Assembly (NCBI RefSeq): GCF_002563925.1
Contig: NZ_PDJD01000001.1
Location: 248,001 to 312,000, forward strand
DNA length: 64,000 nt
From: Serinibacter salmoneus
GTDB lineage: Bacteria; Actinomycetota; Actinomycetes; Actinomycetales; Beutenbergiaceae
Reading direction: 5' to 3'
The position numbers and the translations under genes were made by a program. Shown here one piece after another: positions 1 through 64,000 of this stretch. Position 1 is the stretch's first letter. Each line of letters opens with the position of its first letter. The notes under the pieces were generated by a model, which was not told the DNA's origin, did no database searches, and saw only the letters and a program-made list of their open reading frames with translations.

Positions 1-889
1 CCACGGTCACCGCGTCGGCCATCTCCTGCGCTGCGGGCTCGTCGAGCAGGTCCCGGCTGGCGGTGAGGGCCTCGTTGAACTCCGCCTGCTGCGTGACGGG
101 TTCGGCGGCCTCGATCAGGTCCGCCTCCTCACCGAGCTCGGGCTCGGCTGCCTCGAGCGCGGCGGTGAGAGCCTCCTCGGCCTGGGCGAGCTCGGCCTGC
201 GCCTTCGCGAGGTCCGCCTCGGCGCCCGCGGTGCGCAGGGCCAGCACCAGCGCGATGGCCTGCCGCACCTCGGTGCGCTCACCCTCCAGGGTGTCGGGGG
301 CGTTGCGGGTGGCGGCCAGCGACTGGCGGGCGGAGAGCAGGTTGCCGAATGAACCCTCATCGATCCCGGCGAGCCGGATGCTGGTGTCCTCGGCCTCCTC
401 CACGGCGCTCTCCAGGGCGGTGATCGCCTCGGTATCGTCCCAGTCGCTGCGGCTCTCCAGTACCTCCACGGCGTCCTCGAGCACGCCGTCGGTCTGCCGG
501 ATCGCGGAGTCCCGGGCGTAGGAGAGCGTGCCGAACTCGGCGATCGCGCTCTCGACGTAGCGGTCGTTCGCGGCGGTGGTGGCGGCGACTGCGCCGCCCG
601 CCACGAGCACGCCGAGCAGGCTGAATGCCACCACCACCGGTCGCCGGTCGCGGCGCCGACGGCGCTTGGCGAACTCGCGTTCGGCTGCCTCCGCCTCCGC
701 GGCGCGTTCGGAGTCCTCGGATTCGAATGCGGCGGCGAGCTCCCCGGGAGCGAAGGAGGGGCCCGTCGCGGCCTCGGCGGAGGCCGGGTCCACGGGATGC
801 CAGGCGACGGGGCTCGGAGCGGAGGACTGCGCATCGCCCATCCCGGGCACGGCATGATCTCGACGCTCCGGCTGCCCCTGTGAACTCAC
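1..889 (-). CDS. Single-pass membrane protein with coiled-coil extracellular part (3' end outside window)
   Basis: The reading frame is open from GTG 889 to the window edge, so the C-terminus is missing. About 85 polar residues, ending in an Arg-rich stretch (AKRRRRRR), precede one hydrophobic segment near residues 85-106. After it comes a long Glu/Ala-rich region with heptad-like spacing (EEAEDTSIRLAGID, KAQAELAQAEEALTAALEAA), which I read as a coiled coil outside the membrane. The family is not recognised. GTG 889 was chosen because a TACAAT box ends 7 nt upstream, which fits a leaderless transcript; ATG 841 in the same frame is the alternative. An envelope role is only inference. Confidence 0.7.
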   Translation of the reverse strand, partial: MSSQGQPERRDHAVPGMGDAQSSAPSPVAWHPVDPASAEAATGPSFAPGELAAAFESEDSERAAEAEAAEREFAKRRRRRDRRPVVVAFSLLGVLVAGGAVAATTAANDRYVESAIAEFGTLSYARDSAIRQTDGVLEDAVEVLESRSDWDDTEAITALESAVEEAEDTSIRLAGIDEGSFGNLLSARQSLAATRNAPDTLEGERTEVRQAIALVLALRTAGAEADLAKAQAELAQAEEALTAALEAAEPELGEEADLIEAAEPVTQQAEFNEALTASRDLLDEPAAQEMADAVTV

Positions 890-902
890 GGGTGGAATTG
901 TA
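890..902 (-). promoter_or_regulatory. -10 box TACAAT, leaderless start of the partial membrane protein
   Basis: TACAAT at 902-897 is followed by 7 nt and then GTG 889, so transcription would start at or next to the start codon. No Shine-Dalgarno sequence is visible before this GTG. Confidence 0.5.
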
Positions 903-1035
903 CGGGGAATCGGGCCGACGTCCCGCCTCAGGTGTGAGGGTCACGTGTGAGGAATGTGTGACGTGAGGCATGGCACCTGCCGAAGCCGGGTGCCCCCGAT
1001 ATGCCTGGCCAGCGGATTCGGGTCACGATTAACCC

Positions 1036-2064
1036 ATGACACGGGAAAGGCGATTCACAGGGCGGGTGCGCACGCTCGCCGCCGCAGTGCTGACCTCGAT
1101 CCTGGCCCTGGCCGCCTGCACGGCGGCGCCGCAGGCGGAGGTGACGCGGGCGCCGAGCACCATTCCGAGCGCCGTGCCGAGCGCCACCGAGACCACCACC
1201 ACGCCGAGCTCCTCACCCAGCCCCACGCCGTCGCCCACCCCGAGTTCCCCGCTCGGCGAGGGCGCAGTCAACGCCCTGCTGATCGGCACGGATTCACGCA
1301 CCAAGGGTGACCTGACGGGCAACGCCGACACGATCATGCTCGCGCACCTGCCGGCGGATCGGGAGGCGCTCTACCTCATCTCCTTCACGCGGGACATGTG
1401 GGTGGAGATCCCTGGCCTCGGCGAGGGGAAGATCAATGCGGCATTCGCGCGGGGCGGCACCCAGACGCTGGTGGACACGGTCTCGCAGATGCTCGGCGGG
1501 GTGGAGGTGGACTATGTGGCGCAATCGAACTTCGACGGCTTCATCGCGCTCACCCGCGCCCTGGAGGGTATTCCGGTGCAGAACAAGCACCATTCCACCG
1601 TGACCGTTCTCTCCACCGGCCGGGTGGTGGACTTCCCCGAGGGGGAGATCGTGCTGGAGAACACGGATGGACTGATCTACGTGCGCGAACGCAAGCGTTT
1701 GCCGCTGGGGGACCTGGACCGTACGGAGCGCCAGCGCGCGGTGATCGTGGGCATGCTGGACAAGATCGCCTCCTTCGCCGACGACCCGGCGAAGCTCGCG
1801 GAGGTGCTGGCCTACGTGGTGGGGAACGTGAAGATCACCGGCGATCTGGACCTCACCGACGTCACCGCGCTCGTCCCGCTCGCCGGCGAACTGACCCGCG
1901 AGGACGTGGTGGGCCTCATGGTGCCCATCACCGGTTTCGGCACGATCGACGGCGCCTCGGTGAACCTGGTGGACCAGGCGCAGACGGCGGCGCTGGGCGA
2001 GGCGATCCGCGAGGACGACCTGGCCGGCTACGTGGCGACCTACGGCACCGACTACGCGCCGTAG
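1036..2064 (+). CDS. LytR-CpsA-Psr (LCP) family cell-wall glycopolymer ligase
   Basis: LCP proteins move undecaprenyl-linked glycopolymers onto peptidoglycan outside the membrane. The 342-aa product starts with basic residues and a hydrophobic stretch ending in a lipobox-like LALAAC (Cys about residue 28), then a Thr/Ser/Pro-rich linker to about residue 73. The LCP core follows: NALLIGTDSR, FTRDMWVEIPG with the conserved Arg/Asp, KINAAFARGG, and YVRERKRLPLGDLDRTERQR, the Arg-rich polyprenyl-phosphate binding region. The extracellular portion is short, without a LytR_C domain. It lies a few kb from the polysaccharide genes and could act on their product. A CACGAT box 6 nt before the ATG is a weak leaderless-promoter candidate. 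Confidence 0.9.
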   Translation: MTRERRFTGRVRTLAAAVLTSILALAACTAAPQAEVTRAPSTIPSAVPSATETTTTPSSSPSPTPSPTPSSPLGEGAVNALLIGTDSRTKGDLTGNADTIMLAHLPADREALYLISFTRDMWVEIPGLGEGKINAAFARGGTQTLVDTVSQMLGGVEVDYVAQSNFDGFIALTRALEGIPVQNKHHSTVTVLSTGRVVDFPEGEIVLENTDGLIYVRERKRLPLGDLDRTERQRAVIVGMLDKIASFADDPAKLAEVLAYVVGNVKITGDLDLTDVTALVPLAGELTREDVVGLMVPITGFGTIDGASVNLVDQAQTAALGEAIREDDLAGYVATYGTDYAP

Positions 2065-2177
2065 GCCGCGCGCGAGCGTGCGGGTGGGGCACGGAGGGTG
2101 CACGGGGCGCGCAGGTGTCCGCAACGATCCGCCTGGCTGCGGGCCCGGCTTCCACCGCACTGGGCGGCCGGCATCGG

Positions 2178-2189
2178 TAGATTCGGTCC
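2178..2189 (+). promoter_or_regulatory. -10 box TAGATT, leaderless start of PfkB kinase
   Basis: TAGATT at 2178-2183 is followed by 6 nt and ATG 2190; there is no Shine-Dalgarno sequence. No clear -35 hexamer at 17 nt. Confidence 0.5.
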
Positions 2190-3098
2190 ATGGGATCCGC
2201 TGCCGGCCCGCTCGGGGTCTTCGTCGGCCTCGCGACGCTCGACGTCGCGCAGTACGTGCCGCATCCGCCCGGCCCGGATGAGAAGGTGACCGCGCAGGCC
2301 AGTGTGCTCAGCGCGGGCGGACCCGCCACGAACGCGGCGGTCACCTATCGTGCGCTCGGAGGCAATGCCCGCCTGGTCACCGCCCTGGCGCGTGACGGTG
2401 CGGGCGACCTGGTGCGAGCCGATCTGCGCCGCGGTGGCGTGGCGCTGGTGGAGGTCGCCAACACCCGCACCACCCCGGTCTCGGCGATCACCGTGGCCAC
2501 GGTGGCCGGCACCCGATCGGTGGTCGGCTCGGATGCCCGGGGCGAGGACGTGCCGCCGCCCGATAGTGCGTGGATCACGCGGGTGCTGGACGGCGCAGCA
2601 GTCCTTCTCCTGGACGGTCACCATCGGGCAACGGCGGTCGCGTTCGCGCGCCGTGCCTGGGAGATGGGCATCCCGGTGGTGGTGGACGTGGGCCGCTGGA
2701 AGCCGGTCTTCGCCGAGCTCGCACCGCTGGCCACGCACCTGGTGTGTTCCGCCGGGGCGCGCGTGCCGGGCACGCAGGACCAGGCATTCGGGGCCGACGC
2801 CACCGCACGGGAGCTGCTCACCGGCGGCGCGCGGTCGGTCTCGATGACGGCTGGGGCCGGGAACGTCCGGCTGTGGCTGGCCGAGGACATGCCCGACGCC
2901 GCCGCCCACCTCATTTCCGTCCCTCCCGTGGAGGCGGTGGACACCCTGGGCGCGGGCGATGCGTTCCACGGCGCGTTCGCCCACGCCATTGCCCGCGGTC
3001 AATCCGCGCGTGGGGCGATCGAGGAGGGTATCCGCGTGGCGGGTATCCGGGTGGCGACGCGTGGACCCCGGGCGTGGTTGGGCGATCTCTCGCTGTGA
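2190..3098 (+). CDS. PfkB family carbohydrate kinase
   Basis: Predicted 302-aa cytoplasmic ATP-dependent sugar or nucleoside kinase of the ribokinase/PfkB fold. The N-terminal substrate region has GGPATNAAVTYRALGG (about residues 41-56), matching PfkB signature 1. The C-terminal DTLGAGDAFHGAF (about residues 251-263) is signature 2, with the anion-hole glycines and the catalytic Asp of GAGD. Length is normal for the family. The substrate cannot be read from the sequence; fructose, ribose and other sugars are all possible. It appears to be a single-gene unit between the LCP gene and a convergent gene. Confidence 0.9.
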   Translation: MGSAAGPLGVFVGLATLDVAQYVPHPPGPDEKVTAQASVLSAGGPATNAAVTYRALGGNARLVTALARDGAGDLVRADLRRGGVALVEVANTRTTPVSAITVATVAGTRSVVGSDARGEDVPPPDSAWITRVLDGAAVLLLDGHHRATAVAFARRAWEMGIPVVVDVGRWKPVFAELAPLATHLVCSAGARVPGTQDQAFGADATARELLTGGARSVSMTAGAGNVRLWLAEDMPDAAAHLISVPPVEAVDTLGAGDAFHGAFAHAIARGQSARGAIEEGIRVAGIRVATRGPRAWLGDLSL

Positions 3099-3101
3099 CC
3101 C

Positions 3102-3147
3102 GGGTGAGGGTGACGCGTTCGGCGGGCGCCGACGTCGCTCCTCACCC
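3102..3147. terminator. Possible bidirectional terminator hairpin
   Basis: GGGTGAGG (3102-3109) pairs with CCTCACCC (3140-3147), with further internal complementarity. It lies between convergent genes (kinase ending 3098, DUF6270 gene ending 3156). No U-tract, as is common in GC-rich actinobacteria. Confidence 0.45.
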
Positions 3148-3155
3148 AGACGAAC

Positions 3156-3881
3156 TCAGGGGAGCAGGTGGCGCACCAGTTCCTGGTACACCTCGGGGGC
3201 GTAGTGGAACGGCGCCTCCCCCCAGACGTGTTCGGCGCTGGAGCGGGGGTCGGTGATGTCGCGCCCGATGATCTCGATGCCGCGCCGCTCCGCCTCGTCC
3301 AGGTAGCGCTCGTACTTGGCGTTCCCGTCCTCAGCGCTCATGCCGAAGCTCGACGGCGTGGGGGAGCCATCGGCCGAGTGCGCCGCCCACGGCGGGGCGA
3401 TCAGCACGAACCGGGCAGCGGGGTGTTCCTTGCCGACTGTGGTGATCAGCCGAGGCAACTGGGAGCTCCACAGGTTGAAGTGGAGATCCGTGCCGAAGGA
3501 GATGAGGGAGGCGATCTGGGCGATCGAGCCGTCGATTCCGGCGGCGATGAGATCAACACTCCGAGTCACGGCGGTGTCGTCCGGGAGCACATAGAAGCCC
3601 AGTCGCTCATCCGTGAGATCCCACAGGATCAGGTCCACCCTTCCGCCGGTACGGCGCAGCGCCGAAGGGAGTGATGACGCGAAGTCTCCTGCCGCTTGGC
3701 GTGCCTGGAAGCGCGACTCGAGTTCAGGTGCGGGAATCAGGGTCACCGGGGGTGAGTACGCCGAGACCAAGGATTGCCGGGCAATGTAGTCCACGATCCT
3801 GATGCGATCCTGCGGCATGGCACTCACGGTGTCCCGGGAGACGCAACTCCCGTACACCAGGATCCGAGTGGACACCGTCAC
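3156..3881 (-). CDS. DUF6270 domain-containing protein
   Basis: 241 aa. The N-terminal ILVYGSCVSRDT is the characteristic start of DUF6270 proteins, which are found beside capsule and surface-glycan genes and resemble SGNH-type hydrolases. The Ser in GSCVSRD would be the nucleophile if it is an esterase. Further recognisable stretches are DLILWDLTDERLGFY and FVLIAPPWAAH. No signal peptide or membrane segment is seen, so it is probably cytoplasmic. It follows ugd on the same strand after 55 nt and may share its transcript. An O-acyl transfer or hydrolysis role on the polysaccharide is inference. Confidence 0.75.
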   Translation of the reverse strand: MTVSTRILVYGSCVSRDTVSAMPQDRIRIVDYIARQSLVSAYSPPVTLIPAPELESRFQARQAAGDFASSLPSALRRTGGRVDLILWDLTDERLGFYVLPDDTAVTRSVDLIAAGIDGSIAQIASLISFGTDLHFNLWSSQLPRLITTVGKEHPAARFVLIAPPWAAHSADGSPTPSSFGMSAEDGNAKYERYLDEAERRGIEIIGRDITDPRSSAEHVWGEAPFHYAPEVYQELVRHLLP

Positions 3882-3936
3882 CTCCGCATTCCGCCATGGG
3901 GCGGGATTGCGACGCTATCGCGAATGGTGCGCGTGG

Positions 3937-5103
3937 TCAGTCCCGCCCGTAGATGTCGCGGGTGTAGACCTTGTGCGCCACGTCCTCGAGGTCGTCGGCC
4001 TTGCGGTTCGCCACGATCACGTCCGCACGGGCCTTGAACGCCTCGAAGTCGTTGACCACCTCGGAGTGGTAGAACTCCGTCTCCTCGAGGTTCGGCTCGT
4101 AGACGATGACCTCCACACCCTTGGCCTTGATGCGCTTCATCACGCCCTGGATGGAGGAGGCGCGGAAGTTGTCCGATCCGGACTTCATGATGAGGCGGTA
4201 CATGCCCACCACGCGCGGCTGGCGCGCGAGGATGTCGTTCGCCACGAAGTCCTTCCGGGTGGTGTTCGCGTCCACGATCGCGGAGATGAGGTTCTGCGGC
4301 ACGTCGGAGTAGTTCGCCAGCAACTGGCGGGTGTCCTTCGGGAGGCAGTAGCCGCCGTAGCCGAAGGAGGGGTTGTTGTAGTGGGACCCGATGCGCGGGT
4401 CCAGGCCGACGCCCTCGATGATCTGGGCGGTGTTCAGGCCGTGCGTGGCCGCGTAGGTGTCCAGTTCGTTGAAGTAGGCCACCCGCAGCGCGAGGTAGGT
4501 GTTGGCGAACAGCTTGATCGCCTCGGCCTCCGTGGGGTCGGTGAGCAGGACCGGCACGTCCTCATCCTCGGCACCCTCCAGCAGGAGGTCCGCGAACGCC
4601 TGACCGGCCTCGGAGCGGTCACCCACCACGATCCGGGAGGGGTGCAGGTTGTCGTACAAGGCACGACCCTCTCGGAGGAACTCCGGGGAGAAGATGATCC
4701 GTGCTCCCGGGTTCGAGGCACGCAGAGCCGCGGTGAACCCCACCGGGACGGTGGACTTGATCACGATCGTGGCCTCGGGGTTCACCTCGAGCACCTGAGC
4801 GATGACCGCCTCGACGGTGGAGGTGTTGAAGTAGTTCGTGTCCGGGTCGTAGTCCGTGGGGGTGGCCACCACCACCACATCCGCGCCGGCGTAGGCAAGC
4901 GCACCATCCGTGGTCGCGGTGAGGTTCAGCGGCACCTCGCGGAGGTACTGCTCGAGCTCCGCGTCCTCGATCGGCGACTCCCGGCGATTGATGAGGGCGA
5001 CCTTCTCCGGGTCGATGTCCACCGCGTGCACCTCATGGTGCTGCGCGAGGATGACGGAGTTGGACAGGCCCACGTAGCCGGTACCGGCGACTGCGATCTT
5101 CAC
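3937..5103 (-). CDS. ugd: UDP-glucose 6-dehydrogenase
   Basis: Oxidises UDP-glucose to UDP-glucuronate with two NAD+. The 388-aa length matches the short bacterial Ugd class. The N-terminal Rossmann motif is [12 protein letters not shown]; the middle has STVPVGFT and FSPEFLREG; the catalytic cysteine lies in [14 protein letters not shown] (about residue 250); the C-terminal domain binds UDP. WecC in this window belongs to the separate UDP-ManNAc dehydrogenase branch, so two acidic sugar nucleotides could be made here. It sits in front of the DUF6270 gene on the same strand and is divergent from the glycosyltransferase at 5341. Confidence 0.92.
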
Positions 5104-5340
5104 GCTCCCAGCCTAGGGCGAACTCCGCGAGTGTGCTCGGGTGGGTCTTGTCGAATCAGGCTCCGGCGCGAGTGAGATGGCTCACCTGGGACGACGGGTC
5201 GTCGCGTTCGCGCCAGGCTGGAGCGATTGATGCACGGGGCTGAACTGATTGTCGTCGGAATTGAGGACGGTCGTTGGTGATGGCGACAGGAGACCTACCG
5301 CTAGGTTTGTTTCCAGGATCTGTTCCCACGAGAGTCAGAG

Positions 5341-7248
5341 GTGAAGAGCGGGGTGAGGGCGGCGAATGTGCGCGACGCGCGTCGCGCCCTGTGGCACCTG
5401 CGTGCCGGGGGCGTCCCCCAGGTAAAGGAGTTCCTCCGGCGCCGGGATGCCGCGGGCCGTAGGGGTGCCGCGGTACGGGTGCGGCGAAATCGACGCGGTG
5501 TCGCCACGGTCGAAGTCGAGCCCTGGGATCTCCCTCCGTCCCCTCAGCGTCGCAGCGACCTGCGGGTCGGCGTGATCCTGGATGACTTCTCTCGCCTGGC
5601 GTTCGGATTCGAGTGGACTCAGGTTCCCGTCACTCCGGAGACCTGGCGAGAGGTGACGGCGAGCGGCATCGACCTTCTCTTCGTCGAGTCCGCGTGGCAC
5701 GGGAACCAGGACGCATGGCAGTACCAGCTCACCGGCTCGAAGGCGCCCTCGGCCGCGCTGCGCGAGCTGGTGGCGCACTGTCGCGACGCCGGCGTGCCAA
5801 CCGTCTTCTGGAACAAGGAGGACCCGACGCACTTCGCGGACTTCCTCGAGACGGCGCGACTCTTCGACCAGGTCTTCACCACGGACGGCGACCGGGTGCC
5901 GGAGTACCGCCAGGCGCTGGGACACGATCGCGTGGGGGTGCTCCCGTTCGCGGCGCAACCGGCGGTGCACAACCCGATCCGCCGAGCGCGGGTGCACCAG
6001 GAGCGGGACATCGCCTTCGCGGGCATGTACTTCAGTCACACCCACGCCGAGCGTCGCGAGCAGATGGACCTGCTGCTGGGTGCAGCGCTCGACGTCTCCC
6101 CACAGATGGAGCACGGGCTGGAGATCTATTCCCGGCAGCTCGGGGGAGACGAGCGCTACCAGTTCCCGCCTCCGCTGGACTCGCGAGTCATCGGGTCGTT
6201 GCCCTACGCCAAGATGCTGGCCGTCTACCGGGACTACAAGGTGTTCCTCAACGTGAACACCGTGACCTCCTCACCCACGATGTGCGCCAGGCGGATCTTC
6301 GAGATCTCCGCGAGCGGGACCCCCGTGGTCTCCACGCCCAGCGCGGCGATCGGGCGGGTGTTCCCGCAGGACGAGGTGGCCCAGGTCGAGGACCGGGACG
6401 AGGCCGGCAACACCCTGCGCGCGCTGGTGCGCAATCCGGAACTGCGCGACCGGATGGTGCACCGCGCCCAGCGCCGGATCTGGGACGCGCACACCTACGC
6501 CCACCGGGTCGATGACGTGCTGGAATCGGTCGGCCTCGATGCGCATGCCGTCACTCGTGCCCGGCCCCGTGTCACGGCCCTGGTCTCCTCGATCCGCCCC
6601 CATCAACTCGACCACGTCGTCGAGATGGTCAGCCGCCAGCAGGACGTGGATGTCCAGCTGGCCTTCCTCGCCCACGGGTGGGACGTCGATGAAGGTGACC
6701 TGCGCGCCCGGGCGCGGGAGGCGGGCATCGGCGCGGTCTCGGTGCTGCGCGGTGACGTCGACACGCCCTTGGGCGTGTGCCTCAACCGGTTGGTCACCGC
6801 GGCCGATGGTGACTACGTGGCGAAGATGGACGACGACGATCTGTACGGGCCGCGGTATCTCGCCGATGCGGTGCACGCGTTGACCTACTCCCGAGCCCAG
6901 GTCGTGGGCAAACAGGCGCACTACGTGCACTTCCTGGGAGAGGACGTGCTGGCCCTGCGGTTCAAGGAGCGTGAGCACCGGTTCACGCACTTCGTGATGG
7001 GTCCCACGATCGTCGCCACTCGGGGCACGGTCTCCGAGGTGCGATTCCCGGACCGCACGCTGGGGGAGGACACCGGCTTCCTGGAACGCGTGACGAACGG
7101 CGGCGGCAGGATCTACTCAGCGGACCGGTTCGGATTCGCGCAGGTGCGCGGGGGATCGCCTCACACCTGGAATGCGAGCGACATGGAGATGCTCGCGCAG
7201 TCGGACGTGGTGATGGCGGGAATGAGCGAGGAGCACGTACATGCGTGA
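5341..7248 (+). CDS. Two-domain glycosyltransferase (CgeB-like GT-B + GT2-like)
   Basis: 635 aa from GTG 5341. Residues about 75-395 resemble the CgeB/GT-B glycosyltransferase group: VGVILDDFSRLAFGFEW, FVESAWHGN, PTVFWNKEDPTHF, and RRIFEISASGTPVVSTPS, the nucleotide-sugar binding area. Residues about 405-635 form a GT-A/GT2-like module with the metal-binding acidic motif KMDDDDLYGP. Proteins of this layout transfer sugars in teichoic-acid or capsule synthesis; acceptor and donor are unknown. No membrane segment is seen. It is the only polysaccharide gene on the plus strand here and converges on the hydrolase-like gene ending at 7357. The GTG has only a weak ribosome site (GAG). Confidence 0.85.
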   Translation: MKSGVRAANVRDARRALWHLRAGGVPQVKEFLRRRDAAGRRGAAVRVRRNRRGVATVEVEPWDLPPSPQRRSDLRVGVILDDFSRLAFGFEWTQVPVTPETWREVTASGIDLLFVESAWHGNQDAWQYQLTGSKAPSAALRELVAHCRDAGVPTVFWNKEDPTHFADFLETARLFDQVFTTDGDRVPEYRQALGHDRVGVLPFAAQPAVHNPIRRARVHQERDIAFAGMYFSHTHAERREQMDLLLGAALDVSPQMEHGLEIYSRQLGGDERYQFPPPLDSRVIGSLPYAKMLAVYRDYKVFLNVNTVTSSPTMCARRIFEISASGTPVVSTPSAAIGRVFPQDEVAQVEDRDEAGNTLRALVRNPELRDRMVHRAQRRIWDAHTYAHRVDDVLESVGLDAHAVTRARPRVTALVSSIRPHQLDHVVEMVSRQQDVDVQLAFLAHGWDVDEGDLRARAREAGIGAVSVLRGDVDTPLGVCLNRLVTAADGDYVAKMDDDDLYGPRYLADAVHALTYSRAQVVGKQAHYVHFLGEDVLALRFKEREHRFTHFVMGPTIVATRGTVSEVRFPDRTLGEDTGFLERVTNGGGRIYSADRFGFAQVRGGSPHTWNASDMEMLAQSDVVMAGMSEEHVHA

Positions 7249-7356
7249 GGCCGTGAGGTCGTTGTGCGGGACTGCCGTTTCCCGGCGAACGGCCCACCGG
7301 TCGGCCGCGTAGGCGGACGAGGCCTCGAGATCTGCCGCGCGCCCCGTCCTGGCGCA

Positions 7357-8190
7357 CTAGGGTGGCGGGACCGGAGTTCCCTTCACGACTGATTCGACCC
7401 ACTCCAGAACACGAGCCACTCTGGGTGGCCCATGACCGTCGACGTGGTGCTCGTAATGGACGCGCACGCGGTCGCCCGCAACTTCGAGGAACGGCTCGCA
7501 ATGCTCACTCATGTGGAACTCGTCGCCCGTGTTCTGAACGTACACGACGTCGGCGCCGGGACCGTGCGCATAGGCCCAGCACAGATCGACGCGGGCGCGA
7601 TGCTGTTCCTCGATCTCTTGCCACGAGGAGTACGAGGGGAAGGCGGTCGCGTGAAACCGCTTGACGAGATACGGACGGTACCGCCTGATACGCGTCTGGG
7701 GTGAGAAGACGAGCGCGGTCGCGTTCTCCACGCGCGGAGCCAACGCCATCGACGCGAATCCCCCACCCGATGAACCGGTCAACAGGACGCGCTCCACCTC
7801 GAGGTGGCGGGCGATGCTGTTGATCAGGTCCGCAAGGTCCGGTGTGGGGTCGTAGGTCTCATCGCCTACGTACCAGCCGAGGCTGAGCTTCGGGGAGAGG
7901 CGAATGGTCGGGTCGGCGAGGTACAGGCCGTGGCGCTCGAGCGTTGAGAGGCTCGCCAGCCTCTCGAACCGTGGCGGTATGTACTTCTTGCGATCCGTAT
8001 AGCCGTGAAGCGACACGATGAGAGTGTCCTCGACCAGTCCGCGCACGAGCAGCGCGTCCAACGGCATCCGATCGTCTGACGCCAACTTGAGGTGGACACG
8101 AGCTGTGTGGCCGAGGTCCTCGACATCCGACATGGCGCGGATCGGGGCGTGTGCGCGCTTGCTCCATGGCCGCTCTGCGGGCACGCTCAT
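7357..8190 (-). CDS. Alpha/beta-hydrolase-like protein of the polysaccharide locus
   Basis: 277 aa from ATG 8190, which overlaps the stop of the upstream glycosyltransferase as ATGA. The central VLLTGSSGGGFASMA contains a GxSxG nucleophile elbow, following a strand and LIVSLHGY (oxyanion-loop-like). A late HHVDGHGPPR could supply the catalytic histidine. No signal peptide. Such proteins occur in capsule and teichoic-acid clusters; an acyl-hydrolase or accessory role is inferred. The frame can be extended upstream to 8352, but that stretch lies inside the neighbouring gene and looks unlike protein, so the coupled ATG was preferred. Confidence 0.75.
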   Translation of the reverse strand: MSVPAERPWSKRAHAPIRAMSDVEDLGHTARVHLKLASDDRMPLDALLVRGLVEDTLIVSLHGYTDRKKYIPPRFERLASLSTLERHGLYLADPTIRLSPKLSLGWYVGDETYDPTPDLADLINSIARHLEVERVLLTGSSGGGFASMALAPRVENATALVFSPQTRIRRYRPYLVKRFHATAFPSYSSWQEIEEQHRARVDLCWAYAHGPGADVVYVQNTGDEFHMSEHCEPFLEVAGDRVRVHYEHHVDGHGPPRVARVLEWVESVVKGTPVPPP

Positions 8191-10529
8191 GCAAGGATCT
8201 CGGCGTTCTCCCGGGTCCCCGAGTGATCGCGACACGAGTCGAGATAGTCCACGAGAGCGATGACCCCCATCTCCTCGACGCAGGTCGGGGTCGCGGCGCC
8301 TACCTTCGAACTCGTGAGCCAGGACTGAATGCGCGGCGTTCGAGCAAGCCATTGGGGATGGTGGCCGAAGATTGCCTTGACGTTGCGCGCAACAGTCGCG
8401 ACCTCGTAGTTCGCGCGGCCCTCGTCGCGGCGAACTGCAAACCGATCGGCATGCACGACGACGTGATCGGCCTCGAACGGGACCCCGTCGTCTCGCCGAA
8501 GTTGCATCAGGCTCGCCTCAGCCACGAAGACGACGTCGGCCGGGATCCCGCTGGAGAGTGAGAGGCGACGCACCTTCCCGGACTCGACGAGTGCATCGAT
8601 ATCGGGTGTTGAGTCCTCCTCGGGGCGCCGCAGGAAGCTGCGCATCGGAATGATCCCGATCCGGAGGCCGCGGTCAACGAGTTCTCCCACCAGGGCGCGC
8701 GCGAACCGGTCGATATCGCGACTCCCCCTGCTGAAGTCGGCTATGACGACGACGTCACATCGATAGGGCTCTTGCGTCCGACTGGGCAGGAATCCTGCCG
8801 GCGCAATGATTCGACTCCGATCGGGGTTCATCGGCATGTAGGAATCGGCGCTCCCATCGGCCACTGCGCGATGCCATGCCCGGTAGGTTGCGCGGTACTG
8901 GAGGCGAGCCTCGCTGAAGTAGCCCAGCGAGTTGTCCTGGCTCGTCAGATTGTTGTCGCCCATCAAGGAGACCTGCAGTGGTGAGCGCGTCACGGGCTTG
9001 AGCCGCTCGTCGTCGTTGAACAGGAGTTCCAGTCGCCGCTTGTACTCCGTGTCTGCTCCCTTTCGGACCGCGTCCCAGTAGCCGAGCCTGGACATGACCG
9101 TCTCCCGGCGGAACATCATCGAGGGGAAGCTGACGTGAACGACTTGGTCCGGGGCGGTCTTCACGAGGAAGCGCATATCGTTGTCACACCGAACCCACAT
9201 CGAGATATTGGCGACATCTCCCGAACTCATGAGATGGCGAGCTTGCGTTTCAATGTGTTGTGGGTGGTGCCAGTCATCCTTGTCGGCCACGGTGACGAAC
9301 TCACCAGCCGCCTGAGCGTAGGCCATGTTGCGCACCGTGTAGGCGCCCCTGTTCGGCGTGTTGAAAGTCAGGCGAATGCGCGCATCGCGATCAGCCCACC
9401 TCTGCAGTTGCGCGCGGTAGCTCGTCGGCGCGCCGTCCTCATCCACCTCCGGCGACCCGTCGTCGACGATGATGAGCTCGATGTTGCGCCAGGACTGGGC
9501 GAGGATCGAGGCGATAGCGAGGTCAGTGGCGTCATCCGGCTCGTAGACCGGCATGAGGATGCTGACGAGTGGGCCGTCCACGACCGGAGTCGGGGTCGAC
9601 GTCGCGGTCAGGCGAAGGAACGGGTGCTCGGGGCCTGGGCGAAGGCCGATCGGCACAAGGCCCTCGGTGGCGAGGAGGCGATTCACCTCGCTGAGCCACG
9701 CCTGGTCCGTCACGGGGTGCCCGTCAGTCAAGTACGGATTGCGTCCGTTCTCACGTAGGAAGAGCTGGCTCACTTCGCGGCGACGATCGGGATACCGGGT
9801 TCTGAGCATGGCGACTCCGCGTTCGTACTCACCGCGTCGGACCAGGCCGTCCCCGTACAGGGATCGGTCGTGGCCGGTCAACTTCTGAGTGCTCCACTGA
9901 GCCTCGACGAGGGAGTAGAGCGTGGTGGCGCGGTCGATGTCCTCGGGGTCGAGGCGTTGTGCGTACAGCGTTTGGGCAAGCCCACACGCGGAGCCCGCGT
10001 GCAGGTGGAGCATGCCGAGCGTCTCCTCGACCGTGGTGCTGGTGCCCACGGACTCGAGGACGTCGCTCAGTTCGTCGAATGCCATGCCTCCCCGCGTCGT
10101 TGCCAGAGCCAGGACGTCGCGCATGTCCCGGGAGTGGGTTCGCCGGGCTTCGGTGACGAAGTCCTTGCGTGCTCGGGCGTCGCGGACGATCGCTTGGGCG
10201 AGACTGCGCTTCGCCGTGATCGGTGTGGGCGGGGGCTTCGGTGCCCGCGTGGGTGGGGCGGAGACCTTCGCAGGAACTGGCTGGCTCTGCGGCAGCCGCG
10301 CCAGGCGCGCGACTGCGTGTTGGTGCCGGCGCGTCGCACGCTCATTTGCGCGTACCGAGGTGATGGCGAGGAATCCGGTGAGGAGCAGAAGACAGATGAA
10401 TCCAGTGTAGCCCGCCAGGACGATGTGCCCTAGGCCCAGGAGGAGTGCGACTGTGAGCGAGGCTATCGCAACCAGTGCAATAATTGCACGTACTCTGACC
10501 TTGCTTTGGAACAGTAGGCGAATGTTCAC
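8187..10529 (-). CDS. Membrane-anchored GT2 family glycosyltransferase
   Basis: 780 aa from GTG 10529, chosen because GGAG lies 7 nt upstream; an in-frame GTG at 10562 has no such site. Two hydrophobic segments near residues 10-55 anchor the N-terminus, then a basic Pro-rich linker and a helical region follow. The GT-A catalytic domain begins near residue 315: PLVSILMPVYEP, IIVDDGSPEVDEDG, and VADKDDWHHPQH with the DxD-like metal site. The C-terminal ~170 aa resemble a second, GT-B-like unit of unknown role. It is between the GT-B transferase (36-nt gap) and the hydrolase-like gene (4-nt overlap), clearly one operon. Confidence 0.85.
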   Translation of the reverse strand: MNIRLLFQSKVRVRAIIALVAIASLTVALLLGLGHIVLAGYTGFICLLLLTGFLAITSVRANERATRRHQHAVARLARLPQSQPVPAKVSAPPTRAPKPPPTPITAKRSLAQAIVRDARARKDFVTEARRTHSRDMRDVLALATTRGGMAFDELSDVLESVGTSTTVEETLGMLHLHAGSACGLAQTLYAQRLDPEDIDRATTLYSLVEAQWSTQKLTGHDRSLYGDGLVRRGEYERGVAMLRTRYPDRRREVSQLFLRENGRNPYLTDGHPVTDQAWLSEVNRLLATEGLVPIGLRPGPEHPFLRLTATSTPTPVVDGPLVSILMPVYEPDDATDLAIASILAQSWRNIELIIVDDGSPEVDEDGAPTSYRAQLQRWADRDARIRLTFNTPNRGAYTVRNMAYAQAAGEFVTVADKDDWHHPQHIETQARHLMSSGDVANISMWVRCDNDMRFLVKTAPDQVVHVSFPSMMFRRETVMSRLGYWDAVRKGADTEYKRRLELLFNDDERLKPVTRSPLQVSLMGDNNLTSQDNSLGYFSEARLQYRATYRAWHRAVADGSADSYMPMNPDRSRIIAPAGFLPSRTQEPYRCDVVVIADFSRGSRDIDRFARALVGELVDRGLRIGIIPMRSFLRRPEEDSTPDIDALVESGKVRRLSLSSGIPADVVFVAEASLMQLRRDDGVPFEADHVVVHADRFAVRRDEGRANYEVATVARNVKAIFGHHPQWLARTPRIQSWLTSSKVGAATPTCVEEMGVIALVDYLDSCRDHSGTRENAEILA

Positions 10530-10565
10530 TCTTCGTCTCCAGTGGTGGGTTCGTTCACGCACAGA

Positions 10566-12149
10566 TCAGCCCGAGGTGCTGAGGTGTCCATGTGCTGCCG
10601 TCTCATCGGGTCGATCCTTGCTCGCGCTGGTGGTGTGTGAGGCCCAAAGAGACTCCGTGGGGCCCCGTGGTGGTCCGACCCGACGCTGTGCACTCGCGAT
10701 GCGCAGAATGGTGTGTGCGGCTGCCTGGGCTCCGTCCCAGGCCTCCAGCCTCGCGAGCCTTTCCCCGAGGGTCTGCCGGTTCGTGGGGGAGGAGAGTGTC
10801 AAGATCGCGCGGTGAAGATCCGTGACGCTTTCCACACAGAAACCTAGATTCGTCTCACGCGCCTTGCGGGCCCTCATTGCCTGGTCGTCTGTCTGGCTCG
10901 CGGTGTTCGGGACGAATGCCGACGGCAGGCGCGTGGCCAACGCCTCATGGACGGAATTGTATCCGGCCGCCAAGACGGCGAAGTCGAACGCGGCTGCCAG
11001 GTGCGAGATGGGATACCGATTCCGCAGGACCCTGACGTTCGGGCCTGCATTCGGTGCGCTCAGGGAGACGGATGATTCGAGCACGACGGGTGTGTACTCG
11101 GTCTCTCGCAGGATCATGTCGACGGCAAGCTCGGCCGCAGATCGTCCGTCCACCTCCGAACGTCCGCACTGGACGAGGGCGTACTGGCCAGCGGGAGGCA
11201 AGCCGAGCTCTGCGAGAGCGCGGCCTCTCTCGTCCTGCGCGAACGACTCCATGATGGTGATCGGTGAGACATGGGTGATCGTGGGCGCCTGAGCCTGATC
11301 CTTGTCCGTCTCGAAGAACTCGAGTGGCACGAGGACGTGGTCTGCCGCAAGGTGGGGCGAGTCGTACTGTGTTCGGTCCGTGTCTGCTTTCCAGGTGCCC
11401 CGGCGAAGCCAGACGAGCGGGATGCCCCTGCGGCGGCATGCCTGTGTGACGCCCCTGTAGACCACGGGTCCGTCGAATACCACGACGTCAGGGAACTGAC
11501 TCGTCAGCGTTCGATCGAGGTGGGTCGCGAAAGCACGGTTCCACGCCTCACGTGACAACGGTGAGCTGCCATGACTCGGAAAGTGCTCGATCGGTACGCC
11601 GAGTCCACGAGCGGCGGAATATGCCGTGGAGAGAGTAAGGATAGCGGGGTCGATGATGCCGGCCCCGGCGCGAGAGATCGCAATGCAACGAGAGAGGTGC
11701 CCCATTCCGTGGCCGTTCGAGGTGACGAAGAGTGCTCGGGGTGCTGCCTCGTGGTGGAGTGCTGAGTCGAGATCCGGTGATGCAGGGGCCGCGGCCGGCG
11801 GGTGGAGGATCTCGACGTCCCCGCGAATGGTCTCTGTCATGGACTCGATGTGTGCGAGCCTCGTGGTGTGTGCGTACTCGTGGCGGGACTGCCTGGCACG
11901 CATGGTGTGGATCTGCTCGTTGAGGAGCCGAGTGTGCTGCTGCAGCATCCTCGCAACCGATCGCTGTGCGCTCACGATGGCGAGCGCGAGGGCCGCGAGT
12001 ATGACGGCGATACCAGTGGCGACCAGGAGAATCGTCGCCACCTCAGCCCCCTCGTTCGTGGTGGACGCGAGGGCAAGGCCGGCGATGAGGAAGAGGCCGG
12101 AGAGAGCGAGAAGCAGGAGCGGCACGATGTGCCGACGCGCGCGCGTCAT
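10566..12149 (-). CDS. Membrane-anchored GT-B glycosyltransferase (MurG/GT28-like)
   Basis: 527 aa. Two hydrophobic segments (about residues 8-28 and 38-60) are followed by a short coiled coil. The GT-B domain opens with VTSNGHGMGHLSRCIAISRA, like the Gly-rich N-terminal loop of MurG-type enzymes that faces the lipid acceptor. The C-terminal donor-binding region is AVLAAGYNSVHEALATRLPS. It probably adds a sugar to the growing polymer at the cytoplasmic membrane face. ATG 12149 overlaps the wecC stop as ATGA and has GAGG 9 nt upstream; ATG 12155 is also possible. The layout (membrane hairpin plus GT domain) parallels the GT2 protein downstream. Confidence 0.8.
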   Translation of the reverse strand: MTRARRHIVPLLLLALSGLFLIAGLALASTTNEGAEVATILLVATGIAVILAALALAIVSAQRSVARMLQQHTRLLNEQIHTMRARQSRHEYAHTTRLAHIESMTETIRGDVEILHPPAAAPASPDLDSALHHEAAPRALFVTSNGHGMGHLSRCIAISRAGAGIIDPAILTLSTAYSAARGLGVPIEHFPSHGSSPLSREAWNRAFATHLDRTLTSQFPDVVVFDGPVVYRGVTQACRRRGIPLVWLRRGTWKADTDRTQYDSPHLAADHVLVPLEFFETDKDQAQAPTITHVSPITIMESFAQDERGRALAELGLPPAGQYALVQCGRSEVDGRSAAELAVDMILRETEYTPVVLESSVSLSAPNAGPNVRVLRNRYPISHLAAAFDFAVLAAGYNSVHEALATRLPSAFVPNTASQTDDQAMRARKARETNLGFCVESVTDLHRAILTLSSPTNRQTLGERLARLEAWDGAQAAAHTILRIASAQRRVGPPRGPTESLWASHTTSASKDRPDETAAHGHLSTSG

Positions 12150-13408
12150 CGCCATATGCCTCGGGTATCGATGAGCGCTGCGCCGTTGAGCCTGAGGTCC
12201 GTGACGTCGAGGTCCCGAAACTGAGCGTGGTCGACCAGGAGCAGGATGAGATCGGCGTCCTCGGTCGCCTCGAGCAGCTGGCTGAGCTCGACGTTGGCGG
12301 TCGATGCCAGGTCGCTCGGAAGGGTGCTGATGTGTGGTTCTACGACTCGGATGTGTGCGGTTGGAACGAGGTGTGAGAGCCTCTTGACGATCTCGCGGGC
12401 GGGAGATTCTCGGAGGTCGTCGATGTCGGCTTTGAAGGACAGTCCGAGCGCGGCGATCCGGGGAGCGGCCCGGTCGCCCAGTGTGTCGAGCACGGTGCGA
12501 ACGATGGCCTCTGGGCGGCTGTCATTGACCCGGCGAGCCGTCTGAATGAGCGGGGATTGCGCCGGGGCGGCAGAGGCGATGAACCAGGGATCAACGGCGA
12601 TGCAATGGCCGCCGACTCCGGGTCCGGGGTTGAGGATGCTCACCCTGGGGTGGAGGTTGGCGATGGAGATCAGTTCCCAGGGATCGACACCGAGGTGCTC
12701 GGCTACGTTGGCAATCTCGTTGGCGAACGCGAGGTTGACGTCGCGGTAGGCATTCTCGGTGAGTTTTGAGAGTTCTGCGGTCAAGGCGTCGGTGACGACG
12801 ACCCGTCCCTTGCAGAACCGCTGGTAGAGGTCCTTGGCGTGGCCGGCGGCCTCGGGTGTCAGGCCGCCGACGACGCGGTCATTGGTCACCAACTCAACCA
12901 TCACTCGCCCAGGGAGCACCCGTTCTGGGCAGTGCGCGATATGAATGAGACCAGTCCCCGCACTCGGTGTGAGGGAGAGGTCGGGCCGGGCGGCGAGGAT
13001 CCGATTGGCGAGTCGCTCAGTGGTCCCTGGCGGGGAGGTGGACTCGAGGATGACCAGGTTCCCGTCCTTGAGATGTGGAGTGATCGAGTCCGTCGCGGCG
13101 TCCACAAAGCTCAGGTCCGGCTGGTGGTTCTCGCCGAAGGGGGTCGGCACGGCAAGAACGTAGATGGTGACGTCGGGTACTTCTCGTTGTGCCGTGAGCC
13201 GACCTTGGGACACGGCGCCCGCGACGGCGATCTCGAGGTCGGGTTCAACGAAAGGAACGGTTCCGCTGCTGACGGCCTCGACTGTGTCGTGGTTCGTGTC
13301 GACTCCGACGACGTCGATTCCATTGGTGGCGAGGACGGCGGCGGTCGGTAGACCGATGTAGCCGAGCCCGAGTACGGCAACAGTTGGACACTCGTTCACT
13401 GTGCTCAC
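12146..13408 (-). CDS. wecC: Nucleotide-sugar dehydrogenase, UDP-N-acetyl-D-mannosamine dehydrogenase type
   Basis: 420 aa. The Rossmann motif VAVLGLGYIGLPTAAVLA is near the N-terminus. VILESTSPPGTTE matches the WecC/TviB branch rather than Ugd. HIAHCPERVLPG and the catalytic-Cys loop GPGVGGHCIAVDPWF (Cys about residue 260) are present, with a C-terminal UDP-binding domain (LGLSFKADIDDLRESPA). With WecB in the same locus it would convert UDP-GlcNAc to UDP-ManNAcA. It starts 13 nt after the ABC ATPase gene. A TATTGT box 7 nt before an in-frame GTG at 13399 hints at an internal leaderless start as an alternative. Confidence 0.88.
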   Translation of the reverse strand: MSTVNECPTVAVLGLGYIGLPTAAVLATNGIDVVGVDTNHDTVEAVSSGTVPFVEPDLEIAVAGAVSQGRLTAQREVPDVTIYVLAVPTPFGENHQPDLSFVDAATDSITPHLKDGNLVILESTSPPGTTERLANRILAARPDLSLTPSAGTGLIHIAHCPERVLPGRVMVELVTNDRVVGGLTPEAAGHAKDLYQRFCKGRVVVTDALTAELSKLTENAYRDVNLAFANEIANVAEHLGVDPWELISIANLHPRVSILNPGPGVGGHCIAVDPWFIASAAPAQSPLIQTARRVNDSRPEAIVRTVLDTLGDRAAPRIAALGLSFKADIDDLRESPAREIVKRLSHLVPTAHIRVVEPHISTLPSDLASTANVELSQLLEATEDADLILLLVDHAQFRDLDVTDLRLNGAALIDTRGIWR

Positions 13409-13421
13409 AATACTGTTCGCC

Positions 13422-14378
13422 TTACTTCCTTCTCATCCGACGGGTGCCGATTGCATGCCTTGGAGCGTTCGTGGTGCCGGGCTGCTGAATATCGACCACT
13501 GTGTCCACGCCCTCGCGTATGGCGTCCTCGAGTAGCGAGGCCGCCCGCGTCGTCTCGTCCTTCGCGAGGTTCCATGCCCACCAGCGGTACTTCTGCGCCA
13601 CGTCGTAGGCGGGGCCATCCATGACGACGCGGCCCTGGTGCAGCCAGATCGCGCGGCTGCAGGTCTCCTCCACGGTCTTGGCGGCGTGGGAGACCAGGAA
13701 GACGCAGCCGGCATTCTCCCGGAGTTGCTGCATGCGCTCCTCGCTGCGTTCCTTGAACGCGGCGTCACCCGTTGCCAGCGCCTCGTCGATGAGCAGGACC
13801 TCGGGCTTGGAGGCCGCCGCGATGGCGAACTTCAGGCGGGCCGCCATCCCGGAGGAGTACGTCTTCATCGGGTGGTGCACGGCCTTGCCGATGCCGGATA
13901 CCTCCACCACGTCCTCGATCGCGTCGGCCACCTGCTCCGGGGTCATTCCCATGGCGAGGCATCCCAGGCGGATGTTCTCCCGGCCCGAGAGATCGGGCAC
14001 CATGGCCGCATTCACGCCCAGCAGCACCGGCATGGACTTCGCCATCACGAAGCCGCGGGCAGGGCGTTCCAGGCCGGCGACGATGCGTAGCAGGGTGGAC
14101 TTCCCGGAACCGTTGAGACCCACGATCCCGATCGCATCACCCGCGCGTGCCACGAGGGAGACGCCCTTCAGCGCCCGTACAGTGGCCATCGGCTGTTGGC
14201 CCAGCAGTCGATTGCGGATCCGCTGACCGCGGGTCTGCGCGGCGCGATCGGCGCTGTCGCTCGAGGGGGTCTGGTACCGCACGTGCACATCGGAGACCGC
14301 GACCTGCACCTGGGGCGCCTCGTCTTGCTCGATGCCGAGGTCGGGGATCGCTGGAGTGCGGTCGCTACGCCGAGCCAT
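13422..14378 (-). CDS. Polysaccharide ABC exporter, ATP-binding subunit (Wzt/TagH-like)
   Basis: 318 aa from ATG 14378, overlapping the permease gene by 14 nt. About 45 N-terminal residues precede the ATPase core. Walker A is GLNGSGKST, with MPVLLGVNAAMVPDLSGREN typical of Wzt/TagH, a degenerate signature YSSGMAARLKFA, and Walker B VLLIDEALATGD. It energises export of a lipid-linked polysaccharide with the permease encoded just upstream. There is no C-terminal carbohydrate-binding domain, unlike some Wzt proteins, so export need not depend on recognition of a terminal modification. Confidence 0.9.
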   Translation of the reverse strand: MARRSDRTPAIPDLGIEQDEAPQVQVAVSDVHVRYQTPSSDSADRAAQTRGQRIRNRLLGQQPMATVRALKGVSLVARAGDAIGIVGLNGSGKSTLLRIVAGLERPARGFVMAKSMPVLLGVNAAMVPDLSGRENIRLGCLAMGMTPEQVADAIEDVVEVSGIGKAVHHPMKTYSSGMAARLKFAIAAASKPEVLLIDEALATGDAAFKERSEERMQQLRENAGCVFLVSHAAKTVEETCSRAIWLHQGRVVMDGPAYDVAQKYRWWAWNLAKDETTRAASLLEDAIREGVDTVVDIQQPGTTNAPRHAIGTRRMRRK

Positions 14379-15345
14379 AGGACTCCTCCCCGAGCCAGAA
14401 GAACACCATGCCGCCCACGAGCAGCACACCCGACCACGCTCCGAGCAGCGCCCAGGACGTCCACTGCGGTGTGATCCCGTACAGCAGGCAGTCCCGTGTC
14501 ATGTCCAACACGATGTACATGGGGTTGACCTGCATGATCGCCTGCACGGTCGGCAGGTTCGAGAAGCGGTCGAGAGAGAAGAACACGGCCGAGCCGTACA
14601 GCCAGAACCGGGTGCCGATGCCGATCAGCTGGGTGAAGTCCGGTACTCGTGCGACGATCCGCGCGGCGATCAGCGCGAGTCCCGTGGCCATGGCCAGCTG
14701 GAGAGCAAGAACCCCGGGGACCAGGAGCCAACGCCAGGTGAGGTGTGGCGTGATCGGGGCACCGTCAGGATTGATCACCGGCATCAGGTACGGAAGCACG
14801 AGGATGATCACGATCAGGGTGACCAGGACCGGAATGAAGGAGAGGACCTCCCGCACGATGCTCGCGATCGGCAGGGACGCCCGAGGAAAGGCGAACGAGC
14901 GGATCAGGGTCCGGCTGGCGCTGATCGACCTGGCTGCGGTGTTGAGCGCACGCACCGTGAACTGGAACAGGAACACCCCGATGAGCAGGTAGCCCACGAA
15001 GTTGTCGATCCCGCGGCTCGCGCCCAGGAGCATGCCGAACACCATGAAGTACACCGCGCCGTCCAACAGGGGACGCAGCACCAGCCACACCTTCCCCAGC
15101 ACGTTCGCGCGGCTCCCGGCCTCCACCCGCGCGCGGGAGTCGGCCATGATGAAGTGCCGGCGCTGCCACAGCCGGCCCAGGTACTCCCCGAGCGGGGGCC
15201 GGGAGAGCACGGGGCTCAGGTGGCTCGCATCCACCTGGACGTACTGCTGCGGGCGGAGCGAGCCGCGGCGCGCGTAGACGGTGCCGAACCCGACGGCGTC
15301 GGGGGTGGCGGGTGTGGGGACCGCGGGGGCGTCCTGAGTGGTCAC
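14365..15345 (-). CDS. Polysaccharide ABC exporter, permease subunit (Wzm/TagG-like)
   Basis: 326-aa ABC-2 family integral membrane protein. After about 80 cytoplasmic residues (including RPPLGEYLGRLWQRRHFIMA, where the amphipathic interface helix is expected), about six hydrophobic segments follow. Recognisable pieces are VYFMVFGMLLG, VGYLLIGVFLFQF and the late VNPMYIVLDMTRDCLLYG. It starts with GTG 15345 overlapping the preceding glycosyltransferase stop as GTGA, so translation is coupled. Pairs with the ATPase encoded downstream to flip the completed polymer outward. Confidence 0.9.
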   Translation of the reverse strand: MTTQDAPAVPTPATPDAVGFGTVYARRGSLRPQQYVQVDASHLSPVLSRPPLGEYLGRLWQRRHFIMADSRARVEAGSRANVLGKVWLVLRPLLDGAVYFMVFGMLLGASRGIDNFVGYLLIGVFLFQFTVRALNTAARSISASRTLIRSFAFPRASLPIASIVREVLSFIPVLVTLIVIILVLPYLMPVINPDGAPITPHLTWRWLLVPGVLALQLAMATGLALIAARIVARVPDFTQLIGIGTRFWLYGSAVFFSLDRFSNLPTVQAIMQVNPMYIVLDMTRDCLLYGITPQWTSWALLGAWSGVLLVGGMVFFWLGEESYGSA

Positions 15346-17078
15346 GCGGACACGACCTCCTCATACATCGCGCGATAGCGGCGACCGAGGGAGTTCCAGG
15401 TGCGCTGCGCGGCCTCGGCTCGGCCCGCGGCAGCGAGCTCATCGCGGGCGTCCTGGTTGCGCGCGAGGCGCAGAATCGCCTGCGCCACCGACTCGGGAGA
15501 CTCCGCCTGGCTGAACAGCGCGGCGCCGCCGGTCACCTCGCGCAGTGCGGGCAGGTCCGATGCGATCACCGGGCGACCCAGCGCCATCGCGGTCACCGGC
15601 TTCAGCGGCGTCACCGACCGCGTCACCGCTGAGTCCACGCGCGGCACCGCGAACGCGTCCAGTGCCAGGTACCACCGTTCGGCCTGCGCTGTCGTCACCC
15701 GTCCCGGCATGATCACCGACTCCCCCAGACCCAGATCCTCGCTCAACCGCCCTAGCCCCGGTGCGCTCACGCCGTCGCCCACCAGCGCCGCCCGCACATC
15801 CACACCCTCGGCGCGAGCCAGCGCCACCGCGCGCAGCAGCGTGTCCAGACCCTCGTACGCCACCAGACTGCTCACGGTACCGACCCAGAACCCCTCCCCG
15901 GGAAGACCTAGGGCCCACCGGGCCGCAGCGGGGGCCTCGCGCACCTCCAGCAGGCGCCCGTCCACGCCGTTGGGCACCACCCGGGTGCGATCGCGCGGCA
16001 CGCCCCGCGCCACCAGGTCCTCGCGCAACACCTCACTGAGGGTGACCACCCGATCCGCCGAGCACGCCACCTCCAGCTCGCGGGCGCGCAGCAGTGCGTG
16101 CTTCTCGCTCGCGGCCGCGGCCTCGCGCAGGTGCGGCGGGAAGGAGGCCACCCAGGTGTCCTCCAGCACCCCTCGCGCCTCGTACACCCACGGCACCCCC
16201 AGCTCTCGCGCCAGCGCGCGGGTCACCAGGGCGTTGGTGTAGTTCGTGGTGGTGTGCAGCACGGTGGGCCGGTACCGCCGGGCGAGCGGGCGCAACTCCT
16301 CCAGCTGCTGCTGCAACCGGGCCCCGGGGGTGCGCGCCGAGCGCCACGGCACCAGGCGGGAGTAACCCACGCCGTCGACCACGTCGCGGTGACGTGCGAA
16401 CGCCTTCCCCACGGTGATCGGGTACCCCACCCGGGTGACCGCCTCCACCGCCACTCCCGCCTCCCGCTGCGCGAGCAGCACCTGGTGGCTGCGCACCGCG
16501 TACCCGGAGGGGGTGTGCGGGAAGGAGTTCGTCAGCACGTGCAGCGCCCGGGGTGGGGATGCCGCAGTGCCGGCAGTGCCCGCGGTGCTGGCTGCGCTCA
16601 AGGCAGCGGCGGGCAGGGTGCGCAGGTCGTGGCCGGGCGTCATCGCGCAGCGCTCCGAGGCGAACCGCGCCGCCAGGGGGGTGCCGCGCGCGAGCTCGAC
16701 CGCGCGGCTGACCTCCCCGCGTCGCAGTGCCGCTCGCGCCGCCGTGGCGCGGGAACCGGCGAGATGCGCCCCGGGCACGTCCAGCAGCACCCCGATCTCG
16801 GCCAGCACCGGGTGGCTGCCCGGGCGAGCCCCGGTCAGGACGGCGCTCAGGAGTTCCCGGGCCTCGCCGTCGTGCCCCCCGAGCCACGCGCCCACCGCCC
16901 GCCGCTGCGGGGAGGGGGCACCGGCCAGGAGCAGGCGTACGACGCCGTGGCGCACCCGGGTGGGCAGGCGGCGGGCCGCCTGCACCAGGAGCAGGCTCGG
17001 ATCCTCGGCGGCCATCCCGGCCGCCGTGCTGACTCCCAGAACCAGGTTGCGCGCCAGCTCTCGCGGGCGTGGCGTCAT
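15342..17078 (-). CDS. GT4 family glycosyltransferase with N-terminal helical extension
   Basis: 578 aa from ATG 17078, coupled to the upstream GT4 gene by an ATGA overlap. About 190 N-terminal residues are Ala/Leu/Arg-rich and helical, with no recognised domain. The GT-B part then starts with RALHVLTNSFPHTPSGYAVRSHQ and continues through TTTNYTNALVTRAL, VVPNGVDGRLLEV and VTAMALGRPVIASDLPALREV, the donor-binding end typical of GT4. The role is sugar transfer in the surface polysaccharide; linkage unknown. The frame stays open upstream to 18368, but that part is antisense-phase to the neighbouring real gene. Confidence 0.87.
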   Translation of the reverse strand: MTPRPRELARNLVLGVSTAAGMAAEDPSLLLVQAARRLPTRVRHGVVRLLLAGAPSPQRRAVGAWLGGHDGEARELLSAVLTGARPGSHPVLAEIGVLLDVPGAHLAGSRATAARAALRRGEVSRAVELARGTPLAARFASERCAMTPGHDLRTLPAAALSAASTAGTAGTAASPPRALHVLTNSFPHTPSGYAVRSHQVLLAQREAGVAVEAVTRVGYPITVGKAFARHRDVVDGVGYSRLVPWRSARTPGARLQQQLEELRPLARRYRPTVLHTTTNYTNALVTRALARELGVPWVYEARGVLEDTWVASFPPHLREAAAASEKHALLRARELEVACSADRVVTLSEVLREDLVARGVPRDRTRVVPNGVDGRLLEVREAPAAARWALGLPGEGFWVGTVSSLVAYEGLDTLLRAVALARAEGVDVRAALVGDGVSAPGLGRLSEDLGLGESVIMPGRVTTAQAERWYLALDAFAVPRVDSAVTRSVTPLKPVTAMALGRPVIASDLPALREVTGGAALFSQAESPESVAQAILRLARNQDARDELAAAGRAEAAQRTWNSLGRRYRAMYEEVVSA

Positions 17079-18313
17079 CGAGCGACGATCTCCGCGAGCA
17101 TGCCCAGGTAGTTGCTGGCCAGGCGGTCGTGGTGCGCGTTGTCCTGCACCCAGCGGCGGCCGGTGTCGCCCACGTCGAGCTGGGAGCGGTCCGCCAGCAG
17201 GGAGAACCAACCCTGCGCGAGGAGTTCCGGGGCCTCCGGGGTGACAGCGAAGCCCGCCTCCGCTTCCTTGATGATCTCCGCGGCCTCGCCGGCCACCGAG
17301 CCGGAGACGTGGCGGCGCAGACCCATGATCTCGTACAACTTCGACGGGATCGTCCACTCGAAGGGCTGCCACCCGCGCAGGCTCACCACGGCGGTGTCGC
17401 ACCAGGCGTACTGGTCGGCGACCTTCTCGTGCGGCACCCTGCCGAGGAACTCCACCGGGGCGTGCAACTCGCGGGCCAACACCCGCAGGGCCGGTTCGTC
17501 GGCGCCGGAGCCGCCGACCCGCAGGGTGATGTCGCCACCGCGCTCCTTGACCATCGCCGCGGCGCGGATCGTGGTCTCCAGGCCCTGACTGCGCCCCATC
17601 GTGCCGAGATACAGCACCTTGAGACCCGGGTGCGGGGTGGGTGGGGGCAGCACCGGGAGGTTCTCCAGCGTGGAGCCGTTGCGGACCACGTGTACCCGCT
17701 TCACCCCGCGGTCCCGCAGCACCTCGGCGAAGCCCTGCGTGGTGGTGACCACCGCGGCGGTGTTGCGCTGCCAGCGGGTGATCGCCTCGTGCGCGAACTC
17801 GACCGTGCGGCGGAATGCCGGGCTGCGCTTGTCGTCGGGGCCGAGCATGCCGCTGGGGCCGATCAGGTCCGGCCAGGCATCGCGCATCTCGACCACCACG
17901 GGTCGCCGCAGCGCAGCGCCCAGGGTGAGAGCAGCAGGGATCGTGGGCAGGCCGGGGGCCGTGCCGATGATGACGTCCGGGCGGTTGGCGCGCGGCCCGA
18001 AGACCCGGATCCCGGTGGCGACGGAGTCCGCCGAGGCGATCGCCTGGTCGATACTGCGGCTCTTCAGGCCGGCCTCGTGCGGGCGGAAGCGCACCCGGTG
18101 CACCCGCTCGCCCCATTCGCCGTCGTGGGAGTTGCCCGGAAGGTGCGCGGGAGCAGTGTCGGGGTCCAGCAGGCCGCGCGGATAGTGCGGCGGCGGCGTG
18201 AGGACGGAGACCCGGTGCCCGGCCGCGTGAAAACGGCGGGAGAAGGCGCGCCAACGGCGCTGCGGTGCGCCCACTTCCGGCGCATAATGATGTGTCAGCA
18301 GTGCAATGTGCAA
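17075..18313 (-). CDS. GT4 family glycosyltransferase (WcaI/WbuB-like)
   Basis: 412 aa, GT-B fold. The N-terminus IALLTHHYAPEVGAPQRRW and VSVLTPPPHYPRG are typical of the WbuB/WcaI group, which transfer N-acetylated amino sugars in O-antigen and colanic-acid synthesis. The donor half contains VLYLGTMGRSQGLETTIRAA, FLGRVPHEKV and PSKLYEIMGLRRHV. It begins with a TTG (18313) preceded by GGAAGG at 8 nt. It is the first gene of the overlapping series toward the exporter genes; 167 nt separate it from wecB upstream. Confidence 0.87.
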   Translation of the reverse strand: MHIALLTHHYAPEVGAPQRRWRAFSRRFHAAGHRVSVLTPPPHYPRGLLDPDTAPAHLPGNSHDGEWGERVHRVRFRPHEAGLKSRSIDQAIASADSVATGIRVFGPRANRPDVIIGTAPGLPTIPAALTLGAALRRPVVVEMRDAWPDLIGPSGMLGPDDKRSPAFRRTVEFAHEAITRWQRNTAAVVTTTQGFAEVLRDRGVKRVHVVRNGSTLENLPVLPPPTPHPGLKVLYLGTMGRSQGLETTIRAAAMVKERGGDITLRVGGSGADEPALRVLARELHAPVEFLGRVPHEKVADQYAWCDTAVVSLRGWQPFEWTIPSKLYEIMGLRRHVSGSVAGEAAEIIKEAEAGFAVTPEAPELLAQGWFSLLADRSQLDVGDTGRRWVQDNAHHDRLASNYLGMLAEIVAR

Positions 18314-18480
18314 GGACTGGACCTTCCGCCCCTAGATCTCCCGATGTTCTGGGAACCTCAGCCTGCACTGCTGAATGGACTGCGCCGCAAGCGACTCAAT
18401 CCCGGTTCACTACCACGCCAGGCTAGACGATTCATGTGAGCGAGTCATGTCGAGCGGTGTGGCGTTCCTCACGTCTTGCG

Positions 18481-19722
18481 CTACGGCGTGGTAAGGGGCA
18501 GTTCCGCAGAGCGGCCTGCGGGGCGATCGGCGCGCTGATCCGAATCCGCGGCGGTGCCGCCCACGGGGGAGAAATCGGCCTCGCGCGCATCCACCTCCAG
18601 CAGCTCACCGATCGCCGCGAGGCCGCGCCGCGCCGCGTGCCCGTCCCCGTACGGGTTCACTGCGCGGGCCATCGCCTGATAGGCGCCCGCATCGCTCAGC
18701 AGGGTCATGACCTCGCGCACGATGAGGTCCTCATCCGTGCCCACCAGGCGGGCGGTGCCGGCCGCGACGGCCTCGGGCCGTTCGGTGTTCTCCCGCGCCA
18801 CCAGCACCGGTTTGCCCAGGCTCGGCGCCTCCTCCTGCACCCCGCCGGAGTCGGTGAGCACCACCGTGGCGGCATCCTGCGCCCGCACGAAGCTCAGGTA
18901 GTCCAACGGCTCGGTCAGGGTCACGCGATCCAGGTCTGCGAGGATCGGGAGCAGGGTGGCGCGCACGTCCGGGTTCGCATGCATCGGGAGGACAACCTCC
19001 AGGTCACCGACCTCGTCGGTCAGCCGGCGCACCGCGGCGGCGATCCTGTGCATCGGCTCGCCCCAGTTCTCCCGACGATGCGTGGTGACCAGCAGCACGG
19101 GACGGCCCGCTCGCTGTGCGGCCAGCGCGGAGGCCAGATCGCCGGGCTCCCGATCAGCGGCCTCGGCGCGGGCTGCCAGCAGCGCATCGATGACCGTGTT
19201 GCCGGTGACGGCGATCCGGGCCGGTTCGATGCCCTCGGCGAGCAGGTTCGCGCGGCTGGTGGCGGTGGGCGCGAGGTGCAGGGAGGCCACGCGGGAGAGC
19301 AACTGTCGGTTGCCCTCCTCCGGGAAGGGGGAGGACAGGTCGCCCGAGCGCAGCCCCGCCTCGAGGTGCACCACAGGGATTCCGCGGTGGAAGGCGGCAA
19401 GGCCCGCCGCGAACGCGGTGCTCGTATCGCCCTGCACCACCACCGCGTCGGGGGTGCCGGCATCCAGGAGATCGTCCATCCCCGCAAGCACCCGGGAGGC
19501 AAGGGGCGAGAGGCCCCGCTTGCCCTCCATCACCTCCAGGGAACGCCCCGCCCGGATTCCGAAGACCTCCAGCACCTGCGCGAGCATCTCGCGGTGCTGA
19601 CCCGTGGTGACCAGTTCCACCTCGAGGTTCTCGTGTGCCCGTGCGGCAGTGATCAGGGGGGCCACCTTGATGGCCTCGGGGCGGGTTCCGGCGACGACCA
19701 TGACGCGGGGGGTGCGGGACAT
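18481..19722 (-). CDS. wecB: UDP-N-acetylglucosamine 2-epimerase, non-hydrolysing
   Basis: 413 aa from ATG 19722. Interconverts UDP-GlcNAc and UDP-ManNAc in the cytoplasm. Motifs: MVVAGTRPEAIKVAPLI at the N-terminus, VVQGDTSTAFAAGLAAF, HLEAGLRSGD, VTTHRRENWGEPMH, and DSGGVQEEAPSLGKPVLV with ARENTERPEAV, the UDP and active-site region. Length is slightly above the usual ~375 aa because of a polar C-terminal tail of about 35 residues. Its product is the expected substrate of the wecC enzyme encoded 5 kb downstream on the same strand. Confidence 0.93.
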   Translation of the reverse strand: MSRTPRVMVVAGTRPEAIKVAPLITAARAHENLEVELVTTGQHREMLAQVLEVFGIRAGRSLEVMEGKRGLSPLASRVLAGMDDLLDAGTPDAVVVQGDTSTAFAAGLAAFHRGIPVVHLEAGLRSGDLSSPFPEEGNRQLLSRVASLHLAPTATSRANLLAEGIEPARIAVTGNTVIDALLAARAEAADREPGDLASALAAQRAGRPVLLVTTHRRENWGEPMHRIAAAVRRLTDEVGDLEVVLPMHANPDVRATLLPILADLDRVTLTEPLDYLSFVRAQDAATVVLTDSGGVQEEAPSLGKPVLVARENTERPEAVAAGTARLVGTDEDLIVREVMTLLSDAGAYQAMARAVNPYGDGHAARRGLAAIGELLEVDAREADFSPVGGTAADSDQRADRPAGRSAELPLTTP

Positions 19723-19774
19723 GCGCACAGTTTTTCACGGGCGCGCGTGGGCGCGAGAACGGGGTCGGGGCGGG

Positions 19775-19810
19775 CCGGGGGTGGGCCGATGGCGCTCGGC
19801 CCACCCCCGG
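19775..19810 (-). terminator. Hairpin terminator after the wall-anchored protein gene
   Basis: A perfect 15-bp inverted repeat: 19775-19789 pairs with 19796-19810 around a 6-nt loop, about 9 nt downstream of the stop at 19819. It separates this gene from wecB. No U-tract. Confidence 0.6.
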
Positions 19811-19818
19811 GTTCGACG

Positions 19819-21033
19819 TCAGCGGCCTGGCGCGCTGCGGCGTCGTGCCGCCAGCAGGGCGAGCGTGCCGAGCATCAGCAAGCCGGCGGCCCCGAGCAGC
19901 AGCGGCGTGCTGCCCACACCCGTGGCGGCGAGTGCGTCCACCGTGGGCGCGTGGCTGGAGGCGGTGGGGCTCGGCACCGCCGGTCCCACCACCGTGAGGG
20001 CGACGGTGCCGCTGCGGAAGCTGTCGGTTCCGGTGGCGGTGACGGCGGCCTCGCCGGGTTCGGCGTCTGCGGGCACGGTCAGGGTGCCGGTGAAGGAGCC
20101 GTCCTCGGCTGCGATGGCGGAGCCGACCTCGGTGCCATCGCCCCAGGTGAAGGTGACGGTCTCGCCGGGCAGGAATCCGGTGCCGGTGATGTCGACGACG
20201 TCCCCGGGCATCGAGGTGCCGTCGTAGCCGGGGAGGCTGACGGTGACGGGGACCTCGGCGGAGCAGTTGTCGGCGACTTCGGCGGGGTACTCCCACGGGT
20301 CCACGGCGTCCAGGTTGGAGCCGTCGGAGGTGACCAGGACGAATCCGACGCCCGGGGCGCTGGTGCCGGCGGGGGCGGTGATGAGCCACACGATCTCGCT
20401 GGTGGTGGGGCCGGAGGCGGTGACCTCGAAGGAGTCGATGATCACGCCGTCGTCCCACACCTGCAGGGTGAAGGTGTCATCGCCGTCGGTCTCGATGGTG
20501 ATGGTCACCTCGCAGCCATCGCGTGTGATGTCGGTGATCATCCCGGCCGGCGCGGGGGCCTCCTCCTCGGTGGCTTCCTCGGTGGCGGGTTCCTCTGTGG
20601 CTTCCTCGGTGGGCTCCGGGGAGGTGGCTTCCTCGGTGGGCTCCGGGGAGGTGGCTTCCCCGGTGGGCTCCGGGGAGGTGGCTTCCCCGGTGGGCTCCGC
20701 GGCGGTGGGTTCGACCGTCTCGGGCTCCGGCGGCTCGGTGGCCTCCGGCGCCTCGGATTCGGTGGGCTCAGCAGGCTCAGCAGGCTCAGCAGGCTCAGCA
20801 GGCTCAGCAGGCTCAGCAGGCTCAGCAGGCTCAGCAGGCTCGCCCGTTTCGGTGGGCTCCGCCTCCGACGGTTCGGGACCTGGCGGGGCCGGTTCCGCCG
20901 TCGCGCCGGGGGAGGCCTCGCTGCTGGCCGCCGGGGCGGTCGGCTCGACGCCGTCGGCGAGGGCCGGTGGGGACAGGAGACCAAGAAGCAGGGCGACCGC
21001 CGCAACGGCAGCACCTCGGGACGAACGAGACAT
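19819..21033 (-). CDS. Sortase-anchored cell-wall protein with Glu-Pro-Ala repeats
   Basis: 404 aa from ATG 21033 (GGAG 6 nt upstream). A signal peptide ends near PPALADG (about residue 27). Residues about 30-170 are low-complexity: eight EPA triplets, then four GEATSPEPT-like nonapeptides, then EEATEEPATEEATEE. A globular region of about 200 aa contains a filamin/IPT-like segment (VDITGTGFLPGETVTFTWGDG, AVTATGTDSFRSGTVALTVV). The C-terminus has the sorting signal LAATG, a hydrophobic stretch and a basic tail (ARRRSAPGR), matching the LAxTG type used by actinobacterial class E sortases. No sortase gene is seen here. The Pro-rich part may span the wall; the ligand is unknown. Confidence 0.85.
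   Translation of the reverse strand: MSRSSRGAAVAAVALLLGLLSPPALADGVEPTAPAASSEASPGATAEPAPPGPEPSEAEPTETGEPAEPAEPAEPAEPAEPAEPAEPAEPTESEAPEATEPPEPETVEPTAAEPTGEATSPEPTGEATSPEPTEEATSPEPTEEATEEPATEEATEEEAPAPAGMITDITRDGCEVTITIETDGDDTFTLQVWDDGVIIDSFEVTASGPTTSEIVWLITAPAGTSAPGVGFVLVTSDGSNLDAVDPWEYPAEVADNCSAEVPVTVSLPGYDGTSMPGDVVDITGTGFLPGETVTFTWGDGTEVGSAIAAEDGSFTGTLTVPADAEPGEAAVTATGTDSFRSGTVALTVVGPAVPSPTASSHAPTVDALAATGVGSTPLLLGAAGLLMLGTLALLAARRRSAPGR
20597..20704. repeat. Four 27-bp tandem repeats in coding sequence
   Basis: Four consecutive near-identical 27-nt units inside the wall-protein gene encode GEATSPEPT/EEATSPEPT-like nonapeptides. Confidence 0.85.
20767..20838. repeat. Eight perfect 9-bp tandem repeats in coding sequence
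   Basis: CTCAGCAGG on the plus strand is repeated eight times without change and encodes the Glu-Pro-Ala/Ala-Glu-Pro series. The unit is a multiple of three, so slippage would alter spacer length without a frameshift. Confidence 0.95.
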
Positions 21034-21251
21034 GTTCCACTCCGAACACGATGCAGGCAATTGAGAGGACCCCGAAAGGGCGTCCGCGCCGATGGCGGCG
21101 CGGGACACGAGCCGCGCAGTTCGGCGTCAATATAGCGAGCAGTCCCCGGGCGCGCCACGGATAGCGCTCACGGGAGCGATCGGAGGGGCAAGAACGCGGG
21201 GCTGGTGCTGCGCAGGAGGTGTCCGGCGCGCCAAGGCCGCGTCAGAGCGTG

Positions 21252-22019
21252 TCAGTCACGCGCGGTGAGAATAAGAGGGCCGTCCGGGGTGATAGCCACC
21301 GTGTGCTCGGAATGTGCGCCGCGGGAACCGTCCTGCGAGCGCAGGGTCCAACCATCCGGGTCGGTGTAGATCTCATCCGTGGTCTCCAGGAACCACGGCT
21401 CGATCGCGATCACCAGGCCCGCCTTGAGCTTCAGCCCGCGGCCCTTGCGGCCATCGTTCGGCACGTGCGGGTCGCCGTGCATCGTGCGGCCCACGCCGTG
21501 GCCCCCGAAGTCCAGGTTCACGCTGTAGCCGTACTCGTGCGCCACCTCGCCGATCGCCCAGGAGATGTCCCCGAGCTTGCCGCCCACCTTCGCCGCCTCG
21601 ATCCCGGCGGTCAGCGCGACCTCGGTGGCCTCGATGAGGCGCAGGTCCTGTGGGCGCGGGGTGCCGACCACGAAACTGCGCGCGGAGTCCGCCACCCAGC
21701 CGTTCAGGGCCACTGCGAAGTCCACGCTGACCAGGTCGCCGTCCTGCAGGGTGTAATCGTGCGGAAGGCCGTGCAGCACGGCGTCGTTCACGCTCGTGCA
21801 CAGCACCTTCCCGAACGGGGAGGCGCCAAAACTGGGGTGGTAGTCGATGTAGCAGGAGGTCGCACCCGCCTCGCGGATCATCTGGTGGGCGAGCTCGTCC
21901 AACTCCAGCAGGTTCACGCCGACCGCGGCCTTCTCCTTCAGGGCGGTCAGCACATCCCCGACGAACTTCCCGGCGGGGCGCATCTGCTGGATCTCGTTGG
22001 GCGACTTGAGTTCGATCAC
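21252..22019 (-). CDS. map: Methionine aminopeptidase, type I
   Basis: 255 aa. Removes the initiator Met from nascent proteins in the cytoplasm. The five metal ligands of the pita-bread fold are present: Asp in VSVDFAVALNG, Asp in WVADSARSF, His in GHGVGRTMH, Glu in AIEPWF and Glu in HSEHTVAI. The substrate-site CYIDYHPSF with LCTSVNDAVLHGLP is also typical. GTG 22019 was chosen because a TACCCT box ends 6 nt upstream and the next residues (IELKSPNEIQQMRPAG) are the family N-terminus. Divergent from the GNAT gene. No zinc-finger extension. Confidence 0.93.
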   Translation of the reverse strand: MIELKSPNEIQQMRPAGKFVGDVLTALKEKAAVGVNLLELDELAHQMIREAGATSCYIDYHPSFGASPFGKVLCTSVNDAVLHGLPHDYTLQDGDLVSVDFAVALNGWVADSARSFVVGTPRPQDLRLIEATEVALTAGIEAAKVGGKLGDISWAIGEVAHEYGYSVNLDFGGHGVGRTMHGDPHVPNDGRKGRGLKLKAGLVIAIEPWFLETTDEIYTDPDGWTLRSQDGSRGAHSEHTVAITPDGPLILTARD

Positions 22020-22031
22020 GCCCTCAGGGTA
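22020..22031 (-). promoter_or_regulatory. -10 box TACCCT, leaderless start of map
   Basis: TACCCT at 22031-22026 ends 6 nt before GTG 22019. Confidence 0.45.
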
Positions 22032-22078
22032 CGCGAGCACGGGGAACGGTTCTCGATAGCGCTGCGGGTGCGCGCATC

Positions 22079-22091
22079 TACGCTGCCTCTT
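22079..22091 (+). promoter_or_regulatory. -10 box TACGCT, leaderless start of GNAT gene
   Basis: TACGCT at 22079-22084 ends 7 nt before GTG 22092. No Shine-Dalgarno sequence. Confidence 0.45.
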
Positions 22092-22691
22092 GTGACCGCC
22101 GAACCGTTGCCGGCCGTGGTACTGCAGGGCCACGGCGTCAGGCTCGAACCGCTCGCAACCCGCCACCTGCCCGCGCTGCACACCGCCCTCGCCGACCCCG
22201 CCGTCTTCGCCGGCGGATGGGGCGGCGGCGCCGCGGCACTCACCCCCGATCTGGCCGGTGACCCCGAGGCGTTCGGGAGGTGGCTCCTGCGCTACCTGCC
22301 GGCCGAGCGGGCGGTGAGTTACGCCGTCGTGCACGGGGATGAGGTGGTCGGCACCACCACGCTCGGCCACCTCGACCCGGCCACCGAATCCCTGCATGTG
22401 GGGTGGACCGCGTACGCGCCGCGGGTGTGGGGCACCGGGGTGAACGCGGCGTGCAAGCTGCTCGTGCTCGGGCACGCCTTCGGGTGTGGGTACGGGCGGG
22501 TCCAGCTCCAGGCGGACGCCCGCAACGACCGTTCACGCGCCGCGATCGTGCGCCTCGGCGCCGAGTTCGAAGGGGTGCTGCGCCGCACCCAACCGCGCGC
22601 TGACGGTTCCTGGCGGGACACGGCCGTGTACTCGGTGCTGCGGGAGGAGTGGCCCCGGGTGCGCGCCGGGCTGCTCGCCCGGCTGCGCTGA
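22092..22691 (+). CDS. GNAT family N-acetyltransferase
   Basis: 199 aa. A RimJ/RimL-like GNAT protein: VRLEPLATRHLPALHTALADP at the N-terminus, VGTTTLGHLDPATESLHVGWT (beta-strand 4) and PRVWGTGVNAACKLLVLGHAF, the acetyl-CoA pyrophosphate loop. RVQLQADARNDRSRAAIVRLGAEFEGVLRR is the usual C-terminal end of protein N-terminal acetyltransferases of this branch. The acceptor substrate is unknown. Divergent from map with about 70 nt between the start codons. Confidence 0.87.
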   Translation: MTAEPLPAVVLQGHGVRLEPLATRHLPALHTALADPAVFAGGWGGGAAALTPDLAGDPEAFGRWLLRYLPAERAVSYAVVHGDEVVGTTTLGHLDPATESLHVGWTAYAPRVWGTGVNAACKLLVLGHAFGCGYGRVQLQADARNDRSRAAIVRLGAEFEGVLRRTQPRADGSWRDTAVYSVLREEWPRVRAGLLARLR

Positions 22692-22732
22692 GACGGCCCC
22701 GACTGGCCCGCGGGGCCACGGGGCCCGCCGCC

Positions 22733-22744
22733 TACGATGCAGCC
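22733..22744 (+). promoter_or_regulatory. -10 box TACGAT, leaderless start of Nudix gene
   Basis: TACGAT at 22733-22738 ends 6 nt before ATG 22745. Confidence 0.45.
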
Positions 22745-23173
22745 ATGCCTCTGCTCGTCGTCGGCGCCGCGATCCTGGACGATCTCGCCGCGCCCACCCG
22801 CCTGCTCGCGGCGCGTCGCAGCGCGCCCTCGTCCCTCGCGGGGATGTGGGAGTTCCCCGGCGGGAAGGTGGAGCCCGGGGAGTCACCCGTGGAGGGGATC
22901 GTGCGGGAGATCCGGGAGGAACTCGGCGTGGAGGTCACGCTCGGGTCCCTCGTGCCCGGGCCCGGGGATGGTGCCGTGTGGCCCGTGCACCGCGACCACA
23001 CCATGATCGTGTGGACCGCCGTGATGGAGCCGGGCTCGCAGCCGCAGATGCTCGAGGACCACGACGAATTGCGCTGGCTGCCCGCGGGGGAGTGGCACTC
23101 CGTGCCCTGGCTGCCCGCCGACCGGCCGATCGTGGACGCGGTGGCGGCGCAGCTCGGGGTGCCGGCGCAGTAG
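22745..23173 (+). CDS. Nudix hydrolase, MutT-type (8-oxo-dGTP diphosphatase-like)
   Basis: 142 aa, the usual size for a minimal MutT. The Nudix box runs from GGKVEPGESP through REIREELGV (residues about 38-61), with the two catalytic glutamates of REIREE. MWEFPGGK before it and ELRWLPAGEW after it are typical of the MutT/CTP pyrophosphohydrolase group that cleans oxidised nucleotides from the pool. Exact substrate not determined. Separate short transcription unit before the thiamine operon. Confidence 0.88.
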   Translation: MPLLVVGAAILDDLAAPTRLLAARRSAPSSLAGMWEFPGGKVEPGESPVEGIVREIREELGVEVTLGSLVPGPGDGAVWPVHRDHTMIVWTAVMEPGSQPQMLEDHDELRWLPAGEWHSVPWLPADRPIVDAVAAQLGVPAQ

Positions 23174-23358
23174 CGACTGGTGCGGACGGGGCGCTGTCGG
23201 TGGCGACCTCGCTCAGGACGGAGAATCCGCGGGCACCGCTCCGGCGGATCCGGCACGCACCGTACTGACCAGGCGTGATGCCTGGACGCGCGCGGGCGGT
23301 CCCCGGATTTCCCGTCGAGAGCGAGGTGCACGCTCGCCGCGGGTAGGGTGGACCCGAA

Positions 23359-23463
23359 CGACAGGGGAGCGCCGATCCCGGGCAACCGGGGCACCAGGCG
23401 CTGAGAGTGCGGTTCGCCGCAGACCCTCGAACCTGATCCGGTTAGGACCGGCGAAGGAAGTCG
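23359..23463 (+). promoter_or_regulatory. TPP riboswitch (THI element)
   Basis: The conserved thiamine-pyrophosphate aptamer is visible: closing stem CGAC/GTCG, GGGGAGC, the CTGAGA loop at 23401-23406, then ACCCTCGAACCTGAT and a GGTTAGGACCGGCGAAGGA end. TPP binding represses downstream thiamine genes; here the first gene is thiB, 64 nt downstream. Confidence 0.95.
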
Positions 23464-23498
23464 GGATTCTCTCCCCGGTGCGCACCCGCGTGCCGGGC

Positions 23499-23519
23499 CC
23501 TCCCAGCACCTCCGGGAGG
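23499..23519 (+). promoter_or_regulatory. Ribosome-site-sequestering hairpin of the TPP riboswitch
   Basis: CCTCCC (23499-23504) can pair with GGGAGG (23514-23519), which is the Shine-Dalgarno sequence 7 nt before thiB ATG 23527. This fits translational rather than transcriptional control. Confidence 0.6.
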
Positions 23520-23526
23520 ACCACGC

Positions 23527-24660
23527 ATGACCCGCACGATCCACCGCGCCGCCTCGTCGCAGCGGCGCACCCCCGCCCGTGCCGCCGCGCTCGGCCTGGC
23601 CGCCGCGCTGACCCTCACGCTCGCCGCATGCGCCGACTCCGAGTCCGACACCGAGGAGGACGCAGCCTCCGCCTCGGCGAGCTCGGGCGAGGGGGAGGGC
23701 CAGGAGGCAGCGCCGTCGAGCATCACGGTGGTCAGCCACGACTCCTTCAACCTCTCCGAGGGGCTGCTGGAGTCCTTCACCGAGGAGACCGGGATCGAGG
23801 TCACCCTCGTGGCCCCCGGCGACGGCGGCGCCCTGGTGAACCAGCTCGTGCTCACCAAGGACTCCCCGCTCGGGGACGTGGTGTACGGCGTCGACAACAC
23901 CTTCGCCTCCCGCGCGATCGAGGAGGGGGTCCTGGAGACCTACACCTCCCCGATGCTCCCCGTCAGCGCCGAGGACTACATGATCGGGGAGGAACTCACC
24001 CCGATCGACGTCTCCGACGTGTGCCTCAACATCGACGACGACTGGTTCGAAGCGGAGGGCCTGACTCCGCCGACCACGTTCGAGGACCTCACCGAGCCGG
24101 AGTACGCGGGGCTGACCGTGGTGACCAACCCGGCCACCTCCTCCCCGGGGCTGGCGATGCTGGCCGCGACAGTCGGGGCGTTCGGGGAGGACGGCTGGCT
24201 GGAGTACTGGGAGGCGCTCGCCGCCAACGACCTGCTCGTGGTGGACGGCTGGAGTGACGCCTACTTCGTGGACTTCTCCGGAGCCGACGGTGAGGGATCG
24301 CGGCCGATCGTGCTGTCCTACGCCTCCTCCCCGCCCTACACCGTGGGGGAGGACGGCGAGCCCACCACCTCCGCGCTGCTGGACACCTGCTTCCGGCAGG
24401 TGGAGTACGCCGGCGTGATCACCGGGGCCGCCAACCCCGAGGGCGCGAGGGAGTTCATCGACTTCCTCCTCAGCTCCGAGGTGCAGGCGGACGTGCCCGG
24501 GCAGATGTACGTCTACCCGGTGGACGACACGGTCGAACTTCCCGAGGACTGGGCCGCGTGGGCTCCCTTGGCCGACTCGCCGCACACGGTGCCGGCGCAG
24601 GACATCGCCGCGAACCGCTCGGAGTGGATCGAGCAGTGGACCGCGACCGTCCTGGGCTGA
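23527..24660 (+). CDS. thiB: Thiamine ABC transporter, substrate-binding lipoprotein
   Basis: 377 aa. Signal peptide with lipobox LTLAAC (Cys about residue 37), then an acidic Ser/Glu linker. The mature domain starts SITVVSHDSFNLSEGLLESF, typical of ThiB/TbpA, and continues with GDVVYGVDNTFASRA, LTVVTNPATSSPGLAML and IVLSYASSPPYT. The protein captures thiamine or its phosphates outside the membrane and delivers them to ThiP. Placement after the TPP aptamer supports the assignment strongly. The thiP gene follows after a repeat-rich gap. Confidence 0.93.
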   Translation: MTRTIHRAASSQRRTPARAAALGLAAALTLTLAACADSESDTEEDAASASASSGEGEGQEAAPSSITVVSHDSFNLSEGLLESFTEETGIEVTLVAPGDGGALVNQLVLTKDSPLGDVVYGVDNTFASRAIEEGVLETYTSPMLPVSAEDYMIGEELTPIDVSDVCLNIDDDWFEAEGLTPPTTFEDLTEPEYAGLTVVTNPATSSPGLAMLAATVGAFGEDGWLEYWEALAANDLLVVDGWSDAYFVDFSGADGEGSRPIVLSYASSPPYTVGEDGEPTTSALLDTCFRQVEYAGVITGAANPEGAREFIDFLLSSEVQADVPGQMYVYPVDDTVELPEDWAAWAPLADSPHTVPAQDIAANRSEWIEQWTATVLG

Positions 24661-24780
24661 GCACGCGCACCGCGTCGCAGGCCCCCGCTTCGGCGGGGGC
24701 CCCGGCGGGCCCGCGTGATCCCGCGCCCGCGGGGTCCTCGGTGGCTGCGGGCTCTCGCGCGCCGTCGGGGTCTCCCCACA

Positions 24781-24934
24781 TTCGCGAGGCCTTTGTGCAG
24801 CCACCGCGAGAGGTTTCTGCAGGCGCGGGTGACGAACCCGGTGGGGCACAACCGCCTCGCGGTGGGGGCGGGACTGCCTCGCGGACGGGACGGGAGAACC
24901 TCGCGGTGGGGGCGGGACTGCCTCGCGAACGGGG
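24781..24934. repeat. Divergent copies of the 22-bp hairpin repeat between thiB and thiP
   Basis: This stretch has CCGCGAGAGGTTTCTGCAGGC (one mismatch-rich unit) near 24808, and opposite-orientation units CAACCGCCTCGCGG near 24848 and ACCTCGCGG near 24899. A direct repeat of about 28 bp (CCTCGCGGTGGGGGCGGGAC and onward) occurs twice, near 24855 and 24899. It belongs to the family described at 27364. It sits between coupled transporter genes and may form several hairpins in the mRNA. Confidence 0.6.
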
Positions 24935-24941
24935 GTGGCGC

Positions 24942-26597
24942 GTGGTGCGGGGGGCGGCGTGGAGCCTCGCCGTGCTCGTGCCGCTGGCGTTCCTCACCGC
25001 CTTCTTCGCCTACCCCGTGCTCACCCTCGTGGCCCGCGGGTTCGTCACCGACGGCGCCCTGGACCTCGGCGGGTTCTCCGAGGTGCTGGGCGATGCCCGC
25101 ACCTGGCGCGTGCTGCGTCACACCCTCACCCAGGCGCTGGTCGGCACCGCCCTGGCGCTGCTGCTCGCGCTGCCCGCCGCGCACGCCCTGTACCGGCGGC
25201 GCTTCCCCGGGCGCGGGGCGGTGCGGGGGCTGCTGTCGGTGCCGTTCGTGCTGCCCAGCGTGGTGGTCGGCGTCGCCTTCCGCGCGCTGCTCGCCGAGGG
25301 CGGCCCGCTCGGCTTCCTCGGCCTGGACCGCAGCTTCCCCGCGATCGTGGCCGCCCTGGCGTTCTTCAACATCGGCCTCGCCGTGCGGATGATCGGCAGC
25401 GTCTGGGAACGGCTGGACCCGCGCACCGAGGAGGCCGCCCGCGCCCTGGGCGCCTCACCCGCCCGCGCCTTCGCGACCGTCACCCTGCCGGCGCTGCTGC
25501 CCGCGATCGCCTCCGCCGCCTCCCTCATCTTCCTGTTCTGCTCCACCGCCTTCGCCGTGGTCCTCGTGCTCGGCGGCCAGCAGTTCGCCACCATCGAGGT
25601 GGAGATCTGGCTGCAGACCACCCAGTTCCTGGACCTGCGCGCCGCCTCCGTACTGAGCGTGGTGCAGCTCGTGGTGGTCGCCCTGGCGCTGTGGGTCTCC
25701 GCCCGCACCCGGGACCATGCCGAGCGCGCCCTGCGGCTGCTGCCCGCGAGCACCCCCGCGCCGCGCCTGCGCCTGGGGCGAGGTGCGAGCGGCCTGGACC
25801 GCGCCGCCGCCGCGGTCACGGCGCTCGCGGTGATCTTCGTGGGCCTGCCGCTGACGACCCTGCTGGTGCGCTCGCTGCGGCAGGACGGCGCCTGGACCCT
25901 GCAGCACTACGCCAACCTCACCACCACCGGTACCAACGCCCTGACGGTCTCGGTGTGGCAGGCCACGCGCAACTCCCTCACGATTGCCCTCGCCGCGATG
26001 GTGATGGCCGTGGTCATCGGGGTGATGCTGTCCCTCGTGCTCTCCCGCACCCCGCGCCGCCGCTCCGCCAGGCACGCGCTGCGCGGCCTGGACGCCCTGG
26101 TGATGCTGCCGCTCGGGGTCTCCGCGGTGACGGTCGGCTTCGGGTTCCTCATCGCCCTGGACAAGCCGCCGCTGGACGTGCGCAGCTCCCTCGTGCTGAT
26201 CCCGATCGCGCAGGCGATGGTCGCGATCCCGCTGGTGATCCGCACCATGCTGCCGGTGCTGCGTGCCATCGACCCGCGGCTGCGGCAGGCCGCCGCCGTG
26301 CTCGGCGCCGGCCCGGGCCGGGTGCTGTGGAGCGTGGACGGGCCGCTGGTCACCCGGTCGCTGGGCCTGGCGATCGGGTTCGCGTTCGCGGTGTCGCTGG
26401 GGGAGTTCGGGGCGACGTCGTTCCTCGCCCGCCCGGATCGGCCCACCCTGCCGGTGGTCATCTACCGGCTGCTGGGGCGCCCCGGTGAGGGCAACTACGG
26501 GATGGCGCTTGCCGCCTCGGTGGTCCTGGCCGTCATGGTCGGCGGCGTGATGATGATCGCGGAACGGCTGCGGCCGGTGGGAGCGGGACAACTGTGA
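24942..26597 (+). CDS. thiP: Thiamine ABC transporter, permease
   Basis: 551 aa from GTG 24942 (run of G about 6 nt upstream); GTG 24906 in frame is the alternative, and the frame stays open further upstream through the repeats. It is a duplicated ABC permease with about 12 hydrophobic segments and two EAA-type loops: EEAARALGASPARAFATVTLP (about residues 165-185) and QAAAVLGAGPGRVLW in the second half. This fused double-domain layout is typical of ThiP/FbpB. It forms the membrane channel with ThiB and ThiQ, and its stop overlaps the thiQ GTG by 4 nt. Confidence 0.9.
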   Translation: MVRGAAWSLAVLVPLAFLTAFFAYPVLTLVARGFVTDGALDLGGFSEVLGDARTWRVLRHTLTQALVGTALALLLALPAAHALYRRRFPGRGAVRGLLSVPFVLPSVVVGVAFRALLAEGGPLGFLGLDRSFPAIVAALAFFNIGLAVRMIGSVWERLDPRTEEAARALGASPARAFATVTLPALLPAIASAASLIFLFCSTAFAVVLVLGGQQFATIEVEIWLQTTQFLDLRAASVLSVVQLVVVALALWVSARTRDHAERALRLLPASTPAPRLRLGRGASGLDRAAAAVTALAVIFVGLPLTTLLVRSLRQDGAWTLQHYANLTTTGTNALTVSVWQATRNSLTIALAAMVMAVVIGVMLSLVLSRTPRRRSARHALRGLDALVMLPLGVSAVTVGFGFLIALDKPPLDVRSSLVLIPIAQAMVAIPLVIRTMLPVLRAIDPRLRQAAAVLGAGPGRVLWSVDGPLVTRSLGLAIGFAFAVSLGEFGATSFLARPDRPTLPVVIYRLLGRPGEGNYGMALAASVVLAVMVGGVMMIAERLRPVGAGQL

Positions 26598-27355
26598 GTG
26601 GGACAGCAATGAGCAGTGGGCTTCAGGTGCGCGGCGCCGTCGTGCGCTACCCGGCGGTGCGCCGGGGCGGGGAGGCGACGATCGCCGTCGACCACGTGGA
26701 CCTGGCCGTGCGGCCGGGGGAGGTGCTGGCGCTCCTCGGCCCCTCGGGCTGCGGGAAGTCCAGCCTGCTGCGCGCCGTCGCCGGGCTCGAACCACTGGAG
26801 GCGGGCGCCCTGACCTGGGACGGCGCGGACCTCACGCCCGTGCCGGTGCACCGCCGCGGGTTCGGGCTGATGTTCCAGGACGGGCAGCTCTTCCCGCACC
26901 GCACCGTGGCGGGGAATGTGGCCTACGGGCTGCGGGGAACGTGGTGGGGCAGGGGGGACGCGCGCGGCGCGCGGGTCGCGGAGATGCTCGACCTGGTGGG
27001 CCTCGCGGGCTACGAGGACCGGCCGGTCACCACGCTCTCGGGTGGGCAGGCGCAGCGGGTGGCGCTGGCCCGATCGCTCGCGCCCTCACCGCGGCTGCTG
27101 CTGCTGGACGAGCCGCTCTCGGCCCTGGACCGGAACCTGCGCGAGGAGCTGGTGGGCGTGATCGGGCGGGTGCTGCGGGAGGCGGGCACCACCGCGCTGT
27201 ACGTGACGCACGACCACGACGAGGCGATCACCGTGGCCGGCCGCATCGCCGTGATGCTGCAGGGCCGGATCGTGCAGGTCGCCCCGGCCGCGGAGATCCG
27301 CACCGCCCCGGCCTCACCGCAGGTCGCCGCGTTCCTGGGCGTCCCGCCCGCTTGA
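26594..27355 (+). CDS. thiQ: Thiamine ABC transporter, ATP-binding protein
   Basis: 253 aa. Walker A GPSGCGKSS (about residue 47), Q-loop MFQDGQLFPH, signature LSGGQAQRVALARS, Walker B LLLLDEPLSALD and the switch His in YVTHDHDEA. It powers thiamine uptake through ThiP. GTG 26594 overlaps the thiP stop as GTGA; an internal ATG at 26609 is possible. It is the last gene of the riboswitch operon and is followed 8 nt after its stop by the five-unit 22-bp repeat array. Confidence 0.92.
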   Translation: MSGTAMSSGLQVRGAVVRYPAVRRGGEATIAVDHVDLAVRPGEVLALLGPSGCGKSSLLRAVAGLEPLEAGALTWDGADLTPVPVHRRGFGLMFQDGQLFPHRTVAGNVAYGLRGTWWGRGDARGARVAEMLDLVGLAGYEDRPVTTLSGGQAQRVALARSLAPSPRLLLLDEPLSALDRNLREELVGVIGRVLREAGTTALYVTHDHDEAITVAGRIAVMLQGRIVQVAPAAEIRTAPASPQVAAFLGVPPA

Positions 27356-27363
27356 CCCGGCTA

Positions 27364-27473
27364 CGCGAGGTGGTTCTGCAGGCACCGCGAGGTGGTTCTG
27401 CAGGCACCGCGAGGTGGTTCTGCAGGCACCGCGAGGTGGTTCTGCAGGCACCGCGAGGTGGTTCTGCAGGCGG
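27364..27473. repeat. Five tandem 22-bp hairpin-forming repeats
   Basis: Five head-to-tail copies, exact except the last bases. Each unit contains CGCGAGGTGG, TTCTGCAGG and CAC. Across a unit junction, CACC and GGTG form a stem closed by the tetraloop GCGA, flanked by self-complementary CTGCAG. The array fills the gap between thiQ (stop 27355) and the convergent tetR gene (end 27525). Function is not known; transcript-end formation is one guess. Confidence 0.95.
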
Positions 27474-27524
27474 GCCGCGGCAAGGGCACGTGCGCTCCGG
27501 GTGCCTCCCGCCGTCCCGGGGCGC

Positions 27525-28328
27525 CTACTCCGTGTCCTGGATGGCCCGCTCGATGGAGTCCAGCAGCGGCGCGAGCGCGAGCTCGGTGCTGCCGCGGTCC
27601 ACGTCGAACGCACCCGCGGTCCACATCCGCGTCATCGTGGGGTAGCGCTCGGGGTCGAAGTGGGAGGTCCAGAAGTGGCTCTGCCCGGTCCAGTACGCCT
27701 CCTGGGAGGTGCCGGCGGCGGCGTCGCGCTGTTCGGTGGCGAGCTGCCGCGCGAGTCCGGCCACGTAGGTGTCGAGGATGTCCCGGATGCCCACCACCTG
27801 CGCCGGCTCCAGGGGGGTGGAGGCGAGGATCCGCAGGGCAGCCTCCTCCGCGTCCAGCACGTGCGGGGCCAGCGGTAGCCGCCACTGGTTGAGGTCCAGC
27901 AGCCACGGGTGCGCGCGGTACATCGCCAGCACGGTGTCCGCGTACCGCACCAGGCCCTCGCGCCAGCCGACCCCGACCTCCGGCAGGTCCAGCTGCGCGA
28001 ATGCGGCGTCGATCATGAGGTCCACGAGCTCCTCGCGGCCGGGCACGTAGGTGTACAGGCTCATCGCCCCGGCGCCGAGCTGCTTGGCCACCCGCCGCAT
28101 CGAGACCCCCGCGAGCCCCTCAGCGTCCGCGACCGCGAGGCCCGCGGCGACCACGTCCCGCAGGGTGAACTTCGGCGGCCGCCCGCGCTGCGCCGGCGGG
28201 GTGGTGCCCCACAGCAGGTCCAGCCGGCGGCGTTCCTCGGGGGTCGCCTCGACCGCCTCGAAGCCGCTCTCGGCGCTGTACTGCGCGATCTGCTGCTCGA
28301 GGGAACCCTCCGGTGGCCGCGTGGTCAT
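27525..28328 (-). CDS. TetR/AcrR family regulator
   Basis: 267 aa from ATG 28328. About 45 polar residues precede the DNA-binding part: GRPPKFTLRDVVAAGLAVADAEG, then the helix-turn-helix VSMRRVAKQLGAGAMSLYTYVPGREELVDLM (about residues 70-105). The C-terminal ligand and dimer domain resembles TetR_C (WREGLVRYADTVLAMYRAHP). Divergent from an ABC-2 exporter, which it most likely represses; a candidate operator lies between. The frame extends to 28397 but the added residues overlap the promoter region. Confidence 0.88.
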   Translation of the reverse strand: MTTRPPEGSLEQQIAQYSAESGFEAVEATPEERRRLDLLWGTTPPAQRGRPPKFTLRDVVAAGLAVADAEGLAGVSMRRVAKQLGAGAMSLYTYVPGREELVDLMIDAAFAQLDLPEVGVGWREGLVRYADTVLAMYRAHPWLLDLNQWRLPLAPHVLDAEEAALRILASTPLEPAQVVGIRDILDTYVAGLARQLATEQRDAAAGTSQEAYWTGQSHFWTSHFDPERYPTMTRMWTAGAFDVDRGSTELALAPLLDSIERAIQDTE

Positions 28329-28367
28329 GGCCCCATCCTCTCGCGAGAAGAAGAGTGCACACTTTAT

Positions 28368-28417
28368 CCGTACACCGTATGCTAACCTCGCACCCACCCT
28401 TCCGGTACGACGTACGG
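28368..28417. promoter_or_regulatory. Shared promoter and candidate TetR operator
   Basis: The interrupted inverted repeat CCGGTACGACGTACGG lies at 28402-28417, just before the ribosome site of the ABC gene. A related CCGTACACCGTAT at 28368-28380 overlaps a -10-like TATGCT (28378-28383). Operator role is inferred from symmetry and the divergent regulator-target layout. Confidence 0.5.
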
Positions 28418-28423
28418 AGAAGC

Positions 28424-29458
28424 ATGATCACCACCTCGGGTCTCACCAAGACCTTCACCCGCAAGAAGACGCGGGTCGAGGCCGTCAAGGGCATCGACCT
28501 ATCCGTCACCGACGGCGAGCTCGTCGCGATCCTCGGCCCCAACGGCGCCGGGAAGTCCACCACCCTGCGGATGCTCACCGGGCTGCTCGCGCCCACCGCG
28601 GGCTCCGCCACCGTCGCCGGGTACGACGTCGCCACCCAGCCGGACAAGGTCCGCGCCACCATCGGCTACGTGGGCCAGGGCAACAGCGCCGGGCACTACT
28701 TCCGGGTGGGGGACGAGCTGGCCAGCCAGGCGCAGTTCTACGGCATCCCCGGAGCCGAGGGCCGCCGTCGCGCGAGCGACCTGCTCGCCGCCCTCGACCT
28801 CACCGGGCTGGAGAAGCGCACGGTCAACACCCTCTCCGGCGGTCAGCGGCGCCGCCTCGACGTGGCGATGGGCCTGCTCAACCGCCCGCCCCTGCTGTTC
28901 CTGGACGAACCCAGCACCGGGATGGACCCCGCCAGCCGCGCCAACCTGTGGGAGCACGTGCAGCGCATGCGCGAGCAGTTCGGGATGACCCTCGTGCTCA
29001 CCACCCACTACCTGGAGGAGGCCGACCGGATGGCCGAACGCGTGGTCATCATCGACCACGGCAGCATCATCGCCGACGACACCCCCGCCGCGCTGCGGCG
29101 CCACCATGCCCGGGACACCATCACCCTGTCCTACCGGGAGGAATCCAGGGCGAGCTCCGCCGTCGGGCACCTGGCGGGGGATGCCCGGCTGCACAGCGTC
29201 ACCCCGCAGGGTGGCCGGATCCGGATCGAGCTGGACGACGGCGCCGCCCACGTCCCCGCCCTGCTGGCGGGACTGGAGGCGGCCGGGTTGCGCCCGGATG
29301 CGACCTCCACCGCCGAGGCGACGCTGGACGATGTGTTCCTCAACCTCACCGGGCGCAGCCTGCGTGAGGAGTCCGAGTCCGAGTCCGACGACGACGCCGC
29401 GGCCGCCGCGATGGCCGCGGCCGCCGCCGGTCCGGCGGGAATGGGGGGTGGGGCATGA
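28424..29458 (+). CDS. ABC-2 exporter, ATP-binding protein (DrrA-like)
   Basis: 344 aa from ATG 28424 with GGAGA 4-8 nt upstream. Walker A GPNGAGKST, LTGLLAPTAGSATVAGYDV, signature LSGGQRRRLDVAMGL, Walker B LLFLDEPSTGMDP and switch His in LTTHYLEEADRMAE. The C-terminal ~110 aa is the DrrA-type extension (TAEATLDDVFLNLTGRSLREE), followed by an acidic and Ala/Gly-rich tail. It probably exports a drug or lipid-like compound with the downstream permease, with which it overlaps by ATGA. Regulated by the divergent TetR protein (inferred). Confidence 0.9.
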   Translation: MITTSGLTKTFTRKKTRVEAVKGIDLSVTDGELVAILGPNGAGKSTTLRMLTGLLAPTAGSATVAGYDVATQPDKVRATIGYVGQGNSAGHYFRVGDELASQAQFYGIPGAEGRRRASDLLAALDLTGLEKRTVNTLSGGQRRRLDVAMGLLNRPPLLFLDEPSTGMDPASRANLWEHVQRMREQFGMTLVLTTHYLEEADRMAERVVIIDHGSIIADDTPAALRRHHARDTITLSYREESRASSAVGHLAGDARLHSVTPQGGRIRIELDDGAAHVPALLAGLEAAGLRPDATSTAEATLDDVFLNLTGRSLREESESESDDDAAAAAMAAAAAGPAGMGGGA

Positions 29459-30297
29459 GCGCCACCAGCGTGATCGAGTACCGCGCCGGCAGCGGGCTGC
29501 CGGAGAATCCGGTGGCGCGTCAGGTGCACGACATCGTGGCGGTCGCGTGGCGGGAGCTGCGCGTGACGCTGCGCGACCCGTTCTCGCAGATCTTCGCGCT
29601 CGGGCAGCCGCTGGTGTTCCTGCTGCTGTTCGCGCCGCTGCTGTCCGGCGCGGTGGGCGGGGCGATGGCACCCGCCGGGGCCGAGGCCGCTGGGGCGGAG
29701 AGCGTGATCCAGTGGTTCCTGCCCGGGTTGCTGGTGATGATCGCTCTGTTCGGCACCGGGATGACCGGCTCCAACCTGCTGTTCGAGATGCAGATGGGCT
29801 CCTACGAGCGGATCCTCGCCTCGCCGCTCACGCGTTCGTCCATCATCGTGGGGCGCTCGCTGAAGGAGTTCGTGCCGCTGGTGCTGCAGGCGATCCTGCT
29901 CACCGTGGTGGCGATCCCGTTCGGGTTCACGCTGCACATCGGGGGCGTGCTGGTGGGGCTGCTCATGCTCGGGATCTTCGGGGTGGGGCTCGGGGCGCTG
30001 TCCTACGCGCTCGGCCTGGCCTCCAAGGACCGGGAGTGGCTGTTCTGGACCGTGCAGCAGAGCGTCACCTTCCCGCTGCTGCTGCTGGCCGGGATGATGC
30101 TGCCGCTGGAATCCGGGCCGCAGTGGATGCAGGTCGCCTCCCGCTTCAACCCGATCACCTACCTGGTCAACGGGGAGCGGGCGCTGTTCGCGGGTGAGCT
30201 GAACGCCGACGTGGCGTGGGGGTTCGTGGCGGCGCTGGCCACCCTGGTGGTGGGCCTGTGGGCGGGGGTCTCCGGCATCCGCCGCGCCACCCGCTGA
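29455..30297 (+). CDS. ABC-2 exporter, permease (DrrB-like)
   Basis: 280-aa integral membrane protein with about six hydrophobic segments. REIRVTLRDPF-like interface helix (WRELRVTLRDPFSQIFALG), IVGRSLKEFVPLVLQAILL, and the late FPLLLLAGMMLPLESGPQWMQ with FNPITYLVNGERAL are hallmarks of the DrrB/ABC2_membrane family. It is the channel subunit for the upstream ATPase. Its stop is followed after 6 nt by an inverted pair of 22-bp repeats that separates it from convergent gntK. Confidence 0.9.
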   Translation: MSATSVIEYRAGSGLPENPVARQVHDIVAVAWRELRVTLRDPFSQIFALGQPLVFLLLFAPLLSGAVGGAMAPAGAEAAGAESVIQWFLPGLLVMIALFGTGMTGSNLLFEMQMGSYERILASPLTRSSIIVGRSLKEFVPLVLQAILLTVVAIPFGFTLHIGGVLVGLLMLGIFGVGLGALSYALGLASKDREWLFWTVQQSVTFPLLLLAGMMLPLESGPQWMQVASRFNPITYLVNGERALFAGELNADVAWGFVAALATLVVGLWAGVSGIRRATR

Positions 30298-30303
30298 GCG
30301 CGG

Positions 30304-30402
30304 ACCTGCAGAACCACCTCGCGGTGGTGGCAGAACCACCTCGCGGTGGTCGCAACCATTCGCGAGGTGGTTCTGCAGGCACCGCGAGGTGGTTCTGCAG
30401 GT
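30304..30402. repeat. Inverted array of 22-bp repeats between convergent genes
   Basis: Two units in minus orientation (from 30304) face two units in plus orientation (to 30402). The outermost 23 nt at 30304-30326 are perfectly complementary to 30380-30402. A transcript from either side could fold into a long hairpin, so it could end both drrB-like and gntK transcripts. Confidence 0.85.
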
Positions 30403-30411
30403 CGTGGAGAC

Positions 30412-31917
30412 TCAGCGCAGCGGCAGCGCGGGCGCCAGCCGCTTGAGCGACCCGAAGGCGGGCGCGAGCGCGTCGTACAGGCCGGAGTACACCGGCCGCA
30501 GCTCGCCGTAGACCCCCGCGGCCGCGGCATCCGGGCGCACCGTCTCGGTGACGGTGGCGCTCGCCGCCGCATCCGCCACGGAGTCCATCAGCCCGAGCGC
30601 CACCATGCCCAGCACGGCTGCGCCGTACCCGGAGCCCTGCTCGCCCTCGGTGAGGTCGATCGGGGTGCCCAGGGCGTCGGCGAGCATCTGCCGCCACAGG
30701 TCCGAGCGCATCACCCCGCCGGTCGCCCGCACCTCGCCGACCTCCAGGCCGGCCGCCCGCATCGACTCCAGCACGAGGGAGAGTTGCAGGCACACCCCCT
30801 CCAGCGCGGCCCGCACCAGGTGCTCGCGGCCGTGCGCGCGGGTCAGGCCCACGTAGGCGCCCTGCGGCAGCGAACTCCAGCGCGGGGCGCGCTCGGAGAG
30901 GAGATACGGCATCATCAGCAGCCCACCCGAGCCCGCGGGCGCCGAGGCGGCCAGCTCCAGCAGGTCCTCCTCGCCGGCCAGGTCCGGCGCGAGGGCCTCC
31001 AGCGCCCACCGCATCACGATGCCGCCGTTGTTGATCGCCCCGCCGACCACCCACAGGTCATCGGTCAGGGCGTAGCAGAACACCCGTCCCAGGGGGTCGA
31101 CCACGGGCCGGTCCACCATCACGCGCAGCGCCCCGGAGGTCCCGAGCGAACAGGCGGCCATGCCGGGGCGCACCGCCCCCACCCCCAGGTTGGCGAGCGG
31201 ACCGTCGCCCGCCCCGACCACCACCGGGGTGCCGGCGGGCAGGCCGAGGTGGGCTGCGCCGTCGTCCGCCAAGGGCAGCGCATGGGTGGTGGCGACCAGC
31301 TCGGGGAGCTGTTCGGGCAGCACCCCGGCCACCGCGAGGGCCTCGGAGTCCCAGGTGAGGCTCTCCAGGTTCAGCAGGCCGGAGCAGGAGGCGATCGAGC
31401 GGTCCATCACCAGCGCCCCGGTCAGCCGCAGCAGCACGTACTCCTTGATGCCGCACCAGAAGCCGACCCGCTCGCACAGTTTCGGTTCCTGCTCGTGGAA
31501 CCACGCCAGGCGCACCATCGGGGACATCGGGTGCACCGGGGTGCCGGTGCGGCGGTGCAGCCCGAGGCCGCCCGTGGAGGCGCGGATCCGCTCCGCCTGC
31601 GCGTCCGCGCGGGTGTCGGCCCAGGAGGAGGAGGGCGTGAGCGGCTCCATCGCGGGGGACAGGCCGATCAGGGTGTGCATCGCCGAGCTGAAGGACAGCG
31701 CGGCCACCCGCTCGGCACCCACCTGCTGCACGACGGCGCTGCTCGCCTCGATCACGGCCGCCAGGATCTGCTCGGGGTCCTGTTCGGCGTAGCCGGGGTG
31801 CGGGGTGTGCAGCGGGTAGCCCGCCTCCGCGGAGGCCACCAGGTCACCCTGCGGGGTGAAGGCCACCACCTTGGTGGCGGTGGTCCCGATGTCCACGCCC
31901 AGCACCACCTGCGTCAT
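30412..31917 (-). CDS. gntK: Gluconokinase, FGGY family
   Basis: 501 aa. N-terminal ATPase loop VVLGVDIGTTATKVVAFTP, a second phosphate loop CSLGTSGALRVM, and FGGY elements WADTRADAQAERI and EGVCLQLSLVLESM with RATGGVMRSDLWRQM. This resembles the FGGY gluconokinase of Bacillus rather than the small GntK/IdnK of enterics. It phosphorylates D-gluconate to 6-phosphogluconate. The position behind idnD, idnO and gntP supports gluconate over xylulose as substrate; xylulokinase is the alternative reading. The start is 1 nt from the idnD stop. Confidence 0.85.
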   Translation of the reverse strand: MTQVVLGVDIGTTATKVVAFTPQGDLVASAEAGYPLHTPHPGYAEQDPEQILAAVIEASSAVVQQVGAERVAALSFSSAMHTLIGLSPAMEPLTPSSSWADTRADAQAERIRASTGGLGLHRRTGTPVHPMSPMVRLAWFHEQEPKLCERVGFWCGIKEYVLLRLTGALVMDRSIASCSGLLNLESLTWDSEALAVAGVLPEQLPELVATTHALPLADDGAAHLGLPAGTPVVVGAGDGPLANLGVGAVRPGMAACSLGTSGALRVMVDRPVVDPLGRVFCYALTDDLWVVGGAINNGGIVMRWALEALAPDLAGEEDLLELAASAPAGSGGLLMMPYLLSERAPRWSSLPQGAYVGLTRAHGREHLVRAALEGVCLQLSLVLESMRAAGLEVGEVRATGGVMRSDLWRQMLADALGTPIDLTEGEQGSGYGAAVLGMVALGLMDSVADAAASATVTETVRPDAAAAGVYGELRPVYSGLYDALAPAFGSLKRLAPALPLR

Positions 31918-31918
31918 G

Positions 31919-32998
31919 TCAGTCCCTCTCGCTCGCCAGGGTCACCAGCACCTTGCCAGACCGGTCCCCGTCGCGCGCCACGGCGAAGGCCTCGGCGACC
32001 TCGTCCACGCCGAACTCGTGCGTGATGACCGCCTCGAGTTCGGGGTGCGCGGCCAGCATGGTCACGGCCTCGTCGATCTCCCCGGCGAAGCGGAACGTGC
32101 CGAGCATCACCAGCTCCTTGGCGAGCATCGGGGCGAGGTTGACCGGGCGCGGTTCGTTCGCGAGCATCCCGAGCTGCACCACCACGCCGCGGCGGGCCGC
32201 GGCGGCCACCGCGGTGGTGACGGCGGGCGCCGCCCCGGAACACTCCAGCACCAGGTCGAACGCGCCGGCGGGGATCTCCTCCTCACCCGCCCGGTAGGTG
32301 GCCCCGGCCCCCAGCTCGCCGGCGCGGGCCAGCGGACCGGCGAGCACGTCCGAGGCGGAGACCTCCGCACCCCGGGCGACGGCGGCCGCCAGGGCCAGCA
32401 GGCCGATCGGGCCGGCGCCGGAGACCAGCACCCGCACGCCGGCCAGGTCGCCGTCGGTGTTGTCGGAGCCGTTGTCGGAGCCGGCGGTGCCGGCGCCGTG
32501 CCGGGCGGCCAGGGTCAGGCCGTGCAGCGCCACCGCGAGGGGTTCGGCGAGCGCTGCACGGCGGATCGGGAGGTCGCCCGGGAGCACGCGGACCATGGGC
32601 CGCTCCACCACGAGGTACTCGGCCATGGCGCCCTGGGTGTGCGGCCAGGTGGCGGCGCTGCCCAGGTAGGAGCCGCCCGGCCACAGGTGCGGGGCATCGG
32701 CGAGACCGGCGAGCTCCTGACCGAATCGGGCGGGGTGCACGGTGACCGGGGTGCCGGGCGCAAGCTCGCCGGACGGGTCGCTCTCCACCCAGCCGGACAA
32801 CTCGTGGCCGGGGGTGAGGGGCTCGCGGATCGTGTACTCCCCGGTGGCGCCGCGGGCGTAGTAGTTCAGGTCCGAGCCGCAGACGCCCACGTGGGCCACG
32901 CGCAGCAGGACCTCGCCGCTGCCGGGGGTGGGGATCTCGCGGTCGACGACCTCGATCTGCTGGGCGCCGGGGATGACGACGGTGCGCATGCTGGTCAC
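31919..32998 (-). CDS. idnD: L-idonate 5-dehydrogenase-like medium-chain dehydrogenase
   Basis: 359 aa. Medium-chain dehydrogenase; in this context expected to oxidise L-idonate to 5-ketogluconate with NAD(P). Catalytic-zinc ligands: Cys in GVCGSDLNYY, His-Glu in TPGHELSGWVE. The Rossmann loop is LVSGAGPIGLLALAAA (about residue 185). The four-Cys structural zinc loop usual in sorbitol/idonate dehydrogenases is absent: the segment after VTVHPARFGQ holds no cysteine. Starts with GTG 32998 (ATG 32989 also in frame), directly after idnO. Identity rests partly on the neighbours. Confidence 0.8.
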   Translation of the reverse strand: MTSMRTVVIPGAQQIEVVDREIPTPGSGEVLLRVAHVGVCGSDLNYYARGATGEYTIREPLTPGHELSGWVESDPSGELAPGTPVTVHPARFGQELAGLADAPHLWPGGSYLGSAATWPHTQGAMAEYLVVERPMVRVLPGDLPIRRAALAEPLAVALHGLTLAARHGAGTAGSDNGSDNTDGDLAGVRVLVSGAGPIGLLALAAAVARGAEVSASDVLAGPLARAGELGAGATYRAGEEEIPAGAFDLVLECSGAAPAVTTAVAAAARRGVVVQLGMLANEPRPVNLAPMLAKELVMLGTFRFAGEIDEAVTMLAAHPELEAVITHEFGVDEVAEAFAVARDGDRSGKVLVTLASERD

Positions 32999-33766
32999 TC
33001 AGACCACCGCCGTCATGCCGCCGTCGACCAGGATGTTCTGGCCGGAGACGAAGCTGGTGGCATCGCTCGCGAGGTAGATCAGGGTGCCGACCAGTTCCTC
33101 GACCCGTCCCCACCGCTGCGCGGGGGTGCGCTGTGCCAGCCACGCGCTGAAGTCCTCGTCCTGAACGAGCGCCGTGTTCATGTCGGTGGCGAAGTAGCCG
33201 GGGGACAGGGCGTTGACCTGGATGTTGAACCGCGCCAGGTCGGCCGCCATGCCCTGGGTGAGCATCACCAGCCCGCCCTTGGAGGCGGAGTAGGGCGCGA
33301 TGGTCTGGCGGGCGAGCTTGGACTGCACCGAGCCGATGTTGATGACCTTCCCCGAGCCGCGCTCGGCCATCGCGGGGGTGATCTGCCGGGAGACGTAGAA
33401 CGCCGAGGACAGGTTCGCCTGCATCAGGGCGTCCCAGTTCTCCGGCTCGAACTCGGTGAACGGGGCGCGGCGCTGGATGCCGGCGTTGTTCACCAGGATG
33501 TCGGGCACGCCGTGCTGCGCGAGCAGGGCGGCCACGCCGTCGCAGACCGCGGCGTTGTCGGTGACGTCGAAGGTGACGGTGGCCGGGGCGCGACCGGTGC
33601 GGGCGGCGATGTCGTCCGCGGTGGCGGCCAGTGCCTCGGCGTTGCGGCCGTGCAGGATCACGCGGGCGCCGGCCTCCGCCAGGCCCGTGGCCATCGCGCG
33701 GCCCAGGCCCCGGGAGGAGCCGGTGACCAGCGCGAGGCGGTCGGTGATGTCGAACAGGGAGGTCAT
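32999..33766 (-). CDS. idnO: Gluconate 5-dehydrogenase-like SDR
   Basis: 255 aa, classical short-chain dehydrogenase. Cofactor motif ALVTGSSRGLGRAMATGLA, NNAGIQRR, catalytic Ser in INIGSVQSKLARQ and YSASKGGL with the Tyr-x-x-x-Lys pair. Very close to the IdnO/KduD group (NVNALSPGYFATDMN), reducing 5-ketogluconate to D-gluconate. Works between IdnD and GntK in the cluster. The gene lies 58 nt after gntP. Confidence 0.87.
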   Translation of the reverse strand: MTSLFDITDRLALVTGSSRGLGRAMATGLAEAGARVILHGRNAEALAATADDIAARTGRAPATVTFDVTDNAAVCDGVAALLAQHGVPDILVNNAGIQRRAPFTEFEPENWDALMQANLSSAFYVSRQITPAMAERGSGKVINIGSVQSKLARQTIAPYSASKGGLVMLTQGMAADLARFNIQVNALSPGYFATDMNTALVQDEDFSAWLAQRTPAQRWGRVEELVGTLIYLASDATSFVSGQNILVDGGMTAVV

Positions 33767-33824
33767 GCTGCTCCTTCTCGGGCGGTGGGTGCTCTGGCGG
33801 CTGCGGGTGGGAATCGGGGTGGGA

Positions 33825-35201
33825 CTAGAAGATCGCGAACAGCACGCCCACGATCGCGAACGCGACCACGGACTCCAGCGCCTGCTGCACGGTCCAGGTC
33901 TTCAGGGTGGTCTTGACGTCCATCCCCATGAGGCGGCCCACGAGCCAGAACCCGGAGTCGTTGACGTGTCCGGCGAACACCGACCCGGCGGCGGTGGCCA
34001 GGGTGATGCAGGCGATCTGCATCGCGGAGAAGTCCGAGGCGGCCACGGCCGGGGCCATCAGGCCGGCGGCGGTCACCAGGGCCACGGTCGCCGAGCCCTG
34101 CGCCAGGCGCAGCACCACGGCGATGAGGTAGGCCGCCACGATGATCGGCAGGCCGAGGTCGGACAGGGCCTCAGACAGCGCGTCGCCGATGCCGGAGGCC
34201 CGCAGCACGCCACCGAACATGCCGCCGGCGCCGGTGATGAGGATGACCGAGGCGACCGGCCCGAGGGAGGAGTCCAGCACCTTCTCCAGGGCGGTGCCGT
34301 GCTCGCCCCGCCGGGTGCCGAGCACGACGCTGGCGACCAGCACCGAGATCAGCAGCGCCACCGGCGAGTTGCCGATCATGATGAGCGCCTGCACCCAGGT
34401 GGCATCGCCGTCGACCGCCCCGGTGCTGGCCAGCGTGGTCAGGCCCGTGTTGAGGAAGATCAGCAGCAGGGGCAGGAGCATCACACCGATCACGGCGCCG
34501 ACGCTCGGCGGGTTGGCGGGCTGGTCCTCGTCCACCGCGCCGAACAGGTCAGGGACCGGGAGTGGGATGCGCTGGCCGATGAAGCGACCCCACAGGTAAC
34601 CGGTCACGTACCAGGTGGGGATCGCCACCACGAGGCCGATCAGCAGCACCAGGCCGAGGTTGGCGCCGTAGAACTCCGAGGCGGAGACGGGGCCGGGGTG
34701 GGGCGGCACGAACACGTGCATCACCGAGAAGGCCGCGGCGGCCGGGATGCCGTAGAGCAGCACGTTGCCGCCCATCCGGCGGGCGACGGCGAAGATCACC
34801 GGGAGCATCACCACCAGTCCCGCATCGAAGAAGATGGGGAAGCCCATGATGAGGCTTGCCAGGCCGAGGGCGAAGACGGCGCGCTTCTCGCCGAAGAGGC
34901 CGATGAGGGCGTCGGCCAGGACCTTCGCGCCGCCGGAGTGCTCCACGAGTTTGCCGAGCATGGCGCCGAGGCCGACCAGGAGCGCGACGCTGCCCAGCGT
35001 GCCGCCGAATCCGCCGGTGAGCACGCCCACCAGTTCACTCAGCGGCAGGCCGGTGGCGATGGCGGTGAGCAGGGAGGCGATGATCAGGGTCAGGAAGGCG
35101 TGGACCTTGAACTTGATCACCAGGGTGAGGATCAGGGCGATCGCGCCGGCGGCGATCAGGAGGAGCGGCCCCGCGGTGAGGGTCTGCGTCCAGTCGTCCA
35201 T
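33825..35201 (-). CDS. gntP: GntP family gluconate/idonate:H+ symporter
   Basis: 458 aa from ATG 35201, chosen because GGAG lies 6 nt upstream; ATG 35213 is in frame but lacks a site. About 12-14 hydrophobic segments. Typical GntP features: GGFGGTLGSVALLVGLGAMLG, FSVMHVFVPPHPGPVSA and FAGHVNDSGFWLVGRLMG. Takes up gluconate or idonate. First gene of the minus-strand catabolic operon, divergent from gntR, with the candidate operator between. Confidence 0.9.
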   Translation of the reverse strand: MDDWTQTLTAGPLLLIAAGAIALILTLVIKFKVHAFLTLIIASLLTAIATGLPLSELVGVLTGGFGGTLGSVALLVGLGAMLGKLVEHSGGAKVLADALIGLFGEKRAVFALGLASLIMGFPIFFDAGLVVMLPVIFAVARRMGGNVLLYGIPAAAAFSVMHVFVPPHPGPVSASEFYGANLGLVLLIGLVVAIPTWYVTGYLWGRFIGQRIPLPVPDLFGAVDEDQPANPPSVGAVIGVMLLPLLLIFLNTGLTTLASTGAVDGDATWVQALIMIGNSPVALLISVLVASVVLGTRRGEHGTALEKVLDSSLGPVASVILITGAGGMFGGVLRASGIGDALSEALSDLGLPIIVAAYLIAVVLRLAQGSATVALVTAAGLMAPAVAASDFSAMQIACITLATAAGSVFAGHVNDSGFWLVGRLMGMDVKTTLKTWTVQQALESVVAFAIVGVLFAIF

Positions 35202-35322
35202 GTGGATCTCCATCGATCGGGTGTCGCCCGACGAGCATCCGAGCCGGGCGCTGGGCGAGAGGTGCGTGCGCCGTGACGTCGGTGTCGCCGGTGGGTGTGG
35301 TCGTGCGGACGATCGTGACAGA

Positions 35323-35354
35323 TAAGTCTGACTTAATCAATAGTGAGACTTAAT
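35323..35354. promoter_or_regulatory. Candidate GntR operator between gntP and gntR
   Basis: A perfect inverted repeat TAAGTCTGACTTA lies at 35323-35335. Its right half recurs as GACTTAAT at 35330-35337 and 35347-35354. The patch is strikingly AT-rich for this window. By position it should control both the gnt operon and the regulator gene. Confidence 0.65.
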
Positions 35355-35451
35355 GGGTCGGGCGGCTGCGGGGTCCTCCGGCGCGGGCAGGCGTCCGGGC
35401 GGGCCGACACCTACGATGGTGGTCCCGCCCGAACCGCCAGGAGGTCCCGCA

Positions 35452-36165
35452 GTGCTGCAGGCAGGAGTGCTCGACGACCTCGGTCAGCGCATCGCAGGCG
35501 GCGCCATCACCCCGGGCACGGTGCTGACGATCGCGGGGCTCGAGGAGCACTACGGGGTCTCGCGGTCCGTGGTCCGCGAGGCGATCCGCGTGCTGGAGGC
35601 GATGCGGATGGTCAGCGCCCGGCGGCACGTGGGGATCACGGTGCGTCCCCGCACGGAGTGGAACGCCCTCGACACCCGACTCATCGGATGGAATCTCGCC
35701 GGCCCCGGGCGCACCGCGGAATTGGGCGCGCTCATGGAGTTGCGCGTGGCGATCGAGCCCGTCGCCGCGCGACTGGCGGCAGTTCGGGCGAGCCCGCAGC
35801 AGCGGCAACGCTTCACCGAGCTCGCGGCCCGGCTACGGGACCTGGGGAGTCAGGGTCTGGGGGAGAGCGAGGAGTACCTCACCACGGACATCGCCTTCCA
35901 TCACCTGATCCTGCAGGCGAGCGGGAACGAGATGTTCGCGGGTGTGCTCGGTGACGTGATCGGGGAGGTGCTGGCCGGGCGCACCCGGCTGGGCCTCTCG
36001 CCCTCCAACCCTGTGGTCGAGGCGCTCGATGCGCACGAGGAAGCGGCGCGCGCGCTCATCGAGGGCGACGGCGCAGCCGCCGAACGCGAGATCCGCGCCA
36101 TCGTCGTGGAGGCCCACAGCGCGGCGCTCGCGGAGGGCGCCGCGCGGGAGCCGCACCAGCGCTGA
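35452..36165 (+). CDS. GntR family regulator, FCD subfamily
   Basis: 237 aa from GTG 35452, chosen for the AGGAGG 7 nt upstream; ATG 35416 is in frame. The winged helix has LDDLGQRIAGGAITPGTVLTI and the recognition helix VSRSVVREAIRVLEAM (about residues 32-48). The FCD ligand domain shows MELRVAIEPVAARLAA, DIAFHHLILQASGN and ALDAHEEAARALIEGD, with the Asp/His metal ligands. It probably senses gluconate or an idonate intermediate and represses the divergent gntP-idnO-idnD-gntK operon. A TACGAT box at 35412-35417 could be its -10. Confidence 0.9.
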   Translation: MLQAGVLDDLGQRIAGGAITPGTVLTIAGLEEHYGVSRSVVREAIRVLEAMRMVSARRHVGITVRPRTEWNALDTRLIGWNLAGPGRTAELGALMELRVAIEPVAARLAAVRASPQQRQRFTELAARLRDLGSQGLGESEEYLTTDIAFHHLILQASGNEMFAGVLGDVIGEVLAGRTRLGLSPSNPVVEALDAHEEAARALIEGDGAAAEREIRAIVVEAHSAALAEGAAREPHQR

Positions 36166-36167
36166 GT

Positions 36168-36229
36168 GGCGCGCCGCCGCCGAGTGTGGGCGGCACCGAG
36201 CGGGTGGGTTCGGCAGTGCGGCGGCGCGC
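36168..36229. terminator. Possible terminator hairpin after gntR
   Basis: GCGCGCCGCCGC-type sequence at 36168-36180 pairs with GCGGCGGCGCGC at 36218-36229, about 3 nt after the gntR stop. Long loop and no U-tract. Confidence 0.35.
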
Positions 36230-36276
36230 GGACCCGGCACAGGGGCACACTCGGCGCGGTGCCCATGAGCTGGCTC

Positions 36277-36289
36277 TAGGGTTGAAACC
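36277..36289 (+). promoter_or_regulatory. -10 box TAGGGT, leaderless start of ABC importer operon
   Basis: TAGGGT at 36277-36282 ends 7 nt before GTG 36290. Confidence 0.45.
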
Positions 36290-37039
36290 GTGATGCCCGC
36301 CCTCACCTTCGACGCCGTCAGCATGACGTTCCCCGACGGCACCCAGGCCCTGGACGCGCTCGACCTGACCCTCACGCCCGGGGAACTGGTCACGCTGGTG
36401 GGCCCCTCGGGCTGCGGCAAGACCACCGCGCTGCGCCTGGCCGCGGGCCTGGAGCAGCCCAGCGCGGGGCGAGTGATCCGCCCGGGCAATGACGCCGTCG
36501 TCTCCTACGTGTTCCAGGACCCCACCCTGCTGGAATGGCGCACCGCGCTACGCAACGTGGAACTCGTGGGCGAGCTGCGCGGCCGACCCAAGGCGCAGCG
36601 GCGCGAGCGGGCGCGGGAGGCGCTGGACGCGGTCGGGCTGGCGGGCTTCCACGACCGCCACCCGCGCCAGCTCTCCGGGGGCATGCGGATGCGCGTCTCC
36701 CTGGCCCGCAGCCTCGTGGCCGACCCCGCCCTCGCCCTGTTCGACGAGCCCTTCGGTGCGCTGGACGAGATCACCCGCCTGGACCTGCAGACCCAGTTGC
36801 AGCACCTGGTCACCGAGCGCGGCCTCGCCGGGCTGTTCATCACCCACAGCGTCTCCGAGGCGGTCTACCTCTCCCACCGGGTGCTGGTCATGGCGCCCCG
36901 CCCCGGCCACGTGGTCGCCGCCGTCGAGATCCCGTGGGCGCACCCCAGGCCCGCGGAACTGCGCTACACGGCCGAGTTCGCGGAACTCTCTGGGCACGTC
37001 TCCGCGCTGCTGCGCCAGGGCATGCGTGATGTCGCATGA
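36290..37039 (+). CDS. ABC importer ATP-binding protein (SsuB/TauB-like)
   Basis: 249 aa. Walker A GPSGCGKTT, Q-loop VFQDPTLLEWRTALRNVEL typical of the nitrate/sulfonate/taurine family, signature LSGGMRMRVSLARS, Walker B LALFDEPFGALDE, and switch His in FITHSVSEAVYLS. GTG 36290 fits a leaderless promoter; ATG 36293 is the alternative. Coupled to the permease by an ATGA overlap. Substrate not given by the sequence; pdxY lies just downstream and the likely binding protein at 38886. Confidence 0.88.
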   Translation: MMPALTFDAVSMTFPDGTQALDALDLTLTPGELVTLVGPSGCGKTTALRLAAGLEQPSAGRVIRPGNDAVVSYVFQDPTLLEWRTALRNVELVGELRGRPKAQRRERAREALDAVGLAGFHDRHPRQLSGGMRMRVSLARSLVADPALALFDEPFGALDEITRLDLQTQLQHLVTERGLAGLFITHSVSEAVYLSHRVLVMAPRPGHVVAAVEIPWAHPRPAELRYTAEFAELSGHVSALLRQGMRDVA

Positions 37040-37860
37040 GCGCGCCACACGGACAGTCACGGGTGCCCTCCCGCGCCCACCGCGCCGCCGCCGGTGCTCT
37101 CCCGATCCTCGCCGCCGTGCTCGGCATCCTGCTGATCTGGACCGTGGTGAGCATGGTGCTGCTCGACCCCGCGCGCCGCTTCCTGCTGCCGCCCCCCTGG
37201 GAGGTGGCGAGCGTGCTCGGGCAGCCCACGATCATGGCGCCGATGCTGGCGGCCCTGGGGCGCACGACGGCGGTCGCTGCCCTCGGCCTGCTGCTCGCCG
37301 TGCTCCTCGGCACCGGATGGGCGGTGCTCATGGCGCAGTCCCGCGTACTGGAGCGGATCCTATACCCCTACGCGGTGATCCTGCAGACCATCCCGATCCT
37401 CGCGCTCACCCCGCTGATCGGGATCTGGTTCGGCTACGGGTTCCCGGCCCGCGTCGTCGTGGCGGTCATCATCGCGATCTTCCCGATGATCTCCAACGCC
37501 TTCTTCGGGCTGACCTCGGCGCCGAGCGCGCAGGCGCATGACCTGTTCACCCTGCAGCGCGCCAGCCGCGCCCAGCGCCTGGCGAAGCTCCAGGTGCCCG
37601 CGGCGGTCCCGAGTTTCTTCACCGGCCTGCGCACCGCGGCCGGGCTCAGCGTGATCGGCGCGATCGTCGGGGACTTCTTCTTCCAGCAGGGTGACGTCGG
37701 CATCGGCGGACTGCTGCGGCAGTACACCCAGCAACTCAACATGAACGCCCTCATGGTCGCCGTGGCGCTCACCGCACTGTTCGGCGTGCTGGTGTTCAGC
37801 CTGTTCGCCGCGCTGGACCGCTGGGTGGTGGGCCGCTGGTACGGGACCGCCTCGCGGTAG
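37036..37860 (+). CDS. ABC importer permease (SsuC/TauC-like)
   Basis: 274 aa, about six hydrophobic segments, BPD_transp_1 family. FLLPPPWEVASVL, the EAA-like loop TLQRASRAQRLAKLQVPAAVPSFFTGLRTAAG (about residues 170-200), and GAIVGDFFFQQGDVGIGGLL are typical of the sulfonate/pyrimidine-precursor permeases. The stop lies inside a degenerate copy of the 22-bp repeat. Works with the upstream ATPase; candidate partner is the lipoprotein at 38886. Confidence 0.88.
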   Translation: MSAPHGQSRVPSRAHRAAAGALPILAAVLGILLIWTVVSMVLLDPARRFLLPPPWEVASVLGQPTIMAPMLAALGRTTAVAALGLLLAVLLGTGWAVLMAQSRVLERILYPYAVILQTIPILALTPLIGIWFGYGFPARVVVAVIIAIFPMISNAFFGLTSAPSAQAHDLFTLQRASRAQRLAKLQVPAAVPSFFTGLRTAAGLSVIGAIVGDFFFQQGDVGIGGLLRQYTQQLNMNALMVAVALTALFGVLVFSLFAALDRWVVGRWYGTASR

Positions 37861-37880
37861 CGGCAGAACCCTCTCGGGGT
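37850..37880. repeat. Single degenerate 22-bp repeat at the permease stop codon
   Basis: CCTCGCGGTAGCGGCAGAAC at 37850-37869 resembles minus-orientation units of the family, with CTCTCGG following. It contains the TAG stop of the permease gene and lies between convergent genes. Confidence 0.5.
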
Positions 37881-38731
37881 CAGCGGACCCGGCGCACCTC
37901 GAACTGCATCCGCGGGTGCGCGTAGGACTCCTGCGCCTCCACGAGCTGGAGCTCGCGCTGCCCGCTCTCGTGGGTCAGGGTCAGCAGGTCGAACACCGAG
38001 GACGTGGTGCGCGCAAGGGCCAGCGCCGCATCCCCGGTGGCCCGGTAGTGGGAGGTGAACAGCGCCGCCGTCACGTCCCCGGAGCCGTTGGCCTTCATCG
38101 GCAGCAGCGGCGTCTGCACGATCCATGCGCCCTCGGGCGTCACGGCGAGCATCTCGATGGTGCCCTCGGGCCGGTCCGGCCGCTCCACCGAGGTGACCAG
38201 CACCGTGGCGGGGCCCATCGCCCGCGCGGCGTCCGCCGCGGCGAGGGTGGACTCCAGCGTGTCCGGCTCGGTGCCGGTGAGGAAGCCGAGCTCGAACTGG
38301 TTCGGGGTGATCAGATCGGCGTGCGGCACCACCCGCTCGCGCAGCAGCACCGGGATCGCGGGTGCCACGAAGCAGCCGGACTTCGCATTCCCCATCACGG
38401 GGTCGCAGGCGTAGATCGCGCTCGGGTTCGCGGCCTTCACCCGCGCCACCGCGTCGAGGATCACCTCGCCGATGCCCTCACCGCCCTGGTAGCCGGAGAG
38501 CACCACGTCGATGTCCGCGAGCGCCCCGCGCTCCTGGATCCCCGTGACGACCTCGCGCACGTCCTCGGGCGCCAGCAGCGGTCCGCGCCACGCGCCGTAC
38601 CCGGTGTGGTTGGAGAAGTGCACGGTGAACACCGGCAGCACCTCCACGCCGATGCGCTGCATCGGGAAGACGGCGGCGGAGTTGCCCACGTGGCCGTAGG
38701 CGACGGACGACTGGATCGAGAGCACCTTCAT
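37880..38731 (-). CDS. pdxY: Pyridoxal kinase
   Basis: 283 aa. Phosphorylates pyridoxal (and related vitamers) for the B6 salvage pathway. N-terminal VLSIQSSVAYGHVGNSAAVF is the PdxK/PdxY signature; LSGYQGG, YACDPVMGN, ITPNQFELGFLTG, and the ATP/catalytic loop LPMKANGSGDVTAAL with GSGD (about residue 215) follow. ATG 38731 is 7 nt from a TAGGGT box. It converges on the ABC importer genes and is divergent from the substrate-binding lipoprotein gene. Confidence 0.93.
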   Translation of the reverse strand: MKVLSIQSSVAYGHVGNSAAVFPMQRIGVEVLPVFTVHFSNHTGYGAWRGPLLAPEDVREVVTGIQERGALADIDVVLSGYQGGEGIGEVILDAVARVKAANPSAIYACDPVMGNAKSGCFVAPAIPVLLRERVVPHADLITPNQFELGFLTGTEPDTLESTLAAADAARAMGPATVLVTSVERPDRPEGTIEMLAVTPEGAWIVQTPLLPMKANGSGDVTAALFTSHYRATGDAALALARTTSSVFDLLTLTHESGQRELQLVEAQESYAHPRMQFEVRRVR

Positions 38732-38744
38732 TCGGATCACCCTA
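38732..38744 (-). promoter_or_regulatory. -10 box TAGGGT, leaderless start of pdxY
   Basis: TAGGGT at 38744-38739 ends 7 nt before ATG 38731. Confidence 0.45.
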
Positions 38745-38885
38745 TGCCGCCGCCGTGGCCGCAGCGACACGGCAGCGGCACGGCAGCGGCGCCGCTGGGG
38801 CCGGGTCGCAGGGCGTACGCTGTGCTCGCCGCTGAAATTGCCAGGGACCGCCGGCTGGTCCCCCAGAGCCCGAAACGGATCCACG

Positions 38886-40130
38886 ATGCCTCGCGCACCC
38901 CACCGCACCTTCCTGCCCACCACGGCCCCCAGCACCACAGCCCCGATCACCAAGGCGCCTATCACCGCAGCGCTCGCGCTGACCCTCACCCTGGCCGCCT
39001 GCTCGGGCACGAGCGAGGGGGGCGACGGCGCAGGGGAGGCTGCGTCGTCGGGCACCTCTCCCGTGGCCGAGGCGGGCAGTGCCCTCGACCTCGCCGAGGT
39101 GTGCCCGGCCACGGTGGTGATGCAGCAGGACTGGCAGCCCGAGGCCGAGCACGGCGGGATGTATGAGTTGGTGGGCGAGGGGTATGAGATCGACACCGAC
39201 ATCAAGGCGGTGCGCGGGCCCCTGGTGGCGCAGGGCACGGACACCGGCGTGGAGATCGAGGTCCGCGCCGGCGGGCCGAACGTCGGCTACCAGAACGTCT
39301 CCGACCTGATGTACCTCGACAGCGACATCCTCATCGGCGCGGTGAACACCGACCAGGCGATCAGCGCCGCGGTGGCCGGGCGCCCGGTGGTGACGCTGGC
39401 GAGTCAACTCACGCTGTCCCCGCAGATCTACATGTGGGACCCGGCCACCTACCCCGAGGCGGAGACCATCGCCGACGTCGCCGCCGCCGGTGCCACCCTG
39501 GTCACCGGCGGGCCGCTGATCCCGAGCCTGCTGGCCGCCCAGGGGATCGTGGACATGGATCAGGTGGACACCTCCTACGAGGGCACCCCGCAGCGGTTCG
39601 TCACCGACCCCACGATCATGCAGCAGGGCTTCGGGACCATGGAGCCCTACCAGTACGAGTTCGAGGTGGCGCAGTGGGGCGAGCCCGTCGCCTACCAGTA
39701 CCTGCACGAGCTGGGGTACGCGATCTACCCCGAGCCGATCACGGTGCGTGAGGCGGACGTGGAGGCGCAGGCGGCGTGCCTGGAGCGGCTCGTGCCGATC
39801 CTGCAGCAGTCCCAGATCGACTACCTCGCCGCCCCCGAACGTACCAACTCCCTGCTGGTGGAACTCGTGGAGGCGTACCAGACCTCCTGGACCTACACCG
39901 CGGAGGTTGCGGACTACTCCGCCACCTCGCAGGTGGCCGACGGCCTGGTGTTCGATGACCCCGCGACGGGGGTGTTCGGGGCGATCGACGGCGAGCGGGT
40001 TGCCGAGGTGGTGGAGCGGTTCGTTCCGGCGCTGCAGGCCGCCGGGTCGTTGCCACCGGAGGTTGATGTGGACCCGGAGGCGCTGTATGACAACCGGTTC
40101 ATCGACGAGACGATCAGTCTGGGGGAATGA
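38886..40130 (+). CDS. ABC importer substrate-binding lipoprotein (SsuA/THI5-like)
   Basis: 414 aa from ATG 38886. Signal peptide with a lipobox LTLAAC (Cys about residue 39), then a Gly/Ser/Glu linker. The mature domain resembles the NMT1/SsuA family but with unusual detail: TVVMQQDWQPEAEHGGMYELV near its start is the region that binds ligand in thiamine-precursor and sulfonate proteins. DILIGAVNTDQAISAAVAG and IYPEPITVREADVEAQAACL follow. Probably partner of the ATPase/permease at 36290-37860 although pdxY lies between. Ligand unknown; B6 vitamer or thiamine precursor are candidates from context. Confidence 0.8.
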   Translation: MPRAPHRTFLPTTAPSTTAPITKAPITAALALTLTLAACSGTSEGGDGAGEAASSGTSPVAEAGSALDLAEVCPATVVMQQDWQPEAEHGGMYELVGEGYEIDTDIKAVRGPLVAQGTDTGVEIEVRAGGPNVGYQNVSDLMYLDSDILIGAVNTDQAISAAVAGRPVVTLASQLTLSPQIYMWDPATYPEAETIADVAAAGATLVTGGPLIPSLLAAQGIVDMDQVDTSYEGTPQRFVTDPTIMQQGFGTMEPYQYEFEVAQWGEPVAYQYLHELGYAIYPEPITVREADVEAQAACLERLVPILQQSQIDYLAAPERTNSLLVELVEAYQTSWTYTAEVADYSATSQVADGLVFDDPATGVFGAIDGERVAEVVERFVPALQAAGSLPPEVDVDPEALYDNRFIDETISLGE

Positions 40131-40250
40131 GGCGTGGACGGCGGGACTCGTGGCCGAGAGGAACGGGCAACGACTTTGCTTTCCTTCAGGTGTCCTTGGA
40201 GAAACCTATGCGTAATCTGGGGGTAATGGGCGCTCCCTAGCCTGGGACGG

Positions 40251-40278
40251 CCCGCGGACCGACTGGCCGGTCCGCGGG
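40251..40278 (+). other. Hairpin in the 5' region of the M14 peptidase gene
   Basis: CCCGCGGACC (40251-40260) pairs with GGTCCGCGGG (40269-40278). A second weaker hairpin follows near 40279-40307. It lies between the lipoprotein gene (stop 40130) and ATG 40331, so it may be a terminator or part of the leader. A TAATCT box at 40213-40218 could be a -10. Confidence 0.4.
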
Positions 40279-40330
40279 TGCCTCCGGCTCCGCGGACCCC
40301 GGAGGCGCCGCCCCTTGGAAATGGAGTCCC

Positions 40331-40911
40331 ATGACCCCCCATCGACGTGTCATTGCCGCGAGTGCAGCAGTCGGCGCACTCGTCGTCTCCCCCCTGCTCG
40401 TGGCCCCGGCCGCCGTCGCCCTGGAGACCACCGACGCCTACGCCGTCGTCACCCCGGTCTCGGACCAGGTCACGCCGCCCGCAAGCTACCCCTACCAGCC
40501 CGAACTGCGGGTCTTCGAGGAGGATCCCACCGACGCCTCGCTCGACCGCGGCGCCGTGCCCTACGACGCGATCGCCCCGAAGCTCACCGAGCTGATGACG
40601 CTGACCGACCGGATCTCCACCCAGGTGGTGGGGCAGTCCGAACTGGGCAAGGACATCTACCTCGTCACCGTCACCGCACCCGAGACCGAGGCCGAGACCG
40701 CGCAGCAGGCCGCCTGGCGCGAGAAGATCAAGCACGACGCCGCGGCCGCGGCCGTGGATGAGGAGCTCAAGGCCGGCTACAAGGTGCCGTTGTGGTTCAA
40801 CGCGAACATCCACGGCAACGAGTGGGACGGCACCGACGCGGTCCTGGAGTACCTGGAGTACCTCGCCACCGCGCCCGAGGACGAGGTCGCGGACGTCCTT
40901 GCCAATAATCG
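40331..40911 (+). pseudogene. M14 zinc carboxypeptidase, N-terminal part (gene split by insertion element)
   Basis: This is the first 193 codons of what was a gene of about 1038 aa. ATG 40331 has GGAG 4 nt upstream. A signal peptide ends near VAPAAVALE (about residue 32). The M14 domain begins with a conserved EL..LTDRISTQVVGQSELGKDIYLVTV stretch. NANIHGNEWDG (about residues 157-167) holds the His-x-x-Glu zinc pair. Codon 194 (CGG) is cut by the element after the duplicated AATAATCG; reading continues into the element and stops at 40981. Joined precisely to 42381, the frame is open to 44916. Confidence 0.9.
40904..40911. repeat. Target-site duplication, left copy (AATAATCG)
   Basis: Identical to 42373-42380; an 8-bp duplication is usual for ISL3-family elements. 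Confidence 0.93.
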
Positions 40912-42372
40912 GGCTCTTCGGACATCCGGTGGGGGTCAGGGGGTGAGTCCGCCGGCGGCGAGGAGCATGCGTAGGCGGTAGTTGTCGCGGTTGCGGTAGC
41001 CGCGGGCGAGGCGGCGTGCGAGCTCGACGATCCCGTTCACGGCTTCGGTGCCGCCGTTGTTCGCGCGGCCGGTGGTGAAGTAGGCCAGGAACGCCTCGCG
41101 CCATTTGCGTAGCGTGCGGCCCAGGCGCGCGATCTCCGGGATCGGGCAGGTGTGGAACGTGGCCAGGATCTTCTCGGCCAGTGCCCGGCCGTGGGTGGTG
41201 TCCCTGGCCTGGTAGGCGGCTCGGAGGTCCTGGGCGCAGCGCCAGGCGATGTAGACGGCTTCGTGGGCGGGGTCGGCCTCGATCGCGGCCGCGAGGCGGT
41301 TCAGCTGCTTGTCGGTGAGGTTCTCTGCCCCGGCTCGCAGCAGGCGCTGGATGCCGTAGAGCGGGTCGCCCTTGCGGCCTCGATGCCCGGTGGTGTCTTG
41401 CTGGACCCTTCGTCGGACTTCGTCCACGGCCTGGGTGCCGAGCTTCACGACGTGGAAGGCGTCCAGGACCGCGACGGCGTCGGCGAGCTCGTCATCGATC
41501 GCGCTCTTGTAGCCCCCGAACGGATCCAGTGCCGCGATCTGGATCCCGGACCGGAAGACCTCTCCGCGCCCGGTGAGCCAGTCGGCGTAGGCCTTCTTCG
41601 ACCGTCCTGGCACCAGGTCCAGCAGTCGGGCGTGGAGGCGGCCCTTCTCGTCGCGGGTCAGGTCGACCATCCCGGTCAGCTCCTTGGGTCCCTTCCTACG
41701 GGGGTCGCCGTGGTGCCAGATGTGTTCATCGACCCCGAGCGAGGTGACCCCGGCGAACCGGGACTCATCAGCGTCCAGCCGCTCCAGTTCGGGTCTGATC
41801 GCGCGCCAGGCCGTCTTCCACGCGATCCCGAGCTGGCGTCCCAGCCCGCTGATCGTGGCGTGCTCACGCCGTAGCTGATCGATCGCCCACCCGATCGCGC
41901 GAGTCGTGACCGATCCCCGCGCCGCGACCAGGCCCGGGACCTGCTCGCTGAACATTCCGCGCGGGCACCCCGGATCAGGGCAGCGCCACAATCGTTGCCG
42001 CCAGAGCAGTTCCACACGTGCCCCGGCGTGGGGAACATCGTGGAGGCGCCGCATCCGACGGCCGCGGCTCGCAGCCACGACACCGCAGTCGGGACAGCCC
42101 ATCAGACGCCACGGCGTCGAGACCGTCACCGCGAGCAGGTCCGCCTCGCGCTCCACCGCCTCGACCTGCACGCCCGGCAAGCCGAGCAGCACGTCACAGC
42201 GCGAGCATGGATCCGTGGTCGCGGGTGCCGCAGGGCACCCCGTAGCGTTGGTCAACGTCGAGGTCTCCGGAACGAACAGTTGCTTGGTCGCTACTGATCA
42301 TCGGGGACCTCGACCCCTACCCCCGGACTACCGCGCCGACACCCTTACTCCCCACCGGATGTCCGAAGAGCC
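40912..42372 (-). mobile_element. ISL3-family insertion sequence, 1461 bp
   Basis: Complete element. The terminal inverted repeats match for 23 bp, beginning GGCTCTTCGGACATCC at 40912 and ending as its complement at 42372. GGCTCTTC ends are typical of ISL3. An 8-bp direct repeat AATAATCG flanks it. It carries one transposase gene on the minus strand, opposite to the interrupted peptidase gene. Intact ends, intact target duplication and an intact host frame suggest recent insertion. Confidence 0.95.
40936..42255 (-). CDS. ISL3 family transposase
   Basis: 439 aa starting at TTG 42255. N-terminal zinc-binding cysteines (CSRCD, then MGCPDCGVV and CPDPGCPRG), a helix-turn-helix region (ISGLGRQLGIAWKTAW), and the DDE catalytic domain: Asp in SLGVDEHIWHHG, Asp in AVLDAFHVVKLG, and Glu in NNGGTEAVNGIVELAR. 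Length is usual for the family. It catalyses cut-and-paste movement of the surrounding element. The start is uncertain; no strong ribosome site is seen at the TTG. Confidence 0.93.
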   Translation of the reverse strand: MTNATGCPAAPATTDPCSRCDVLLGLPGVQVEAVEREADLLAVTVSTPWRLMGCPDCGVVAASRGRRMRRLHDVPHAGARVELLWRQRLWRCPDPGCPRGMFSEQVPGLVAARGSVTTRAIGWAIDQLRREHATISGLGRQLGIAWKTAWRAIRPELERLDADESRFAGVTSLGVDEHIWHHGDPRRKGPKELTGMVDLTRDEKGRLHARLLDLVPGRSKKAYADWLTGRGEVFRSGIQIAALDPFGGYKSAIDDELADAVAVLDAFHVVKLGTQAVDEVRRRVQQDTTGHRGRKGDPLYGIQRLLRAGAENLTDKQLNRLAAAIEADPAHEAVYIAWRCAQDLRAAYQARDTTHGRALAEKILATFHTCPIPEIARLGRTLRKWREAFLAYFTTGRANNGGTEAVNGIVELARRLARGYRNRDNYRLRMLLAAGGLTP

Positions 42373-42380
42373 AATAATCG
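42373..42380. repeat. Target-site duplication, right copy (AATAATCG)
   Basis: Right-hand copy of the 8-bp duplication at 40904-40911. Confidence 0.93.
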
Positions 42381-44916
42381 GCTGTACTTCACGGTCACGA
42401 ACAACCCGGACGGCCGCGCCCTGGGACAGCGCGCCACCGCCACGGACTTCGACGCGAACCGCGACATGATCACCGGCGCCACGAAGGAGGCCGTGCTGAT
42501 CCGCGACCTGACCGCGGTGATCCAACCGACCAACTACCTGGACATCCACGGCTACACCAACGTGCTGCAGGTCGAGCCCTGCGGCCCCCCGCACGGGGAG
42601 AACTACGAGTACGACCTGTTCCTGCCCACCGCCTACGACATGGCGTTGGAGATCGAGCAGAACGTGGTCGCCGCGGACATCGAGGGCAACACCTACCTCG
42701 ACCGCGAGACCGGCCGCGTCACCACCGAGAACACCGGGTACATCAAGATCCCCTACCGCGACATCCGCTCCGGGTGGGACGACTGGCCGCCGATCTTCAC
42801 CCCGCAGTACGTGGCCTACCAGGGCGCGATCACCAACACGGTGGAACTGCCGCTGGGCCGCACCGGCGACCAGGAGGAGAGCGAGCGCCGCCTGGACGTG
42901 AACAAGCAGGTGGCGCGGATCGTGATCGAGACCGCGGTGGAGCAGGTGAACACCACCGGCGACCTGCTGCTGGAGAACCAGATCGAGATCTTCCGCCGCG
43001 GCGCCGCCGGCGAGCCGCTGGTGGAGATGCCCGCGGACGTGGACCCGACCACGATCCCCGGACCGGACGAGTGGGCCGATATCTGGGACGCCTCCGATGT
43101 CTCGGGCGCCGAGTTCCCCCGGGCGTACGTGATCCCGATGGGCGGCACGCAGCGCTCCGAGACCGATGCGGTGACCCTGGTCGATCAGCTCCTGGCCAAC
43201 GGCGTGGAGGTGGACCGCGCCACCACCGAGATCACCATCGGTGGCACCACCTACCCGGCCGGGAGTTTCGTGGTGGACATGCACCAGCCGCTGCGCGGCA
43301 TGGCGAATGTGCTGCTCGACGAGGGCAGCGACATCTCCGATGTCGTGCCCTCGATGTACGACATCTCGGCCTGGAGCCTCGCGCTGCTGTGGGGTGCCAC
43401 GGTGGACAGTGTGGGTGACACCACGGACGGTCCGCTGCCCGCGGGTCTCGAGCAGATCACCGAGACCGCGCCCACGGGGTCGGTGCCGGAGCAGGGCTGG
43501 TACCTGGAGCTGGAGATGCGCGGCACCGCGGAGTACCAGGCACTGACCGCGCTGCTGCAGGCCGGGATCCCGGTCTCGCTCTTCGAGGACGGTGATGTGA
43601 TCCTCGGCCCCGACGCGGAGTCGCACGCCGCCGCGGTGGCCGTGGCCGAGGCGTACGGGGTGAGCTTCCTGGCCTCCGACGGTTCGCGTCTGACCGCGGA
43701 GGAGTCCGTCGGGCTGGATGAGGCCGTGGTCGCCTACACCGGGGACGCGGGGGATGTGACGTCGCTGGCGCGGCTCGGGATCACCGAGCCGCTGGCGCTG
43801 AGCAACGACGCCCTGGTCTCCGGTGAGCTCGACCTCGACGAGGTCGATGTCCTCTGGATCGGCTCGAACCCGCGGATCTCCGACGAGGCCGCCGTCGCGG
43901 CGATGGCCGAGTGGATCGCGGCCGGGGGCGACGTGGTCGGTGACGGCACCGCCGCCGCGGACTTCGTGGCCGAGTACGGCATCGCCGAGGTCACCGCGAC
44001 CAGCGGCACCCGCAGTTCCAACGGGATCGCCCGGGTGAGCGACGCCGATGGCGGGCTGCTGGCCACCTACCCGCAGGAGCACGCCTTCGGGTACTCCTTC
44101 AGCTGGTTCTCCGACCTGCCCGAGGGCGTCGAGGTGGAGCAGACCTACGCCGTGGAGGACACCTTCGTGGCCGGGCACTGGCGGGCCGCGGAAGGCACCT
44201 CGCCGGCGGATGCCGCCGGGCAGGCCTCGATCGTCTCGACCGAGACCGAGGCGGGTAGCCGCGCGGTGCTGTTCGGCACGACCCCGACCTTCCGGGCCCA
44301 CCCGGTGGGTGCCCTCAGCCAGATCGGCCGCGCGCTGTACTGGGCGGCCGATGCCGAGGGTGAGGGTGTCATCGACCCCGCTGACATCGTGGATGAGAAC
44401 CCGCTGACCGCGATGGTCGACGGCGAGGCCTCCGAGGGCGAGACCCTCACCGCCGTGGTGGCGCAGGACTGGGAGATCACGGCCTACCAGTGGCTGCGCG
44501 ACGGCGAGGCGATCGAGGGTGCGACCGGGGCGACCTACGTGGTGACGCCGCAGGACGGCGGGGCGATGCTCGCGGTGCAGGTCACCGGGTCCAAGCCGCT
44601 GTACACCGACGTGACGGTGGTCTCCGAGGCCGTGGGCCCGGTGCCCGTGGTCGAGCCGACGCCCGACCCCACCGGTAGCCCGACCACTGACCCGACCACG
44701 GACCCGACGACCGACCCCACCACGGACCCCACCACGGACCCGACGGGTGACGCGACGACCGACCCGACCGATGGGTCGAGCTCGGGTGGTTCGGGCGGTG
44801 GCCTGGCGAGCACCGGCGTCGGCGTCGCCGGCCTGGCCGGTGCGGCGCTGCTGATCGTGGTCGGCGGAACGGTGATGGCCGTGCGCCGCAAGAACGCGGG
44901 GGAGTCGGCCGAGTAG
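42381..44916 (+). pseudogene. M14 zinc carboxypeptidase, C-terminal part with sortase signal
   Basis: The 3' part of the split gene, about 845 codons. LYFTVTNNPDGR and the third zinc ligand in YLDIHGYTNVLQVEPC complete the catalytic site begun in the first part. Later regions are Asp/Glu-rich and resemble the large secreted M14 proteins of actinobacteria, then an Ig-like segment (VAQDWEITAYQWLRDGEAIEGA). A TTDP repeat spacer near 44680-44760 is followed by the sorting signal LASTG, a hydrophobic stretch and VRRKNAGESAE. ATG 42466 in frame could start a truncated product, but it would lack the signal peptide and the HxxE zinc pair. Confidence 0.9.
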
Positions 44917-44984
44917 GGCGCGACCCCGCGTGGTCGCACCGCGTGTAGTCCACGTGTAGTCCGCACGTAGTCCATACCGAGCAG

Positions 44985-45018
44985 CGAGGGCGTGGGACCG
45001 GCCGGTCCCACGCCCTCG
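44985..45018. terminator. Bidirectional terminator hairpin
   Basis: A perfect 34-nt palindrome, with 44985-45000 pairing with 45003-45018 less the loop bases. It lies between the convergent peptidase (stop 44916) and macro-domain (end 45027) genes. Confidence 0.75.
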
Positions 45019-45026
45019 TTCGTGCC

Positions 45027-45539
45027 TCAGCGACCCGCCAGGGCCTCCTCGAACGCCGCCAGCACCCGTGGGCTGAAGAGCACGAAGGTCACCTCCGCGA
45101 CCTGGGTCCGTGCCGCCCGCACGGCGGCGACGGCGATCCGCCCCGCCTCGTGTGCGTCCCACCCGTACACCCCGGCACCCACCGCGGGGAACGCCACGGT
45201 GCGTGCCCCGAGGTCGTCGGCCACCCGCAGGGAACTGGTGAAGCAGGAGGCGAGCAGCGCGGGATCGGTCTCACCCGCGTGCCGGTTGGGCCCGACCGTG
45301 TGGATCACCCACCGCGCGCGCAGATTGCCCGCCTGCGTGGCCACCGCCTGCCCGACACCGAGCCCGTCGGGGTACTCCCGCTCTCGCAGCGCGCGGCACT
45401 GCGCGAGCAACTCGGGGCCGGCGGCGGCATGGATCGCGCCGTCCACCCCGCCGCCACCGAGCAGGGTCGAGTTCGCCGCATTGACGAGCGCGTCGCCGCT
45501 GAAGGTGGTGATGTCGCCCAACTGTGCCCGGATCCGCAT
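45027..45539 (-). CDS. Macro domain protein (O-acetyl-ADP-ribose deacetylase-like)
   Basis: 170 aa, single macro domain. GDITTFSGDALVNAANSTLLGGGGVDGAIHAAAG contains the ADP-ribose binding Asp, the catalytic Asn and the Gly-rich loop; TVGPNR and AFPAVGAGVYGWDAHEA form the phosphate-binding loop. Typical of the MacroD/YmdB group, which removes ADP-ribose or acetyl from O-acetyl-ADP-ribose. ATG 45539 follows a TACCCT box by 6 nt. Confidence 0.92.
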   Translation of the reverse strand: MRIRAQLGDITTFSGDALVNAANSTLLGGGGVDGAIHAAAGPELLAQCRALREREYPDGLGVGQAVATQAGNLRARWVIHTVGPNRHAGETDPALLASCFTSSLRVADDLGARTVAFPAVGAGVYGWDAHEAGRIAVAAVRAARTQVAEVTFVLFSPRVLAAFEEALAGR

Positions 45540-45551
45540 GCGGCGAGGGTA
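45540..45551 (-). promoter_or_regulatory. -10 box TACCCT, leaderless start of macro-domain gene
   Basis: TACCCT at 45551-45546 ends 6 nt before ATG 45539; the box lies just inside the 3' end of the preceding gene's intergenic space. Confidence 0.4.
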
Positions 45552-45555
45552 GCGA

Positions 45556-46020
45556 CTACCCCTGGCGTGCTGCCTCCAGGGCGGCGAGGTCGAGTTTGCG
45601 CATACCCATCAGCGCGGCATTCACCCGGGCATCGGCCTCGGCGTCACCGGTGAACACGGGTGCGGCCGGCTCGATCTGCCAGGAGACGCCGTACCGGTCC
45701 TTCAACCAGCCGCACACTCCCTCCTGGCCACCCTCCGCCGTCAGGGTGTCCCAGTAGTAGTCGACCTCGGCCTGGTCCTGGCACGCGATCTGGAACGAGA
45801 TGGCCTCGCTGAAGGTGAACTCCTTCCCGGCGTTCAGGGCCACGAAACGCTGACCGTCCAGCGTGAAGTCGACTGTGAGGACGGTGCCGGCGGGGTAGGG
45901 CGCTCCCTGCGGATAGTGAGAGATCGCGTCGATGTGCGATCGGGGGAAGACCGTGACGTAGTACTCCGCGGCCTCCTCGGCGACGCCGTCGAACCAGAGG
46001 CACGGGGTGAGCGTGGGCAT
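45556..46020 (-). CDS. VOC family protein (PhnB/3-demethylubiquinone methyltransferase-like fold)
   Basis: 154 aa from ATG 46020, with an excellent AAGGAGG 6 nt upstream. TPCLWFDGVAEEAAEYYVTVFPRS is the characteristic start of the PhnB-like glyoxalase-fold family; FVALNAGKEFTFSEAISFQIAC and LTAEGGQEGVCGWLKDRYGVSWQI follow. Members are annotated after demethylubiquinone methyltransferase but this is a fold similarity, not an activity. Reaction unknown. Divergent from the LuxR regulator gene. Confidence 0.87.
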   Translation of the reverse strand: MPTLTPCLWFDGVAEEAAEYYVTVFPRSHIDAISHYPQGAPYPAGTVLTVDFTLDGQRFVALNAGKEFTFSEAISFQIACQDQAEVDYYWDTLTAEGGQEGVCGWLKDRYGVSWQIEPAAPVFTGDAEADARVNAALMGMRKLDLAALEAARQG

Positions 46021-46200
46021 GGTGTCCTCCTTGGTGAGGGTGGCGCAGGTGCGCTGGTGTCGGTATGACCGTGGCCGAGGGCGAATCTCACCGGTTGCGC
46101 ACCGGATGCGTATCCACGGCGCGCGTCGGCATACTGGGAGGTGCAGAGTCGGCCGTGGGGATGGCTGAGCGCGGGGCATCGGACAAGGTGCAGGAGTCGC

Positions 46201-48657
46201 ATGTTGCAGGTTGGCACGTCGCGCGATGGCCGCGCGCTGCTGGAGCGTCCCCGCGTGCTGGAGCACCTCGATCGAGGGTTACGGCACCCTGTGGTGTTGC
46301 TCGGCGGGCTCAACGGGATGGGTCGGGTCACCGCCCTGACGCAGTGGGCACAGGTGCACGGTGCAGTGCTGGTGCAGCCGGGAGCATGGGATGCGCAGGC
46401 CGCCGCTCAGGTCGTCGCGGCTGTCGCGACCGGGCAGCGCACGCTCCTGGTCCTGAGCGCGCGGGATCCCGGACTGGGAGAGGCACTCGAGCACGCGCGT
46501 TCGCTGGGTGGGCTCGATGCCTACCTGCACGTGGTGGTGCGCGGTGGCGTCGCTCTGGGCGTGGATTCCGCGGCGTTGACGCGCCATAGCGGCGTCGAGG
46601 TGGCCTCCGTGGATCCGCGCCTGTTGCTGTTCACGCGGTCCGAGATCATGGAGTTGGGTCGACTGCACGCTCGCGAGATCGACGAGATCGAGGCCGGGGA
46701 GATCCTCGACGCCACGTCCGGTCATCCGGAACTCGTGGTGTCGTGCCTTCGGCGCGATGACGAGCGCGACGCCCGCGACCAGTCGTGGCTGGAGGTAGCG
46801 GTCGGTGTGGTCCGTGAGAATCTGACCGCGCAGGGCCCGAACACTCTGCTGCCGACGGACCTGCGGGCGCACCTGCGGCGCGTCGCGCTGCTGGGCGGCG
46901 TTCCCACCCGGGTGACCAACGCCCTGGCAGCTCGGCAGGGGTGGGCCGAGGACTTGCAGGACCTGGTCGCATGTGGCCTGGTGAGCATCGGCCCCCAGGA
47001 CTCCTTCCAGATCGTGGAGGTGCTCGGCCGCGCTGTGAGCGCATCAGCTCCCGAGGTGGTGCGGTGCGACTCCCGCACGGCCGTGCGCGCCGCACAGGAA
47101 CTCTGGGCAATGGGGGAGGTGGCGTGGGCACTGCACGTCCTGGAACAACGCGGGGAGCGTGCCGACCTGATCACGGTGCTCCTCGCCAACGGCTCGAGCC
47201 TGCCTGATCTGGGTGTCACGCGGATCCTCGATCTCGAGCGACGCTGGTCGATCGCGGTGGAACCGGAACTCGCGGTCCTGGTGGCGCGCGCCCTGGTGGA
47301 TCTCACGATGCCAGGGCACGACGCCCGATTGACGCCGGGACGACTCGAGCGTGCGGCCGGGCTCCTGGTCACCCTCCCCGGGACGATCCCGGCACGGCTG
47401 AACGTGATGAGCGCACTGGTGCAGGGTCCGGTGGAGCGCGGCAACGGGGATGCGGCTGCCTCGAGTGAGACGCTGCGCGCGGCCCTGGCCGAGGTGGAGG
47501 CAGGGTCAGGCGCGGTCGAGGCCCCGCTCCACGCGAGCCTGCTCGCGCAGAGTGCGGTTACGCACCTCTCGCTCGGGCAGTACCGCGAGGCGGCAACAGC
47601 GTTGGCGGGTGCGGAGACGCTCGACGATTCCGGGGTGCCGGCAGCGATCGCGCGCGCGGGCGCGCCGATGGTGACGGCCACGATCGAGACGCCCCGCTGG
47701 AGGGATCTGGACGATGGGGCGCAGCCTGCGGCCGCGCGCCGACTCGGGGCCTACGGCCGCGCGTTCCGGGCCTTCTCACGGCTCCAGATGGACGAGGGCG
47801 CACGACTGCTGCGCAGCGAGTTCGGACCCGCGGGCGCGGAGCCCGCGCGTGACCCGCTGGTCCTGGAGGTGCTGGCGCAGCAACTGGAGAGCGTGGCCGC
47901 GCTGGCGACCGGCACCCAGGAGAGTGCGCTGTGGAACCTCGACGTGCTCGAGCGGGCGCTGGAGGGGCGGAGCCTCACCGCCTTCGAGACCTCGATCCTG
48001 CGGGCGAGCCGGGCGGAGCTGCTCAGCGAACTCGACCGGGTTCCCGAGGCCGAGGACCTGCTGCGTGATGGACTCGGGCAGTTCACCTCGACCGACCGGG
48101 TCTACGCCCGGGTCCAATGGCGCGCCGGACGCCCGGAGGTGGCGCTGGAACTCCTGGAGCCGGTGATCACCGATGATCACGTGCTGGAGTCCCGGCAGAC
48201 GGTCTGGGCCTATGTGCTACACGCTCTGGCCGCCCGGGACTGCGATCGGATGGAAGAGTCGAACGACTCGCTGCGCCGGGCACTCGCACTCGCCGCCCGT
48301 AACGGCAATCTGATGCCGTTCGCGCGTCACGGCTGGGCGGTGCTGGTGGGGCTGGTCAGACAGGCTCAGCAGACCCACCTCGATCCCGCCAGCGCCATGA
48401 TCGTCGGCGAGCTGGAGCGTGCGGTGGCCAGTCAGGCAAGAACCCACCTGTTGGGGAGGCTCTCCGCCCGCGAGCAGGCGGTTCTCACGGCGGCCGCGCA
48501 GGCCGCGGATGCGCACGCACTCGCGGAGTTGCTCTTCGTCTCCCCCAACACCATCAAGACACAGATGCGACAGGTCTATCGGGCGCTCGGCGTGCGGGGC
48601 TTCTCCGAGGTGCGGGTGGTCTCCCGGGCGTTGGAGCGCGACGCGCCGGCGCAGTGA
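46201..48657 (+). CDS. Large LuxR-type transcriptional regulator
   Basis: 818 aa from ATG 46201 (CAGGAG 5 nt upstream). The C-terminal LuxR helix-turn-helix is clear: LSAREQAVLTAAAQAADAHALAELLF, then SPNTIKTQMRQVYRALGV (about residues 740-795). The N-terminal part has the position of a MalT/LAL ATPase, but the P-loop is degenerate (VVLLGGLNGMGRVTAL, no Lys), so ATP hydrolysis is doubtful. The middle is helical and TPR-like. Probably a ligand- or partner-dependent regulator; target and signal unknown. A shorter GTG start at 46141 was rejected. Confidence 0.82.
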   Translation: MLQVGTSRDGRALLERPRVLEHLDRGLRHPVVLLGGLNGMGRVTALTQWAQVHGAVLVQPGAWDAQAAAQVVAAVATGQRTLLVLSARDPGLGEALEHARSLGGLDAYLHVVVRGGVALGVDSAALTRHSGVEVASVDPRLLLFTRSEIMELGRLHAREIDEIEAGEILDATSGHPELVVSCLRRDDERDARDQSWLEVAVGVVRENLTAQGPNTLLPTDLRAHLRRVALLGGVPTRVTNALAARQGWAEDLQDLVACGLVSIGPQDSFQIVEVLGRAVSASAPEVVRCDSRTAVRAAQELWAMGEVAWALHVLEQRGERADLITVLLANGSSLPDLGVTRILDLERRWSIAVEPELAVLVARALVDLTMPGHDARLTPGRLERAAGLLVTLPGTIPARLNVMSALVQGPVERGNGDAAASSETLRAALAEVEAGSGAVEAPLHASLLAQSAVTHLSLGQYREAATALAGAETLDDSGVPAAIARAGAPMVTATIETPRWRDLDDGAQPAAARRLGAYGRAFRAFSRLQMDEGARLLRSEFGPAGAEPARDPLVLEVLAQQLESVAALATGTQESALWNLDVLERALEGRSLTAFETSILRASRAELLSELDRVPEAEDLLRDGLGQFTSTDRVYARVQWRAGRPEVALELLEPVITDDHVLESRQTVWAYVLHALAARDCDRMEESNDSLRRALALAARNGNLMPFARHGWAVLVGLVRQAQQTHLDPASAMIVGELERAVASQARTHLLGRLSAREQAVLTAAAQAADAHALAELLFVSPNTIKTQMRQVYRALGVRGFSEVRVVSRALERDAPAQ

Positions 48658-48942
48658 CTCCGGCGGGCGCCGGGGCGAGGTCGTCCCAGGTGACTGCCGA
48701 GGTGAACTCTGTGGTGAGTTCCCCGGTCGGACCTTGCCACTGCTGCGTCTGGCGCCAGGGCGCGGTGAGGATGGGGCTCGCCACGGTCCCGGGTAGGTGT
48801 GCACCACTGCGGTGCGTCTCCGACGCACGATCTCGCCCCGATGATCCGCAGTGATCCCCTCTGCGCATCAGCGCCGGGATCGTGGCACTGGCGGTGCAGC
48901 GCGGCGCCGTGCCGTGTAAGAGGAAGCCCTCCCGCGGCGTCG

Positions 48943-48955
48943 TAGGCTGCCGGAC
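48943..48955 (+). promoter_or_regulatory. -10 box TAGGCT, leaderless start of S4-domain gene
   Basis: TAGGCT at 48943-48948 ends 7 nt before ATG 48956. Confidence 0.45.
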
Positions 48956-49324
48956 ATGGCGAATGCGGCGCGGGTGGATGTGTGGCTGTGGGCCGTGCGG
49001 ATGTTCAAGACCAGATCCGCTGCACAGGCCGCCTGCCGCGGCGGGAAGGTGCGGGTGGACGGTGTGCCCGCCAAGCCCGCGACCAGCGTCGGTGTCGGGT
49101 CGCGGGTCACCGCCCTGGTGGGGGACCGCCAGCGGGATCTGGAGGTCACCGGCATCCTGCTCAAGCGCGCGGGCGCCCCGATCGCGCAGCAGTGCTACAT
49201 CGACCACACCCCACCGCCCCCGCCGCGGGAGTTCGTGGCGCCGGCCGGTACCCGGGAGCGCGGTGCGGGGCGGCCGACCAAGCGGGAGCGCCGGGAGATC
49301 GACCGGCTGCGCGGCCGACGCTGA
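48956..49324 (+). CDS. S4 domain RNA-binding protein (HslR-like)
   Basis: 122 aa. The S4 motif covers residues about 6-60: RVDVWLWAVRMFKTRSAAQAACRGGKVRVDGVPAKP. The C-terminal part is basic and low-complexity (GRPTKRERREIDRLRGRR). HslR-type proteins bind stalled 50S subunits carrying peptidyl-tRNA in E. coli; the same role here is inferred. Single-gene unit ended by the hairpin at 49347. Confidence 0.9.
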   Translation: MANAARVDVWLWAVRMFKTRSAAQAACRGGKVRVDGVPAKPATSVGVGSRVTALVGDRQRDLEVTGILLKRAGAPIAQQCYIDHTPPPPPREFVAPAGTRERGAGRPTKRERREIDRLRGRR

Positions 49325-49346
49325 GACGGTGCCCCCCGAACGGCGG

Positions 49347-49379
49347 ACGGCACCGCCCCGAGGATCGGGGCGGTGCCGT
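49347..49379. terminator. Bidirectional terminator hairpin
   Basis: A perfect 15-bp stem: 49347-49361 pairs with 49365-49379 around GGA. It separates the S4-domain gene from the convergent symporter gene (stop at 49391). Confidence 0.8.
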
Positions 49380-49390
49380 CGCCGCTGGCC

Positions 49391-50848
49391 TCAGCGCGAG
49401 GTGACGTCCTCACGCGGACGCTCGGCGTCCTCGCCCCGGTGTCGCTGCGCGTCGTGCGCCGCGATCTCCTGCGCCACCTCGGCGTCGTGATTCTGATCCC
49501 GGTCGTCCTCCAGGAAGAGGTTCTTGGAGGAGGCTGCGTTGTAGGTCTCCAGGTCCAGGATTCCCTCCCGCTTGGCCACGACGGTGGGCACCAGGGCCTG
49601 CCCCGCCACGTTCACGGCGGTGCGGCCCATGTCCAGGATGGAGTCGACGGCGATGAGCAGCCCGACCCCCGCCAGTGGCAGGCCGAGGGTCGACAGGGTC
49701 AGGGTGAGCATCACCACCGCCCCGGTCAGGCCCGCGGTGGCAGCGCTGCCGACCACCGAGACGAATGCGATGAGGAGGTAGTCCGTGATCGTCAGGTCGA
49801 TCCCGTAGAACTGGGCCACGAAGATCGCGGCGATCGCCGGGTAGATCGCCGCGCACCCGTCCATCTTGGTGGTCGAGGCCAGCGGCACGGCGAAGGAGGC
49901 GTAACTGCGGGGGACGCCGAGGTTGCGCTCGGTCACCCGCTGCGTCACGGGCAGTGTGCCGATCGAGGAGCGGGAGACGAAGGCGAGTTGGATCGCGGGC
50001 CATGCGCCGCGGAAGTACTGCATGGGGCGTAGCCCGTTGGTGCGCAGGATCACGGGGTAGACCACGAACAGCACCAGGGCGAGGCCCACGTAGACGGCGA
50101 GGGAGAACATGCCCAGGGAGGGGATGAGGTCCCACCCGTAGGTCGCCACGGCGCGGCCGATCAGGCCGAGGGTGCCCAGCGGCGCGAGCCGGATGATCCA
50201 CCACAGCACCTTCTGTACCACGCTGAGCGCGGAGGAGGCGAAGGTGAGGAACGGTTCGGCCTGCTTGCCGACCTTGAGCGCGGCCAGTCCGACCACGATG
50301 GCGATCACCACGAGCTGCAGCACGTTGAAGCTGACACCGATCTCGCCACCGCCCTCGGGTGCGCTGCCGCCCAGGCCGAGGAAGTTCGTGGGGATGAGCC
50401 CGAGGAGGAAGTCCACCCAGGAGCCACTGCGAGAGGGATCGGCGGCGAACTCGGGGTCCACCGAGGTGTTCTCGCCCGGGCGCAGCACGAGCCCGAGCGT
50501 GATGCCGATGGCCACGGAGATCAGTGCGGTGATCGCGAACCACAGCAGCGTCTGCCCGGCCAGTCGCGCCGCGTTCGTCACGTTCCGCAGGTTCGCGATG
50601 GAGGAGACGATCGCCAGCAGCACCAGCGGCGGCACGATCGCGCGCAGCAGGTCGACGAAGGAGCCGCCGATGGTGGAGAGCGTCTCGGTGAGCCAGTTCG
50701 GGTCACCGTCGGCGGTCGGACCCATGGCGCGGGCGAGGAATCCGAGGAGGAGTCCGAGGGCGAGACCCAGCACGATCTGGGTCCCGAACGAGGGCATCCG
50801 CCACCGACGGCGGGTGGGTGCAGCAGTGGTGGACGAGGGCGAGGGCAC
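49391..50848 (-). CDS. Dicarboxylate/amino acid:cation symporter (DAACS family)
   Basis: 485 aa from GTG 50848, with GGAAGG 7 nt upstream. About eight transmembrane segments plus re-entrant loops. Family signatures: AFVSRSSIGTLPVTQRV (first hairpin loop), STTKMDGCAAIYPAIAAIFVAQ and DSILDMGRTAVNVAGQAL (substrate and Na+ site). Imports a C4-dicarboxylate or an acidic or neutral amino acid with Na+ or H+; the substrate is not resolved. C-terminal ~40 aa are charged. The frame extends upstream to 51013 but that region contains the divergent sigma-factor promoter. Confidence 0.9.
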   Translation of the reverse strand: MPSPSSTTAAPTRRRWRMPSFGTQIVLGLALGLLLGFLARAMGPTADGDPNWLTETLSTIGGSFVDLLRAIVPPLVLLAIVSSIANLRNVTNAARLAGQTLLWFAITALISVAIGITLGLVLRPGENTSVDPEFAADPSRSGSWVDFLLGLIPTNFLGLGGSAPEGGGEIGVSFNVLQLVVIAIVVGLAALKVGKQAEPFLTFASSALSVVQKVLWWIIRLAPLGTLGLIGRAVATYGWDLIPSLGMFSLAVYVGLALVLFVVYPVILRTNGLRPMQYFRGAWPAIQLAFVSRSSIGTLPVTQRVTERNLGVPRSYASFAVPLASTTKMDGCAAIYPAIAAIFVAQFYGIDLTITDYLLIAFVSVVGSAATAGLTGAVVMLTLTLSTLGLPLAGVGLLIAVDSILDMGRTAVNVAGQALVPTVVAKREGILDLETYNAASSKNLFLEDDRDQNHDAEVAQEIAAHDAQRHRGEDAERPREDVTSR

Positions 50849-50998
50849 AGCGCGGCCTTCCGGATCGGGGGTGAGGGCGACGCCCACTGTGCGCCCGCCG
50901 GCCCGGTTCGCGTAGCCGACCCCCGGAATCTCACAGTGTGAGACGCCCGGGAGTGCCCCGGTCTTCCCCTTGTCGGTGGGGAGTGATTGTCTACGGGC

Positions 50999-51988
50999 AT
51001 GACGACGACGCAACCCGCCCGGGGTGACGGGCTCCTGGAGGACCTGGCTGCCATGCGCGGGGAACTGCGCGGGTACGCCTACCGCATGCTCGCCTCCTCC
51101 AGTGACGCGGAGGATGCCGTGCAGAACGCGATGCTGCGTGCATGGCGAGCCGCGGAGAACTTCGACGGGCGCTCCAGCGCCCGCACCTGGATGTATCGGA
51201 TCCTCACGAACGTGTGCCTGGACGAGATCGCGGCACGGGGCCGGCGCGCGCTGCCGGTCGACCTCGAGGCCGCGGCCTCGCCACCGGTGGTGGCCTCCCT
51301 CGGGGAGCCGCTACCGGCGGCCACCTTCGTTCAGCCGGCCCTGACCGCCTCGGTGAGCGACCCCGCCGAGGTGGCGGTCAGCCGGGACTCGGTGCGACTC
51401 GCCTTCCTCGCGGCGCTGCAGCACCTGCCCGCCACGCAGCGTGCGGTGCTGATCCTGCGAGACGTCCTGGCCTGGCGGGCCGCGGAGGTGGCGGACCTGC
51501 TCGACCTGTCGGTGGCCGCGGCGAACAGCCAGTTGCAGCGGGCCAGGGAGACGATGGTCGCGGTGCGCGAGGGCACCCGTGCCGCGCGGCCGCGCGGGAG
51601 CGAGGAGGAACAGGCGCGGGTGGTCGCCCGCTACACCGCGGCGTTCGAGCGCTACGACATGGACGCGCTCGCCGCGATGCTCGCACAGGATGCCGTGATG
51701 TCGATGCCGCCGTACCGCCTGTATCTGCAGGGCCGCCAGGACGTGCTGGCCTGGCTGACCGGCCCGGGAGCGGAATGCGAGGGTTCGCGTGTGCTGCCGG
51801 TGGACGTCAACGGTGGTGCAGGCTTCGCCCAGTACCGCCGGGACCCGGCTGGCGGCCACTTCCCGTGGGGCGTGCACGTGCTGGTGGTGCGCGACGGCGT
51901 TGTCGCTGAGGAGACCGTGTTCCTCGGCGCGGACGTCTTCGCGGCGCTCGGCCTTCCGGCGCGGCTGGAGGAGGAACCCTCCGCGTGA
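50999..51988 (+). CDS. ECF sigma factor with C-terminal SnoaL-like domain (SigG/ECF41-like)
   Basis: 329 aa. Region 2: RGYAYRMLASSSDAEDAVQNAMLRAWR and DGRSSARTWMYRILTNVCLDE; region 4: LQHLPATQRAVLILRDVLAWRAAEVADLLDLSVAAANSQLQRARE. The last ~120 aa (ARVVARYTAAFERYDMDALAAML to the end) form a SnoaL-like/NTF2-like fold, which in this group controls sigma activity in cis. No anti-sigma gene is adjacent. ATG 50999 was chosen; a TTG at 50987 is possible. Confidence 0.9.
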   Translation: MTTTQPARGDGLLEDLAAMRGELRGYAYRMLASSSDAEDAVQNAMLRAWRAAENFDGRSSARTWMYRILTNVCLDEIAARGRRALPVDLEAAASPPVVASLGEPLPAATFVQPALTASVSDPAEVAVSRDSVRLAFLAALQHLPATQRAVLILRDVLAWRAAEVADLLDLSVAAANSQLQRARETMVAVREGTRAARPRGSEEEQARVVARYTAAFERYDMDALAAMLAQDAVMSMPPYRLYLQGRQDVLAWLTGPGAECEGSRVLPVDVNGGAGFAQYRRDPAGGHFPWGVHVLVVRDGVVAEETVFLGADVFAALGLPARLEEEPSA

Positions 51989-52076
51989 GGGCCGCCGCGG
52001 CGCTGGCAGGGCCTCGGGAGCAGCGCCCGTTCACGTCCCGGCTCCGGCTCGCCTGCTCAGCCCCGGGAGGACGTGT

Positions 52077-53135
52077 TCAGCTCGAGGGGGACCTGCTCGG
52101 CTCGGGGGCGGGCGCCGGCGCCGAGTCGCCGTGCTGCACGCCGAATTCCTGCGCGTAGTACGCGCGCCCGTCCACGCCGACCGTGACCGCGAATCCCATC
52201 TCGGTGACCTCGGGGTTGACCATGTTCTCGTAGTGATCCGGGGAGTCCACCCAACCCTGCGCCACCTGGTCCAGCGTGCGTTGACCCACGGCCACGTTCT
52301 CCAGCGCGAGGCGGTAGTCGTACCCCGCGGCATCGAACCGGGCGCCGAGGCCACCGAGTCCGTCGTGGGTCATCTCGAGGATCTCGGCCTGGTGATCGGC
52401 CTGCAGCTGCGCGGCGGCGTTGAGCTCCTCGCTCAGCGTCAGCGGCGCGAGGCCCACCGCGGCACGTTCGCCGTTGGTGAGGTCCAGGATGCGCTCGGCG
52501 CCCTCGGATCCCAGCGGGAGTGAGCCGTCGCCTGCCGTGTACGCGAGTACGGCCACGTAGACGGAACCGCCCGCCTCGTAGCCGGCCTCGGCGACGCCGA
52601 CTGCGCTGAAGGCGTCATCGATGAAGATCTCACGGGTCTCCGGGTCGGTGAGCCATTCCTGGGTCGCGGTCGTGACGCGCAGCGCACCCACCGCCTGCGC
52701 CGCGTGGCTGGGGTAGCCCGCGTCGGCTACGCCGGTGGCGAGCTGATCGGAGAAGCCTGCTGCGCCGTCGGCGATGAGTTCGGCCTGCTCGGAGGCGATG
52801 GCCTCGAGGTCGGGGTCTGTGACCAGGGCCTGCGCCCCGGCCTGCGCCCGGGCGTCGTTCAGCGCCTGCACGATGGTCTCGGTCGCGGTGCGGGGTTCTG
52901 CCGTGGTGGGTGCGGGTGCGGGTGTGGGCGTGGGCGCGTCAGCGGTGCTCGCTGCGCTCGGTGTCGCTGCTTGCGCACGTGAGTCCGTGGCGTGCGGGGA
53001 GGCCGTGGCGGCAGCGGGAGCGGTGCTGCCCGTCTCCGCGGGCGGGGCGGCGGTGCAGCCCGCCGCCGCAGCCAGGATCGCAGCCAGGATCGCGGGCAGC
53101 GTGAGCGCGCCGAGCCCGGATCGCGACGTCGGCAT
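52077..53135 (-). CDS. CAP-domain lipoprotein with duplicated CAP-like domains
   Basis: 352 aa from ATG 53135, with GGGAGG 7 nt upstream. Signal peptide and lipobox AAAAGC (Cys about residue 27), then a Pro/Ala/Thr-rich linker to about residue 80. Residues about 85-210 look like a degenerate CAP/SCP domain (ALNDARAQAGAQALVTDPDLEAIA). Residues about 220-335 are a canonical CAP domain: LTNGERAAVGLAPLTLSEEL, ALENVAVGQRTLDQV, WVDSPDHYENMVNPEVTEMGF. Extracellular role unknown in bacteria. Followed by the DUF4914 gene on the same strand upstream (66-nt gap). Confidence 0.87.
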   Translation of the reverse strand: MPTSRSGLGALTLPAILAAILAAAAGCTAAPPAETGSTAPAAATASPHATDSRAQAATPSAASTADAPTPTPAPAPTTAEPRTATETIVQALNDARAQAGAQALVTDPDLEAIASEQAELIADGAAGFSDQLATGVADAGYPSHAAQAVGALRVTTATQEWLTDPETREIFIDDAFSAVGVAEAGYEAGGSVYVAVLAYTAGDGSLPLGSEGAERILDLTNGERAAVGLAPLTLSEELNAAAQLQADHQAEILEMTHDGLGGLGARFDAAGYDYRLALENVAVGQRTLDQVAQGWVDSPDHYENMVNPEVTEMGFAVTVGVDGRAYYAQEFGVQHGDSAPAPAPEPSRSPSS

Positions 53136-53201
53136 GGGCGTCCCTCCCTCGGTGGACTGGCCCCCATTCTTCCTCATGTCGGTCGCGACCCGGGGCAGGC
53201 C

Positions 53202-55151
53202 TCACACGAACAGCGGCGTCAGCTCCTCGTAGTCGCTCACGTTGCCCCCGGCGATCACGGTCTCGATGATCGCCCGGCCCAGCGGATCCAGGTCGTCGGT
53301 CAGGAACTGCTCCAACTCGGAGGCGAAGAATTTCTGCAGCACCGAGGCCCCGGCGTCGTAGGACTCCTCGCCCACCTGCGACTGGAACTCCGGGCGCAGC
53401 AGGGTGGGGCGGATCGTCTGCCCGTCGATGTTGATCTCGGTGAAGGTGTACCCGAACAGCGAGCAGCGGGCGGGCTGCAGGCGGTCCCGGCGCAACCGGG
53501 CCACGCCGCGGCGGGCCAGGTACTCCCGGGTGAGCCACTCCGCGGCGAACCCCACCCGGTAGGCGCCGATGTGCTGGTTGGGGGTGAGCACGTACCGGGT
53601 GCGAGGCGCGGCGAGGATCTGGTGCAGGAGCAGGTTCGCCGAGCCCACCTTGGTGGTGGTGGAGAACGGCCAGTAGGAGCCGACTCCCTCCGCGACCAGT
53701 CCGCCGTGCTCGAGCGTCTTGCGCTGCGCCGCGGACTCCCCGATCGAGGGGTTCTTGTCACCGCGCGGGGCGATCAGCCGCCACACCCACGCCAGGGCGG
53801 GCGGCACGATGTGCGCGATCCCCATGATCCCGTAGGTCGGCTTCTCCCGGGTGCAGGCCGGCATGCGCACCCCGAAGGTGCGGATGTCCACCTCCTCGGG
53901 GGTCTCGACGATGTTCGGCACGAAGGCACGCGGCACCACCACGCGCGGGTTGGGGCAGGGCTTACCCGTGGAGTCCAGGGTGTGCTCCCAGGGCAGGATG
54001 GTGGCGCCCGGCACGCCCTGCACGTTGAAGTAGACGAGGGGCTCGGGCGGCTGGATGCAGATCCGCTCCAGGTGCGGGTCGTCGCCGTAGGCCTTGAGGC
54101 CGTCGATGCGGATGAACCAGCCGTCCTCCGCGTCCGCGATGCCCATCTTCCCGTCACCGGCGGGTAGCGCCGGGTGGCACAGCGTCATGTCGTCGGTGAC
54201 CGCCTGCAGCCGCGAGGACTCCGAGAGCGTGATGATGTACGGCTCCTGGGTGACCACGTTCTCACCGAGCTGGATGCGCCCGTCCGGCAGTCGGCGCATC
54301 TCCTGGGTCATCTCCGACTTGCCGCCGCCGGAGGCGCCCTCGTGCATGATCACGGTCTGGTTGTCGTACGGGGTGGTGACGCGTACCGCGGAGGCGTGCG
54401 CGGTCAGCCACGGTGTGGCCTCGTGCTCGCCGATGTCCAGCAGCACCGAGAACACGCCCTTCTTCGCGCTCGGCCCGGGATAGAGGTTGTAGGCCCAGAC
54501 CTCGTGCAGGTCCTCGCTGCGGTTGTGCACCACCACCTGCCGGCCCTCGAAGTGGGTGTGCCGGAACGGCGGGGCCACGAACATCAGGCTGCGCGGGGTG
54601 TAGGGGCCCAGCTCCTCCAGGCTCACCCAGCCCTGCAGGTCCACCAGGGCGAGGGCGAAGAACGCGGCGTTCGCGGGGACCACGGCCAGCGAGGGGTAGC
54701 CGTAGGTGAGGCCCCCGGCCTTGAAGGGCACGACGGCGAGGGGCTGGGTGGCCAGCCACGCCAGCGTCTCGTTGCGCACCGGATCGAAGGGACCGCCCTC
54801 CCGGTCGGCGTAGCGCGGCTTGTCGGTGGGGCGCTCGTCCGCGATCCGCATGCAGTCGGGGTCGCGGCGGCGGATGTAGTCCTCGGGGTAGTTGACCGCG
54901 ATGCCGTTCTTGCAGCGCGCGCTCGTGGCCTCCACGATCCGGGTGCGGGTGGCGGCGGAGGCGACGTCGTAGGCCACCTCGAACGTCTCCGGGGTCGCCA
55001 GGCCGCTGCCGTCCCCGCCGAGGGCGAGATCGAGCAGCTCGGCGCGGGACGCCGGGACGATGAGACTCGGGGCGCGCTCGAGGGCGTCGCGCACCTCAGG
55101 GGGCAGCGCGACGTCGGCCAGCAGGTTCACAGCGGTGGGCGTGGTGGTCAT
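53202..55151 (-). CDS. DUF4914 family protein with PEPCK-like P-loop
   Basis: 649 aa from ATG 55151 (GGAGG 9 nt upstream). Matches DUF4914 in length and in motifs: CKNGIAVNYPEDYIRRRDPDCMRIADE near residue 100, LMFVAPPFRHTHFEGRQVVVHNRSED, a P-loop MHEGASGGGKSEMTQE (about residue 285), YWPFSTTTKVGSANLLLHQIL, and a C-terminal SQVGEESYDAGA segment. The P-loop and its place resemble HPr kinase/PEP carboxykinase folds, so ATP- or GTP-dependent phosphate transfer is plausible. Function is unknown. Divergent from the universal stress protein gene. Confidence 0.82.
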   Translation of the reverse strand: MTTTPTAVNLLADVALPPEVRDALERAPSLIVPASRAELLDLALGGDGSGLATPETFEVAYDVASAATRTRIVEATSARCKNGIAVNYPEDYIRRRDPDCMRIADERPTDKPRYADREGGPFDPVRNETLAWLATQPLAVVPFKAGGLTYGYPSLAVVPANAAFFALALVDLQGWVSLEELGPYTPRSLMFVAPPFRHTHFEGRQVVVHNRSEDLHEVWAYNLYPGPSAKKGVFSVLLDIGEHEATPWLTAHASAVRVTTPYDNQTVIMHEGASGGGKSEMTQEMRRLPDGRIQLGENVVTQEPYIITLSESSRLQAVTDDMTLCHPALPAGDGKMGIADAEDGWFIRIDGLKAYGDDPHLERICIQPPEPLVYFNVQGVPGATILPWEHTLDSTGKPCPNPRVVVPRAFVPNIVETPEEVDIRTFGVRMPACTREKPTYGIMGIAHIVPPALAWVWRLIAPRGDKNPSIGESAAQRKTLEHGGLVAEGVGSYWPFSTTTKVGSANLLLHQILAAPRTRYVLTPNQHIGAYRVGFAAEWLTREYLARRGVARLRRDRLQPARCSLFGYTFTEINIDGQTIRPTLLRPEFQSQVGEESYDAGASVLQKFFASELEQFLTDDLDPLGRAIIETVIAGGNVSDYEELTPLFV

Positions 55152-55296
55152 GGGGGACTTCCTCCACATCGGGGACGTTCACGACGCTAGGGCCGGCTTG
55201 GGGTGCCGCGGGTGGGGACTTGGTCCCGAGTTTGCACGGTCGTGGCGGGGGAGGATGGGAGTGATCCGAGGCGTCGAGGCCGAAGGAGGCTGAGCG

Positions 55297-56214
55297 ATGA
55301 GCGTCGAAGTGGTCGACCGCGTGGTCGTCGGTACGGACGGGTCCGCGAACTCCCGCCATGCGATCGAGTGGGCCGCTCAACGAGCCCTGCGCGATGGCGA
55401 CCCCCTCCACCTGGTGCGGGTGAGTCCGAGCATGCCGTTGCCGACTCGCAGCGGCGTGTTCCGTGCGATGGCGCACGGAGCCGGATTCGTGGAGCGCGTT
55501 CGTGAGCGGGACGAGGACGCACTCCAGCAAGAGGTGGCACGGGTGAGGCAGGCCTTCCCTGCCGTGCAGGTCACCGGCCACCTGCACGTGGGAGATGCTC
55601 CCGAGGTGCTCTCGCAGATCGCGGCGAGTGCGCGGCTCCTGGTCCTCGGTGCCACGGGGGCCTCAGCGGTCAACCGCCTGCTGCTGGGAGGAACGGTGGC
55701 CGCGGTGATCCACCACGCCCGGGGCCCCGTGGCGGTCGTCCCGGAGTCTGCGCAGGAGAGCGGGGGAGACTCCATCGTGGTGGGCCTCGATGACTCCGCG
55801 GACGCGGACGTCGTTGCGCACGCCGCCATCGAGGAGGCGCGCGCGGCCTCGCTGCCCGTGCACGCGATCCACGCGTGGTCGATATCGGCGGCGCTGCTCA
55901 GCAGCGACGTGGCGGCGGCCGCGATCACCGAGATCGACCGATACGACGAGGAGAACCTCGCCCGGCTCATGGCGCCGGCCGAGGCCTCCGGGGTCCGGGT
56001 GACCAGCGAGGTGCGACACGAGAGGCCGGAGGACGCGCTCGTGGCGCTGTCCGCACGCGCCGCCCTCGTGGTGGTGGGAAGCCGGGGCCGTGGCGGGTTC
56101 CCGGGGCTCCTGCTGGGTTCGGTCAGCAGGTCGGTCATCGCGCGCTCGGCTGCTCCCGTGCTGGTGGCACGGGCGAGGGACTCGGTCCGCGAACCGGTGG
56201 ACCGAGAGGAGTGA
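55297..56214 (+). CDS. Universal stress protein, tandem UspA domains
   Basis: 305 aa with two Usp domains (about residues 1-150 and 155-295). Both carry the ATP-binding Gly motif: VLGATGASAVNRLLLGG and VVGSRGRGGFPGLLLGS. VVVGTDGSANSRHAIEWA opens the first. Such ATP-binding tandem proteins in actinobacteria respond to hypoxia or stationary phase. ATG 55297 has AAGGAGG upstream. The alcohol dehydrogenase gene follows after 49 nt with its own ribosome site; the two may form an operon. Confidence 0.92.
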   Translation: MSVEVVDRVVVGTDGSANSRHAIEWAAQRALRDGDPLHLVRVSPSMPLPTRSGVFRAMAHGAGFVERVRERDEDALQQEVARVRQAFPAVQVTGHLHVGDAPEVLSQIAASARLLVLGATGASAVNRLLLGGTVAAVIHHARGPVAVVPESAQESGGDSIVVGLDDSADADVVAHAAIEEARAASLPVHAIHAWSISAALLSSDVAAAAITEIDRYDEENLARLMAPAEASGVRVTSEVRHERPEDALVALSARAALVVVGSRGRGGFPGLLLGSVSRSVIARSAAPVLVARARDSVREPVDREE

Positions 56215-56263
56215 GGGACGCGCTCGCGGCCCTCGTGGATTGCGAGACGAAGGAGATGCGGCA

Positions 56264-57319
56264 ATGAAGGCGCTTGTCTACCACGGTCCTGGGGCGAAGT
56301 CCTGGGACGAGGTCTCGGACCCGGTGATCAAGGAACCGACCGACGTGATCGTGAGGATGGAGACGACCACGATCTGCGGGACCGATCTGCACATCCTCAA
56401 GGGTGATGTCCCGGCGGTGACCGAGGGGCGGATCCTCGGGCACGAGGGAGTCGGCACGGTGGTGGAGGTCGGGTCCTCGGTGGCCACCCTCGAGGCGGGG
56501 GATCGGGTGATCCTCTCCTGCGTGAGCGCGTGCGGATCGTGTTCCTACTGCCACCAGGGCCTGTACTCCCACTGCCTGGCCGAGGAGGGTGCCAGTGGCA
56601 CGGGCTGGATCTTCGGCCACCTCATCGACGGCACGCAGGCCGAGTACGTGAGGGTGCCGTTCGCGGACAACTCCCTGCACAAGGTGCCGGACGGCGTGAG
56701 TGACGAGGCGGCGATGATGCTCTCCGACATCCTGCCCACGGGATTCGAGATCGGCGTCCGGTACGGCCGCGTCAAGCCGGGCGACGTCGTCGCGGTGATC
56801 GGGACCGGGCCGGTCGGGCTGGCCGCCATCATGACGGCGGGGCTGTACGGGGCGTCGCGGGTCATCGCGATCGACCTCGACGACAACCGCATCGCGGCGG
56901 CGCAGGAGTTCGGCGCCAGCGACGGGGTCAACAGCGGGGTCGAGGGCTGGGAGGACCGGGTCATGGCGATGACCGACGGACTCGGCGTCGACGTCGCGAT
57001 CGAGGCGGTCGGGGTGCCCACCACGTTCACCTCCTGTGCCCGTATCGTGCGGCCGGGCGGGACCATCGCGAACGTCGGCGTGCACGGGGAGTCGGTGGAG
57101 CTCCCGCTGCACGAGCTGTGGATCAAGGACATCGCGATCACCATGGGATTGGTGAGCACCTCCACCACCCCGATGCTGTTGCGGCTCGTGGCGCAGGGGA
57201 AGTTGCAGCCGGCTGCTCTGGTCACCCATAGGTTCGGATTCGATCAGATGATGGAGGCCTACGAGACCTTCTCGCGCGCCGCGCAGACGCGGGCGCTGAA
57301 GGTGGCCATCGCGCGGTGA
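56264..57319 (+). CDS. Zinc-dependent alcohol dehydrogenase
   Basis: 351 aa. Catalytic zinc ligands: Cys in TTICGTDLHILKG and His-Glu in LGHEGVGTV. Structural zinc cysteines: CGSCSYC and a later HC. Rossmann loop VAVIGTGPVGLAAIMTAGLYG. The C-terminal HELWIKDIAITMGLVST places it in the Zn-ADH group seen in facultative anaerobes that reduce acetaldehyde. AAGGAG 8 nt before ATG 56264. Substrate and cofactor preference unproven. Next to a Usp gene, hinting at an anaerobic or stationary-phase role. Confidence 0.9.
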   Translation: MKALVYHGPGAKSWDEVSDPVIKEPTDVIVRMETTTICGTDLHILKGDVPAVTEGRILGHEGVGTVVEVGSSVATLEAGDRVILSCVSACGSCSYCHQGLYSHCLAEEGASGTGWIFGHLIDGTQAEYVRVPFADNSLHKVPDGVSDEAAMMLSDILPTGFEIGVRYGRVKPGDVVAVIGTGPVGLAAIMTAGLYGASRVIAIDLDDNRIAAAQEFGASDGVNSGVEGWEDRVMAMTDGLGVDVAIEAVGVPTTFTSCARIVRPGGTIANVGVHGESVELPLHELWIKDIAITMGLVSTSTTPMLLRLVAQGKLQPAALVTHRFGFDQMMEAYETFSRAAQTRALKVAIAR

Positions 57320-57333
57320 CACGCCAGTCCTGA

Positions 57334-57399
57334 CATCGACGGCCGGTAGGGGGCGGGGTGGGCCGGCCCCCTGCTCGGGCCCACCCCCGGCCGTCGATG
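57334..57399. terminator. Possible terminator hairpin after the alcohol dehydrogenase gene
   Basis: CATCGACGGCCGG (57334-57346) is complementary to CCGGCCGTCGATG (57387-57399), enclosing a GC-rich inner stem. It begins about 15 nt after the stop at 57319. Confidence 0.5.
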
Positions 57400-57709
57400 C
57401 CGACGGCCCCTACATCCTTCGTTCCCCCTGCGCCCCCGTCACCTGCGACCCTAGACCCAGTGAGTCGCGATTGGTATCCCTTCGATGCAGAAGTGATCCG
57501 TTTGATATCATTATGCGCGCACAAGCGCGCCGAGAGCGCTTCGTGGTCGCCTCGGCATGGCGGCGGGTGCGCGGGGGCGCTCCTGGTCGCCATGTGGCGC
57601 TCCTCACACGTGGCCTTCCTGTGTGCCGCATCGAGGTGCCTCCCAGCGTGCTCCCAGCAGTTGTGGGGAACACTAGGAAACGTCAGGTCCCCACCAGGAG
57701 GTACACCCG
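57400..57709 (+). promoter_or_regulatory. Long non-coding leader/promoter region of the flavin module
   Basis: No convincing gene here. It includes a palindromic TGATATCA at 57503-57510 in an AT-rich patch, a small hairpin GCGCGC-ACAA-GCGCGC at 57515-57530, and AGGAGG at 57696-57701 before ATG 57710. Promoter likely near 57500-57680. Confidence 0.4.
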
Positions 57710-58201
57710 ATGGCCAAGTCCACGGTCACCAGCCCGCTGCACCGCTCCGCGGCCGCGGCGTCGATCGTGATGGTCGGCGCCCTCGCCGGCTGCTCCTCCG
57801 GTGAGACGGGTGCCGGCGGGACCGACCAGGGTGGGTCTGCGCCGTCGGCCACCGAGTCGGCCGATGCTGCCGCGCAGGACCCCGGCGCCGCAGGCGACGA
57901 GGCCACCTACGCCGATGGCACCTACACCGCCACCGGCGGGTACATCTCCCCGAACGGCCCCGAGGAGGTCGAGGTCACCCTCACGCTCTCCTCCGGTGTG
58001 GTCGCCGAGGTGGACGTGGCCTCCCTGGCCACCAACCCGAACTCCGAGTTCTACCAGGGTGAGTTCATCGGGGGGATCGCAGACGTCGTGGTCGGCGTCC
58101 CGATCGACGAGCTCGAGGTGGACCGCGTGGCCGGCTCCTCCCTCACCTCCGGCGGCTTCAACGAGGCCGTGGAGATCATCAAGGGCGAGGCGAGTGCCTG
58201 A
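57710..58201 (+). CDS. FMN-binding domain lipoprotein (RnfG/NqrC-like minimal form)
   Basis: 163 aa. Signal peptide and lipobox ALAGC (Cys about residue 27), then an Ala/Ser/Asp-rich linker. The FMN-binding domain has YADGTYTATGGYISPNGPEEVEV, ASLATNPNSEFYQGEFIGG, and VDRVAGSSLTSGGF. In relatives the last stretch is SGAT followed by the flavinylated Thr; here AGSS suggests Ser as the attachment residue (inference). FMN would be attached by the ApbE encoded 8 nt before this stop. Secreted, membrane-tethered electron carrier. Confidence 0.87.
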   Translation: MAKSTVTSPLHRSAAAASIVMVGALAGCSSGETGAGGTDQGGSAPSATESADAAAQDPGAAGDEATYADGTYTATGGYISPNGPEEVEVTLTLSSGVVAEVDVASLATNPNSEFYQGEFIGGIADVVVGVPIDELEVDRVAGSSLTSGGFNEAVEIIKGEASA

Positions 58202-59159
58202 CGCCGAGGCGGATTTCCGCACGCCGCATCGCTCACCGCTCGCGGCCCGCGCCGCCGACGACGCCATGCGCTTCGAGGCCATCGGCACCCAGTGGACGAT
58301 CCTCACGCCCGAGCCCCTCCCCATGGGGGTGGAGGCGCGGATCCTGGCCGCGATCAGCGAGTTCGACCACGAGTGGTCCCGGTTCCGGGAGGACTCCCTG
58401 GTCGCGGCGCTCGGGCGCGAGGGCGGCACGGCCCCGGTCGGGCTCGACGGTGAGGCGATGCTCCGGCTGTACACCCGCCTCGCGGAGGCGACCGAGGGCG
58501 CCGTCAACCCCCTGGTCGGGGCCCGCCTGAGCCACCTCGGCTACGACGCGACCTACCGGTTGGAGCCGGCGCCCGGGGCGCCGCCGGAGGTGCCCTCGTG
58601 GAGCAACCGCTTCCAGGGCACGACGGCGCTGCTCACCCTGCCGCGCGGAACCGTGCTGGACGTGGGTGCGATCGGCAAGGGTCGACTGGTGGACATCGTG
58701 GTCGGCATCCTGCAGTACGTCGGGATCTCGGAGTTCACCGTGGACGCCGGGGGCGACATGCGCCACCGGGGCGCCTTCCACGGCGGCGACGGGTTGCGGG
58801 TCGCCCTCGAGCACCCGCTCGACTCCGAGCGCGCCGTGGGTGTGGTGACCCTGCAGGACGCGGCCATCGCCGCCTCCGCCACCAATCGACGCTCCTGGTC
58901 CGCCGGGCTGCACCATGTGCTGGACGCACGCACCGGCGCCCCCGCCCGCGGGGTGCTGGCCACCTGGGCCATTGCCCGGACGGCCATGCTCGCCGACGCC
59001 GCCTCCACGGCCGCCTTCTTCCTGCCCCCGGCCGCGGTGATGCAGGCACTGGACGGCGTGCACGCCGTGATCGTGATGCCCACCCGCGGGCCCCTGCGCG
59101 CCGCCGGTTTCGATGCGCTGCCCGAGGGCCGCGCACACAGTGGCACCCTGTTGGCGTGA
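58194..59159 (+). CDS. ApbE family FAD:protein FMN transferase
   Basis: 321 aa from GTG 58194, overlapping the previous gene by 8 nt. Transfers FMN from FAD to a Ser/Thr of partner proteins. Motifs: GTQWTILT near the start, EFDHEWSRFREDS, EGAVNPLVG, VLDVGAIGKGRLVDIV, DAGGDMRHRG and HHVLDARTGAPARGVLATW with the Mg-binding Asp in MLADAASTAAFF. No signal peptide is obvious, so it may act in the cytoplasm or be exported another way. Neighbouring FMN-binding lipoprotein is the expected substrate; GTGA overlap with the next gene. Confidence 0.92.
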   Translation: MPDAEADFRTPHRSPLAARAADDAMRFEAIGTQWTILTPEPLPMGVEARILAAISEFDHEWSRFREDSLVAALGREGGTAPVGLDGEAMLRLYTRLAEATEGAVNPLVGARLSHLGYDATYRLEPAPGAPPEVPSWSNRFQGTTALLTLPRGTVLDVGAIGKGRLVDIVVGILQYVGISEFTVDAGGDMRHRGAFHGGDGLRVALEHPLDSERAVGVVTLQDAAIAASATNRRSWSAGLHHVLDARTGAPARGVLATWAIARTAMLADAASTAAFFLPPAAVMQALDGVHAVIVMPTRGPLRAAGFDALPEGRAHSGTLLA

Positions 59160-60715
59160 CCATCCTCAGCTCACTGGACCGCCTGCTCGGGCGGATCTCC
59201 ATGGTGCTGTTCACCGCGGTCGTCCTCGCGCTGCTCCTCGCGGTTGCGGGGGTCCAGGCGGGGCTCGGGAGCCTGCCCTATGACTGGGCCGTGCTGCTGC
59301 CCGCTGCAGGCAGCGCCGTCGTGGGCAGCCTGCTCGGCACGATCGCGGGTGCCCTGGTCACCCGGTCCCGGCCCTACCTGCCCTCCAGTGCGGTCACGGG
59401 CCTGATCCTCACCCTCGTGATGCCCGCCACGCTCGGCTGGCAGGTGTTCCTGCTCGCCGGGGCCGCGGCCGGCGCCTCCAAGTACCTCATCGCCTGGCAC
59501 GGGCGGCACCTGCTGAATCCCGCCGTCGTGGGCCTGCTCGTGATCGGCGTGACCGGGGCGGGAGTGAGCACCTGGTGGGTGGGGACCGAGCCGATGATCC
59601 TCCCGGTGCTGCTCGGCGGCCTGCTGGTGCTGTGGCGGGCGCGGCGGCTCGGGTTCGCCGCCGTCTACGCGTCGGTTGCGATCGGGCTCACCTGGTTCGG
59701 GTATGTGCTCGGGGGTGCGGAGCCCGGGGCTGCGCTGCGGTTCGCGGTGGTCTCCGCGCCCACCCTCTTCCTCGCCGCGTTCATGCTCAGCGAGCCCGTG
59801 ACCAGCCCGCCGCGGGCGTGGCAACGTGCGGTGGTCGGCGCGCTGGTGGCGCTCGTGCAGGTGCTGCCGCTCTACCTGCCCGGCGGCGGGGTGGTCCTCG
59901 GCACACTGACCATCACCCCGGAGCTGGCGCTCGCCGTCGGGAACCTCGTGGCGTTCGCCTTCGGGACGCGCGCCCGGGTGCGGTTGCGGCTCGTGCGGCG
60001 GCAGGTGCGCGGCGACCTGGTCGACCTGTACTTCGCGCCCTCCCGGCCGCTGCGCGCGCTTGCGGGGCAGTACCTCGACGTGGACGTGCCGCAGGCCGGG
60101 CTGGTGGCGGATCGGCGGGGGCGACGGCGCCCGCTCAGCCTGGCCGGCGACCCCGCCGGTCCCGAGGTGCGGCTCGTGACGCGGCTGCGCGCGGCGCCGG
60201 ACGCGCGGCCGAGCCCGGTGAAGCAGGCCCTGGTGAACCTCCCGCCGGCGGGGGAGATCGCGGTGCTCGGGGTGGCGGGGGAGTTCCTGGCGCCGAGGCC
60301 CGGGCGGCCTGCCCTGCTGGTGGCCGCCGGGATCGGCGTGACCCCGTTCCTGGCGATGCTCGATGCGGCGGCGGGGTCGGCGCCCTGGGGTGGTGCGGCG
60401 GGTGGCGCGCGGGACTGGGTGGTGCTGCACGCCGTCACCCGCGCCGAGGACGCACTCGCGCTGGCCGCACCGCCGCCGGCGGGGGTGCGGTGCCTGCTCG
60501 TGGTCCCACCGGAGTTGGCCGCGGCCTCGGCGACCGGCTGGGAGACCGTGGTCGGCTCGGTGTACTCGGCCGATGGCCTGCTGGCCCTGGTGCCGGACGT
60601 CGCGGCGCGGCAGGTGCTCGCCTCCGGCGCGCCGGTGCGGCTCGAGCCCCTGCGCCGCGCGCTGCGTGCCGCCGGCGCCCGCCGCGTGCGCACCGACGTC
60701 TTCCTCGGCTACTGA
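59156..60715 (+). CDS. RnfD/NqrB-like membrane domain fused to ferredoxin-reductase-like domain
   Basis: 519 aa from GTG 59156 (GTGA overlap). Residues about 1-280 hold about eight to nine transmembrane segments; GASKYLIAWHGRHLLNPAVVG and FMLSEPVTSPPRAW match the RnfD/NqrB signatures, but no SGAT-type flavinylation site is seen in it. Residues about 285-519 form an FAD/NAD-binding oxidoreductase: GQYLDVDVPQAG, RRPLSLAGDP (flavin loop), and VAAGIGVTPFLAMLD (pyridine-nucleotide loop). It likely takes electrons from cytoplasmic NAD(P)H to the external FMN lipoprotein. The stop is followed directly by the 22-bp repeat array. Confidence 0.87.
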   Translation: MTILSSLDRLLGRISMVLFTAVVLALLLAVAGVQAGLGSLPYDWAVLLPAAGSAVVGSLLGTIAGALVTRSRPYLPSSAVTGLILTLVMPATLGWQVFLLAGAAAGASKYLIAWHGRHLLNPAVVGLLVIGVTGAGVSTWWVGTEPMILPVLLGGLLVLWRARRLGFAAVYASVAIGLTWFGYVLGGAEPGAALRFAVVSAPTLFLAAFMLSEPVTSPPRAWQRAVVGALVALVQVLPLYLPGGGVVLGTLTITPELALAVGNLVAFAFGTRARVRLRLVRRQVRGDLVDLYFAPSRPLRALAGQYLDVDVPQAGLVADRRGRRRPLSLAGDPAGPEVRLVTRLRAAPDARPSPVKQALVNLPPAGEIAVLGVAGEFLAPRPGRPALLVAAGIGVTPFLAMLDAAAGSAPWGGAAGGARDWVVLHAVTRAEDALALAAPPPAGVRCLLVVPPELAAASATGWETVVGSVYSADGLLALVPDVAARQVLASGAPVRLEPLRRALRAAGARRVRTDVFLGY

Positions 60716-60825
60716 CGCGAGGCGGTTCTGCAGGCACCGCGAGGTGGTTCTGCAGGCACCGCGAGGTGGTTCTGCAGGTACCGCGAGGTGGTTCTGCAGG
60801 TACCGCGAGGTGGTTCTGCAGGCAC
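60716..60825. repeat. Five tandem 22-bp hairpin-forming repeats abutting a stop codon
   Basis: Five head-to-tail units of the family described at 27364, starting one base after TGA 60715. Units differ at single bases (GGCGG in the first; GGTACC in two). Between this gene and an MFS gene on the same strand. Confidence 0.95.
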
Positions 60826-60873
60826 CGTCCGCTCCGCCCGAGATAGGGGTGGGGGTATCGGCGGGCAGGAACC

Positions 60874-60885
60874 TAGGATGGCGGC
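60874..60885 (+). promoter_or_regulatory. -10 box TAGGAT, leaderless start of MFS gene
   Basis: TAGGAT at 60874-60879 ends 6 nt before GTG 60886. Confidence 0.45.
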
Positions 60886-62190
60886 GTGACGCACGCCCCC
60901 GCCGACACTCGCACCCGCCTGCAGCGCCGCACCCTGATCCTGCTCTCGGTCGCGCAGATCCTCAGCGGCATCGCCGCCGGCTCCATCGTCTCGGTCGGGT
61001 CCCTGATCGCCGTCGACCTCACGGGCAGCGACGCCTGGGCCGGCTCCGTCACCACCGCCAACACCCTGGGCGCCGCGCTCGCCTCGCTGATCCTCGCCCA
61101 GCTCGCCGCCGCCCGCGGCCGCCGCCCCGCGCTGGCCGGCGGGCTCGCGATCGCGGCCCTGGGCGCCACCAGCGTGATCGCCGCAGCCGTCACCGGCCAG
61201 TTGCTGTTGCTCCTGCTCGGCGGGGCACTCATGGGCTTCGGCAGCGCCGTCAACCTGCAGGCCAGGTTCGCCGCGACCGACCTCGCCGCGCCGCGCACAC
61301 GCTCGCGGGACCTGTCGATCGTGGTGTGGATGAGCACCGTCGGGGCCGTCACCGGCCCCAACCTCATCGCCTTCGCCGAGGCGATCTCGCAGGTCACCGG
61401 CCTGCCGCTGCTCGCCGCCGCCTTCGCGCCGCCGATCGCGGGGCTGCTGGCTGCCGTCGCCGTGCTCGGCATCGGCCTTCGCCCCGATCCGCTGCTGCTC
61501 TCGCGCGAGCACGAGGGCGCCCTGGATCCCGCCTGGTCAGCTGCGTCAACGCCCCAGCCCGTGCCCGACGGCGCAGCCTCCTCCCGAGGCCGGTTCACCG
61601 GCCTGAGCCGCTCCTTCGCCGCCCTGCGGGGCCACCCGCGCGCGTTGGCGGCGCTCATCGCGATCCTCGCCGCACACGCCGTGATGGTCGCCGTGATGTC
61701 GATGACCCCGGTGCACATGGAGCACCACGGCGCCACCCTCCAACTCGTCGGGCTCACCGTGAGCCTGCACATCGCCGGGATGTACGCCCTCGCGCCGGTG
61801 ATGGGCCTGCTCGCGGACCGCCTGGGGCCACCCGCCGTGCTGGTGGGCGGCCTGGCCGTGCTGATCCTCGCCGTCGCCCTCTCCGGGGCCTCCGGGGCGA
61901 ACGCCGCGCTGACCACCGCCGGCCTGATCCTGCTCGGCCTGGGCTGGTCGGCCGCCACGGTTGCGGGTGCCGCGATGATCGCCGCCTCGGTGACCGGCCC
62001 GGAGCGGGTCGCGGTGCAGGGCCTGGCGGACTCCCTGATGTCCCTGGCCGGGGCGGCGGGTGGGGCGCTCGCGGGGGTGGGCCTCGCCGTCGTGGGCTAC
62101 GGCGGGCTGAACGCCGCCGGGGGAGCGGTGGCCGCCCTGGCGATCGTGGCCGTGCTGGCGGTGCTTCGCCGCCCCCGAGTTGCCCCGTGA
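60886..62190 (+). CDS. MFS transporter
   Basis: 434 aa with about twelve hydrophobic segments and a central hydrophilic loop near residues 195-235. LTGSDAWAGSVTTANTLGAALASL and a loop AAARGRRPALAGG match the MFS drug-transporter signature between helices 2 and 3; VWMSTVGAVTGPNLIAF is helix 5-like. Substrate unknown. The stop codon overlaps the CstR-type operator of the following operon, which suggests compact packing rather than co-regulation. Confidence 0.87.
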   Translation: MTHAPADTRTRLQRRTLILLSVAQILSGIAAGSIVSVGSLIAVDLTGSDAWAGSVTTANTLGAALASLILAQLAAARGRRPALAGGLAIAALGATSVIAAAVTGQLLLLLLGGALMGFGSAVNLQARFAATDLAAPRTRSRDLSIVVWMSTVGAVTGPNLIAFAEAISQVTGLPLLAAAFAPPIAGLLAAVAVLGIGLRPDPLLLSREHEGALDPAWSAASTPQPVPDGAASSRGRFTGLSRSFAALRGHPRALAALIAILAAHAVMVAVMSMTPVHMEHHGATLQLVGLTVSLHIAGMYALAPVMGLLADRLGPPAVLVGGLAVLILAVALSGASGANAALTTAGLILLGLGWSAATVAGAAMIAASVTGPERVAVQGLADSLMSLAGAAGGALAGVGLAVVGYGGLNAAGGAVAALAIVAVLAVLRRPRVAP

Positions 62191-62208
62191 TACCCCTGGG
62201 GGTATAGT
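62180..62208 (+). promoter_or_regulatory. CsoR/CstR-type operator over the thioredoxin promoter
   Basis: ATACCCCTGGGGGTAT (62190-62205) is a perfect inverted repeat with a TG centre, like operators of CsoR/CstR repressors. A -35-like TTGCCC (62180-62185) and -10 TATAGT (62203-62208) with 17-nt spacing overlap it. The -10 lies 7 nt before ATG 62216, so the mRNA is probably leaderless. No csoR gene is visible in this window. Confidence 0.75.
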
Positions 62209-62215
62209 CCTGCGC

Positions 62216-62611
62216 ATGGCAACCCGTGAGATCACCCTCGAGAACATCGAGGACACCATTACCGCCGGCGGCATCGTGCTGCTGGACTTCTGGGCGGACT
62301 GGTGCCCCCCGTGCCGCGCCTTCGGTCCCGTCTTCGAGAAGTCCTCGCAGGCGCACCCCGAGGCCGTCTTCGGCAAGATCGACACCGAGGCGCAGCAGCA
62401 GCTCGCCGCCTCCTTCGGCATCACCTCCATCCCCACCCTCGCGGTCTTCCGCGACGGGATCATGGTCTTCAACCAGCCCGGTGCGCTCGCCGGCCCCCAG
62501 CTCGAGGCCCTCTACCAGCAGGTCGCGGCGCTGGACATGGACGAGGTCCGCGCGAAGATCGCCGCGGCCCAGCAGGCCCAGCAGGGTCAGCAGCAGGAGG
62601 CTCGCGCATGA
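62216..62611 (+). CDS. Thioredoxin-like protein, WCPPC active site
   Basis: 131 aa. Thioredoxin fold: VLLDFWADWCPPCRAFGPVFE with the two redox cysteines (about residues 31 and 34); KIDTEAQQQLAASFGITSIPTLAVFRDG with the cis-Pro. The CPPC motif is less usual than CGPC and tends to alter redox potential. A Gln-rich C-terminal tail is extra. Starts at ATG 62216. ATGA overlap with the downstream flavoprotein, so the two should act together, probably in thiol or persulfide turnover. Confidence 0.9.
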   Translation: MATREITLENIEDTITAGGIVLLDFWADWCPPCRAFGPVFEKSSQAHPEAVFGKIDTEAQQQLAASFGITSIPTLAVFRDGIMVFNQPGALAGPQLEALYQQVAALDMDEVRAKIAAAQQAQQGQQQEARA

Positions 62612-64000
62612 GGCTCGTGGTCGTCGGCGGCGTGGCCGGGGGGATGAGCGCGGCCGCGCGCGCCCGCCGGTTGGACGAGCACGCCGAGATCATCGTGCTG
62701 GAGCGGGGCGAGCACCCCTCCTTCGCCAACTGTGGCCTGCCCTACTACGTGGGCGGGGAGATCCGTCAGGAGTCCAAGCTCCTGGTCCAGACCCCCGAGT
62801 CGCTGCGCGCCGCGCTGGACCTCGACGTGCGCGTCCGCCACGACGTGACCGCCGTCGACCCGCACGCCCGTACCCTCACCGCCACTACGCCCGACGGCGA
62901 GATCACCCTCGGCTACGACGCCCTCGTGCTCGCGCCGGGCGCCGCCGCCGTGGTGCCGCCGATCCCGGGCCTGGCCGACTCCCTGGCCTCCGGTGTGGTC
63001 AAGACGCTGCGCACGGTGGGCGACGCCATCGCGATGCGGGCGGCACTGCCCCAGGCTCGCCGCGCCGTGGTGCTCGGTGCCGGCTTCATCGGTCTGGAGG
63101 CCGCCGAGGCGCTGCGGCTGCAGGGCCTGGAGGTCGACGTGGTCGAGCTGGCCGAGCACGTGCTGCCGCCGCTGGAGCGCGAGATGGCCTCCCTGGTCAC
63201 CGACGAACTGGTCCGCCTGGGGATCTCCGTGCACGACGGCGTGGCCGCCACGGCGCTCGAGGACGCCGCGGGTGAGGCGGCCGTGGAGGTGGTGCTCGAC
63301 GACGGCGCTCGACTCCCCGCGGACCTCGTGGTCCTCTCGGTGGGCGTGCGCCCCGACACGGCGCCGTTCGAGGCGGCCGGCGTGGAGTGCGAACGCGGGG
63401 CGATCGTGGTCGATTCCCGCGGGCGCACCAACGTGCCGGGCATCTGGGCCGTGGGTGACGCCACGGTCAGCGAGGATGCCGTGACCGGGGCGCGCCGCCC
63501 GGTGGCGCTGGCCGGTCCCGCCAACCGCGGTGGTCGGCTCGTGGCCGACGACATCCTCGCGCCGGAGCGTGCCCGCCCGATGCCGCGCCCGGTGGGCACC
63601 GCGATCGTGCGGGTCGGCGAACTGACCGCGGCCATGACCGGCGCCAATCGCGCCGCCCTCGAGAGCGCCGGGATCGCGTTCGAGACCCTCCACCTGCACC
63701 CCGGCAGTCACGCCGGCTACTTCCCCGGCGCCGAGCAGATCCACCTGCTCGTGCACCTGGGCACCGGCGGTGAGCACGAGGGGCGCCTGCTGGGCGCCCA
63801 GGCCGTGGGGGCCGACGGCGTGGACAAGCGGATCGACGTGCTCGCCACCGCCATCCGGCACGAGGCGATGGCCGCCGACCTGATGGACCTCGACCTCGCC
63901 TACGCCCCGCCCTACGGCAGTGCGAAGGACCCGGTGAACCTCGCTGGGATGATGGCCGACAACCTCGCGGAGGGCTCGCTCGCCGTGTGGCAGGCGCGCG
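62608..64000 (+). CDS. CoA-disulfide-reductase-like FAD/NAD(P) flavoprotein (3' end outside window)
   Basis: 464 residues are visible; the gene continues past the window. FAD loop VVVGGVAGGMSAAARARR, redox-active Cys in SFANCGLPYYVGGE, NAD loop VLGAGFIGLEAAEAL, and IWAVGDATVSE. The single cysteine in SFxNCG is diagnostic of the CoADR/NADH-dependent persulfide reductase group. In many relatives a rhodanese domain follows at this point (after LAGMMADNLAEG). It reduces CoA disulfide or persulfides. ATG 62608 overlaps the thioredoxin stop. Confidence 0.88.
   Translation, partial: MRLVVVGGVAGGMSAAARARRLDEHAEIIVLERGEHPSFANCGLPYYVGGEIRQESKLLVQTPESLRAALDLDVRVRHDVTAVDPHARTLTATTPDGEITLGYDALVLAPGAAAVVPPIPGLADSLASGVVKTLRTVGDAIAMRAALPQARRAVVLGAGFIGLEAAEALRLQGLEVDVVELAEHVLPPLEREMASLVTDELVRLGISVHDGVAATALEDAAGEAAVEVVLDDGARLPADLVVLSVGVRPDTAPFEAAGVECERGAIVVDSRGRTNVPGIWAVGDATVSEDAVTGARRPVALAGPANRGGRLVADDILAPERARPMPRPVGTAIVRVGELTAAMTGANRAALESAGIAFETLHLHPGSHAGYFPGAEQIHLLVHLGTGGEHEGRLLGAQAVGADGVDKRIDVLATAIRHEAMAADLMDLDLAYAPPYGSAKDPVNLAGMMADNLAEGSLAVWQAR

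Follow-up and report, generated by a model that had tools for sequence, protein, structure and literature searches.

To our knowledge, REP sequences and their RAYT transposases are the main known case in bacteria of dispersed repeats served by an enzyme of their own. Excerpts from two reports describe the RAYT gene as flanked by two inverted REPs (PMC2817692) and REP sequences as forming inverted doublets (PMC3116915). Here, we describe arrays of a 22-bp unit in Serinibacter salmoneus which, in our assessment, are probably the dispersed, non-autonomous part of a REP-like repeat-nuclease system.

The window, by which we mean the whole 64-kb stretch of DNA that was analysed, is 248001-312000 of the source genome (G000), a single contig of 3,268,715 bases. 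The unit, CGCGAGGTGGTTCTGCAGGYAC, is present there as five perfect tandem copies, which confirms the first-pass annotation on this point. That annotation also placed copies at 24.8, 30.3, 37.9 and 60.7 kb; all four sites are indeed related to the unit, those at 24.8 and 37.9 kb being degraded. For the 20-base core of the unit, the window contains 15 matches at up to 3 mismatches against 0.03 expected. The sites are as follows.

24783 to 24931, no single strand: degraded array of two + units followed by four - units, between two + genes.
27364 to 27473, + strand: array of five perfect 22-bp units, 8 bp past the stop of a + gene at 26627-27355 (named thiQ in the first-pass annotation).
30306 to 30404, no single strand: two - units followed by two + units; together they take up the spacer of a convergent gene pair, whose stops are 8 and 7 bp away.
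37845 to 37885, - strand: degraded remains of about two units, which take in the TAG stop codon of a + gene at 37063-37860.
60716 to 60825, + strand: array of five units, immediately past the stop of a + gene at 59156-60715.

The site at 37.9 kb lies below the threshold of the array scan and was read directly from the sequence. The array at 24.8 kb starts 122 bp past a stop and ends 10 bp ahead of a called start, which corrects the earlier statement that the repeats sit at gene ends and never at a start. The window also contains unrelated tandem repeats at 20564-20841 and 44656-44769, with units of 27, 9, 12 and 48 bp, the second of these lying within a called gene.

Across G000, the 20-mer core is matched with no more than 2 mismatches at 77 forward and 69 reverse places, and the reversed control at none. 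Stretches of the 3.27-Mb genome fetched around clusters of copies contain about 55 arrays of at least two units (56 in the counts that follow); as they were picked around arrays, array density is not readable from them. With genes called by a codon-usage model trained on the fetched stretches, and not taken from an annotation, 28 arrays lie between convergent genes, 22 between codirectional genes, 2 between divergent genes and 4 within called ORFs, while the array-free spacers of the same stretches number 46 convergent, 247 codirectional and 70 divergent. Of the 50 arrays that have a gene 3' end beside them, 47 have the nearest one at most 22 bp away. Within codirectional spacers, the array lies on average 15% of the free spacer from the stop, where uniform placement would give 50% (p ~1e-5, the lowest value that the test can give, with 19 arrays of G000 and 12 of G006). 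The latter genome, detected with the tandem pattern among 396 genomes of the order, has a diverged version of the repeat, which is mostly beside gene 3' ends as well.

It had been stated that the repeat is never inside a gene. This is true of the window, but genome-wide 3 of the 56 arrays are in-frame two-unit copies within ORFs, with coding signal on both sides: one in LigD that separates the primase-polymerase domain from the ligase domain, one in an ABC-F ATPase ahead of the C-terminal domain and one in an S9 peptidase. The fourth case inside an ORF is a weak match. All three in-frame copies have the appearance of insertions, two being in linkers between domains. No clear case of insertion with target duplication was found, the one array-free orthologous spacer compared (at the L114 site of G004) being too diverged. 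TGACC was considered as an insertion signature and rejected, because CC is the commonest pair after stops anyway (106 of 430 genes). Units are more alike within arrays (0.890) than between arrays (0.844; 0 of 200 shuffles). As a separate matter, the region G000:C1:898267-1574703 extends over 676 kb without arrays, for which p is ~1e-4 under uniform placement and 0.004 when arrays up to 10 kb apart are merged; six 20-kb control stretches inside this gap contained no array, and one two-unit chance match in an ORF.

A position next to stop codons and a preference for convergent spacers are what would be expected of host elements acting as terminators or shielding the 3' ends of mRNAs, with the nuclease gene described below merely lying in one such site. 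Inverted pairs such as that at 30306-30404 would, moreover, fold strongly as RNA. The first-pass annotation had similarly envisaged a functional RNA element, with a CACC/GGTG stem capped by a GCGA loop. Such a stem can be drawn, but it is without covariation: across 148 of 150 unit junctions (the two with other spacing were omitted), its two variable pairs are paired in 67% and 82% of cases, where independent columns would give 67% and 85%. Compared with dinucleotide shuffles, the folding of 47 arrays of G000 is mildly below, and alike on the two strands (mean z -1.30 and -1.36), and in 16 arrays of G006 the difference is nil (z 0.06 and -0.13). Codirectional arrays of G000 comprise 12 in sense orientation, 6 antisense and 4 mixed, and those of G006 with a single orientation 5 sense and 3 antisense. 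Covariation is lacking, neither strand is clearly preferred and arrays of G006 fold like shuffled DNA; on these grounds the RNA-hairpin reading fails and was rejected. Host elements of the kind outlined are, for the same reasons, an unlikely explanation: an antisense orientation in 6 of 18 single-orientation codirectional arrays speaks against them, and they leave unexplained the arrays found on both sides of all ten close homologs of the nuclease.

The unit of G000 itself is absent from the other genomes among 24 of the family. With a looser detector, which asks for three GCGAGG spaced 20-22 bp apart, the family yielded 133 matches in G006, 71 in G000, 55 in G005, 18 in G004 and 13 in G007, no other member exceeding 3; a second family yielded 25 in G049, 18 in G065 and 6 in G197. 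Altogether, matches occurred in 100 of the 396 genomes; the remaining listed ones had at most 7, most of them 0, while the reversed control reached 13 at most (G267). Each lineage keeps almost to one repeat period: 22 bp in G000 and G006, 21 in G004 and G005, 21-22 in G007 and 20 for the second family. Outside a shared core, the unit sequence varies among genomes. In a class-wide search of 394 genomes with a tandem pattern, a draw from which G006 was absent, G000 was the sole match. No match to the exact tandem pattern was found among the named genomes searched; the degenerate pattern matched one Chloroflexi contig there, probably by chance.

In the second family (G065 and G197; L204, L205, L209, L210 and L212), the first unit often provides the stop codon of the gene, GCGAGGTAG, and arrays of G065 and G197 start exactly 9 bp before the gene end in six array runs. 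G005 has a second 21-bp repeat family, AGCGAGGGGCGTGCCGTCGTC-like, whose arrays often face outward (L223, L224, L157 and L159), and, by the end of a gene at 3420526-3420682 (L157; 20526-20682 of L158), a long palindrome that is almost perfect, the unit of which resembles the arrays beside the L158 nuclease.

Outside the window, at G000:C1:2526996-2528131, a single gene of 302 amino acids (2,527,156-2,528,061) lies between two arrays that face inward. A related gene in G006 is also between two arrays and is absent from the corresponding place in G004 and G005; in G004, a gene of the same family again lies between inward-facing arrays. Protein searches of 35 genomes returned remote matches in all, with at least 50% identity only in G000, G001, G004, G005, G006 and G007; a profile search of the 396 order genomes, with five candidates scored per genome, found no homolog at E <= 1e-25 in the other 18 genomes of the family. 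All ten close homologs in these six genomes lie between inward-facing arrays of 21-22-bp units (at L158, the two-unit 3' array was read by eye), including a truncated copy in G004 and a disrupted copy in G005. At nine of the ten loci, L158 being the exception, the best match of the upstream flank is the downstream flank of the same locus, with a mean score of 94 against 32 (permutation p 2e-4). Presence of the gene also follows presence of the repeat: all five family genomes rich in GCGAGG arrays have a close homolog, and among the remaining 19 only G001 has one, its arrays being of the form GCGAGAGG, which the GCGAGG detector misses. By hand calculation, if 5 of 24 genomes are array-rich and 6 carry the nuclease, such an overlap has a probability of 6/42504. 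The association of repeat and nuclease is strong. A correlation between nuclease and repeat sequence (r 0.35, p 0.046, residues 1-60) was left unused because two pairs were high (429 and 327), probably via neighbouring genes in the flanks compared.

Adjacent arrays of G000 that are 200-2000 bp apart face inward in seven of seven cases, one of which involves a weak match. Other single genes between inward-facing arrays are found at 321356-322063, 611488-612351, 822208-822884 and 2654028-2654353, some of them GNAT-like or OsmC-like by eye; it is possible that these are cargo, or coincidence.

The protein is predicted by AlphaFold2, run on nine sequences (pLDDT 82.4, pTM 0.81), to consist of two halves. 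Predicted residues 11-189 resemble AbiEi antitoxin (Foldseek E 4.2e-5 to 6y8q and 6.7e-4 to 1zel). Predicted residues 194-295 superpose on the catalytic domain of I-Bth0305I (3r3p_A) with a Z of 10.5 and 2.6 A over 93 residues, and on Vsr with a Z of 9.2 and 2.7 A over 98; the Foldseek E value to I-Bth0305I (3r3p_B) is only 0.58. E197, D228, E239, D241 and H246 are invariant in nine homologs. We therefore describe the protein as a predicted fusion of an AbiEi-like DNA-binding half with a nuclease half of the Vsr/I-Bth0305I type (EDxHD). At the sequence level, PADLOC models of AbiEi match (best E 5.6e-15), Pfam AbiEi_4 matches one of nine members, and REase_MTES_1575 / DUF559 (Pfam) matches weakly, and below its curated cut-off, four of nine close members (best E 5.5e-4) and the more remote L283 (3.9e-7) and L298 (6.5e-7). 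NCBIfam has no match to the nuclease.

This predicted architecture brings into play two further explanations. AbiEi and Rv2827c bind inverted repeats in promoters, according to excerpts from PMC7319586, and the arrays beside the nuclease gene could accordingly be operators through which an AbiEi-like protein regulates itself, the dispersed arrays being decoys or a regulon. The predicted fold fits this proposal, as does the 5' array, which in eight copies precedes the start by ~60-230 bp. The second array, however, abuts the 3' end of the nuclease gene, the dispersed arrays are at gene ends and rare in divergent promoter spacers (2 of 52), and the nuclease half is left without a role, so that we regard operators as improbable. 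Still less probable is that a defence or toxin-antitoxin gene simply landed in repeat-rich sites, for which the PADLOC matches and the several other single genes of G000 between inward-facing arrays might be cited. In eight of ten copies there is no room between the arrays for a second gene, such as the nucleotidyltransferase toxin gene of AbiE systems (at L214 and L274, an extra gene is found between array and nuclease), relatives of the nuclease were not found in phage records or viral contigs and are limited on plasmids to three remote matches, and a chance landing would not account for ten flanked copies in ten.

Arrays that bracket the nuclease gene, together with close relatives elsewhere that are bracketed by repeats of their own, give the impression of a selfish system driven by the nuclease, and not of a set of RNA hairpins. 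We infer the following sequence of events for such a repeat-nuclease system. The AbiEi-like half would bind the repeat core, CGAG(A)GG in the clade of G000, and the nuclease half would cut or nick there; repair of the break would then copy units elsewhere and between arrays, resulting in spread, expansion and homogenisation. Copying by break repair is suggested by the nuclease fold, by the homogeneous units within arrays and by the differing units at orthologous-looking loci such as L214 and L274. Copies would persist mostly just past stop codons, either as the least harmful place for them or as one to which they are directed. Among the observations that count against the repeat-nuclease reading, besides the lack of a clear insertion with target duplication noted above, are these: arrays are closer to stop codons than tolerance alone predicts, and some nuclease loci, such as L214 and L274 with flanks 81-87% identical, look vertically inherited.

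Inverted repeats often flank more distant homologs as well, in support of the reading. At 17 distant loci (L292-L308), flanking repeats at E <= 1e-6 are inverted in 13 and direct in 2, and at the next seven (L309-L315) they are inverted in 6 and direct in 4. Among the 24 most remote loci, the figures are 10 inverted and 13 direct, a result that was counted against the reading above; with direct and inverted repeats about equal, this third tier was not used as support. Inverted repeats flank 11 of 269 control genes, made up of 1 of 235 in G000, G004, G005 and G006 and 10 of 34 in G065 and G197, where the control stretches were centred on remote nuclease homologs; these ten were also counted against the reading. 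The core GTGATCATG faces inward on both sides at 7/17, 2/7 and 0/24 loci in the three tiers. Of 670 control genes just two show this, and both encode the nuclease (in G027 and G030). That only 7 of the 17 distant loci share this core also weighs against the reading, as does the fact that a locus's own flank is the best match in just 8 of 15 distant loci tested (p 0.011).

In G027 and G030, a related repeat is dispersed beyond the nuclease. The sequence CGTGATCATG occurs six times in 180 kb of G027 (0.13 expected) and nine times in 140 kb of G030 (0.06 expected). Apart from the pairs beside the nucleases, these comprise one non-genic cluster (69 and 87 bp from 3' ends) and one cluster in an ORF in G027, and three non-genic clusters 10-15 bp from a 3' end in G030; 540 kb of control stretches contain four matches, three within ORFs and none near a 3' end. 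In the second family, inward-facing 20-bp arrays enclose the remote homologs L276 and L283 and none of ten further remote homologs fetched, and in two fetched stretches no homolog was seen. We regard it as slightly more likely than not that AbiEi-EDxHD nucleases, each bracketed by inward arrays of its cognate repeat, form a large, unrecognised class of selfish repeat systems on actinobacterial chromosomes, which would spread the repeat to gene ends by cutting and repair. The class would then contain many natural pairs of nuclease and target array, and would give a role to proteins now read as AbiEi antitoxins or as DUF559 unknowns. It also makes testable how short extragenic repeats spread and why gene ends collect them.

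Among the matches listed, the literature contained nothing on these repeats or on the pairing of repeat and nuclease, and none linked REase_MTES_1575 / DUF559, to which the likeness is confined to weak sequence matches, to repeat arrays. The resemblance to AbiEi antitoxins and Rv2827c (type IV toxin-antitoxin) lies in the predicted fold of residues 11-189 and the PADLOC matches, whereas the fusion to a nuclease half is unlike AbiEi, and so is the finding that, in eight of ten copies, the arrays enclose no partner gene. With the EDxHD homing endonucleases (I-Bth0305I) and Vsr, the protein may share the fold predicted for residues 194-295 and the conserved acidic residues; it differs from them in its ~9-13% identity, its AbiEi-like DNA-binding half and its location, which is array-flanked and not intronic. 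The first-pass annotation had offered a REP/MITE-like mobile repeat as the alternative to an RNA element, and of the two this has proved the better supported; the layout is that of REP and RAYT. The REP-type transposase gene it suggested looking for did not materialise: the RAYT domain Y1_Tnp (PF01797) was found in none of nine genomes, G000 and G006 included, in a search whose control was positive in 5 of 14 known genomes, and a different enzyme lies between the arrays. If our reading is true, REP-like biology would have arisen independently around an unrelated enzyme, and a second such enzyme with the same layout would show that these systems arise repeatedly. As with REP and RAYT, in so far as the excerpts cited above describe them, short extragenic repeats are present in many copies and an enzyme gene lies between two inverted repeats, here in ten of ten close homologs; unlike them, the enzyme is predicted to combine AbiEi with a Vsr-like nuclease and is not a Y1/HUH transposase, and the units are tandem, 20-22 bp long and without a conserved hairpin.
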